This document shows positions 1-38,330 of a stretch of DNA of 38,330 bases, piece after piece. Numbering within the stretch: the stretch's first letter is position 1; the number at the start of each line of letters is the position of its first letter. The DNA is taken from the NCBI GenBank assembly GCA_903928175.1, contig CAIYQA010000180.1, positions 1 to 38,330 of the forward strand, read 5' to 3'. Below the pieces are notes generated by a model, which made no database searches, was not told the origin of the DNA, and saw only the letters and a program-made list of their open reading frames with translations. The position numbers and the translations under genes are program-made. This stretch comes from an uncultured Spartobacteria bacterium. GTDB lineage: Bacteria > Verrucomicrobiota > Verrucomicrobiia > Chthoniobacterales > Chthoniobacteraceae.

Positions 1-160
1 AGAGCCGTGCCCTGCAAGGGCACTGGGAAACGCTCGTGCTCAATCCGCTCCCCCTTACCAGCGCCCTTGCAGGGCGCAACCGGTTGTTGCGCGGCACCCA
101 GGGCGACGCTGCGCTCTGCCCTGGGCTGGTTTCCCTTGCGCACAATCAATGCGACAACGT
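1..160. repeat. GC-rich palindromic (REP-like) repeat block
   Basis: No gene is supported in the first 250 bases. The stretch holds three strong hairpins: GCCCT-GCA-AGGGC at 9-21, a perfect GCGCCCT-TGC-AGGGCGC at 61-77, and CCCAGGGC/GCCCTGGG at 97-104 and 118-125. Clustered short GC palindromes like these are typical of REP-like extragenic repeats. The open frames crossing it on the plus strand have low-complexity composition and no recognisable domain, so they are read as repeat translations. Confidence 0.55.
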
Positions 161-254
161 CAAACGAAAATGCTCTAGGTGGGTGCGCCCGGGTGCCGGA
201 GTTCTTGGCAGGGACGAAAAACTTCGAATCAGAAAGCGCAACGGATCAAGCCCA

Positions 255-285
255 CAAAAAAGGCCAGACCTCACGGCCTGGCCTT
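255..285 (-). terminator. Rho-independent terminator of the small lipoprotein gene
   Basis: Read on the minus strand, an AAGGCCAG/CTGGCCTT stem with a loop of about ten bases is followed by a run of six T. It lies about 20 bases past the stop codon of the 38-aa lipoprotein gene, in the right orientation to end that transcript and probably the whole BamD-LptE-lipoprotein run. It is the clearest intrinsic terminator in the window. Confidence 0.75.
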
Positions 286-304
286 CTCCAAAAAAGGTTC
301 CCAC

Positions 305-421
305 TTACTTCATGTGAGTGGTGGACACTTTGGTCGTCGTGCAGACCTCCTTTTTCCCGCAGCAGGCGCTGAGGGTGAGAAGAGAGACTGCCACGGCGAG
401 GATCGTGATGGCTTTAAACAT
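305..421 (-). CDS. Small predicted lipoprotein (38 aa)
   Basis: This short gene encodes a 38-residue peptide with a basic N-terminus, a hydrophobic stretch at residues 4-18 and a lipobox-like LSAC in which Cys20 would be the acylated residue. The predicted mature peptide is only about 19 residues, CCGKK followed by a Thr/Ser/Lys-rich tail. The start is well supported: AAAGGAG lies about ten bases upstream of the ATG. A convincing terminator follows the stop. It is downstream of the LptE-like gene on the same strand, after a 112-base gap. Tiny lipoproteins of this kind are often unannotated; some in other bacteria are entericidin-like, but no similarity beyond size and lipobox is claimed. Function unknown. 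Confidence 0.6.
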   Translation of the reverse strand: MFKAITILAVAVSLLTLSACCGKKEVCTTTKVSTTHMK

Positions 422-533
422 GCTGGTTTCAACTCCTTTCATAGCTGGTTGCTGGGTCTTTTTATGGACCTCTCAGCCTTCAAAGCAATGTTTTTTGCCT
501 CGAATGGAAAAGGAATTTTCGCGAGGAAATTTT

Positions 534-1049
534 TTACCACCCGGTCGTCACGCGGCTTACGATATTGACTGCGGCTTTTTCGATGGCCAGCGGGATCGCC
601 TGCCGCTCGTCTTGATTGACATCATTGCCCGAGACGAAAAAACTGGTCTGGCCGGTGACGATCCCTTCGTCGATTTTTTCTTCGCTGCCACGCCGGGTAA
701 GAGTGTAACTCATGGTCACTGTAAGATCAAATTCCTGCTGCTTGACGATGTCGCTGCGCACGGAGCGCGCGCCCTGGCGACGGATTCGGTCAATGCTTCC
801 AGCCAGAATCACGTCCGCGTCTTGCGGAGTGCGGATTTCAAATGTGCCGTCTTGTTGGAACTGTTTAACGAGCGTGCTTGCGGCCAGCGCTTCCAAACGC
901 GGGACGAGCGTCTCGTTATGAAAGGTCGGTACGGCGATGGTTTTAACACCCGTCATTTTCTTGGGAACGCGCGCGCCGATATGGTATCCCGCGCACCCTG
1001 TAAACAGGAGGAGCAAAGCAGCCAACGCGGCGAAGAGTGGAGATTTCAT
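534..1049 (-). CDS. lptE: LptE-like LPS-assembly lipoprotein
   Basis: The 171-residue product has a short hydrophobic signal peptide ending in a lipobox-like FTGC (Cys19). A GYHIG segment and then KTIAVPTFHNET follow, a pattern characteristic of the LptE / DUF4136-like outer-membrane lipoproteins. In the LPS export pathway LptE plugs the LptD barrel and helps place lipopolysaccharide in the outer leaflet. The rest is predicted alpha/beta with alternating hydrophobic strands, and the length fits the family. The gene starts 17 bases after the stop of the BamD-like gene, so the two are probably co-transcribed, both serving outer-membrane biogenesis. No lptD is in view, so the assignment rests on sequence pattern and neighbour. 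Confidence 0.75.
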   Translation of the reverse strand: MKSPLFAALAALLLLFTGCAGYHIGARVPKKMTGVKTIAVPTFHNETLVPRLEALAASTLVKQFQQDGTFEIRTPQDADVILAGSIDRIRRQGARSVRSDIVKQQEFDLTVTMSYTLTRRGSEEKIDEGIVTGQTSFFVSGNDVNQDERQAIPLAIEKAAVNIVSRVTTGW

Positions 1050-1066
1050 GGGCGAAGAACCGCAGC

Positions 1067-2242
1067 TTATTGGCTGGGCAACTCGGACTCGGGCATCGCA
1101 GGGGTTGGCCCCGTCGTGCGCAGCTTCGGTTTTTCCGGCGCGGTTTCCTCGGGAACGGTTGGCGCGGGCGGTCCAGCGAAATCCGACCGCGAGGCGGTAT
1201 CCACCTGCGCCTGCAATTTGCGGGTTTGGCGTGCTTTGCTGCCGGTTTGGGCGTTTTCCGGGCCGGAGCGCAGGGCGTCTTCGCCGACGTTCTGCTTCAT
1301 CCGCTCAATCGCCTTGCGGGCTTGCGCGGCTTCGGGCGCATCCTTCCCGTCCTGGATCACCTGGTTGTAGTAAATCGTGGCCGCTTTGAAGTTCTTGGTT
1401 TTTTCGTAAAAACGGGCGACGTCGAGATTCTTTTTGAGGCTGGTGCCCGAGAGCTTGGCGATATTTTCGCGGGCTTGCGGAATTTTTTCGCTCTGTGGGT
1501 AACGGACGGTGAAGTCTTCAAATGCGTCACGGGCTTTCACGCGCGAGGCGGCGTCGTTTGAGCCGTCTTCGATGAGGTGCATTTGCACATACCCGATCTG
1601 GTATTGGGCGTCACCAGCCACGTCGTCGTTGGGGTATTTATCGACGGCAAGCTGATAAGCTGCCACGGCTTCGGCGTATTGGCCCTGTTTTTCAAGCGCC
1701 ATGCCGATGTTGAACTGCGCGAGCGGGGCTTCCTTGCTGTAGGGAGCGTTCTTCACGATTTCCTCGAACATCTTCTGGGCGCGTTCCATGGAGGAGAAAG
1801 TCTTCATGCCCCAGAGCTTGCGGCGCTCGCCCTCCAAAAACGCTTTGGCGATGGCGAACTGCCGTTCGACCACGGTGTCAAACTCCTTGCCGCGCGGGTA
1901 ATTGGAAATGTATTTGCCGTAGGAATTGAAAGCCCGTTCAGGCTCGCCGGTCTGCTCCTGGAGTTCGGCGATTTTGAACTGGGCCTGCGGGGCGGCCCCG
2001 GAAGCTGGAAATCCCTTCAACAATGCCCGGTAGGCTCCAATGGCTTTGCTGAGGCTTCCCTCGGCCTCAAGCGCCTGCGCTTTGTGAAGCTGTTCGCTGG
2101 CCGATTTTTCAATCGTGCCGGAGTCTTCCTCCTCGCTGTGGAATCCCTCTCCGGGACGGTAGATCACCGCGGCGCGGGCGGGCGAGGCGACCAGGATGGA
2201 AAACACCAAAACGAGTGAGGAAAAAACGATGAGCTTCCGCAT
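1067..2242 (-). CDS. BamD-like TPR outer-membrane assembly protein
   Basis: The 391-residue protein begins with a Sec signal peptide (residues 1-24, cleavage likely after ARA). It then carries TPR-like helical repeats from about residue 50 to 310, with repeated patterns such as AQFKIAELQEQTGEPERAF, AQFNIGMALEKQGQYAEAV and AQYQIGYVQMHL, as in BamD/YfiO and CpoB families. BamD is the essential TPR lipoprotein that feeds barrel proteins to BamA. Unlike E. coli BamD there is no cysteine at the cleavage site, so this version should be periplasmic or otherwise anchored. The last 70 residues are rich in Pro, Ala and charged residues and look disordered. It is first in a run with the LptE-like gene and diverges from tgt. 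A general periplasmic TPR role remains possible. Confidence 0.7.
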   Translation of the reverse strand: MRKLIVFSSLVLVFSILVASPARAAVIYRPGEGFHSEEEDSGTIEKSASEQLHKAQALEAEGSLSKAIGAYRALLKGFPASGAAPQAQFKIAELQEQTGEPERAFNSYGKYISNYPRGKEFDTVVERQFAIAKAFLEGERRKLWGMKTFSSMERAQKMFEEIVKNAPYSKEAPLAQFNIGMALEKQGQYAEAVAAYQLAVDKYPNDDVAGDAQYQIGYVQMHLIEDGSNDAASRVKARDAFEDFTVRYPQSEKIPQARENIAKLSGTSLKKNLDVARFYEKTKNFKAATIYYNQVIQDGKDAPEAAQARKAIERMKQNVGEDALRSGPENAQTGSKARQTRKLQAQVDTASRSDFAGPPAPTVPEETAPEKPKLRTTGPTPAMPESELPSQ

Positions 2243-2374
2243 ATCGGGCTGACGCTAAAGGAATGGAGCGGGAGCGTCAAGGGCTGGCGTGGAATTTACC
2301 TTAGGGGATTCGCTGATTCCAACCAGCCTCTTTTCTTGTTTCCCAACCCCGCTCCCATCCCGTAACCTCCCGGC

Positions 2375-3508
2375 GTGTTTGAACTCCTTGCCACTGATCC
2401 CGCTTCCAAGGCCCGTCGCGGCCGCCTGACCACCGCTCATGGGGTGATTGAAACGCCCATTTTCATGCCGGTGGGCACGCAGGGCTCCGTAAAGGCGGTC
2501 AGCCCGCGGGAGTTGCGGGAGATGAACGCGCAGATCATTCTCGGCAATACGTATCACCTTTTTGTCCGGCCCGGGATGCATGTGATGCGCCATTTCGAGG
2601 GGTTGCATAATTTCATGAATTGGCAGGGACCGATCCTCACCGACAGCGGCGGTTTCCAGGTGTTCTCCCTGGCCAAGCTGCGCAAGATCACGGAGGAGGG
2701 GGTGCATTTCCAGAATCATCTCGATGGCGCGCCTTGCTTCATCGGGCCGGAGACGGCGATGGATATCCAGGCGACGCTGGGGAGCGATATCGCCATGGCT
2801 TTTGACGAATGCCCCCCGTATCCGTGTGAATATGATTACGCGGCCAAGAGCCTGGAGTTGACGTTGCGCTGGGCGCAGCGTTGTCGCGACTGGGCGCTCG
2901 CCCGCGACGCTGCGGGACAGCCGCGCGGCGCGGTTTTCGGGATTGTGCAGGGGGCGACCTTTGCGGAATTGCGCCGCATGAGTGCCGAGGCATTGGTCGC
3001 GATGGAGTTTGACGGCTATGCCATCGGCGGCGTGAGCGTGGGGGAACCCGAGCCGGAGATGATGGCGGCCGTGGAAAACGCCGAACCGTTTCTGCCCGCG
3101 AACAAAGCGCGGTACGCCATGGGGCTAGGTACGCCACCGCAGATGTTGGAAATGATCGCGCGCGGGGTGGACATGTTCGATTGCGTGCTGCCGACCCGGA
3201 TCGCACGCAACGGCGCGGCGTTCACGGCGCTCGGGACGCTGAATTTAAAAAACAGCCCGTACATCATGGACAAGGGACCCATTGAGGAAGGGTGCACCTG
3301 CCCGGCTTGCCGGGAGTTCTCGCGCGGGTATCTGCGGCACCTGGTCAAATCCGAGGAGATTCTCGGCCTGCGGCTGATCTCGCTGCATAATCTGCATTTT
3401 TACCTCAACCTGATGGCCTGCGCACGGAAGGCGATTGAGGAGGGGACGTTCGAGCGGTTCCGCCGGGAATTTGTTGCCCAGTACAAAGTGTGGCAACCCG
3501 AAACATAA
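2375..3508 (+). CDS. tgt: tRNA-guanine transglycosylase (queuosine synthesis)
   Basis: This enzyme exchanges guanine-34 of tRNAs for Asp, Asn, His and Tyr with the queuine precursor preQ1. The family hallmarks are all present in 377 residues: LTDSGGFQVFSL with Asp90, GIVQG (189-193), GGVSVGE (218-224), and GVDMFDCVLPTR with the probable nucleophile Asp269. The zinc ligands are Cys307, Cys309, Cys312 and His338 (in SLHNLHFYL). The start is a GTG at 2375, chosen because the protein then begins with the usual FxLLATD segment; no Shine-Dalgarno is evident. It diverges from the BamD-like gene across 132 bases. No other queuosine gene is nearby. Confidence 0.96.
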   Translation: MFELLATDPASKARRGRLTTAHGVIETPIFMPVGTQGSVKAVSPRELREMNAQIILGNTYHLFVRPGMHVMRHFEGLHNFMNWQGPILTDSGGFQVFSLAKLRKITEEGVHFQNHLDGAPCFIGPETAMDIQATLGSDIAMAFDECPPYPCEYDYAAKSLELTLRWAQRCRDWALARDAAGQPRGAVFGIVQGATFAELRRMSAEALVAMEFDGYAIGGVSVGEPEPEMMAAVENAEPFLPANKARYAMGLGTPPQMLEMIARGVDMFDCVLPTRIARNGAAFTALGTLNLKNSPYIMDKGPIEEGCTCPACREFSRGYLRHLVKSEEILGLRLISLHNLHFYLNLMACARKAIEEGTFERFRREFVAQYKVWQPET

Positions 3509-3595
3509 GTTGTTCTTTGTGGGGCGAACGTTCACAAAACGCTTTACTTGTGCGCAGGAGCCTGCTGAACATGATTGCAATTATTATCCGACCCG

Positions 3596-3787
3596 ATGAA
3601 CAGCAAGTACACCGCCTTTCGTTGTCCTGAAGATTTGCTTGAGAAAGCCAAAATTCGCGCCAAACGCGAACGCCGATCCCTGAGCAATTACTTGATTACA
3701 TTGATCGACAAAGACGTGGCGGGGATGGTCGATCTTGGGAAAGAGGAGGTCGGTATGGCGCGCGGCAAGTTGAACGGGGAGAGCTAG
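3596..3787 (+). CDS. Ribbon-helix-helix DNA-binding protein (63 aa)
   Basis: The ATG at 3596 gives a 63-residue protein opening with a beta-strand-like TAFRCPEDLLEKAKIRAK, then KRERRSLSNYLITLIDKDV. This is the strand-helix-helix pattern of the Arc/MetJ/CopG fold, with SLSNYLITLI as the second helix. Such proteins bind DNA as dimers and serve as repressors or antitoxins. A TTG seven codons upstream (3575) could also start the frame but would add residues outside the fold. It lies 87 bases after tgt. The next 850 bases hold no toxin gene, so it is better seen as an orphan regulator. The target is unknown. Confidence 0.7.
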   Translation: MNSKYTAFRCPEDLLEKAKIRAKRERRSLSNYLITLIDKDVAGMVDLGKEEVGMARGKLNGES

Positions 3788-3815
3788 GAAGTGTTTGCGG
3801 ATTGAAGGAGAAGAA

Positions 3816-3975
3816 AATCTGGAACTCAGGAACTCAAGAGGATTCAGAAAGGGAACGACTGTTGCCCTTTTTCAGTCTCGCATGATTGGGGTTCCGCAAT
3901 CTCTTCCTTAGCTTCCTGGTTTCCTGGTTTCCTGATCGTCTTCTCCTGAGTTCCTGAGTTCCTGAGTTCCAGATT
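3816..3975. repeat. Inverted repeat of ctcaggaa-type units
   Basis: The left arm (3816-3840) starts AATCTGGAACTCAGG. The right arm (3943-3975) is its reverse complement, with one extra copy of the eight-base unit and one mismatch. Between the arms is a second unit type, cctggttt, repeated at 3912-3932. The same arms occur at 17352-17440, 20937-21047 and 30162-30242. Confidence 0.85.
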
Positions 3976-4597
3976 GGTTTTTAATTCTTGGGGAAGCGGC
4001 TGCACGGCAGCGCTCCGGGAACGCCTCGGCAGGGGGAATCGCGCCGTCGCCAGCCCAACCGAAACCGCCTTTCGGCGATTCTCTTGCATCCCTGCATCCC
4101 GGGCCGTTTTGGGTTGTGAATAACTTTTCCCGATGAGGCGCAAGATTCGGAGGGAGAGGTGATTACATGTGTTTTTACTTCTATTTGGCCCTGATTTTTC
4201 CAGAGATTTTCGACGCGGACTGTTTTTTGGCTTCTCGAATGGGCTATGTGGCGTAAACGCAATATGTAGCATAAGTTATTACGTAAAATATAGACCCCGG
4301 AGCGGCTTCCTGATCTCGTCTGATGTGCGTCGCCAAAATAGAGAACGGTGGACCGCCAAACGCGCCTTGGGATTGGGGTGCCGTCGTCAAGGGAATGACT
4401 GCTCATCTGCTGTGAACTCCGGTAAGTTTGGACCTGCTGCGTGTCTGCATATAGGGCGTTTTGTTGGCGGGTGGCAACCCTCCCGGGAGGGAATCCGGCC
4501 CTAACCGAGGTCGGGAATCTCCGCTCGGCGCGCCATTCTGCCTCGAAAGATTCAAATTTGCATCTGGCGGCATTCCTGATAGCACTCTAAGCCCGCA

Positions 4598-4611
4598 GGG
4601 CGGAACCGCCC
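4598..4611. repeat. Short GC hairpin upstream of fabD
   Basis: A perfect GGGCGG-AA-CCGCCC hairpin ends 29 bases before the fabD ATG, within the sequence AAGCCCGCAGGGCGG that resembles the other REP-like hairpins in the window. It has no T-tract, so it is not called a terminator; in the fabD leader it could affect expression. Confidence 0.4.
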
Positions 4612-4640
4612 GGCGGATTCAACCATACAGACCTATTATT

Positions 4641-5582
4641 ATGAGTAAACGCATCGCATTCCTCTTTTCCGGCCAGGGCGCACAAACCGTGGGCATGGGG
4701 AAGGACCTCTCTGAACAGTATCCCGTCGCCGCCGATTTGTTCCGCCGCGCCGACGCCGCCTTGAACCGGCCGCTGAGCCGGTTAATGTTCGAGGGGCCCC
4801 AGGAAGATCTGACCCAGACCGTCCATTGCCAGCCCGCGCTGTACGTGCACGGCTCGGCCTGTCTTGCGGCGTTTCTTCAGGAAATGGGGGGCGAATTGCC
4901 CGGGGTGGTCGCCACGGCCGGTCTCTCGCTGGGGGAATTCACGGCGCATGCCGCCGCGGACACGTTTGACTTTGAAACCGGCCTCTCCCTGGTCGCCCAG
5001 CGTGCGAGTTTCATGCAGGAAGCCTGCGACACTACCGAGGGGACCATGGCTGCAATGATCGGCGCCGAGGAAAGCGACGTGCGCAATCTCGCCTCCGATA
5101 CGGACGTGGACATTGCCAACCTGAACGCTCCCGGCCAGATCGTGATTTCCGGGGAGCGCGCCAAGGTGGAGATGGCCGTGGGGCTCGCCAAGGAGCACAA
5201 CATCCGCCGCGCCCAGTTGCTCAACGTCGCGGGGGCCTACCATTCCCGGTTGATGAACTCCGCCTACGTCAAGCTGGGCGAAGTGTTGGAGCGCACGGCA
5301 TTTTCCACCCCGAAGTATCTGGTGGTCGGCAACGTCGATGCCCGTCCGGTTTCGGAAGCCCCGGCCATCCGCAATGCGCTGCGCGAGCAGGTGACGAGCA
5401 GCGTGCGTTGGGCGGAGTCCATGGAATACCTCCTGGATGTCGAAAAAGTGGACCTTTTCATCGAATTCGGCCCCGGGGGCGTGCTCGCCGGGCTCTTTGG
5501 ACGGATTCGCAAGGGAACCAACGTCCTCTCGATCTCCGACGTGCCAAGCCTCCAGACGGCTGTCGCGAAGTTGAAGGAATAG
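4641..5582 (+). CDS. fabD: Malonyl-CoA:ACP transacylase
   Basis: FabD moves the malonyl group from CoA to acyl-carrier protein, supplying the extender unit for type II fatty-acid synthesis in the cytoplasm. The 313-residue protein opens with the family signature FLFSGQGAQTVGMG, carries the nucleophile elbow GLSLGEF and the catalytic histidine in GAYHSRLM, and ends with the FIEFGPGGVLAGL strand. The elbow has Leu where most FabD proteins have His (GHSLGE); Ser, Gly and Glu are kept, so activity is expected. The ATG at 4641 is chosen because the signature follows at once; upstream in-frame codons have no family similarity. No Shine-Dalgarno is seen. Other fab genes are not adjacent. Confidence 0.93.
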   Translation: MSKRIAFLFSGQGAQTVGMGKDLSEQYPVAADLFRRADAALNRPLSRLMFEGPQEDLTQTVHCQPALYVHGSACLAAFLQEMGGELPGVVATAGLSLGEFTAHAAADTFDFETGLSLVAQRASFMQEACDTTEGTMAAMIGAEESDVRNLASDTDVDIANLNAPGQIVISGERAKVEMAVGLAKEHNIRRAQLLNVAGAYHSRLMNSAYVKLGEVLERTAFSTPKYLVVGNVDARPVSEAPAIRNALREQVTSSVRWAESMEYLLDVEKVDLFIEFGPGGVLAGLFGRIRKGTNVLSISDVPSLQTAVAKLKE

Positions 5583-5654
5583 CGAGACAGGACGAACAGG
5601 AGAGGGATGGGGTAAGCTTGGTCGTGAGCTTTGTGCGCGGCTGAGCCGGGAATT

Positions 5655-5784
5655 TTTAGACAGGATTCACAGGAATTTGAGGATTATCAGGATTATGCCC
5701 GCAGTCTGTGAGGGCTGGTGAGCATTTGTGACCTCAATCCGAAAAATCCTGTAAATCATGTCAATCTTGTTAATCCTGTCTAAA
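5655..5784. repeat. Inverted repeat of acaggatt-type units
   Basis: The arm at 5655-5698 begins TTTAGACAGGATT and continues with acagga/atcagga units. The arm at about 5740-5784 is its imperfect reverse complement ending AATCCTGTCTAAA. The outer 13 bases match exactly; inside, the match is partial. The element fills most of the gap between fabD and the helicase gene and ends eight bases before the helicase ATG. Confidence 0.8.
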
Positions 5785-5792
5785 TTGCCAAG

Positions 5793-8700
5793 ATGTCCAT
5801 GTCCCATGTCGAACTCACCGAGCGTTTGCTCATGGACGCCGGGGGATGGCAGGCGGCCAAGCTCGCCCGCGCGCTCGTGGAATCGGGCCGCGTCGTGAGC
5901 GCCGCTTACACTCCGCCAGTGCTCAAGGGGGTGGTGCGCGAAGGGGACCTGGAACTCCGCGCGGGGCTGAAGATCGTGTCCAAGAGCGACATCGAGAACC
6001 TCTGCCCGTGCCGGGAGTCGCGCCAGTGGGGAGCCATTTGCGCCCATTCGCTGGCGGTGGGGTATGCGCTTTTGATGCATAAGACCGGTCCCGGTTCGGA
6101 CTTGGCGAGTCGAAACCGGCCCCCTCAACCGTCCCCCGCGCAATCCGCCGCACCGGTATCCGCGCCGCATTTTATATTGGCTGAGGCGGGGAGCGCCGGG
6201 CCGGATTTCGTGGCGCTGCACGTGATTCTTCCGCCGCAATTCCTCCCAGCTTGGGAACGGGGCAACCTGACGGTCGGCATCGAGGCGGACCGCAGCGGCC
6301 GGAGGGTGTTGCTCAATGCTTTAAGTGAAAAGGAGACCTACCGGTGTTCGGAAGCCGATCTGCGTCTCGTGGAAGCCGTCCGGGCGCTGCACCCCGGGGC
6401 AATTTCGGGGATGCTGACGCTCTCGCGCGAGAAAGTGCTGCAATTATTGGAGGGGCTGCGCGGGCATCCGCGGGTCACCTTTGGAAAATCAACGGCGGTG
6501 CATGTTTCCAGCCAACCCGTTTTGCCGAAGCTGGAGGTGCAGTCCGATTCCTTGGGCCGCGTGACGCTGCATGTCGCGTGGGCGGCGGACAGTCGGCCCT
6601 TAACCGCCGGGCAGTCAACGGCATGGACGCTGGCGGGCGCGGTTTTTGCCCCGGCGGCCCCGGGGTTGCCGGCAGCTTACAGCGAATTGCTGCGGCGGGA
6701 TGTGATGCTGCCGCCGGAACAGGCCACGCCGTTCCTCGCGACGGAACTTCCGGCGTTACGCGCTTTCTTTGAAGTGACCGGGAGCGCCGCCGCTGCCGGA
6801 TCGGCCCCGCAGATGATCCCGGAGGCAGGGACGTTCTCGCTGACGTTGGAAGGTTCCCTCAACCACCTCACGGCACGCCTGCAACGGATCTATTCCAAAC
6901 GCGTCGTCACACTTGGTGTCACGAGCCCCTCGGAAAATTGGGCGCTGCCGGACCCGGCCGATCCTGCGCGCATCCTCTGCCGCAACATTGAGGCCGAACG
7001 GCTTGCGCTGGCGGATTTGACGCGCTTCGGGTTCACCGGGCCGGATTCCACCGGGCATTTTGTGCTTCGGGGCGAGCGGGCCATCCTGACCTTCTTCGGC
7101 GAGGGCTACCCGGCGCTCGCGGCGCAGTGGGAGGTGACGCTCGGCCCGCGGTTTACGAATGTCTCTGGGGAGATCGAGCGCATCACGCCGCGCGTGGAGA
7201 TTCTCTCCTCCGGCGAACCATGGTTCGATCTCCAGTTCGACCTCTCCACCGGGAGCGGCGAACGGTTTTCCGCCGCCGAAGTCCAGCGCCTGCTCCAACT
7301 CGGCCAGAACCATGTCCGGCTCAAGAGCGGCAAGCTCGCTGTGTTCAACTCCGCGTTGCTCGACGATTTCCAGAGCGTCCTGCGCGACTGCAATCCGCAA
7401 CAGCGCCAGCCGGGGAGCTACCGCATTGACAAGGCGCACGCGGGCTACCTTGAAGCCGCCGCCGCCGGGGCCGGATTCGCCGTCAACGCCGGGGCCAACT
7501 GGCGGCAATGGGCACAGAGCCAGCAAGGCAAAGTCGATATTGCGCCGGTGCCTTTGGGGGATTTGGAAACCGTGCTGCGCGGCTATCAGAAGCACGGCGC
7601 CGCGTGGCTCCATTTCCTGGGCTCGAACGGACTGGGCGGCATCCTTGCCGACGACATGGGCCTCGGGAAAACATTGCAGGCGCTCGCCTATCTGCGCACG
7701 CAGCCGGGTCCGTCGTTAGTGGTCTGCCCTTCCTCGCTCGTTTTCAACTGGCAGCGCGAGGTGGAGAAATTCACGCCGGAGCGCAAAGTGCTCGTCATCG
7801 AAGGCGCGCAGCGCGCCCGGAAATTTGCGGAGATTTCCAAGGCCGATCTCGTCATCACGAGTTACCCGCTCTTGCGGCGTGATGCCGAGCGCTACCGGCA
7901 GTTTGCGTTCTCCACCGTTATTCTCGACGAAGCGCAGCACATCAAAAACCCCGATACCCAGAATGCCCAGGCGGCGGGACTGTTGCGCGCGGCCCGTAAA
8001 TTCATCCTCACCGGTACGCCGGTGGAAAACTCCGTGCGCGACATCTGGTCGCTGATGAACTTTGTGATGCCCGGCTATCTCGGTGAGCGGGACGATTTCC
8101 GCGAGCGCTACGAGATTCCCATTGCGCGCCAGAACGACCCGGAGATCCTCGCGCGGCTCGCCAAGCGGCTGCGCCCGTTTTTGCTGCGTCGGCGCAAGCA
8201 GGAAGTGGCGGCGGACCTCCCGCAAAAGCTGGAGAACGTCGCCTATTGCGAATTGAGCGAGGCGCAAAAGCAGGTTTACGCGGCGCTGTTGCAAGGGGCG
8301 CGCGCCCAGATCGACGAAGCGACCGGAGAGAAGAATGCGGGGCGCGCCCAGATGCTCATGCTCACCGCTCTGTTGCGGCTGCGCCAGGCGTCGTGCGATC
8401 TGCGTTTGCTGGACAAAGAGGGTGCGGCTGCCGCGAAAGCCGATTCCGGCAAGGTGGAGCTTTTCAACGAATTGTTGCAGGAAGCCGTCGATGGCGGGCA
8501 CCGCGTGCTGGTGTTCAGCCAGTTCGTTTCCATGCTCACGCTGTTGCGCCGCGAATTGGAAGGGCAGGGGATCGCCTACTGTTATCTCGACGGTCAAACG
8601 CGCGACCGCATGGAGGAAGTGGACCGGTTCCAGAACGGCGACGCCCCGGTGTTCCTCATCAGCCTCAAAGCGGGCGGGGTCGGATTGAACCTCACGGCGG

Positions 8701-8948
8701 CGGACACGGTGATCCACTTCGACCCGTGGTGGAACCCGGCGGTGGAAGCGCAGGCGACCGACCGCGCCCATCGCATCGGCCAGAAGAACGTCGTGACCGC
8801 TTACAAGCTCATCGCGCGCGGGACGGTGGAAGAGAAAATCCTCCATTTGCAGCGCAAAAAGCGGGAGATCATCGACGCTGCCATCGAGAACGAAGAGCCG
8901 CTCATGGAAGGGCTCACGCTGGAGGAAATTCGGGGGTTGTTGGAGTAG
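5793..8948 (+). CDS. SWIM zinc-finger SNF2-family helicase
   Basis: This 1051-residue protein belongs to the bacterial Swi2/Snf2 ATPases, which use ATP to translocate on double-stranded DNA or displace proteins from it. Residues 71-85 form a SWIM zinc-finger (CPC then CAH, ligands Cys71, Cys73, Cys83, His85). A beta-rich middle region of about 450 residues follows. The ATPase then begins with ILADDMGLGKT (Walker A, 620-627), the DEAQH box at 712-716, LTGTPVENS (motif III), and the C-terminal RecA lobe with KAGGVGLNLTAAD and QATDRAHRIGQ (987-997). The size is normal for SWIM-SNF2 helicases. The substrate is unknown; RapA-like polymerase recycling and repair are both possible. The ATG lies eight bases past the acaggatt repeat, with no strong Shine-Dalgarno. 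Confidence 0.92.
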   Translation: MSMSHVELTERLLMDAGGWQAAKLARALVESGRVVSAAYTPPVLKGVVREGDLELRAGLKIVSKSDIENLCPCRESRQWGAICAHSLAVGYALLMHKTGPGSDLASRNRPPQPSPAQSAAPVSAPHFILAEAGSAGPDFVALHVILPPQFLPAWERGNLTVGIEADRSGRRVLLNALSEKETYRCSEADLRLVEAVRALHPGAISGMLTLSREKVLQLLEGLRGHPRVTFGKSTAVHVSSQPVLPKLEVQSDSLGRVTLHVAWAADSRPLTAGQSTAWTLAGAVFAPAAPGLPAAYSELLRRDVMLPPEQATPFLATELPALRAFFEVTGSAAAAGSAPQMIPEAGTFSLTLEGSLNHLTARLQRIYSKRVVTLGVTSPSENWALPDPADPARILCRNIEAERLALADLTRFGFTGPDSTGHFVLRGERAILTFFGEGYPALAAQWEVTLGPRFTNVSGEIERITPRVEILSSGEPWFDLQFDLSTGSGERFSAAEVQRLLQLGQNHVRLKSGKLAVFNSALLDDFQSVLRDCNPQQRQPGSYRIDKAHAGYLEAAAAGAGFAVNAGANWRQWAQSQQGKVDIAPVPLGDLETVLRGYQKHGAAWLHFLGSNGLGGILADDMGLGKTLQALAYLRTQPGPSLVVCPSSLVFNWQREVEKFTPERKVLVIEGAQRARKFAEISKADLVITSYPLLRRDAERYRQFAFSTVILDEAQHIKNPDTQNAQAAGLLRAARKFILTGTPVENSVRDIWSLMNFVMPGYLGERDDFRERYEIPIARQNDPEILARLAKRLRPFLLRRRKQEVAADLPQKLENVAYCELSEAQKQVYAALLQGARAQIDEATGEKNAGRAQMLMLTALLRLRQASCDLRLLDKEGAAAAKADSGKVELFNELLQEAVDGGHRVLVFSQFVSMLTLLRRELEGQGIAYCYLDGQTRDRMEEVDRFQNGDAPVFLISLKAGGVGLNLTAADTVIHFDPWWNPAVEAQATDRAHRIGQKNVVTAYKLIARGTVEEKILHLQRKKREIIDAAIENEEPLMEGLTLEEIRGLLE

Positions 8949-8980
8949 GAGGAAGGCAGTGCAACTGCCGGGATAATTAC

Positions 8981-9008
8981 GTTCCAAAGTTCAACTTTGG
9001 AACGAGGA
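8981..9008. repeat. Perfect hairpin of the gttcc...ggaacgagg family
   Basis: GTTCCAAAGTT and its exact reverse complement AACTTTGGAAC flank a single C, followed by GAGG. The GGAACGAGG end matches the right ends of the larger palindromes near 24.1 and 30.5 kb. It lies 32 bases after the helicase stop, at the tail of two converging genes. It has no T-tract. Confidence 0.75.
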
Positions 9009-9029
9009 AAAGTGAGCCCGATACAACAG

Positions 9030-9344
9030 TTAAGGGGAATCGATCAGATCGACTCGTGATTCGTGTGCGATCCCTTGACAGACGCCATCTGCAAAAAATA
9101 GCCCAATTTCGTAGGCGGGTTTGATCCACGTGTAAATGTACCGGTTTTCCAAACGGTCAATTCGGGTCGGCGTGCCCATAGCTTTAACGATTTCAGATTC
9201 AGGGCGTCCGATCAAATTTCCAAGATGAGCAAATTTATTTGCGAAATTATCTGAATCGTTTTGCTTGCAGAAGATAAGAATGGTTCTGCCTACAAGCAGG
9301 ATCACGAAAATAACCAGCAGATGAACCCAAAGAGGTGCTTCCAT
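9030..9344 (-). CDS. Small membrane-anchored SmpA/BamE-like protein
   Basis: The 104-residue protein has one N-terminal transmembrane segment (about 6-25, LWVHLLVIFVILLVGRTILI) and a soluble domain. The domain contains LIGRPESEIVKAMGTPTRID, then RYIYTW and GLFFADGVCQGI. The order helix, GTP-type turn, then strands ending in a basic-free FxDGVCQ resembles the SmpA/OmlA (BamE) fold found in many envelope proteins. The anchor is a transmembrane helix, not a lipobox, and the match is by pattern only. Its base composition is clearly more AT-rich than the flanking genes, and it lies between two repeat blocks, which may point to separate acquisition. No Shine-Dalgarno is obvious. Confidence 0.55.
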   Translation of the reverse strand: MEAPLWVHLLVIFVILLVGRTILIFCKQNDSDNFANKFAHLGNLIGRPESEIVKAMGTPTRIDRLENRYIYTWIKPAYEIGLFFADGVCQGIAHESRVDLIDSP

Positions 9345-9426
9345 AATAAAAAGGGATTACGGCAGGCTTTCTGAAAAATGCCTTTCAATAAACGATGCTC
9401 ACACCAGATTAAAATGTCAATTCCCT

Positions 9427-9491
9427 CCTCCGTGCCTCTGTGTCTCTGTGTGAGACCGCTTCTTTGCGTCCTTTGCGGCTTTGCGTGAAAC
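9427..9491. repeat. Reiterated gtgcctct / tttgcg repeat
   Basis: The stretch reads as tandem near-copies of short units (CCGTGCCTCTGTGTCTCTG, then TTTGCGTCCTTTGCGGC), directly past the SulP stop codon. Related units occur at 12742-12780 (reverse orientation, GCGCAAAAGG) and at 30255-30300 (CTTCGTGC repeated four times). Confidence 0.6.
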
Positions 9492-11188
9492 TATTCCGCT
9501 GCGGTTTCTACTGTCATCGGCTCCGGTTTGCTGCCCACGATTTCCCACGCTCTTTCCAGCGAGGCGTCAATATCGGCGCAGATGTTCTCCAGTCCCACAC
9601 GATCCACAAAGCCGGAGTTGAAGAGCACTTTCATGGGCTGCGGTTGCACGCCGCTCAGGATGAGCTTGGTGCCGCGGCGGGTGAATTTGCGCAGCATGAT
9701 TTCCAGCGCGCGCAGGCCCGAGCCGTCGATGGCGGGAACGGCGCGCATCCGAAAGATGACGATTTTCGGGGCGATTTGTGCGCTGTTCAGCGCGTCTTCG
9801 AGTTTCTCTGCAACGCCGAAGAAGAACGGCCCTTCGATACGATAAACGAGCACGCCGCTGGGTACGGCTTTGTCGCGGATGGAGTCGCCGCCGAGGCCCA
9901 CATCGCTGTCGCCGGTGATGAGCCGCACATGGGTGATCTCCTCCATTTTGCGCACGAAAAGGATAAAGGAGAGGGCGAGGCCGAAACCGACGGCGATAGT
10001 GAGGTCAAAGGCGACCGTCGTGGCAAACGTAACGAGAAGCACGATGTAATCGCTGCCGGGGCCTCGTGCCAATTCCTTGAAGTTAAACCATTCGCCCATG
10101 CGGAACGCCACCACAAGCAGCACGGCGGAAAGGGCAGCCAGCGGCAGGTATTGCGCGAGCGGTGCGGCAACCAGCACGACCCCAAGCAGGGTGAGCGAGT
10201 GGATGATCCCCGAGACCGGGGTGCGCCCGCCGCTGCGGACGTTGGTGGCGGTGCGGGCGATGGCTCCGGTGGCGGAGATGCCGCCGAAGAACGGGCAGAT
10301 AAAATTGGCGATCCCCTGGCCCATGAGTTCCTGGTTGGAGTCGTGCCGGGTCTCGATCATCCCGTCGGCGACCATCGCGGAGAGGAGCGATTCAATGGCT
10401 CCCAACATGGTGATGGTGAGCGCGGGGCCCATCAGTTGCTGGATGCGTTGGAATGTGACGTGCGGAAGTTGAAAATGCGGCAGCCCTTCCATGGCTTTCG
10501 CGCCGAATTTGGAGCCAATGGTGGCGACAAGATGCGGATCGGGATTCCAGAAATAGACGATTACCGCCGTAACCAGAATGGCGACGATGGAAGGCGGGAC
10601 GGCCCGCCAGCGTTTAGGCCAGCCCACGATGATGCCCAGCGCGAGCAAGCCCAGCGAGAGGCTCTGCCATTTCGTTTCGGAAAGGTGCGTGACGATTCCT
10701 TCGAGCTGCGCCAGGGCTTCGGCGGGCAGCTTGATGTCGAGGCCGAGCAGTTGTTTAAGCTGGCCAATCGCAATCACAACCGCGATGCCGCTGGTGAACC
10801 CCGCAACGACCGAGTAGGGGATGAATTTGATGAGACCTCCCAGCCGGAACGCCCCAATGGCAAAGAGGAAAATTCCCGCCATCATGGTCGCCAGGGCGAG
10901 CCCTTCGTAGCCGTAATTTGTGGCGATGGCGAAGAGAATGGGCACGAACGCCCCGGTGGGCCCGCCGACCTGCACAAAGCTGCCGCCAAAGGCCGAAATG
11001 AGGAAGCCCGCGATGATGGCGGTCCAAAGGCCCTGGCTGGGCGAGACGCCGGAAGCAATGCCGAAGCCGATGGCGAGCGGCAGCGCAATAATGCCGACGG
11101 TTATTCCGGCGATCACATCCGGCAAAAGCATTTTGCGGCGGTAACTGAGAAGGGCGTCGATTAAAGCGGGGCGAAAGAAAGAGCTCAC
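9491..11188 (-). CDS. SulP-family anion transporter with STAS domain
   Basis: This 565-residue inner-membrane protein is a SLC26/SulP transporter for sulfate, bicarbonate or a similar anion. The membrane part opens with LLPDVIAGITVGIIALPLAI, the SulP signature. It also has GGPTGAFVPILFAI and NFICPFFGGISATGAIARTA, the conserved binding-site region, with roughly 10-14 predicted helices to about residue 430. A C-terminal STAS domain follows (about 445-545) with VPAIDGSGLRALE, in which the Ser of DGSG aligns with the phosphorylatable serine of anti-sigma antagonists. The substrate cannot be read from sequence. No carbonic anhydrase or sulfate-assimilation gene is adjacent, so neither role is favoured. 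It appears to be transcribed alone. Confidence 0.92.
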   Translation of the reverse strand: MSSFFRPALIDALLSYRRKMLLPDVIAGITVGIIALPLAIGFGIASGVSPSQGLWTAIIAGFLISAFGGSFVQVGGPTGAFVPILFAIATNYGYEGLALATMMAGIFLFAIGAFRLGGLIKFIPYSVVAGFTSGIAVVIAIGQLKQLLGLDIKLPAEALAQLEGIVTHLSETKWQSLSLGLLALGIIVGWPKRWRAVPPSIVAILVTAVIVYFWNPDPHLVATIGSKFGAKAMEGLPHFQLPHVTFQRIQQLMGPALTITMLGAIESLLSAMVADGMIETRHDSNQELMGQGIANFICPFFGGISATGAIARTATNVRSGGRTPVSGIIHSLTLLGVVLVAAPLAQYLPLAALSAVLLVVAFRMGEWFNFKELARGPGSDYIVLLVTFATTVAFDLTIAVGFGLALSFILFVRKMEEITHVRLITGDSDVGLGGDSIRDKAVPSGVLVYRIEGPFFFGVAEKLEDALNSAQIAPKIVIFRMRAVPAIDGSGLRALEIMLRKFTRRGTKLILSGVQPQPMKVLFNSGFVDRVGLENICADIDASLERAWEIVGSKPEPMTVETAAE

Positions 11189-11318
11189 GTGATTGAACGG
11201 CTAGTTAAAAGCAAAGAGGCGCAGGTGAGCAAGGGGAGGATTGCTCATTGCTAGTGGTAAATTGCTTATTTTCTGAGCGATTTTGGCGACGAAGCCGCCG
11301 CACGCCCCGGCATTCCTG

Positions 11319-11331
11319 CGCCTTCGGCGCT
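11319..11331. repeat. GCGCC-TTC-GGCGC hairpin past dgt
   Basis: A perfect five-base stem with a TTC loop sits seven bases beyond the dgt stop codon. There is no T-run on the minus strand, so it is read as a short REP-like hairpin or RNA-end stabiliser and not as a classical terminator. Confidence 0.35.
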
Positions 11332-11338
11332 GTTGTTG

Positions 11339-12697
11339 CTATTGCCCGGGCAGCGAGATTCCGCGCAATTTTTTATAAAGGCTCACGGCTTGGGAATCGG
11401 TCATCCCGGAGACGTAGTCGGTCATGCGCAGCAGACGGGTATAGGCGTCGGGGGCGGGCACGCCGCCGGGACCGATGAACGGCTCGGGGAGAATTTGCAA
11501 CAGGTTACGCCAGCGCGCGGCAAGCCGGGAACCGTCTGCCGCGAGAGCTTCGACGGCTTCGACGAAAAGATCGAGCAGGCCGCCGATCACTTCAAACCCG
11601 GCGGCTTCGATCTCCACCCCGCGCGGATTGGCGTAGAGCTGCTTGCGCGAGCGGCATATGATCTCTTCGAGCGGTCCGGCGGCTTGCGTGCACCGGATGA
11701 GCGGCTGCTCGAATTCGCCCGCGAGGATCGCCTCTTCATTTTCCAAAAATACCACCTTCACCTGGTCCAACACCTTGCCCACTGCCACCGCGCGCAGGAA
11801 TTCGATGCGTTCCTCGGTGCCGTGCATGCGCGCGGCGATGTCGAGGTGCTTGCGCTCGCCGATCACTGCGGCGAACGCTTCGCTGGCTTCTTCGTAACCG
11901 ATGAGGCGCAGGCGCACGCCGTCTTCAAAATCGACAAGCCGGTAACAAATGTCGTCGGCGGCTTCGACAATGAGCGCCAGCGGGTGCCGCCGCCAGCCGA
12001 TAGTCGCAGGGAGCAGCCCGGTGCGTTCGGCGACTTCGGCGAAGAGTTCCGATTCCGCGTGAAAAAAAGAATGTTTCTTTGTGCTCGCGCGACGGTCCTT
12101 CGGATCGCGCTCCGGGTGTGAAGGGACAGGATATTTCGCGAAAGCGCCGAGCGTGGCGCAAGTCAGTTGCAGCCCTCCGTGGTTGTCCGGCATCTGAAGC
12201 CGCGTGAGGATGCGGAACCCCTGGGCGTTGCCTTCAAACCGCTCGAAATCGCTGAAATGCGCCGGGTTTCTCTTGAGTTCGGGATGCAGCCGCGCGGCCT
12301 GGGGCGAGGTGGCAAACCAGTGGCGGATGGCGTCTTCGCCGGAATGCCCGAATGGGGGGTTGCCGATATCGTGTGCAAGACAGGCGGCGGCAACGATTGC
12401 GCCGATGTCCGAGGAGTGAACGTCCTTCAAGCTGTGGCGTTCCACGATGTGCGCGCCGATCGCCGTTCCGAGAGAGCGCCCCACGCAGGCGGCCTCCAGG
12501 CTGTGCGTGAGCCGGGTGCGGACATAGTCGCTTTGTGCCAGCGGGAAAACCTGCGTTTTATCTTGCAACCGCCGGAAAGCGGAGGAGAAAACGATGCGGT
12601 CGTAGTCGCGCTGGAACGGCGAGCGTTGTGCCTGGAGCGGCTCGGGGTCGCGTTTGCCGAGGCGCGCGGGCGAAAGAAGTCTCTCCCATTGCATCAT
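11339..12697 (-). CDS. dgt: dGTPase-like HD-domain triphosphohydrolase
   Basis: The protein (452 residues) belongs to the dGTP triphosphohydrolase family, which splits dNTPs to deoxynucleoside and triphosphate and so limits the dNTP pool. Near the start is FQRDYDRIVFSSAFRRLQDK (30-47), typical of Dgt, followed by the metal site RTRLTHSLE (His65) and CLAHDIGNPPFGHSGE (His109, Asp110), then further HD-fold helices. Two adjacent ATG codons (12697 and 12694) can start it; the first is given. The length is near that of short bacterial homologues (E. coli Dgt is about 505). Substrate preference among dNTPs cannot be inferred. It is preceded on the same strand by an exoD-like gene, 83 bases away. 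Confidence 0.93.
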   Translation of the reverse strand: MMQWERLLSPARLGKRDPEPLQAQRSPFQRDYDRIVFSSAFRRLQDKTQVFPLAQSDYVRTRLTHSLEAACVGRSLGTAIGAHIVERHSLKDVHSSDIGAIVAAACLAHDIGNPPFGHSGEDAIRHWFATSPQAARLHPELKRNPAHFSDFERFEGNAQGFRILTRLQMPDNHGGLQLTCATLGAFAKYPVPSHPERDPKDRRASTKKHSFFHAESELFAEVAERTGLLPATIGWRRHPLALIVEAADDICYRLVDFEDGVRLRLIGYEEASEAFAAVIGERKHLDIAARMHGTEERIEFLRAVAVGKVLDQVKVVFLENEEAILAGEFEQPLIRCTQAAGPLEEIICRSRKQLYANPRGVEIEAAGFEVIGGLLDLFVEAVEALAADGSRLAARWRNLLQILPEPFIGPGGVPAPDAYTRLLRMTDYVSGMTDSQAVSLYKKLRGISLPGQ

Positions 12698-12741
12698 GCG
12701 CTTACCATTACCACCGGTGCGGGTGCGGAAAGAAGAAGATT

Positions 12742-12780
12742 AGCCGCAAAAAAGCGCAAAAGGCGCAAAAAAATCCCCTG
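12742..12780. repeat. Reiterated gcgcaaaa repeat
   Basis: Units such as AGCGCAAAAGGCGCAAAAA fill the 83-base gap between exoD and dgt. They are the reverse complement of the tttgcg-type units at 9460-9487. Confidence 0.5.
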
Positions 12781-13392
12781 CTAAAACATCCCTTGCAGAA
12801 AATCCACCCCGGCTTTACCGAGCAGCAGCCAGGCGCCGAAGTAAATCCAGGCGGCGGCTCCAAAGAGATGGCCAAGGAGCACAAACAGGCCGTCGCGCTC
12901 CATCATCCCGGCCGTGAGAAAAAGGATGGAGAGGGTCGGCAGGGTATTCATCACCGGCACCATGATGGGCAGAAAAAGGAAGATGCCGCCCGAAGCGATG
13001 CCGAGGCCGATCAGGTTCACCATGCCCGGACCGCTGTGCAGAAACGGCAGGCGCGATTTTGTCAGGCGCTCCATCTGCCGAAGCAGTTTGATCAGGACGC
13101 CGAGAATTTTGCGGAGCATTTCCAGGGAGAGTTCGCGGCGGAGGACAAACTGCGGCAGCCACGGTTTGCGCCCGCAGGCAAGGCACGCGCCGATCAAAAT
13201 GATGGCCGCTCCAAAAGGGGTCGAAAGTCCCGGCACGCTGGGAATCAGGAACGGCGCGGCCAGCAGCATGATCAAGAGCGCAAATCCACGGCCTTGGAGG
13301 AGCGCCTCGATTTCACCAATGCTCAGCGAACGCTCATGGAGAAGCAAAGCCGCAATGTCTTCGGAGAGGCGGCGGGGAGAGGGTTCGGTCAT
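12781..13392 (-). CDS. ExoD-like membrane protein
   Basis: The 203-residue protein matches the ExoD family (exopolysaccharide synthesis, ExoD). It opens with SIGEIEALLQGRGFALLIM, then LLAAPFLIPSVPGLSTPFGA, a highly typical stretch, and ends with two or three more membrane helices (about residues 125-195, GIFLFLPIMVPVMNTLPTL). In rhizobia ExoD affects exopolysaccharide and alkali tolerance, but the biochemical role is not established. There is no polysaccharide gene cluster around it. It is divergent from greA across 122 bases and may be transcribed with dgt downstream. Confidence 0.85.
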   Translation of the reverse strand: MTEPSPRRLSEDIAALLLHERSLSIGEIEALLQGRGFALLIMLLAAPFLIPSVPGLSTPFGAAIILIGACLACGRKPWLPQFVLRRELSLEMLRKILGVLIKLLRQMERLTKSRLPFLHSGPGMVNLIGLGIASGGIFLFLPIMVPVMNTLPTLSILFLTAGMMERDGLFVLLGHLFGAAAWIYFGAWLLLGKAGVDFLQGMF

Positions 13393-13514
13393 GGTGGCGT
13401 GTTGCGAGGAGAGTCAAACGGCAGAACGGCCCGAAATCAAGTCCGGAGGGGGGAGGGAAGTGCTTTCCAAAAACAAACTTTAATTTTCGTTAGCCAATCG
13501 CCTTCTGGTTCCCT

Positions 13515-15368
13515 ATGTTTTTAACCCCTATGCAAGCTGAGATTGAAAAAGCCGTTCAAGCGGGCAAAATCACCCCCCGTGTCGCCTCCACCCTCGAAAA
13601 GCTCCCCTCCGGGGCTTATTGCTTGCACAAGAGCTGGGGGTTTGGGCGCATCGCGGAAATCAATTTCCTGCTCAACCAGGCCGTCATTGATTTCAAGACC
13701 AAGAAGGGCCACACGATGCAGTTGCAGTACGCCGCGGAATCGTTGACCCCCCTGGCTGAAGACCACATTTTGGTGCGCAAGGTGACCGAGCCCGAAGCCA
13801 TCAAAACCATGGCGAAGCAGAATCCCGTGGGTCTCGTGCGCCTGATTCTTTCCAGCTACGGCGGCAAGGCGACCCAGGATCAGATTGCGCAGGCGCTCTC
13901 CGGGGAGATTTTTACCGAAACGGAATTCAAGCGCTGGTGGGATTCCGCCAAGAAGGCGCTCAAAAAGGACGGCCACATCGCCCTCCCCACCAAAAAGAGC
14001 GACCCGATTGTTCTGCGCGAGAATGCCATCTCCCAGGCGGACGAATTGCTCGCCGCGTTTAATGCCGCCCGCCAAACCAAGGCGCAAATCGCCGCGCTGG
14101 ACCAAATCCTCAAGAGCACCGAGGAATTCAAGGGGAGCGACCAACTCAACGCCGTTGTCGCCAGCGTGGAGGACGCCGCGCAGAAGAGCCGCCGTTTGAA
14201 CACCGCGCAGGCTTTGGAGTTGATCCTCGGCCGGGACGAACTTTGCGCCATCACCGGCATCACCCCCGGCGCAGGCACTATCACCCTCAGCGAACTGCTC
14301 CATGATGAGGAACGCAGGTTGCACGAAATTCTCACCGATGTTCCCGCCGCCAAACAGCGCCGGGTGCTGGCCGCTTTTCCGACTGCTTTTGGCGAAGAGA
14401 AATGGGTGGAGAAGATTCTCGTTCTCATGAGCAAGAGCGGCATCCGCATCGCCTCCGAAATCGGGCGACTGCTCCTGGAACACGGCAAAAAAGCCGAGCT
14501 GCGCCGCGAGCTCGACCGCTGGCTGGGCGATCATACCATTTCCACCGAAGTGCTCACCTGGCTTTGCAAAGAGCGCGAAGGCGCCTTCGCCGAAATGGTG
14601 GATGCCCGCGTGCTGAGCGCCACGCTTTCCGCCTTGGAGCGGGATCAATTCAACGAAGTAAAGCGCGGCGGCAAACTCCACGATCTCTTGCTTGAGGACC
14701 GGGAACTGGTGCCGGACATGCTCGCCGGGGCCGAGCCCGAAATCGTGCGCGACACCATTCGCAAAGTGATGCTTTCGGGGGTGTTTGAAGAGTTGAATAA
14801 GCGGTCCATCCTCGGGCGCATCGTCCGTGTTTATCCCGAGATGGAATCGATGCTCACCGGCGATGCTCCATCAGAAAAACAAGAGGCGCTCATCGTTTCC
14901 TGGGAAAGCCTGGAGAAGCGCAAGAATGAACTCGACGAACTGGTGAACAAAAAGATTCCCGAGAACATCAAAGAGATTTCGCTGGCCCGTTCCTACGGCG
15001 ATTTGCGCGAGAATTTTGAATTCAAAGCCGCCAAGGAAATGCAGCGCGTGCTCTCCCGCCGCAGGGCGGAAATGGAGCGCGACCTGGGTCTGGCGCGGGG
15101 AACCGATTTTGCCAATCCCGACACGCAGGTAGTCTCCATCGGCACCACCGTGACGATCCGCGAGGTGACGGACGGGCGCATTGATGTTTACAGCATCATG
15201 GGAGCCTGGGACAGCGATCCCAATGCGGGGATCATCTCCTACAAAGCCGGGATTGCGCAAGCGCTGCTCGGTCACAAGGTGGGTGAGAAACTGGATGTGC
15301 CCACCGAACACGGCGATCGCGTTGCGGAGATTGTAAAAATCGAGGCCGTTCGCAAGGCCGCGCAGTAG
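13515..15368 (+). CDS. greA: Large GreA-type transcription elongation factor
   Basis: GreA rescues backtracked RNA polymerase by stimulating transcript cleavage. This version is 617 residues, against about 158 for E. coli GreA. The GreA part is C-terminal: a coiled coil from about 450 to 525 whose tip ARSYGDLRENFEF (491-503) keeps the acidic Asp496 and Glu499 needed for cleavage, then the FKBP-like domain with GIISYKAGIAQALLGHKVGE. The 450 residues before it begin with an SH3/tudor-like LHKSWGFGRIAEINFLLNQ (37-55) and continue as helical sequence with HEILTDVPAAKQRRVLAAF. Chlamydial GreA is similarly long. The ATG at 13515 has no Shine-Dalgarno; a second ATG at 13530 is possible. It converges on the ABC-F gene with only six bases between stops. 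Confidence 0.88.
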   Translation: MFLTPMQAEIEKAVQAGKITPRVASTLEKLPSGAYCLHKSWGFGRIAEINFLLNQAVIDFKTKKGHTMQLQYAAESLTPLAEDHILVRKVTEPEAIKTMAKQNPVGLVRLILSSYGGKATQDQIAQALSGEIFTETEFKRWWDSAKKALKKDGHIALPTKKSDPIVLRENAISQADELLAAFNAARQTKAQIAALDQILKSTEEFKGSDQLNAVVASVEDAAQKSRRLNTAQALELILGRDELCAITGITPGAGTITLSELLHDEERRLHEILTDVPAAKQRRVLAAFPTAFGEEKWVEKILVLMSKSGIRIASEIGRLLLEHGKKAELRRELDRWLGDHTISTEVLTWLCKEREGAFAEMVDARVLSATLSALERDQFNEVKRGGKLHDLLLEDRELVPDMLAGAEPEIVRDTIRKVMLSGVFEELNKRSILGRIVRVYPEMESMLTGDAPSEKQEALIVSWESLEKRKNELDELVNKKIPENIKEISLARSYGDLRENFEFKAAKEMQRVLSRRRAEMERDLGLARGTDFANPDTQVVSIGTTVTIREVTDGRIDVYSIMGAWDSDPNAGIISYKAGIAQALLGHKVGEKLDVPTEHGDRVAEIVKIEAVRKAAQ

Positions 15369-15374
15369 CCCAGG

Positions 15375-17309
15375 TTAACCCATCTGTGCCGCAAGTTTTT
15401 CCCAATCGGCAGTAACTTGGGCCAGTTCGTCTGTGACCGCTGAGAGGTCCCGGTTGAGTTGCATGGCGTTGCCGCCTGCGGCGTAGCTCTCGGGTTTTTC
15501 CAACTCCTCAGTGAGGCTCTTCTGGCGGCCTTCCAGGCTGAGGATGCGCATTTCCAGGGCTTGCACGCGCCGTTCCAAATCCCTGCGCGCGGCAGCCTGC
15601 GCTTTGCGCGCCTCGGCTTCGGCACGGCGTTGCTCGCGCTGTTCGCGCATGCCGGGGCCCGCCGGAGCGGAGTCCGCCTTGCGCGCCTCGGCGGGCTGCT
15701 CATTGTGCAATTTCTCCCCGGCGGTGAGGGCGGACCGGGCATTCGTGGCGCGGCTCTTGTCGAGGTAGTAATCGTAGCCGCCGGGATACGGGGTCAGCGT
15801 GCCCGCGCCGATATGCAGCACGGAGGTGGCGATCGCCTTGATGAAATGCACGTCGTGGCTGATGAAGATGAGGGTCCCTTCATACTGCTTGAGCGCGCCG
15901 ATAAGCGCGTCGATGGAGCCGACGTCCAGGTGCGTGGTCGGTTCGTCCATGAGCAGTAAATTCGGCGGGTCCAGGAGCAATTTGACCAACGCCAGGCGCG
16001 TCTTCTCACCCCCGCTTAAGACCGCGACCGGCTTGAACACGTCGTCGCCCCGGAATAGGAACGAGCCGAGAACTGTCCGCGCGACCTGTTCGCCGGGCGG
16101 GTTTTCCATTTCCGTGACACTCTCCAGGACGGTGTGCCGGGCATTAAGCATCTCCACGCGGTATTGGGAAAAGTAACCGACCTTGACGTTGTGCCCGAGT
16201 TCGCGCTCGCCGGTCTGGATGGGAAGATTGCCGGAGAGGAGTTTGATGAGGGTCGATTTGCCCGCGCCGTTGGGCCCGACGAGCACCGTGCGCTGCCCGC
16301 GTTCGGCCTGGAAGTTTAGCCCCCGATAGACCACAAGGTCGCCGTAGGCGTGATCCACATTCTTGAGAGTGACGGCGCGCACGCCGCTGCGGGGCGGTTG
16401 CGGAAAGCGAAAATGGACTGTTTTCAGCGCAGCGGTAGGGGCTTCGATCTTCTCCATACGGTCGATCTGCTTGAGTTTGCTCTGCGCCTGAGAAGCCTTG
16501 CTGGCCTTGGCGCGGAAACGGTCGGCGAACTCCTGAAGCGCGGCAATTTCCTTCTGCTGGTTTTTGTAAGCGGAAAGCTGCTGTTCCTCGCGCGCAGCCT
16601 TTTCGGCGACGTATTTGTCCCAGTTGCCGCGGTACCGGTTGAGCCGTTTCTGGGCGATTTCAACAATGGAGCCGACGAGCGCGTTGAGGAATTCCCGGTC
16701 GTGCGAGATCATCAGAATCGCGCCGGGATAGTTGCCGAGGTATTCCTGGAACCAGACGAGCGATTCGAGGTCGAGATGGTTGGTCGGCTCATCCAACAGC
16801 AGGAGGTCGGGCTCCATCACCAGCAACCGGGCGAGGTGGGCGCGCATCACCCAGCCGCCACTCAACGCCTTGGCCGGACGTTCGAAGTCCGACGTGCGAA
16901 ACGCCAGCCCCGCCAAAATGCGCTTGGCCTTGGGTTCAAGCTGCCAGCCGTTGTGCTCGTCAAAAACATGGAGCGCCGCATGATGTTCGGGCGAGTCTTC
17001 GGGCGTCGTTTGGATGATCCGCTGCGCCCTGGCCAGTTCCGGGTTAATGGCGCACGCGAGTTCCAGCACTGTCTCCTCGCCCGCCGGGGCGCTCTCCTGC
17101 GGGAGATAGCCGATGGTGGCGGCGCGTTCGAGCGAGACCCGCCCCTCGTCCGCGGAGGCCTCCCCGAGGATCAGCGAAAAGAGCGTGGATTTGCCCGCGC
17201 CGTTCGGTCCCACCAACCCCACGCGGTCGCCACGGTTCACCTGGAGCGAGGCGTTTTCAAAAAGAACGCGGCCGCCGAAACTTTTGCTGAGCTGGGAAAT
17301 CGTTAACAT
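15375..17309 (-). CDS. ABC-F family ATP-binding protein
   Basis: The 644-residue protein is a soluble two-cassette ABC-F ATPase with no membrane domain, of the kind that acts on ribosomes. The first cassette has GLVGPNGAGKSTLF (Walker A 34-41), signature LSGGWVMRAHLARL and LLLDEPTNHLDLESL. An inter-cassette linker rich in Lys, Gln and Ala (about 235-300) corresponds to the arm that reaches the peptidyl-transferase centre. The second cassette has VGPNGAGKSTLIKLL, LSGGEKTRLALVKLL and LLMDEPTTHLD. The last 110 residues are Ala/Arg/Glu-rich and predicted coiled coil, as in Uup and YheS types. Whether it is a Uup/YheS-like housekeeping factor or an antibiotic-protection protein cannot be settled by eye; the setting favours housekeeping. 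Confidence 0.93.
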   Translation of the reverse strand: MLTISQLSKSFGGRVLFENASLQVNRGDRVGLVGPNGAGKSTLFSLILGEASADEGRVSLERAATIGYLPQESAPAGEETVLELACAINPELARAQRIIQTTPEDSPEHHAALHVFDEHNGWQLEPKAKRILAGLAFRTSDFERPAKALSGGWVMRAHLARLLVMEPDLLLLDEPTNHLDLESLVWFQEYLGNYPGAILMISHDREFLNALVGSIVEIAQKRLNRYRGNWDKYVAEKAAREEQQLSAYKNQQKEIAALQEFADRFRAKASKASQAQSKLKQIDRMEKIEAPTAALKTVHFRFPQPPRSGVRAVTLKNVDHAYGDLVVYRGLNFQAERGQRTVLVGPNGAGKSTLIKLLSGNLPIQTGERELGHNVKVGYFSQYRVEMLNARHTVLESVTEMENPPGEQVARTVLGSFLFRGDDVFKPVAVLSGGEKTRLALVKLLLDPPNLLLMDEPTTHLDVGSIDALIGALKQYEGTLIFISHDVHFIKAIATSVLHIGAGTLTPYPGGYDYYLDKSRATNARSALTAGEKLHNEQPAEARKADSAPAGPGMREQREQRRAEAEARKAQAAARRDLERRVQALEMRILSLEGRQKSLTEELEKPESYAAGGNAMQLNRDLSAVTDELAQVTADWEKLAAQMG

Positions 17310-17680
17310 GGAAAGAGCCGGAGACTTTCGCGGGGTTGGGGCGGCAGTGCAATCTGGAACTCAGGAAAAGAGAAACAAATCAGGAAACCAAGAAACCAGG
17401 AAAAGATAAACAATCAGGAACTCAGGAAGTCAGGAAAAACGCTCTATCGGGTCATCCCGAGCGCAGCGAGGGACCTCCCAAGTCATTCAAAAACTGCGTG
17501 ACAAGAGCTTTGCAGCCTTTGGGAGGTCTCTCGCTACGCTCGAGATGACAAGCACGGTGGATGCGCTTTTCCTGGTTTCCTGGTTTCCTGATTTGTCTTC
17601 CTTTCCCGCTTGGGCGGTTTGCGCGAGATTCTTCAGAGATTCCTCTTTTCCCCGCGCCGGTTTCGCTTCATCCTTCCCAC
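17310..17680. other. Divergent intergenic region filled by repeats
   Basis: These 371 bases separate the starts of the ABC-F gene (minus) and yqeY (plus), so they must hold both promoters. Most of the space is the nested palindrome at 17377-17594. The remaining about 85 bases before yqeY contain CT-rich sequence with no confident promoter. No gene is supported. Confidence 0.6.
17377..17594. repeat. Nested palindrome (218 bp) in a divergent promoter region
   Basis: The outer arms at 17377-17405 and 17566-17594 are inverted copies of 29 bases with one mismatch, built from caggaaac/ccaggaaa units. Inside lies a second inverted pair, 17451-17481 and 17518-17549, which begins GTCATCCCGAGCG and ends CGAGATGAC and matches in about 27 of 31 positions. 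Between outer and inner left arms are more ctcaggaa units (17413-17436). The open frames through it give the translations HPERSEGPP and VISSVARDLP, which are not treated as proteins. Confidence 0.9.
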
Positions 17681-18133
17681 ATGAGCTTACAGCAACAGAT
17701 CGACCACGACTTGAAGGAAGCCATGAAAGCCAGAGAGGCGGAACGGCTTGGAGTGCTGCGGATGTTGAAGGCAGCGTTGAAGAACGTAGCCATCGAAAAA
17801 GGAGGCGCGGCTGCCGTGCTCGATGACGCCGAGGCAATGGCGGTCATCCGCAAGCAGGTGAAGCAGCGGCAGGATTCCATCGAGGGTTTCACCAAGGGGG
17901 GCCGCCCTGAACTGGCTGCCAAGGAGCAGGCCGAGATGGAGATTCTCAATACCTACCTGCCCAAAGCGATGTCCCCAGAGGATCTCGCCACACTGGTAAA
18001 GGAGGCTATCGTCGAAGCCGGGACCACTTCCAAGGCGCAAATGGGCGCGGTGATGAAGATCGCCAGCGCCAAAGCCGCCGGTCGCGCCGACGGCAAGGCA
18101 TTGAGCGTGGAAGTGCAACGGCAATTGGCGTAG
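17681..18133 (+). CDS. yqeY: YqeY / GatB-tail-like protein
   Basis: The 150-residue protein has the YqeY pattern throughout: LKEAMKAREAERLGVLRMLK near the start, then KQVKQRQDSIEGFTKGGRPE (residues about 65-84), EMEILNTYLPKAMS, and a C-terminal half resembling the GatB tail that contacts tRNA. YqeY is common in bacteria and is thought to have a tRNA-related role, though the precise function is not established. The start is the ATG at 17681; an upstream in-frame extension lies in CT-rich non-coding sequence and is rejected. ispD follows eight bases after the stop, so the two are probably co-transcribed. Confidence 0.9.
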   Translation: MSLQQQIDHDLKEAMKAREAERLGVLRMLKAALKNVAIEKGGAAAVLDDAEAMAVIRKQVKQRQDSIEGFTKGGRPELAAKEQAEMEILNTYLPKAMSPEDLATLVKEAIVEAGTTSKAQMGAVMKIASAKAAGRADGKALSVEVQRQLA

Positions 18134-18141
18134 AGTCATTC

Positions 18142-18828
18142 ATGATTGCAATCCTGGTGGCAGCCGGCAGCAGCCGGAGGATGGGGTTCGATAAGCTGAC
18201 AGCCGATCTCGCGGGCAAACCCGTGGCGGCCCACGCGCTGCTTGCGTTTGAGGCATGCGCCAGTGTGGAGCGCATTCTGCTGGTCACAAGGGAGGAGCGG
18301 GTCGAGGAATTTGCCGGGCTTTGCCAGAAATACGAGATCACCAAACTCGACAGTGTGGTTCCCGGCGGGGCTGAAAGGCATCTTTCCGTCTGGAACGGAA
18401 TGCAGGCAGCCGAATTCAAGGATGGGGATTACGTTGCCGTTCATGACGCCGCGCGCCCGCTGATCACTCCCGCCGCCATCGAGGCATGCTTCGCCAAGGC
18501 ACGCCACCACGGGGCGTCCGCGTGCGCCACGCCGATCACGGACACGTTGAAACGCGCCAATGCCGACGGGGTGGTGACCGGAGGCGTGGAGCGCGACAAT
18601 CTTTGGGCCATGCAGACGCCGCAAATCTTCCTGGCGGAACTCCTGGAGCGGGCGTATCGGCAAATCCTGCGCCTCAACGAAACCGTCACCGACGAAATTT
18701 CCGCCCTGCATCGGCTGGGGATTGCCGCGGTGCTGACCCAAATCGACGAACCAAATCTCAAAATCACGCATCCGCGCGATCTCGAACTTGCGCAGCTTAT
18801 CCTGGAGAGCCGCAGGAGAGCCCTTTGA
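18142..18828 (+). CDS. ispD: MEP cytidylyltransferase (isoprenoid synthesis)
   Basis: IspD couples 2-C-methyl-D-erythritol 4-phosphate to CTP in the non-mevalonate route to isoprenoids. The 228-residue protein has the nucleotide-binding LVAAGSSRRMG (5-15) with Lys18 just after it, GGAERHLSV (75-83), VHDAARPLI (100-108), and AMQTPQIF in the second half, all diagnostic. Its length is normal. The ATG lies eight bases past yqeY. The next gene, an M16 peptidase, starts ten bases after the stop, so this is the second gene of a tightly packed run. No ispF is fused or adjacent. Confidence 0.95.
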   Translation: MIAILVAAGSSRRMGFDKLTADLAGKPVAAHALLAFEACASVERILLVTREERVEEFAGLCQKYEITKLDSVVPGGAERHLSVWNGMQAAEFKDGDYVAVHDAARPLITPAAIEACFAKARHHGASACATPITDTLKRANADGVVTGGVERDNLWAMQTPQIFLAELLERAYRQILRLNETVTDEISALHRLGIAAVLTQIDEPNLKITHPRDLELAQLILESRRRAL

Positions 18829-18838
18829 TCCAAACTCC

Positions 18839-20122
18839 ATGACCCGCGTCACCCAGCTCCCCAACGGCGTTCGCGTCGCGTCGGTCGAGATGCCGCACAT
18901 GAAAACCGTGAGCGTCGGCATCTGGACTGCCGTGGGCGGGCGGCACGAGCCCAAGTCGCTCTGCGGCATTTCCCATTTTCTGGAACACCTCATGTTCAAG
19001 GGCACGCAGCGTCGCACCGCGCTGAAAATCACCGAGGCGGTCGAGGGCTTGGGCGGTTACTTGAATGCCTTCACCACGGAGGACCATACCTGTTACTACG
19101 CCAAGGCAGCGGCGGCGCATCTGCCGGTGTTGTGTGATGTCTTGAGTGACATGGTGCTGCATTCCCAGTTCGCGCCTGCCGAGATTGAGCGCGAGCGGGA
19201 GGTGATCCGCGAGGAAATCCTCATGGTCCACGACAACCCGGGCCAATATATCGAGGAACTGCTTTCCGAAGCGCTCTGGCCCGACCACCCGCTGGGGCGT
19301 CCGCTCACGGGGACGGTCCGCTCGATTGCGCATCTCACGCGGGAGAAGTTTTTCGCTTTCAAGGAAAAGCATTATACCGGCGCGACCACTCTTGTCACCG
19401 TGGCCGGAGCTGCCGCGCACGAGCGCGTGCTCGAGCTGATGGGGCCGACGATGGGAGCGCTTCCCGCCGGGCGCGTGCCGAAGTTTGAGAAATCCAATCA
19501 CGATCTCGCGATCAAAGCGGGTGGCGTGCGGCGGCCCTGGATCAAAGCCATTGCGCAGGATATCGAACAGACGCACCTGGCGCTTGGGTTTCACGCCTTT
19601 GGAAGGCGCGATGAGCGACGGTACGCATTAAAATTACTGAGCGTGATCCTTGGCGAAAATATGAGTTCGCGCCTGTTCCAAAAATTACGCGAGCGCCACG
19701 GCATTTGCTATTCCGTGCAAAGCAGCGTCGTCTCGCTGGAGGACGCCGGAGCGCTGACGATTTTCGCCGGGCTCGAACCGGCCAAGCTCGAACGCGCGGT
19801 GCGTTTGACGATGCAGGAACTGGAGCGCATCGCCTCGGAAGCGCCCCGGCGCGCAGAATTGCGCAAGGCCCAGGATTACACCATCGGGCAGACCTTGATG
19901 GGCCTGGAGAGCACTTCCAATCAGATGACGTGGATCGGCGAATCGCTCCTGAGTTTTGGAAAGGTGATCGACCCGCATGAGGTGGAAGAGCGGTTGCTGG
20001 CCGTCACCCCGGAGGAGGTGCGCGCCGTTGCGGAATTCTGTCTGAAGCCCAAACGGCTCGGCGTGGCCGTGGCCGGGCCCACGCCGGACGCGGAGAAAAT
20101 TCAGGGGTGGTTGGCGAAATGA
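18839..20122 (+). CDS. M16-family zinc peptidase
   Basis: This 427-residue protein is an M16 (pitrilysin-type) metallopeptidase of the processing-peptidase-like group. It has the inverted zinc motif HFLEH at 46-50 with Glu49 catalytic, and the third ligand lies in EREVIREEI (about 119-127). A second, structural M16 domain follows (about 220-420), with RHGICYSVQSSVVSLEDAG. M16 peptidases of this size act as dimers on short peptides or damaged fragments; the substrate here is unknown. The ATG at 18839 is favoured since the family start pattern TRVTQLPNGVRVASVEMP follows. A longer frame from 18788 overlaps ispD and adds unrelated residues. Confidence 0.92.
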   Translation: MTRVTQLPNGVRVASVEMPHMKTVSVGIWTAVGGRHEPKSLCGISHFLEHLMFKGTQRRTALKITEAVEGLGGYLNAFTTEDHTCYYAKAAAAHLPVLCDVLSDMVLHSQFAPAEIEREREVIREEILMVHDNPGQYIEELLSEALWPDHPLGRPLTGTVRSIAHLTREKFFAFKEKHYTGATTLVTVAGAAAHERVLELMGPTMGALPAGRVPKFEKSNHDLAIKAGGVRRPWIKAIAQDIEQTHLALGFHAFGRRDERRYALKLLSVILGENMSSRLFQKLRERHGICYSVQSSVVSLEDAGALTIFAGLEPAKLERAVRLTMQELERIASEAPRRAELRKAQDYTIGQTLMGLESTSNQMTWIGESLLSFGKVIDPHEVEERLLAVTPEEVRAVAEFCLKPKRLGVAVAGPTPDAEKIQGWLAK

Positions 20123-20125
20123 ATG

Positions 20126-20163
20126 ATAGGACCTATAGGTCTTATGGGTCGTATAGGTCCTAT
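20126..20163. repeat. 12-bp inverted repeat over the tlyA start codon
   Basis: ATAGGACCTATA (20126-20137) and its exact reverse complement TATAGGTCCTAT (20152-20163) flank a 14-base spacer. The whole M16-to-tlyA gap is this element. The right arm contains the first two bases of the tlyA ATG, so a folded mRNA would hide the start. Confidence 0.8.
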
Positions 20164-20908
20164 GAGTTCTAATTCCAAACCCCAAAAACAGCGCCTCGAC
20201 CTCTTGCTCGTGGAGCGCGGGCTCTTTGAGAGCCGCGAGAAAGCCCAGCGCGCCATCATGGCCGGGCTCGTGAGGATTGGGGATGCTGTGGCCGACAAGC
20301 CGGGAACCAAGGTTGCTGACGATAGCGCGCTTTCCGTAAAACAGGAGTGCCGCTATGTGGGACGGGGGGGATTGAAAATGGAGGCGGCGCTGAAACACTT
20401 TGGCGTCGATCCCACCGGGCGCACCTGCCTCGACATCGGCGCTTCCACGGGCGGCTTCACCGATTGCCTCCTGCAACACGGCGCGGCCAAAGTCCATGCC
20501 ATCGACGTTGGCCACAGCCAGCTCGATTGGAAAATCCGCAGCGACCCGCGCGTGGTTGTCCGCGAAAAACTCAACGCCCGCCATCTTTCGCGCGAGGACA
20601 TCCCCGATCCTATTGACGTTTGCGTCATCGACGTCTCGTTCATCTCCCTCACGCTCATCCTGCCCGCCGCCTTCCCGCTGCTCGCCCCTGGAGGGGTGAT
20701 CCTCGCCTTGATCAAGCCGCAGTTCGAGTTGAGCAAGGAAGAGGTCGACAGCGGGCGTGGGGTCGTCCGCGATCCCGCCGCCCAGCAACGCGCCGTGGAG
20801 AAAATCGAGCGCTTCGTGCGTGAAACCGGCAAAATATGGGTCGGCGTGATCGAGTCGCCGATTCTCGGTGGCGAAGGCAATCGGGAATTTCTGGCATGTT
20901 TGCGGTAG
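20162..20908 (+). CDS. tlyA: TlyA-family rRNA 2'-O-methyltransferase
   Basis: TlyA proteins join an N-terminal S4 RNA-binding domain to an FtsJ-like SAM methyltransferase and, where studied, methylate ribose in 16S and 23S rRNA. From the ATG at 20162 the protein has 248 residues. The S4 part is RLDLLLVERGLFESREKAQR (11-30) and the next 40 residues. The SAM site is LDIGASTGGFTDCLLQHGA, followed by VIDVSFISLTL and LIKPQFE. An earlier ATG at 20123 would add 13 residues encoded entirely by an inverted repeat, so it is rejected. The hemolysin label sometimes given to this family is not supported by the sequence. Confidence 0.93.
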   Translation: MSSNSKPQKQRLDLLLVERGLFESREKAQRAIMAGLVRIGDAVADKPGTKVADDSALSVKQECRYVGRGGLKMEAALKHFGVDPTGRTCLDIGASTGGFTDCLLQHGAAKVHAIDVGHSQLDWKIRSDPRVVVREKLNARHLSREDIPDPIDVCVIDVSFISLTLILPAAFPLLAPGGVILALIKPQFELSKEEVDSGRGVVRDPAAQQRAVEKIERFVRETGKIWVGVIESPILGGEGNREFLACLR

Positions 20909-20936
20909 GACGTGCTACGATCCAAGGAGATAAAAC

Positions 20937-21047
20937 GATCAGGAACTCAGGAACTCAGGAACTCAGGAAATCAGGAAAATAAACTTGCTCTAAATCTTCG
21001 CAAATCTGTGGATTCTTCTGTCTTTTTGAATTCCTGAGTTCCTGATA
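20937..21047. repeat. Inverted repeat of ctcaggaa-type units
   Basis: The left arm (20937-20980) holds four near-perfect tandem ctcaggaa units ending AAATCAGGAAAA. The right arm (21028-21046) is the shorter inverse, GAATTCCTGAGTTCCTGAT. The element fills the tlyA-nadK gap and ends about eleven bases before the nadK ATG. Confidence 0.85.
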
Positions 21048-21057
21048 TTCTTTGAAC

Positions 21058-21942
21058 ATGTCGTCTCCAAACAATGGTGCCCTGGGGCCGGTCGGCCTGG
21101 TAGCTCACTCCGGGAAGCCCCAAGCCGCCGAATTGCTCCGCTTGCTCGCCGGGGAATTACGCGCCTGCGATGCGGACGTTTTCCTGGAGACCGACAGCGC
21201 CCGGCTGATTGCGGAACCGGGTGGAATGTCCGTTGCCGAACTCGGCCAGCGCTGCACGATGCTCCTGGTTCTGGGCGGCGACGGCACCATTCTAAAAGTG
21301 GTTCACGAATTGGGCGAACATCTTTGCCCCATTTTTGGAATCAACCTCGGCTCGCTGGGGTTTCTCACGTGCGTCAGTTCCGCCAATTTCCGGCAAGCCA
21401 TCGATGCCATCTGCACGGGCAATTACGCCTTGAGTCGGCGGGCGTTGCTTGAAGTGACGCTGGAGCGCGAGGGGGTGGTCGCCGCGCGGCGCATCGGCCT
21501 GAACGAAGCGGTTGTCAGCCGCGGCGCGTTTTCGCGGCTGATCAAGCTCGACGCGTGGATCGACTCCGTAAATCTGACGCAATACAACGCCGATGGCCTC
21601 ATCATCGCCACGCCCACCGGGTCCACGGCCTACTCGCTTTCCGCGGGCGGCCCCGTGATTGCGCCGGATGCCGGAGTCTTCGTGGTGACGCCGGTGTGCC
21701 CCCACGTCCTCACCAATCGCAGCCTGGTCGTGGGAGACCGCTCGGAAATCGTGGTGCGCCCGGTGCACGGCCAGTCCGACGTGGTTCTGACCGTGGACGG
21801 CCACCAGCCGGTGCAAGTGCGCGAGGGCGACGCGATTCGCATCCGTAAAAGCACTCTGGAGCTTTCCCTGGCGGTGCTCCCGGAGTTGTCGTTTTGCGAA
21901 GTGCTGCGGGAAAAACTGAAATGGAGCGGCAGCGCAGTATGA
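21058..21942 (+). CDS. nadK: NAD kinase
   Basis: NadK phosphorylates NAD to NADP in the cytoplasm. The 294-residue protein has the catalytic LVLGGDGTILK (GGDG at 73-76), GINLGSLGFL, then NADGLIIATPTGSTAYSLSA, all diagnostic of the family. The ATG at 21058 is preferred; a TTG two codons earlier is possible. There is no clear Shine-Dalgarno, and the preceding sequence is the ctcaggaa repeat. The last bases overlap the start of the EIIA-type gene in an ATGA, so the two are translationally coupled. Confidence 0.96.
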   Translation: MSSPNNGALGPVGLVAHSGKPQAAELLRLLAGELRACDADVFLETDSARLIAEPGGMSVAELGQRCTMLLVLGGDGTILKVVHELGEHLCPIFGINLGSLGFLTCVSSANFRQAIDAICTGNYALSRRALLEVTLEREGVVAARRIGLNEAVVSRGAFSRLIKLDAWIDSVNLTQYNADGLIIATPTGSTAYSLSAGGPVIAPDAGVFVVTPVCPHVLTNRSLVVGDRSEIVVRPVHGQSDVVLTVDGHQPVQVREGDAIRIRKSTLELSLAVLPELSFCEVLREKLKWSGSAV

Positions 21943-22400
21943 TCACCATCGGCGACATTCTTTCCCCGGGCCACATTGCGCTCGACCTCAACGCAGGGAC
22001 GCATGTGCAGGCTGTTGCAAAGGTTGCGGAGTTTTTGGAATCCGACGAGCGGGTGGACGACTGGGATCGCTTTTACTCGGGCCTCCTGGCGGGAAGCGCG
22101 TGCATGGCCAATGACCGCGGTTCGGCTCTTTGCATCGCCCACGTTCGGACCCAGGCCGTCAGCGCCATGATCATGGCTGCGGGCCGTTCACGGGAAGGGA
22201 TTCCGCTCGAAGGTGAACCCGCGCGGGTGCGCCTTGTTTTTGTGATCGGAGTCCCCGTGGCACTCGCGTCGGATTACCTGCGGATTATCGGGGCCCTGGC
22301 CCGGATTTTCCGCACCGAACGAGGCGAAGCCGCTTTATTGGAGGCGAAAACGAGCGCGGAATTTTTCAAAACGCTCTGTGCGCTCGAAATGGAGATGTAG
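21939..22400 (+). CDS. PTS EIIA (fructose/Ntr type) domain protein
   Basis: The 153-residue protein has the fold pattern of the PTS EIIA-2 family: ITIGDILSPGHIALDLNAGT at the start, and CIAHVRTQAV (65-74), where His68 fits the site phosphorylated in IIA(Ntr)/IIA(Fru), which is normally seen as IPH. GIPLEGEPARVRLVFVIGVP (86-105) is the usual strand after it. It stands alone without IIB or IIC domains and shares ATGA with nadK, so a regulatory role like PtsN is more likely than sugar uptake. The ATG at 21939 is chosen over an upstream in-frame one inside nadK. HPr and EI genes are not in this window. Confidence 0.82.
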   Translation: MITIGDILSPGHIALDLNAGTHVQAVAKVAEFLESDERVDDWDRFYSGLLAGSACMANDRGSALCIAHVRTQAVSAMIMAAGRSREGIPLEGEPARVRLVFVIGVPVALASDYLRIIGALARIFRTERGEAALLEAKTSAEFFKTLCALEMEM

Positions 22401-22418
22401 CCCGGCGGGCTCAACGCT

Positions 22419-23858
22419 TCAGTGGGAAATTGTCACGAGGGTGCCGATATCGACTTCCCGGAAGAGGCGCTGCGCGGAACCGAACGGCAGCCGGATGCAA
22501 CCATGCGAATCCGGGTAGCCGGGCAGGACTCCCGCGTGCATTCCGAAATCGCGGCAACTCATCCGCAAAAAATAGGGCATGTAAGCGGGATAAAGCGTGG
22601 AGCGGTGCATCCGGTCTTTGTCGGTGACGACAAACTGCCCGGTGGGGGTCGGAAATCCCGGTCTTCCGGTGGAGACGGGCGTGACGAGCGCGACCTTGTC
22701 ATCCTTGTACAGCACGGCTTGTTGCCGGCCGATTGAGATGTTGATGCGCATCCGCTGATCCTCCGGGCGCGGACTTTTCCCCAGCAAAACCTGGAGCATT
22801 TCGGGCGATGCGTCCCGGCGCGCAGCCAAATCAATGGCGGTCATTTTATAGCGCTTGGTGGAGGCGCTTCGTTTCGCGCCGTATTGCAGCAGGGCTTGGA
22901 CACATTCGATGCGTCCTGTCGCCGCCGCCAGCATCAACGGAGTCATGCCGGATTCCGTCTCCAAATATTCCCGGGTGCTGCGGTCGCCGATCAAGCGCGA
23001 AAAAGATTTGTCCACCGGACTGTTGAGCGGGGTATTCGGGTTGGCTCCGCATTCCAGCAGGAGGGTGAGCAGGGGGTAATTTCCCCAAGCGACGGCATAG
23101 CCGAGGAGCGGTTGCCGCGTGGTTTCCAAGGTGGGCGGGCTTTGGTGATTGACGATCAGCGCGCGAATGAACGGCTTGTTTCCCAGCAGTAAAGCGGTGA
23201 AGAGCGCCTCACGCGCCTGGGGACTCCATTGCGCCGGGTGCTCCGTGCGCAGGATCGGTTCGATCACGTCCAGCTCGCCTGTGTCCAGCGCGTGCAGCAG
23301 CGGTGTCGCGCCGTCACAACAAGGGCAGTCCACCTCCGCTCCATGGGCAATCAACCATTCCACTGTGGGACCCGATTGCGCCAAGATCGCATAATCGAGC
23401 GCCGTGTGTGCGAGCGGATCCCTTTGATTGACATCCGCCCCCTCGCAAATGAGCCGTTCCATTTCCGCCAGATCCGCTTCCTGCGCTGCCCGCATCAAAG
23501 GAGTCACGCCATCTGCATCAGGTGCATTGGGGTCCAGCGGTGGCTCGACGATTTGCACTTGGAGCGACCCTGTTTGCTGCTTTAGCGGAGGGAGCGGCAA
23601 TCGAATCTCGTTGCGATTCGGGACGGGGGTGGGACTGGCTTGCGGCTGGAGCGGCGCGATTTCAGGTTTTGCGGGGAGATTGGGGGAATGCTCAAGGACC
23701 GGAGGCGGTCGCAGGGCGTGCTGCGCCCCGGCTTCGCGCTGCGAGTCGGGCATCTCTAATCCCAGCCAGTGCACCAGCCCATTTGTCAGGAGCGCCAAGA
23801 GGCAACCGATGACACCGCCGACAACCCACGCCGCCAACCTCGTTCCAGATATCCCCAC
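22419..23858 (-). CDS. Ankyrin-repeat / L,D-transpeptidase fusion
   Basis: The 479-residue protein has one N-terminal membrane helix (about 8-30), then a Pro-rich stretch (50-110). Ankyrin repeats follow from about 113 to 360, with DGVTPLMRAAQEADLAEMER, ALDYAILAQ, GMTPLMLAAATGRIECVQAL and MTAIDLAARRDASPEMLQVL. A YkuD catalytic domain closes it (about 371-478), with GMHAGVLPGYPDSHGCIRLP. There His441, Ser451, His452, Gly453, Cys454 and Arg456 match the active site of L,D-transpeptidases, which cross-link peptidoglycan or attach proteins to it. The helix should place the rest in the periplasm. Ankyrin repeats with YkuD are unusual. The gene lies downstream of the J/FGE-like gene on the same strand, but 404 bases of repeat separate them. 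Confidence 0.88.
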   Translation of the reverse strand: MGISGTRLAAWVVGGVIGCLLALLTNGLVHWLGLEMPDSQREAGAQHALRPPPVLEHSPNLPAKPEIAPLQPQASPTPVPNRNEIRLPLPPLKQQTGSLQVQIVEPPLDPNAPDADGVTPLMRAAQEADLAEMERLICEGADVNQRDPLAHTALDYAILAQSGPTVEWLIAHGAEVDCPCCDGATPLLHALDTGELDVIEPILRTEHPAQWSPQAREALFTALLLGNKPFIRALIVNHQSPPTLETTRQPLLGYAVAWGNYPLLTLLLECGANPNTPLNSPVDKSFSRLIGDRSTREYLETESGMTPLMLAAATGRIECVQALLQYGAKRSASTKRYKMTAIDLAARRDASPEMLQVLLGKSPRPEDQRMRINISIGRQQAVLYKDDKVALVTPVSTGRPGFPTPTGQFVVTDKDRMHRSTLYPAYMPYFLRMSCRDFGMHAGVLPGYPDSHGCIRLPFGSAQRLFREVDIGTLVTISH

Positions 23859-24262
23859 GCCGAGGTTTCGGGCAAGGTCAAAGAAATGGATTGGTTGGCC
23901 ATTTTGAAACGGGTGGATCGTGCGCTCCGCGGGGGATTTTTTGTGATCTCGTTCCCAAGCTCCAGCTTGGGAATGTGTTTGTCTGCGAGGCTCCAGCCTC
24001 GAAAGCGTGGCGAGAGGTGGAATTGAGGAGTTTCACTCCCGCTCCGTTTTCATGTGTGAAGCGGTTGTGCTTCCACGGTTTGCGAAGCTGGAGCTTCGAA
24101 GACACTGGCATTACCAAGCTGGAGCTTGGTAACGAGGGGAAACGGGTGGATCGGCCGCTCCGCGGGCGATTTTCCAACGCACATCGAGCGCAGCGAGCCG
24201 ATTTTTTGCGACGCCCACCCCCGGAATCGCGCGCGGAGCGCACGATCCACCTTCTCTGCCGC
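23859..24262. other. Gap between two minus-strand genes, filled by a nested repeat
   Basis: These 404 bases lie between the stop of the J/FGE-like gene and the start of the ankyrin-transpeptidase gene. Nearly all is the nested palindrome at 23913-24250. Frames open here on the plus strand extend into the opposite gene but only reflect repeat sequence. No gene or promoter is supported. Confidence 0.6.
23913..24250. repeat. Nested palindrome (about 340 bp)
   Basis: Outer arms GTGGATCGTGCGCTCCGCG (23913-23931) and its exact 19-base inverse (24232-24250) enclose an inner palindrome at 23948-24136. The inner arms begin CTCGTTCCCAAGCT and end AGCTTGGTAACGAG. Inside those are further hairpins, CGAGGCTCCAGCCTCG (23986-24001) and CGAAGCTGGAGCTTCG (24083-24098). 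A third, direct near-copy of the outer motif follows the inner element at about 24141-24164. Confidence 0.9.
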
Positions 24263-25840
24263 TCACTTCCCGCATTCGCACAGGATGCGGAAACCGACAT
24301 CGCTGGCCGAGTAAGCCGGGGCGTTGTTTGCGCGATTGCTGGTGCGAAGGCTGGCGATTCGCGATTTCCAGCTTCCCCCGCGGTAAATCTGCTTGAGCCC
24401 CTCCAAGGGTCCGCGCGGGTTGCTCCGCTCCCGGCCGTTATAGGGGGTGAGGCAGTCCAGGCACCATTCCCAGACATTCCCGGCCATGTCTTCCATGCCA
24501 AATGGGCTGGCACCGCGAGGAAAACTCCCCACGGGCGAAGTCGCGGAAAACCCGCAGTTGATGGTGCGCTCCGACCACGGGAGATTCTTGTTGGCATCGG
24601 CGAAGTTCGCCAGATCGTCGGCATCCAACCGGTTGCCCCATGGGAATTTGCGCCCATCGGAGCCGCGCGCCGCGTATTCCCACTCGGCTTCGGTGGGGAG
24701 CCGGTATTTGCGTTTTTCGCGCTGAGCCAGCCAGGCGCAGAACCGGGTGGCTTCGGTATGCGAAACATAGACGACCGGGTGGTTGTCGCCCGCGCCGGGG
24801 GCGCGCCTGGCCCGGTGTGCCGGGTCGAACAGTTCATACTGAATATTGGTTACCGGCCAGCGGGAGAGGTAAAAAAGCGAAATACGGGTTCGGGTGGGAG
24901 GGCGCTCATTGGGAGCGGCTTCGGGATCGGTGCTGCCCATCTGGAACACGCCCGAGGGAACCAGCAGCATCGTGATTCCGGTGGTGCTGATGAAATTCGG
25001 AAACGCCTTTTTCTCCTCCGCCCGCTGCAAGGGGGAGGGGGGCGGCTCGTCGGCAATGCGAACGGTTTTCCTTTCCAAAAGCCGGGTGACGGGCTTGGGG
25101 GGCAGGCTCGCATTCACCTTTTCTTCGAGGTATTCGTCAATAATATCCTCGGCATCGCCGCCGCTGAGGCCGAGGGTTTCGCCCATGTTGCAAAAAGCGT
25201 CCCGCTGTTCGTCGGTGATTTCATCCAACACGGAGAGTCGCAACATGCGCAGGAACTCCTTGCGGGCGTCGGAGGCAGCGGGGGGAGGGACGCCGGGAAC
25301 CGCTGCGGGCGAGGCGGACGGCTCTTCCGGTCCGTTTTTGCGACCGCTCCGCTTCAGCCCTCCCCGTGCAAGCTCCGCTTCCACCAGGGCAATCATCTCC
25401 TCGGGTTTGAGGCCAAGGTTTGAGCCGGCGAAATAGAGGTTTTCCTCCTCATTCGGGTCCAGTTCGCCGCTCGTGAGGACGAAGGAGAGGAACTTGTGAA
25501 ATTCCGCCACGGTCGCTGTTTTTTGAGCCGCGAGAATTTGGGTGTCGATTTGCGAACGGCTTTCCGGGTCGAGGAGCAGAGTCCGGGCTTCGGCCAGCTT
25601 GGCCGGAGCTTCATCCATGCCTGAGCGAAGAAGCTGGGCGAGGGGATTGCTCGGCTGGTTTTTGAGGGGCAGCTTCTTTTGCCACCACATGAGAAGCTGG
25701 CGGCAATTGGATTCGATCTGGGCTGCCGTCGGGTTTTCGGCGAACTCCAAACCGAGCCGCTCGTAGGGATTGGGCGAGGCGTACAGCTTCCAGCCGTCCC
25801 ATCGCATTGGATTATCGGAGAGGGGATTGGGCAGCGCCAT
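24263..25840 (-). CDS. J-like / TerB-like / FGE-fold protein
   Basis: Three parts are visible in 525 residues. At 24-101 NPYERLGLEFAENPTAAQIE and LAEARTLLLDPESRSQID resemble helices I-II and III of a J-domain, but the HPD that activates Hsp70 is absent (KKLPLKN there). Two TerB-like helical repeats follow (112-158, SGELDPNEEENLYFAGSNLG; 192-241, ITDEQRDAFCNMGETLGLS). From 284 to 522 is a formylglycine-generating-enzyme fold, with FQMGSTDPEAAPNERP, YRLPTEAEWEYAARG, GMEDMAGNVWEWCLD and GGSW at 488-491. The two cysteines FGE uses for copper and catalysis are Ser and Ala at the matching spots, so no sulfatase activation is expected. It starts 53 bases after the Hsp70-like gene and is probably co-transcribed with it. 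Confidence 0.82.
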   Translation of the reverse strand: MALPNPLSDNPMRWDGWKLYASPNPYERLGLEFAENPTAAQIESNCRQLLMWWQKKLPLKNQPSNPLAQLLRSGMDEAPAKLAEARTLLLDPESRSQIDTQILAAQKTATVAEFHKFLSFVLTSGELDPNEEENLYFAGSNLGLKPEEMIALVEAELARGGLKRSGRKNGPEEPSASPAAVPGVPPPAASDARKEFLRMLRLSVLDEITDEQRDAFCNMGETLGLSGGDAEDIIDEYLEEKVNASLPPKPVTRLLERKTVRIADEPPPSPLQRAEEKKAFPNFISTTGITMLLVPSGVFQMGSTDPEAAPNERPPTRTRISLFYLSRWPVTNIQYELFDPAHRARRAPGAGDNHPVVYVSHTEATRFCAWLAQREKRKYRLPTEAEWEYAARGSDGRKFPWGNRLDADDLANFADANKNLPWSERTINCGFSATSPVGSFPRGASPFGMEDMAGNVWEWCLDCLTPYNGRERSNPRGPLEGLKQIYRGGSWKSRIASLRTSNRANNAPAYSASDVGFRILCECGK

Positions 25841-25893
25841 GGCGGAGGGTAAGTTTCGACTTATGGATTACAACTCCCCCTTCAAAAGGCAAC

Positions 25894-27486
25894 TCACTCC
25901 ACGCAGATCCGCATCAGGTCGGCGGTGGCGGTTTCCATTTCGGTTTCGTTGAGGCCGAGATTGCGGGAGATTTTTACGACGCTTTGTTTGCCAAAAGCGT
26001 CCACGCGAACTTCCAACACCTGGTTTTCATCGTAGCGATAGGTGAGTTCCACCGGGGAGCCTTTCGGCAGGAACGGCGGCAATTCCACATTGCAGAGGCC
26101 CAGCGGGGTGCATTCCGCCGGAACGGTGCTTTCCCCTTCCACCACGCGCACGAGGACGTTTTTCATGTTCGCCTTGGCGGTGCCGAACGAGTTCTTGACC
26201 TCGGCCGGGATGGGCGTCGATTTTTTCAACATCGGGAAAACGTATTCCTCCACTTGCTGGTCATCCCAGAGCACGACCCCGAGGGTGTGGGTGGTGATGT
26301 TGGTGACTTTGACGAGCGTGCCTTCGGCACTGGAGAGTTTGCCCCGGGTTTGAGCGGAGATGTTGCGCTCTCCGCTGTCATCCTCGCGCTCGAGCAGGAC
26401 GAGGGTGGCCTGGAGGGCCGCCCCCATGGCCACGGCTTCATCCGGGCTGATGTCCTCGGCGATGGGGCGCCCGCTCATTTTGCGGATCATCTCGCGCACC
26501 GAGGGCATGCGGGTCATGCCGCCCGTCAGCAAAACGCGGTCGATGTGATTCCACTCGAGTCCGGCTTCCGCCATGGCGATTTCGCAGATGGATTTTGCTT
26601 TTTCCAGCAGATGGCGGCAGCGGTGCTCGAATTCTTCGCGCGTGAGTTCGAGCTTGAGGCTGTGCCCTGCGTAGCTGTGGACCACCGTGGCGCTGTTGCG
26701 GCTGGAGAGCTGAATTTTGGCGGTCAGCGCCCGGTTGTAGAGGTCCTGGTAACTGTGCAGGTCGAGCAGCGGATTTTCGTTGAACTGCCGATCAAATTCC
26801 TCGCTCACCCAGTTGACAATCACATCGTCCCAATCCTTGCCACCCAGGCGGTGGTCGCCGTTGCTCCCGAGCATCTGGATATGGTGCTCGGCGATTTTCA
26901 TGATCGTCACGTCGAAGGTTCCCCCGCCCAAATCGAAGACGAAGACGGTCTCGTTGCCGCTGTGCTGGTCGATCCCGTAGGCGAGCGCGGCGGCGGTCGG
27001 CTCGTTGAGGATTTGCAGCACCTCGAACCCGGCGAGCTGACCGGCGTGCATGGTGGCGGAGCGTTCCACGTCACTGAAATAGGCGGGAACCGTGATGACC
27101 GCGTCGGTGATCGGCGCGCCGAGAAATTTTTCCCCGTCCTGTTTGAGCTTGCGCAGGATCAATGCCGAGAGCTCTTCCGCCGACCAGAATTTGCCTCCAA
27201 ATTCGCGGCTGAACTCGGCTTTGCTTTTGCCCATCTCGCGCTTGACGAAATCGACAATTTTTTCCGGCTCGGCCACGGCATTCTGTTTGGCGGCGGAGCC
27301 GACCACGGCGGTGCTTCCGTCGAAGAGGATCACCGAGGGGGTGATCCGTTCGCTTTCGGCATTGGGGATGATCTGCGTGCGTCCGTTTTCGTCCACATGG
27401 CAGAGGGCCGAAAAAGTCGTGCCTAAATCGATCCCGACCGCTTTGCGCTTGGCGTTGCCTGGTGTTTGGGAGGAGGGCTTAGTCAT
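25894..27486 (-). CDS. Hsp70-family protein without the lid
   Basis: The 530-residue protein has a full Hsp70 ATPase domain: GIDLGTTFS (18-26), NEPTAAALAYG (161-171), DLGGGTFDV (185-193) and LTGGMTRMP (320-328). A beta-rich substrate domain follows (about 395-505), with THTLGVVLWDD. DnaK is about 638 residues; here the helical lid and disordered tail are missing, so substrate trapping should differ. It is not the main DnaK, since grpE and dnaJ are absent and divergence is clear. It lies 27 bases after the cobA-hemD stop and 53 before the J/FGE-like start, so a shared transcript is likely. The J-like domain next door is the natural partner but lacks HPD. The client is unknown. Confidence 0.92.
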   Translation of the reverse strand: MTKPSSQTPGNAKRKAVGIDLGTTFSALCHVDENGRTQIIPNAESERITPSVILFDGSTAVVGSAAKQNAVAEPEKIVDFVKREMGKSKAEFSREFGGKFWSAEELSALILRKLKQDGEKFLGAPITDAVITVPAYFSDVERSATMHAGQLAGFEVLQILNEPTAAALAYGIDQHSGNETVFVFDLGGGTFDVTIMKIAEHHIQMLGSNGDHRLGGKDWDDVIVNWVSEEFDRQFNENPLLDLHSYQDLYNRALTAKIQLSSRNSATVVHSYAGHSLKLELTREEFEHRCRHLLEKAKSICEIAMAEAGLEWNHIDRVLLTGGMTRMPSVREMIRKMSGRPIAEDISPDEAVAMGAALQATLVLLEREDDSGERNISAQTRGKLSSAEGTLVKVTNITTHTLGVVLWDDQQVEEYVFPMLKKSTPIPAEVKNSFGTAKANMKNVLVRVVEGESTVPAECTPLGLCNVELPPFLPKGSPVELTYRYDENQVLEVRVDAFGKQSVVKISRNLGLNETEMETATADLMRICVE

Positions 27487-27513
27487 CGGAGGGGGAGTAT
27501 GGGTTGCGGAAAA

Positions 27514-29031
27514 TCACTTGTTGGCGCCGTAGTAGGCTTGGATCGCAGCCGTCAGCCCCGGGATATCGTGGCGTTTTGCCTCGATATCCACCCGGAGCCC
27601 GTTTTCCCGCATGCTTTGGGAGGTCAGCGGGCCGATGCTGGCGGTGAGCAACCCGGAGGGAATCGCAAGTTTGAGAGCCATGAAGTTTTCCACGGCGGAC
27701 GAACTCGCAAAGGTGATCAGGTCTGCTCCCTCCTTGCGGAACCGCTCGATTCCATCGGCATCCGTCTCGGGAACCGTCCGGTAGGCAATGGCTTCATCGA
27801 CAATCGCACCCATTTTGGTAAGCTCCTGTGAGAGCACATCCCGTGCCTTTTCGGGGCGGATAATCAGGATTTTCTCGTTCTCAACCGTGTGGTCTTTCTG
27901 GAACGCCTTGATCACGGCTTCGGCCACGAATTTTTCCGGCTGGAGATCGATGTGCAGATGGTAATCGCGCACGCGGGCGGCGGTCGCCGGTCCCACGGCG
28001 GCAATGCGGACGCCGCCGATCTCGCGGGTATCGTCGTAAATTTTGAAGAACATCTCGAAAAACGCGGAGACCCCGTTGGGGCTGGTGAAGACGATCCAAT
28101 CATACGCATGGCACTCCTGCACGAGCTGGCCGAATTCCAGGAGATCGGCCGGCGGCTCGATCCGGATGGTGGGCAGATCATAGGTATCCGCGCCGAGGGC
28201 GCGGAGCTTGTCCGAGAGCACCCCGGCCTGGCTGCGCGTGCGGGTGACGATGATGCGCTTGCCAAAGAGCGGTTTGCTTTCAAACCAGTTGAGTTTATCG
28301 CGCAGATTGACCACTTCGCCGAAGACAGCGACTGCCGGAGCGGTGAACTGGGCTTCGCTGGCAATACGGGCGATCTCCGAAAGCGGACCGCGCACCGTCT
28401 GCTGGCGACCCGTGGTGCCCCAGCGCACCAGGGCGACGGGGAGCTTGGGCGAGGCTCCGTGTTTGAGCAGTTCGGCGGTGATCTTTGCAAGACGTTTCAC
28501 CCCCATGAGCATTACTTTGGTGCCCGGTTGGGCGGCGATCTGGGCGTAGTCCACGGAAGACTCCTGCTTGGCCGTTTTTTCGTGGCCGGTGAAAATCGTC
28601 AATTGTGCCGTGAGGCCACGGTGGGTCACCGGGATGCCTGCGTAGGCCGGGGCGGCGAGAGCGCTGGAGACCCCCGGGACGATCTCAAAGGGCAGCTTTG
28701 CCGCAGCGAGCGCCTCGGCTTCCTCGCCGCCGCGCCCGAACAGGAACGGATCGCCCCCCTTGAGCCGCACCACGCGCTTGCCTTCGCGGGTGAGCTTGAT
28801 GAGGAGGGCGTTGATCACCTCCTGGTCCAACGTATGGTGGCCCGCTTTTTTGCCCGCATAAATGCGTTCGGCCTGCGCGGGAGCCCAAGTCAGCAATTCG
28901 GGATTGCAAAGATAATCGTAAACCACCGCGTCGGCGGTTTCCAGGACTGCGCGCGCGCGCAGCGTCACCAATCCGAGGTCACCCGGGCCCGCGCCGGTGA
29001 GGTAGCAAATGCCGATCTGTTTTTTGGACAT
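27514..29031 (-). CDS. cobA-hemD: Uroporphyrinogen-III methylase / synthase fusion
   Basis: One polypeptide of 505 residues joins two enzymes of tetrapyrrole synthesis. Residues 1-250 are a SUMT methyltransferase: YLTGAGPGDLGLVTLRA, RLKGGDPFLFGRGGEE, then PVTHRGLTAQLTIFTGHE; it makes precorrin-2, the siroheme and cobalamin branch. Residues about 255-505 are HemD, uroporphyrinogen-III synthase, with RIIVTRTRSQAG, YDWIVFTSPNGVSAFFE and ADLITFASSSAVENF. Fusions of these two are known in several phyla, so this is regular. The gene diverges from livH over about 195 bases containing a repeat, and the Hsp70 gene follows after 27 bases. No iron-related motif in the gap is seen. Confidence 0.93.
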   Translation of the reverse strand: MSKKQIGICYLTGAGPGDLGLVTLRARAVLETADAVVYDYLCNPELLTWAPAQAERIYAGKKAGHHTLDQEVINALLIKLTREGKRVVRLKGGDPFLFGRGGEEAEALAAAKLPFEIVPGVSSALAAPAYAGIPVTHRGLTAQLTIFTGHEKTAKQESSVDYAQIAAQPGTKVMLMGVKRLAKITAELLKHGASPKLPVALVRWGTTGRQQTVRGPLSEIARIASEAQFTAPAVAVFGEVVNLRDKLNWFESKPLFGKRIIVTRTRSQAGVLSDKLRALGADTYDLPTIRIEPPADLLEFGQLVQECHAYDWIVFTSPNGVSAFFEMFFKIYDDTREIGGVRIAAVGPATAARVRDYHLHIDLQPEKFVAEAVIKAFQKDHTVENEKILIIRPEKARDVLSQELTKMGAIVDEAIAYRTVPETDADGIERFRKEGADLITFASSSAVENFMALKLAIPSGLLTASIGPLTSQSMRENGLRVDIEAKRHDIPGLTAAIQAYYGANK

Positions 29032-29055
29032 GAGAAGAATCTGGTATGGAAACGC

Positions 29056-29206
29056 GAATCAGGAAAGCAGGAAAACATGGGGAAAAAGGCGGAGACTTTT
29101 GCTGGCGACGCTCTGGCGAATGGCTTTGGGCCCTCAAGTGGCTGAAAACGAGGGAAAATTTCCGAATTCTGATCTTTCATTTCCGGGCTTCCTGGTTTCC
29201 TAATTC
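29056..29206. repeat. Inverted repeat of caggaaa-type units
   Basis: GAATCAGGAAAGCAGGAAAA (29056-29075) and TTTCCGGGCTTCCTGGTTTC plus CTAATTC (29180-29206) are imperfect reverse complements. The element fills the divergent gap between cobA-hemD and livH and thus overlaps both promoter regions. The units are of the same type as the outer arms at 17377-17594. Confidence 0.7.
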
Positions 29207-29226
29207 ATGATTCATTGCTTTTCACC

Positions 29227-30159
29227 GTGACCGAATTTTTGCAGCAGCTTATCAACGGCCTCTCGCTCGGCTCGATCTATGCCTTTATCGCGCTGGGTTA
29301 CACGATGGTGTACGGGGTGCTGCGGTTTATTAATTTTGCTCACGGGGATGTCTATATGGTGGGGGCGTTTGCAGGGTATTACCTCGCGCCTTTCGTTTGG
29401 AAGGTGTTGCCACAGGGAAAAGACGCGGCGGTTTTTAGCTGGAGCAGTTCGGCGGGGGCTTTTGTGGTGCTTTTGCTCTCGATGGCCCTTTGTGCGGTGC
29501 TCGGCATTCTGATCGAGAAATTGGTGTATAAACCGCTGCGGAGCCGCCCCCGGCTGACGGTCTTGATCACGGCCATCGGCGTTTCGATTTTTTTGGAGAA
29601 CTTCGGGCAGTATCTTTTCGGGGCCGACCCGAAGTCTTTCCCGGAGATTTTACCGGATCGGGCGATTGAGGGGCTTGGGGATTTGACAGTGATGGTGAAC
29701 CAGTCTGTGGTGCTCGTGGTGACGCTCCTTTTGCTGGTGGCGCTGCGATTTATCGTAATGAAAACCAAGATGGGGACGGCGATGCGGGCGCTTTCGTATA
29801 ACCCGACGGCGGCTTCGCTCATGGGGATCAACAACGACGTGATTATTTCATTCACGTTTGCGCTGGGCTCAGCACTCGCGGCAGCCGCCGGGATTCTCAA
29901 CGCGATCAATTACCCGAGCATCGACCCGCTGATGGGCATCCTGCCGGGAATCAAGGCGTTCGTCGCGGCGGTGCTGGGGGGGATCGGGAACCTGGGCGGC
30001 GCGGTGTTGGGCGGGATCATCCTGGGGGTGCTGGAAACGCTGGTGGTGGGCTACGTCTCGCCGATGTACCGGGACGCGATTGCGTTTGCGGTGCTGATTT
30101 TAATTTTGCTCTTCAAACCCAACGGCCTGCTCGGGCGGGTGGAAAAGGAGAAAGTCTGA
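29227..30159 (+). CDS. livH: Branched-chain amino acid ABC permease LivH
   Basis: LivH is one of the two membrane subunits of an ABC importer for branched-chain amino acids or related substrates. The protein starts FLQQLINGLSLGSIYAFIAL, then GYTMVYGVLRFINFAHGDVY (family signature). It ends with the coupling-loop region and IKAFVAAVLGGIGNLGGAVL and has about eight predicted helices. The GTG at 29227 is given as start by analogy with the usual N-terminus; a TTG at 29215 in frame is also possible and no Shine-Dalgarno decides. It heads livHMGF, but 352 bases of repeat lie between it and livM. No periplasmic binding protein gene is within the window. Confidence 0.92.
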   Translation: MTEFLQQLINGLSLGSIYAFIALGYTMVYGVLRFINFAHGDVYMVGAFAGYYLAPFVWKVLPQGKDAAVFSWSSSAGAFVVLLLSMALCAVLGILIEKLVYKPLRSRPRLTVLITAIGVSIFLENFGQYLFGADPKSFPEILPDRAIEGLGDLTVMVNQSVVLVVTLLLLVALRFIVMKTKMGTAMRALSYNPTAASLMGINNDVIISFTFALGSALAAAAGILNAINYPSIDPLMGILPGIKAFVAAVLGGIGNLGGAVLGGIILGVLETLVVGYVSPMYRDAIAFAVLILILLFKPNGLLGRVEKEKV

Positions 30160-30161
30160 TG

Positions 30162-30300
30162 CAATCTGAAACTCAGGAACTCAGGAAAAAATCAGGAAGG
30201 CGGGAAATGAAAACCCTCAGGAACTCAGGAACTCAGGAAAGAGTTTTTTTTGGATTTTCTTCGTGCCTTCGTGCCTTCGTGCCTTCGTGTGAGATTTTCA
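30162..30300. repeat. Tandem ctcaggaa and cttcgtgc repeats
   Basis: Repeated AACTCAGGAACTCAGGAAA units at 30170-30242 are followed by CTTCGTGC in four direct copies at about 30258-30290. No matching right arm for the ctcaggaa units is seen nearby, unlike the other copies. Confidence 0.7.
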
Positions 30301-30311
30301 AGTTTTTCGGT

Positions 30312-30482
30312 CTCGTTCCCAATCTCCTGATTGGGAATGCAAGTGTCTTGGAAACTCTGTTTCCCGAGCCTGCCATGCCATCAGCGCTTTGTATTATGCA
30401 ACGCGCAAGCTCTCTCTCCGCGCGCAGCGAAGCTGGAGCTTCGGAAACAAGTGCGTTCCCAATCTGGAGATTGGGAACGAGG
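30312..30482. repeat. Palindrome of the gttcccaa...ggaacgagg family
   Basis: The left arm (from 30312) begins CTCGTTCCCAATCTCC; the right arm (to 30482) ends GGAGATTGGGAACGAGG. Each arm is itself a hairpin, and an internal CGAAGCTGGAGCTTCG occurs at 30428-30443. It has the same plan as the inner palindrome at 23948-24136. Confidence 0.9.
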
Positions 30483-30511
30483 AGAAATCTGCGGATGCAC
30501 TGTTTTATCCC

Positions 30512-31468
30512 ATGAACCGCCCGAAAACATGGCTGCTGCTGTTTGTCCTGCTGGCCGCGGTGTGCGCCTGGTTTCAGGGCGCCATCAACCCGTATTATTT
30601 CGACATCCTGATTATGATCGGGATCAACATTGTGCTGGGGGTGAGCCTCAATCTGGTCAACGGCTACACGGGGCAGTTTTCGCTGGGACACGCCGGGTTC
30701 ATGGCGGTCGGGGCGTATGTGAGCGCGGCGGTGACGGTATTGCTGGGCTGGGGGTTTGTGATTGGGTTGTTGGCGGGGGGATTGGGTGCGGCCTTGGCGG
30801 GGTTCGCGGTGGGGGTGCCGTCGCTGCGGCTCAAGGGGGATTACCTGGCCATCGTGACGCTCGGCTTCGGAGAGATCATTCGCGTGCTCATTCAAAATAC
30901 CGAAGCGGTGGGGGGGTCGCGGGGTTTCTCGATTCCGATCCGCGCGACGGGGCTTTTTGGAACGTATCTGGCTGCCGCGCTGACGGTGTACGTGGTGGTG
31001 CTCCTGGTGCACTCGACCTACGGGCGCGGATTCCTGACGGTGCGCGACGACGAGATCGCTGCGGAGGCCATGGGCATCAATACGACCAAATACAAGGTGA
31101 TCGCGTTCGTGGTCGCGGCGTTTTTCGCGGGGGTCGCAGGCGGGTTGTACGCGCATTTCAAACAGTTCATCCACCCCGAGGGGTTCGGGTTTTTGCGTTC
31201 GGTGGATATTGTGGTGATTGTGATCCTGGGCGGGATGGGCAATACGCCGGGAGTGATTGCGGCGGCGATTTTGCTGACGATTTTGCCGGAGGGCCTGCGG
31301 GCATTGGCGGCTTGGGAAGCGCTCCCCATGGCAGTGCGCGGGATCGTGCAGAACCGGATGATTCTCTACTCGCTGCTTTTGATCGGGTTGATGTTAACGC
31401 GTCCGCAGGGGCTCTTTTCCGGCGGCGGAAAATGGATGAAACGGCTGAAGGGAAGGGGCGCGTCATGA
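30512..31468 (+). CDS. livM: Branched-chain amino acid ABC permease LivM
   Basis: LivM is the second membrane subunit of the LivHMGF importer. The 318-residue protein shows LVNGYTGQFSLGHAGFMAVG (family signature at about 50-69), LRLKGDYLAIVTLGFGEIIR, a loop TVRDDEIAAEAMGINTTKYK that contacts the ATPases, and about nine helices. The ATG at 30512 is the first codon after the repeat. The longer upstream frame, starting in the repeat, gives residues unlike LivM. Its last codon overlaps the ATG of livG (ATGATGA), so the two are translationally coupled. Confidence 0.94.
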   Translation: MNRPKTWLLLFVLLAAVCAWFQGAINPYYFDILIMIGINIVLGVSLNLVNGYTGQFSLGHAGFMAVGAYVSAAVTVLLGWGFVIGLLAGGLGAALAGFAVGVPSLRLKGDYLAIVTLGFGEIIRVLIQNTEAVGGSRGFSIPIRATGLFGTYLAAALTVYVVVLLVHSTYGRGFLTVRDDEIAAEAMGINTTKYKVIAFVVAAFFAGVAGGLYAHFKQFIHPEGFGFLRSVDIVVIVILGGMGNTPGVIAAAILLTILPEGLRALAAWEALPMAVRGIVQNRMILYSLLLIGLMLTRPQGLFSGGGKWMKRLKGRGAS

Positions 31469-32226
31469 TGCCGCTGTTGGAGATCGACCGCTGTACGGTG
31501 CAGTTTGGCGGGTTGAAGGCTGTCTCGGAGCTCAATCTGTCGATTCGCCAAGGGGAGCTTGTCGGGTTGATCGGACCCAACGGCGCGGGGAAGACGACGG
31601 TGTTTAATTTGATTACCGGGGTTTACCAGCCCACCGAAGGCGGCATCCGGTGTGAGGGGGCTTCCGTGGCGGGCCGACGCCCTTACCAAATCACCGCGCG
31701 CGGCATCGCGCGGACATTTCAAAACATCCGGCTTTTCGGCTCGCTCACAGTTTTCGACAATGTCCGCGCGGCCTGCAACATGCACCTGCGCCACGGCATT
31801 TCGCACGCGCTCTGGCGCGGAGCTGCTTTTGTGCGGGAAGAGCGGGAGGTGGAAACAATGGCGGAGGAATTGCTCGCGATTTTTCACCTCGACCATCTGC
31901 GCGATGCCGAATGCACGAGCCTGCCTTATGGCGACCAGCGGCGGTTGGAAATTGTCCGGGCGTTGGCCACTCGCCCCAAGTTGCTGCTGCTTGACGAGCC
32001 GGCTGCGGGGATGAACCCGACGGAGAAAGTGGAACTGATGCGGTTGATCCAATTCGCGCAGGAGAAATTCAGGCTGGCGGTGCTGCTGGTGGAGCACGAT
32101 ATGCGGGTGGTGATGAGCATCTGCGAACGGATTGCGGTGTTGGATTATGGGGTGAAAATCGCCGAGGGAACCCCGGAGGAAATTCGCACCGATCGCCGGG
32201 TGATCGAGGCTTATTTAGGAGAATAA
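31465..32226 (+). CDS. livG: Branched-chain amino acid ABC ATPase LivG
   Basis: LivG supplies one of the two ATPases. The 253-residue protein has LIGPNGAGKTTVFNLITG (Walker A), TARGIARTFQNIRLFGSLTV (typical of LivG), SLPYGDQRRLEIVRALA (a signature variant with YGDQ in place of SGG) and LLLDEPAAGMNPTE (Walker B). The C-terminal residues YGVKIAEGTPEEI are usual. It overlaps the end of livM by four bases and is followed by livF three bases later. The ABC signature difference is common in LivG. Confidence 0.95.
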   Translation: MMPLLEIDRCTVQFGGLKAVSELNLSIRQGELVGLIGPNGAGKTTVFNLITGVYQPTEGGIRCEGASVAGRRPYQITARGIARTFQNIRLFGSLTVFDNVRAACNMHLRHGISHALWRGAAFVREEREVETMAEELLAIFHLDHLRDAECTSLPYGDQRRLEIVRALATRPKLLLLDEPAAGMNPTEKVELMRLIQFAQEKFRLAVLLVEHDMRVVMSICERIAVLDYGVKIAEGTPEEIRTDRRVIEAYLGE

Positions 32227-32229
32227 AGC

Positions 32230-32937
32230 ATGCTTAAAATCCGCGATCTGCATGTCCATTACGGGGCCATTTCAGCGCTGCACGGGCTCAATATCGACGT
32301 GCCGCAGGGGCACATCGTCACGTTGATCGGGGCGAACGGCGCGGGAAAATCGACAGCGCTGCGCGCGATCTCGGCCATTGTGCGCGCGGCCAAAGGGAGT
32401 ATTCAATTTGACGGAGAGGAAATCTCGCAGTTGCCGCCGCACCGGATCGTGGAGCGCGGGCTGTGCCATGTGCCGGAGGGGCGGATGGTCTTTGCGAATC
32501 TGACGGTGCTGGAGAATCTGTATTTGGGTGCTTACAGGCGCAACGACAAGCACGCGTTCGCCGGCGATCTGGACTATATTTTCGGCATTTTCCCCCGGCT
32601 CAAGGAACGCCAGAAACAGAGCGCCGGGACGTTGTCGGGCGGCGAACAGCAGATGCTCGCCATTGGCCGGGCGCTCATGGGCAAACCGCGCTGCCTGATG
32701 CTGGATGAGCCATCGCTGGGAATCGCGCCGCTCTTGGTGAAGACGATTTTCGAGAAAATTGTGGAGGTGAACCGCGAACTGGGCATCACGATCCTGCTCG
32801 TGGAACAGAACGCGAATCTTGCGCTGGAGATTTCAAACTACGGGTATGTGATGGAGACAGGCCGCATCCTCCTTGCGGATGATTCGGCAAAGCTGAGGGA
32901 AGACCCGAAGGTGCGGGAATGCTACTTGGGAGGGTAG
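32230..32937 (+). CDS. livF: Branched-chain amino acid ABC ATPase LivF
   Basis: LivF is the second ATPase of the importer. The 235-residue protein begins LKIRDLHVHYGAISALHGLN, with LIGANGAGKSTALRAI (Walker A), HVPEGRMVFANLTVLENLYL (LivF-specific), LSGGEQQMLAIGRALM and LMLDEPSLGIAPLL. It is the last gene of the liv run. No terminator is seen in the 85 bases before the restriction gene. The run lacks a periplasmic binding protein, so the substrate is not set by sequence, though branched-chain amino acids are the default. Confidence 0.95.
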   Translation: MLKIRDLHVHYGAISALHGLNIDVPQGHIVTLIGANGAGKSTALRAISAIVRAAKGSIQFDGEEISQLPPHRIVERGLCHVPEGRMVFANLTVLENLYLGAYRRNDKHAFAGDLDYIFGIFPRLKERQKQSAGTLSGGEQQMLAIGRALMGKPRCLMLDEPSLGIAPLLVKTIFEKIVEVNRELGITILLVEQNANLALEISNYGYVMETGRILLADDSAKLREDPKVRECYLGG

Positions 32938-32987
32938 AGGGAGACGCAGTCTACTCCGCTCGGACCTGAATATCCCTCTTTTTAAGT

Positions 32988-33017
32988 GGATCTGTATCAG
33001 GTGTTTAGGATAGATCC
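32988..33017 (+). promoter_or_regulatory. Paired RGATCY sites before the restriction gene
   Basis: GGATCT at 32988-32993 and AGATCC at 33012-33017 lie 24 bases apart, directly in front of the restriction gene, whose ATG is five bases further. If the endonuclease-methylase pair recognises RGATCY or a related sequence, these lie where a promoter or the mRNA start would be. More such sites occur within the methylase gene (GGATCC 33669-33674, AGATCT 34073-34078). The regulatory role is inferred. Confidence 0.25.
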
Positions 33018-33022
33018 GACTC

Positions 33023-33613
33023 ATGGCCCTCTCCGATATAGATGCCCGTCTTCATGCAAAATTCGAAATCCATGAGTGGCGGCATGCATCGGCCGTCTTG
33101 CTCAACGATTTTCCAGATGAATGGGCAGATGTCTTTGACGTTCTCTCCAGGTTCGTGCTAAGGAAATCTTGGATTACAGTCGGCGGCGGATCAAAATCAG
33201 ACGTCTCTGGATGGATAGACCGGGCACTCACGGACAAGGGATGGGTGGAAAAGAAATTTGCGACGTCCATTGTCGTGGACGAGATCGCAACGCAGTCGCC
33301 TACCCACAAGGTTGATTGCTTCAAAAACAAAGTTGGTCTCGAAATCGAGTGGAACAACAAAGACCCATTCTTCGATCGTGATTTGAATAACTTTCGCCTG
33401 CTCTTTGAATTGCGAGCCATTGCTGTTGGGATCATCGTCACACGGTGCGATGAACTGCAGAGGGTTTTTGATTCCCTTGGTCGTGGAAAGAGCTACGGTA
33501 ATTCCACCACCCACATGAGCAAACTTTTGCCACGGCTCGAAGGTGGAGCAGGCGGTGGGTGTCCAGTGCTTGTGTTTGGGATCAAAGATGTGCTATTTGA
33601 TTCAGCTACATGA
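33023..33613 (+). CDS. BglII/BstYI-type type II restriction endonuclease
   Basis: The 196-residue protein resembles the BglII/BstYI group of restriction enzymes, which cut inside GATC-containing sites (AGATCT, RGATCY). It shows the GW near residue 73-74 and the core THKVDCFKNKVGLEIEWNN, a D-x8-E-x-E pattern with Asp98, Glu107 and Glu109. BglII and BstYI have Gln at the last position while BamHI has Glu, so a catalytic difference is possible. The recognition site is unproven. The stop codon overlaps the methylase ATG (ATGA). Base composition is lower in G+C than the flanking genes, consistent with horizontal gain. No controller gene is seen. Confidence 0.8.
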   Translation: MALSDIDARLHAKFEIHEWRHASAVLLNDFPDEWADVFDVLSRFVLRKSWITVGGGSKSDVSGWIDRALTDKGWVEKKFATSIVVDEIATQSPTHKVDCFKNKVGLEIEWNNKDPFFDRDLNNFRLLFELRAIAVGIIVTRCDELQRVFDSLGRGKSYGNSTTHMSKLLPRLEGGAGGGCPVLVFGIKDVLFDSAT

Positions 33614-34311
33614 CTGCCTCCGAAGACCTCCTTTCCTCTATTCGTGGTAAATTCGGCACGATCCTCGCGGATCCTCCTTGGAGATTCCAAAACTCCACCG
33701 GTAAGGTAGCTCCAGAACACAAGCGGTTGTCTCGGTATCCGACCATGACGCTAGAGGAAATCAAACTCCTGCCAGTGGACTTGTTTGCCAAAGATTCATC
33801 TCATTTATATCTATGGGTTCCAAACGCTTTGCTGCCAGAGGGTTTGGCCGTCATGGAGGCTTGGGGGTTCAAATATAAATCGAATTTTATCTGGCATAAA
33901 ATCCGAAAAGACGGCGGGCCTGATGGCAGGGGTGTCGGATTTTATTTTAGAAATGTTACCGAGATTATTTTATTTGGAACGCGTGGAAAGAATGCGCGGA
34001 CGCTGGCACCCGGGCGCAGCCAGGTGAACTTTCTTGCTACCCAAAAGCGGGAGCATTCCAGGAAACCGGACGAGATCTTCCCGATCATTGAGGCATGCTC
34101 CTCTGGCCCATTCTTAGAGCTTTTCGCACGTGAAAAACGCAAGGGCTGGACTGTTTGGGGTAATCAGGCTCCAGAAAAGGAAAACACCTTCGCCGGGCCG
34201 ACTCACGGTAAAGCGTATTCCTCCCAAATGACACAGGGGAAATGGGCTCAGGCGACATTTATTGACACGGCACAACCCGCGTCATCCGCGATACTAAAGA
34301 CCGCTTTGTAA
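33610..34311 (+). CDS. MT-A70 family N6-adenine methyltransferase
   Basis: The 233-residue protein is an MT-A70-type methyltransferase. It has FGTILADPPWRFQN with DPPW at 21-24, HLYLWVPNALLPEGLAVMEA, KSNFIWHKIRK, then RKPDEIFPIIEACS (151-164) and FLELFARE (168-175), the order of motifs known from the family. Such enzymes transfer methyl from SAM to the N6 of adenine. With the overlapping restriction gene it forms a type II pair, and so should protect the recognition site. Translation is coupled by the ATGA overlap, with the nuclease first, which is risky unless methylase is made faster. The composition is AT-richer than the chromosome. It ends 79 bases before rpmH. Confidence 0.9.
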   Translation: MTASEDLLSSIRGKFGTILADPPWRFQNSTGKVAPEHKRLSRYPTMTLEEIKLLPVDLFAKDSSHLYLWVPNALLPEGLAVMEAWGFKYKSNFIWHKIRKDGGPDGRGVGFYFRNVTEIILFGTRGKNARTLAPGRSQVNFLATQKREHSRKPDEIFPIIEACSSGPFLELFAREKRKGWTVWGNQAPEKENTFAGPTHGKAYSSQMTQGKWAQATFIDTAQPASSAILKTAL

Positions 34312-34329
34312 AATCGGCGAACGAACCTG

Positions 34330-34357
34330 TTGACATCATCCGGGGAGCCGCTAGAGT
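34330..34357 (+). promoter_or_regulatory. Predicted promoter of rpmH
   Basis: A perfect -35 box TTGACA (34330-34335) is followed after 16 bases by TAGAGT (34352-34357), a fair -10 box. Transcription would begin about 25 bases upstream of the rpmH ATG at 34391. It is the best promoter match seen by eye in the window and fits the strong expression expected of a ribosomal protein gene. Confidence 0.55.
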
Positions 34358-34390
34358 TTCCGCTCTTTTTCCAAACGAATTTCCCGGCTT

Positions 34391-34564
34391 ATGAAACGCA
34401 CCTACCAACCTTCCAAACGCACCCGCAAGCAGCAGTTCGGGTTCCGCGCCCGCATGAAAACCAAGAGCGGTCGCGCGATTCTTTCCCGTCGCCGTCAACG
34501 GGGTCGCAAGCGCTTGCTGCCCAAGGGCGTGGAGATTCACTTCGCGCGCCATACCCAGGCGTAA
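34391..34564 (+). CDS. rpmH: Ribosomal protein L34
   Basis: L34 is a small basic protein of the large ribosomal subunit. The 57-residue product starts [20 protein letters not shown] and continues [20 protein letters not shown], which is the L34 pattern throughout. It has an extra tail of about ten residues ([12 protein letters not shown] region) past the usual 44-46. It lies between the methylase gene and rnpA, in the standard order rpmH-rnpA-yidD-yidC. In most bacteria dnaA lies beside rpmH; here it is replaced by the restriction-modification pair. Confidence 0.96.
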
Positions 34565-34620
34565 TTCCGGATCAACCCGGCGGAGTGCTCGGGGAGCGCT
34601 TCGCATGAGGTCGCTTCTTT

Positions 34621-35010
34621 GTGCCGCTGACCTTTCCCAAGTCCATCCGGTTCCAGAACAGCTCGGAGTTTCTCCGGGTCAAGACGGAGGGGCGCGCCTA
34701 TAGCGGGCGCTTCATGACGGTGGGGGTGCTCAAGGGGTGTGATGCGACGCGGGTGGGGTTGATCACTTCCAAACGGGTCGGCGGGGCGGTGGAAAGAAAC
34801 CGTGTGCGCCGCCGGTTGCGGGAGTTGATGCGGCTGACGCGGCCGCAATGGGTTTCCGGGGTGTGGGTGGTGGCGATTGCGCGACGGGCTGCTGTGGATG
34901 CCCCATTTGCGGAGTTGCAAAGTGAGTGGTTGCGACTGGCGGAACGGGCGGGGATTCTGCCCAAGGCATCTTCCGGAACGGTTTCAGGCAAAGGAGGGGA
35001 AGGTGTTTGA
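34621..35010 (+). CDS. rnpA: Ribonuclease P protein component
   Basis: RnpA is the protein subunit of RNase P, which removes 5' leaders from pre-tRNA. The 129-residue product has [19 protein letters not shown], then [19 protein letters not shown] and the RNA-binding helix [10 protein letters not shown] (59-68), diagnostic of the family. The start is a GTG at 34621; a nearby ATG at 34605 is out of frame. Its end overlaps yidD by eight bases. The RNase P RNA gene is not in this window. Confidence 0.94.
34990..35000 (+). promoter_or_regulatory. Strong Shine-Dalgarno of yidD
   Basis: The sequence AAAGGAGGGGA inside the 3' end of rnpA ends two bases before the GTG start of yidD, with the AGGAGG core about six bases from it. 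It is unusually strong for this window, where most starts lack one, and fixes the yidD start. Confidence 0.7.
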
Positions 35011-35254
35011 GCGGGTGTTAAAGTGGGTTGTGTTAAAGTTGATCCGGGTGTACCAAGTGGGGGTATCGCCGGTATTGACGGTGATTTCCGGCCCCGGTGG
35101 GGGGTGCCGGTTCGAGCCTTCCTGTTCGCGCTATTTCGTGGAGGCTGTGGAGCGGTTTGGGATTTGGCGCGGGGGCTGGCTTGGGCTGAAAAGAATCGCC
35201 CGCTGCCACCCCTGGGGAGGGCATGGGTTTGACCCTGTGCCGCCGAAAGACTGA
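35003..35254 (+). CDS. yidD: Membrane protein insertion efficiency factor YidD
   Basis: YidD assists YidC-mediated insertion of inner-membrane proteins. The 83-residue protein opens with an amphipathic helix ([16 protein letters not shown]), followed by [19 protein letters not shown] and [14 protein letters not shown], the family's three-cysteine signature. The GTG at 35003 is chosen for its strong Shine-Dalgarno and match to family length; the frame is open further upstream inside rnpA but those residues are unrelated. It overlaps rnpA and lies 14 bases before yidC. Confidence 0.95.
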
Positions 35255-35268
35255 AATTAAGATTTTTT

Positions 35269-36975
35269 ATGGACCGAAAAAGTATCGTTGCGATTGCCTT
35301 GGCTATCGGGGTGTTTGTGTGGGCAAATAATCAATCCCGGCTGGCGCAAAAAATGAACCCGCCGCAGTCCCCAGCCGAGGCGACAGCCACGGCGACTGCC
35401 CAACCTGCTCCAACCGTTCAGGCGGCGCCGGTTCCCGTGGTGGAACCGAAATCCGCGGTGGCCGTGCCCGAGGAAAAAAAGACGGTGTCCACACCATTTG
35501 TGGAGTATGCGTTTACGAATCTCGGCGGCGGGATTTCCTCGCTCACCCTCTTGAAACACCAAGGCGGGCAACCGGGAGATAAGATGGTCCTGAACGCGGC
35601 TGCGACGCATCCGATCGGGGCGCTGTCGCTGAAACCCGATGCCCCCGACAGTGAGGGGTACACGATTTCCACGGAGGGCAAGGACCGGGTGATTTGCGAA
35701 AAAACGGTGCCGCCGGGGGTTCAGGTGCGGAAGGTTTATACCCTCAGCAGCAAAAAGGGGGAGGAATACCATGTGGCGCTGGAGGTGTCGTTTGCCAACC
35801 GCACGGCCGCCCCTCTGGAGCATCCCGGCTATTATTTGTTTGTGGGCGCTGCGGCGCCGATTCATGCGACGGACCTGCCCATTTATATCGGGTTCGATTG
35901 GTTTGACGGGAAGACGAATGCGTTTATCGCGCCCACCTGGTTTAATCCTTCCAAAATTCCGTTGGTGGGAGTCGAAACTGCTGCGGGAAAATCGTTGTAT
36001 GCGCAAAGCCCGGGCAACGTGGTTTGGGCTGGGGTTCGAGATCAATATTTCACGACGATGCTGTTGCCTCTGGATGGGGTGGCCAAAGGGGTTTGGGCGC
36101 GTCCGTTGGAAGTGAAGATCGATGACAAGGAGCTCAAGGGGATGGAGGGCTTCCTGGAGATGCCCGGCTTCAAGCTCAATCCCGGCGAGAATGTCACCAA
36201 GCGGTTCACGATTTATGCAGGCCCGGCGGAATACAATCAACTGGCGGCGTTGAACTCCGGCGCGGTGGAAATGATGAATCTCGACCGGTGGTGGATCACC
36301 CGCAGTGTGGGGATGGTGCTCTTGCGCTCGATGAACTGGCTGCAGGGGCTCTTCCACAACTACGCCCTGGCGATTGTGGTGCTGACGTTCATTGTGCGCG
36401 GCGCGCTCTGGCCGATCCAGGGGCGGGCGAATAAATCAATGAAGCGGATGCAGCTTCTCCAGCCGAAGATGACGGAGTTGAAGGAGAAGTACAAGGACGA
36501 CCCGGCGAAGATGAACCAGGAGGTGATGAAGCTCTATAAAGAATATGGGGCCAATCCGCTGAGCGGTTGCTTGCCGATGTTGATCCAGATCCCGATTTTC
36601 TTCGGCTTCTACTCGATGCTCGGCACCGCGGTGGAGTTGCGCAACCAGGGCTTTTTGTGGGTGAGCGATCTCTCCCGGCCCGACACAATTTTCCACCTCT
36701 CCGGCATCCCCGTGAACATCCTGCCGCTGGCGATGGCGGGCACGATGATCTGGCAGATGCAGTTGACGCCCAAGGCGGGGGACCCGGCGCAACAGAAAAT
36801 GATGATGTTCATGCCGCTCATCTTCGTTTTCATCACCTACAACTTCGCTTCCGCGCTTGCCCTTTACTACACGGTCCAGAATATACTCTCGATCATCCAA
36901 CTCTACGCGACGCGCAACCAGCCGATGCCGGAGTTGGTGAAAGTGTCCGCCGCCAACAGGAAAAACCGCCGTTAG
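35269..36975 (+). CDS. yidC: Membrane protein insertase YidC
   Basis: YidC inserts and folds inner-membrane proteins alone or with SecYEG. The 568-residue protein is the Gram-negative form. It has an N-terminal helix (4-20), a Pro/Ala/Thr-rich linker, and a periplasmic beta domain (about 75-345) with FVEYAFTNLGGGISSLTLLK. Five C-terminal helices follow, including NYALAIVVLTFIVRGALWPI, NPLSGCLPMLIQIPIFFGFY and the Arg in VLTFIVRG that lies in the hydrophilic groove. A basic tail ends it (RKNRR). The ATG at 35269 begins DRKSIVAIALAIGVF, as usual. khpB starts eight bases after the stop. Confidence 0.96.
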   Translation: MDRKSIVAIALAIGVFVWANNQSRLAQKMNPPQSPAEATATATAQPAPTVQAAPVPVVEPKSAVAVPEEKKTVSTPFVEYAFTNLGGGISSLTLLKHQGGQPGDKMVLNAAATHPIGALSLKPDAPDSEGYTISTEGKDRVICEKTVPPGVQVRKVYTLSSKKGEEYHVALEVSFANRTAAPLEHPGYYLFVGAAAPIHATDLPIYIGFDWFDGKTNAFIAPTWFNPSKIPLVGVETAAGKSLYAQSPGNVVWAGVRDQYFTTMLLPLDGVAKGVWARPLEVKIDDKELKGMEGFLEMPGFKLNPGENVTKRFTIYAGPAEYNQLAALNSGAVEMMNLDRWWITRSVGMVLLRSMNWLQGLFHNYALAIVVLTFIVRGALWPIQGRANKSMKRMQLLQPKMTELKEKYKDDPAKMNQEVMKLYKEYGANPLSGCLPMLIQIPIFFGFYSMLGTAVELRNQGFLWVSDLSRPDTIFHLSGIPVNILPLAMAGTMIWQMQLTPKAGDPAQQKMMMFMPLIFVFITYNFASALALYYTVQNILSIIQLYATRNQPMPELVKVSAANRKNRR

Positions 36976-36983
36976 TTGCGCCG

Positions 36984-37427
36984 ATGAAACAAACGCCGAA
37001 AGAGATTCTCGATACCATGCTCGGGTGCCTGGGTTTCGTGTGCGAAATCCAGGAGACCGAGGCCGAGAACGGGCTCACGCTCCAGGTTTACACGCCGGAG
37101 AAGGAGTCGCTTATCGGCCACAACGGGCAGACGCTGGATGATTTGCAGTACCTGCTTAACCGGGTGTTGCAGGCGCAGGATGCGACCAGCCCCAAGGTGC
37201 ATGTGGATGTGGAGCATTACCGGGATATGCGCAACGATCTGCTGGTGGCCCGGGTGCTTAAAATTGCGGAATCGGTGCGCAGGACGGGGATGCCTTTTCA
37301 CCTTGAGCCGATGAATTCGTATGATCGGCGGCTGATCCACAACGCCTTCAAGGACGACCCGCAGGTGACGACGTGGAGCCCGCCCGATGACGCCCGCATG
37401 AAGCGGATCACTTTAAAAAAGCGATGA
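36984..37427 (+). CDS. khpB: KH-R3H RNA-binding protein (Jag/KhpB-like)
   Basis: The 147-residue protein joins a KH domain (ESLIGHNGQTLDDLQYLLNR, with the GHNG loop at 45-48) and an R3H domain (about 85-140: RNDLLVARVLKIAESVRRTG, MNSYDRRLIHNAF). Proteins of this type, Jag/KhpB/SpoIIIJ-associated, bind RNA and affect cell division and envelope genes, and lie beside yidC in many phyla. The N-terminal Jag_N domain of Firmicutes is missing, so this is the short form. Its stop overlaps the thiM start as ATGA. Confidence 0.9.
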   Translation: MKQTPKEILDTMLGCLGFVCEIQETEAENGLTLQVYTPEKESLIGHNGQTLDDLQYLLNRVLQAQDATSPKVHVDVEHYRDMRNDLLVARVLKIAESVRRTGMPFHLEPMNSYDRRLIHNAFKDDPQVTTWSPPDDARMKRITLKKR

Positions 37428-38287
37428 TCAATTCCGACACCATCTGGCGCGATCTGAGCGCGGTGCGTGAAAAGGCCCCGCTGGTTCATAATATCACCAA
37501 TTTTGTGGTCATGAATGTGACCGCCAATGCGCTGCTGGCGCTCGGGGCCTCGCCGATTATGGCGCATGCCACCGGGGAACTTGACGAACTCCTGGGGATT
37601 GTCTCGGCGCTGGTGCTCAACATCGGCACGCTGGATGCCTGCTGGATCGAGAGCATGGGAACGGCGGCCGCTGCTGCGGGCAAACGCGGGGTTCCGATTG
37701 TCCTCGACCCGGTGGGCGCGGGCGCGTCGCGCTTGCGCACGGAGACTTCCCTCCGGCTGATCCAGATTCAGCGCCCGGCGATTCTCCGCGCCAACCCCTC
37801 GGAAATCCTGGCGCTCGCAGGTGCCTCTGGAGCCACCAAAGGCGTGGATAGCCTGCACCGCCCCGAAGAAGCCGGGGAAGCCGCACGCCGCCTGGCGAAG
37901 CAATGGGGTTGTGTGGTGGTCGCGAGTGGCGCCACGGATTTTCTCACGGATGGCACGACCGATGTACGCATATCGGGGGGTACAGCGATGATGCCGCGTA
38001 TCACCGGAATGGGTTGCACCTCCACCGCATTGGTGGGGGCGTTCGCGGCCGTATCCGCTTCGCCGTTGCAGGCGGCTGCGGCGGGGATGGCGGTGATGAA
38101 GGTCGCTGCGGAAATGGCGGCGGAAAAGGCCTCCGGTCCCGGCACACTGCAAGTCCACTTTTTGGATGCCCTGCACAACCTTACGCAGGACGATTTTGTG
38201 CGGCGGTTGGGTGCAGTTAAAGATGGTGGGGCTCTCGTATTGAGCGCCAAAGGCGCGGCGGCATACCAGCCTAGGGCGAAGCCCTAG
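37424..38287 (+). CDS. thiM: Hydroxyethylthiazole kinase
   Basis: ThiM phosphorylates hydroxyethylthiazole, the salvage route to the thiazole half of thiamine. The 287-residue protein has VHNITNFVVMNVTANALLAL, GASPIMAHA, VLDPVGAGASRLRTE, ILRANPSEILALAG and RITGMGCTSTALVGAFAAV (with the catalytic Cys), all family marks. The start overlaps khpB in ATGA. The last residues, QPRAKP, and the TAG stop are encoded by a REP-like hairpin (38270-38288), so the C-terminus is probably repeat-derived. No TPP riboswitch is seen upstream; the ATGA overlap suggests read-through from the yidC run. Thiamine genes are not elsewhere in the window. Confidence 0.94.
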   Translation: MINSDTIWRDLSAVREKAPLVHNITNFVVMNVTANALLALGASPIMAHATGELDELLGIVSALVLNIGTLDACWIESMGTAAAAAGKRGVPIVLDPVGAGASRLRTETSLRLIQIQRPAILRANPSEILALAGASGATKGVDSLHRPEEAGEAARRLAKQWGCVVVASGATDFLTDGTTDVRISGGTAMMPRITGMGCTSTALVGAFAAVSASPLQAAAAGMAVMKVAAEMAAEKASGPGTLQVHFLDALHNLTQDDFVRRLGAVKDGGALVLSAKGAAAYQPRAKP

Positions 38288-38288
38288 G
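38270..38288. repeat. REP-like hairpin over the thiM stop
   Basis: CCTAGGGC-GAA-GCCCTAGG is a perfect eight-base stem with a three-base loop. It contains the thiM stop codon (TAG, 38285-38287). About 20 bases later GGGCTGAAGGCCC forms a second, imperfect hairpin (38310-38322). Without a T-tract it is not called a terminator, though it could protect the 3' end of the mRNA. Confidence 0.75.
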
Positions 38289-38330
38289 TTCTCTAGCAAC
38301 AGGCGGTTAGGGCTGAAGGCCCGCACCATA

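Follow-up and report, generated by a model that had tools for sequence, protein, structure and literature searches.

The window analyzed here, the whole 38,330-nucleotide stretch of DNA from an uncultured Spartobacteria bacterium, carries a restriction-modification (R-M) pair in which a nuclease gene is followed by, and slightly overlaps, a methylase gene:

33023..33613, + strand: gene for a BglII/BstYI-family nuclease (196 aa), which opens the operon (PF09195, fold, identity to R.Nph3I)
33610..34311, + strand: gene for a DNA methylase of the MT-A70 class (233 aa), predicted to make m6A at RGATCY (PF05063, PADLOC, identity to M.Nph3I)
33610..33613, + strand: ATGA overlap, in which the methylase start and the nuclease stop are shared (sequence)

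Both open reading frames and their shared ATGA at 33610-33613 agree exactly with a preliminary description of this DNA. A gene for a branched-chain amino acid ABC-transporter ATPase (livF type) is the upstream neighbor of the nuclease gene, its stop codon lying 85 bp from the nuclease start, and rpmH, rnpA, a yidD-like ORF and yidC follow 3' of the methylase gene. No gene for a small helix-turn-helix controller (C protein) was found between the livF-type gene and rpmH. These two are the pair's neighbors, in keeping with the earlier claim that the nuclease comes first and that no controller gene accompanies it.

The G+C content of the R-M pair is about 0.48-0.53 versus about 0.57-0.62 in its flanks, a difference that fits acquisition from elsewhere. 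A congeneric genome carries this pair at the corresponding position, with about 89-92% DNA identity and a nuclease protein that is 98% identical. The pair is therefore not an assembly artefact, and it is older than the split of those two species. Twenty contigs sampled from the window's own genome (G000, L175-L194), taken together with the window, have a mean G+C of 0.54 versus 0.60 for the window alone, which may reflect natural variation or mixed binning.

The nuclease matches the Pfam family PF09195 (Endonuc-BglII) over the entire profile (1-163 of 163; E=1.8e-44, 151.8 bits versus a cut-off of 26). Its AlphaFold model (pLDDT 92.8, pTM 0.90) has a PD-(D/E)xK fold with BstYI/BglII/BamHI-like topology; in a Foldseek search, the best PDB match of this model was BstYI (2p0j/1vrr/1sdo; E 4e-8 to 4.5e-7, TM 0.68-0.70), and the second was BamHI. 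A direct sequence search of the PDB with the nuclease alone gave no match, a profile search recovered BstYI weakly, and the fold search recovered it clearly. A search of NCBIfam yielded nothing useful for the nuclease or the methylase. The active site is encoded as follows:

33314..33349, + strand: codons of the catalytic core D98-x8-E107-x-E109 of the nuclease (alignments; BstYI D/E/Q core in the profile alignment)

A BstYI-like enzyme with a D-x8-E-x-E core was thus correctly recognized in the preliminary description. Alignments of 22 and of 56 sequences show no variation at D98 or E109, while residue 107 is E or D. The third catalytic residue is Glu in BamHI and Gln in BglII (PMC4081073), and BstYI has Gln in the profile alignment at the position of E109. 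The replacement of Gln by Glu, to which attention had been drawn earlier, is therefore real with respect to BglII and BstYI, but it is not an oddity: because Glu109 is invariant in the 56 aligned sequences, E-x-E is the norm of this nuclease's branch, and we rejected Glu109 as the mark of an unusual catalytic variant. An invariant lysine, Lys113, aligns with a lysine of BstYI in the profile alignment. We take this place to be that of BstYI K133, where substitution by Asn was among the changes that narrowed BstYI toward AGATCT; by this analogy, a lysine here would favor an RGATCY specificity for the window nuclease.

The partner gene encodes a methylase of the MT-A70 class, as had been claimed, with a match to PF05063 (E=5.2e-28, 98.6 bits versus a cut-off of 23.9) and an assignment by PADLOC to MTase_II, a Type II methylase (E=8e-89). 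Its catalytic motif, D21-P22-P23-W24, is invariant in 8 aligned methylases:

33670..33681, + strand: codons of the DPPW catalytic motif of the methylase (sequence, alignment)

The C-terminal tail of the methylase (about residues 190-233) is unlike the ending of most relatives (WPTY..HS type), and no frameshift is evident in it by eye.

The nearest characterized relative, sought by tblastn against phage records, is Nph3I of the deep-sea Nitratiruptor phage NrS-3. The window nuclease shares 62% identity with R.Nph3I over 192 aa; for the window methylase and M.Nph3I, the value is 68% over 196 aa. R.Nph3I cuts RGATCY, including all RGATCY probes, and M.Nph3I makes RG(6mA)TCY, a mark that blocks R.Nph3I and is present in both the phage and host genomes (PMC10734518). 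As in the window, a PF09195 nuclease gene precedes an MT-A70 methylase gene in tandem with no controller gene between them. However, the Nph3I genes do not overlap, the methylase starting 12 bases past the nuclease stop; they reside in a temperate phage, whereas the window copy is chromosomal, between the livF-type and rpmH genes; and Nph3I has no RGATCY site just upstream of its nuclease, whereas the window has two. The RMC system of A. baumannii A118 (H0N27_10820-30) resembles the window pair in its BglII/BstYI-type nuclease and in adenine methylation at RGATCY, predicted for the window and demonstrated in A118 by SMRT sequencing and mutants, but its methylase is annotated as a DNA adenine methylase and a helix-turn-helix regulator lies between its genes (PMC10287943). 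A related system on an Acinetobacter plasmid (L033) also has a DNA adenine methylase, which by sequence is not of the MT-A70 type.

BglII shares with the window pair a PF09195 nuclease and a GATC-centered site (predicted for the window), but differs in its third catalytic residue (Q), in its N4-cytosine methylase and in its C protein (PMC4882945, PMC4081073). M.BglII makes AGAT4mCT, and the earlier statement that the classical partner of BglII is an N4-cytosine methylase was accurate (PMC4882945). BstYI, the top structural match, has the RGATCY specificity predicted for the window nuclease; on the other hand, it has an E-x-Q core, its sequence is about 15% identical when the structures are aligned, and 6mA at its site does not stop it from cutting (PMC10734518).

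The best prediction for the window pair, and a well-supported one, is m6A at a site containing GATC, with RGATCY as the predicted specificity. The GATC-type m6A site of the preliminary description can be retained as a prediction from Nph3I and A118, although the expected sequence is RGATCY and not AGATCT. The pairing of m6A with RGATCY is already published for close relatives and is not new; what the window pair would add is the extension of a characterized RGATCY/m6A system to another bacterial lineage. Avoidance of RGATCY by the host (observed/expected 0.54 in 149 kb) was considered as evidence of specificity and rejected: the ratio is 0.42 to 1.03 in same-order genomes lacking a PF09195 match, so that RGATCY is also scarce where the nuclease is missing and its scarcity has no diagnostic value.

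It is very unlikely that the locus encodes a system of this kind that reads only AGATCT or GGATCC, or whose specificity around GATC has shifted in another way. Enzymes of the wider fold group do read different sites, namely AGATCT (BglII), RGATCY (BstYI) and GGATCC (BamHI), and the PF09195 branch is diverse. Moreover, M.Nph3I prefers GGATCC in vitro (PMC10734518). Nonetheless, both partners are 62-68% identical to those of Nph3I, and DNA-contact regions such as EIEWNNKDPFFDRDLNNFRLLF and YG.STTHMSKL are nearly identical, so that a change of specificity is improbable. We consider it very unlikely that the locus is inactive, with intact genes but a non-functional nuclease or methylase. The divergent tail of the methylase and the frequent decay of Type II systems would be compatible with such a state, but the frames of both genes are intact, the catalytic residues are present, and the pair has been kept in the congener.

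To place the pair in its family, PF09195 loci were drawn from the phylum, where 26 of 388 genomes have a match above the cut-off, and from plasmids, phages, a GTDB-based genome collection (80 kept of at least 580 relatives) and viral contigs (56). An MT-A70 methylase adjoins the nuclease in 150 of the 158 loci with a nuclease ORF (by the nuclease profile), a fraction that describes the window's branch and not all of PF09195, because sampling began from the window and grew outward, with some loci being near-duplicates. These 150 loci comprise 113 nuclease-first tandem pairs, 34 with genes on opposite strands and 3 with the methylase first. The remaining partners are adenine methylases of a different type (5 loci) or methylases with an SPPY motif (3 loci), and in 6 of 164 loci no methylase was found within the DNA examined around the nuclease. 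An R-end to M-start offset of -3 (the ATGA type) is the commonest among the tandem relatives (26 of about 110). Pairing with an adenine methylase, which had been set against the classical N4-cytosine partner, is therefore the usual state in this branch, and was published for both Nph3I and A118. This corrects the notion of a mainly N4-cytosine partnership for BglII-type nucleases: one large branch is coupled to MT-A70 adenine methylases.

Distant PF09195 nucleases of the same phylum (L015-L018, L020, L022 and L029) are adjoined, mostly upstream, by methylases with SPPY motifs. As judged from such motifs, the single nuclease family PF09195 has at least two types of methylase partner. A nuclease relative in Candidatus Azophilus lithoversatilis (L070, 6001-6549) is 66% identical, and in the 12.5 kb of that locus neither an MT-A70-like methylase (tblastn) nor an N-methylase motif was found; this nuclease may be solitary or may be protected by a methylase encoded elsewhere. 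The methylase beside one Verrucomicrobia nuclease (L077, 6808-7194) matches only residues 2-131 of the query, and is possibly a truncated or frame-broken copy.

A further feature of the locus is the presence of the predicted recognition site just ahead of the nuclease gene:

32988..32993, no strand: GGATCT, RGATCY site 35 bp 5' of the nuclease start codon (sequence; conserved in congener L217/L039)
33012..33017, no strand: AGATCC, RGATCY site 11 bp 5' of the nuclease start codon (sequence; conserved in congener)
33006..33011, + strand: TAGGAT, tentatively a -10 element of a near-leaderless promoter (inspection only)

RGATCY occurs 12 times in the whole 38-kb window, and two of these sites fall in the 85 bp before the nuclease. 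A GGATC[CT] at about -35 is also found in L218, L219, L221 and L337, and an RGATCY at -12 in L219. Such sites occur in each of the three members that make up the window's clade (L001, L218 and L219; three genera of one order), at -35 and -11 in the window, -35 and -12 in L219, and -37 in L218. An RGATCY just 5' of the nuclease start was also noticed in L046, L048, L067, L094 and L100, often near -35 or -10, and in several convergent loci it takes the form TAGGATCC, possibly a -10 box that overlaps RGATCY. A scan with the sigma-70 consensus found no promoter upstream of the operon; between -20 and -6, the pattern TANNNT is present in 22% of R genes versus 11% of control genes.

Sites were counted in MT-A70-paired loci thinned to <85% DNA identity over the first 300 bases of the nuclease gene. 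In a first set of 127 loci, the window not included, there were 18 RGATCY sites in -50..0 versus 17 in the five-times longer -300..-50, as compared with 13 near and 114 far for other GATC contexts (Fisher 5e-7). In 500 dinucleotide shuffles of this set, near sites numbered 6.0 +/- 2.2 and never exceeded 13. A further 22 loci, kept as a held-out set, pointed the same way, with 6 sites near and 7 far (p=0.14 for all, 0.028 for tandem loci), and the combined 149 loci, again without the window, had 24 in each interval (Fisher p=1.6e-7). A site lies within 50 bp of the start in 20 of 149 nuclease genes (13.4%) versus 16 of 582 other genes of the same loci (2.7%; p=1.8e-6). The corresponding counts for two sites within 60 bp are 4 of 149 and 1 of 582. 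By a fewest-changes count on the nuclease tree, about 15 changes are needed to account for the 21 carriers of the trait. The methylase promoters of 28 convergent loci, whose start codons are uncertain, are more weakly enriched (RGATCY to other, 7:7 near and 7:29 far), and we give these counts no weight. Because the statistics were devised after the window had been seen, the start codons were estimated and the relatives are partly non-independent, the enrichment is a good lead rather than a result.

Taken together, the locus is very probably a two-gene Type IIP R-M operon, functionally equivalent to Nph3I, whose upstream sites would probably tune its transcription. In such a system, a dimer of the nuclease would cut unmodified RGATCY, and the MT-A70 methylase would convert the site to RG(6mA)TCY and thereby block the nuclease. 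Both genes would be served by one promoter, nuclease first and with no C protein, and the methylase would be translated through the 4-base overlap. Lying between livF and the nuclease start, the two RGATCY sites suggest promoter control by the system's own methylation; their methylation state, or binding by the system's own enzymes, would probably tune transcription. In its simplest version, the feedback in this nuclease-first tandem operon would act, in either direction, on both genes at once. The operon being nuclease-first, promoter control would affect both genes, and alone it would not delay the nuclease.

Precedents for such control exist. As far as a review describes them, methylation in CfrBI, AhdI and LlaDII acts on the promoter of the methylase gene, and all three have their own recognition site in the promoter region of the operon, where the two sites of the window would also fall by their position (PMC12707154). 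According to the same account, however, CfrBI has divergent genes, and the effect in AhdI and LlaDII is confined to the methylase gene, whereas the window sites precede a nuclease-first tandem operon (PMC12707154). Control of an R-M system through its own methylation was regarded in this 2025 review as logical but "apparently rarely used" (PMC12707154).

Whether the upstream sites have any regulatory role is evenly balanced against their being a coincidence or a by-product of promoter composition. Only about 14% of relatives carry near-start sites, and Nph3I has none; RCTAGY, a palindrome lacking GATC, showed an apparent excess close to starts as well, on small counts; and the held-out set reached significance only among its tandem loci. 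On the contrary, other GATC contexts show no enrichment, the observed near sites exceed every shuffle, and control genes of the same loci carry the site far less often. The repeated changes on the tree and the occurrence of sites in three clade members, each from a different genus, likewise argue against coincidence. A broader reading, to which we give somewhat less than an even chance, is that many lineages of this widespread MT-A70-paired branch independently placed their own RGATCY in the nuclease promoter, with the mark or the binding of the enzymes regulating expression and no controller protein involved; the window, with its two sites, would be a clear example. If true, this would be a repeatedly evolved, controller-free way of setting R-M expression by the product of methylation. 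The enrichment of the system's own site 5' of the nuclease gene is the only part worth pursuing.

Two other proteins of the window were also noticed. One, encoded at 22419-23858 on the - strand, has both ankyrin repeats and a YkuD (L,D-transpeptidase) domain. The other, encoded at 13515-15368 on the + strand, is 617 aa long, much longer than an ordinary GreA, and has GreA/GreB domains only in its last third (about residues 461-610).
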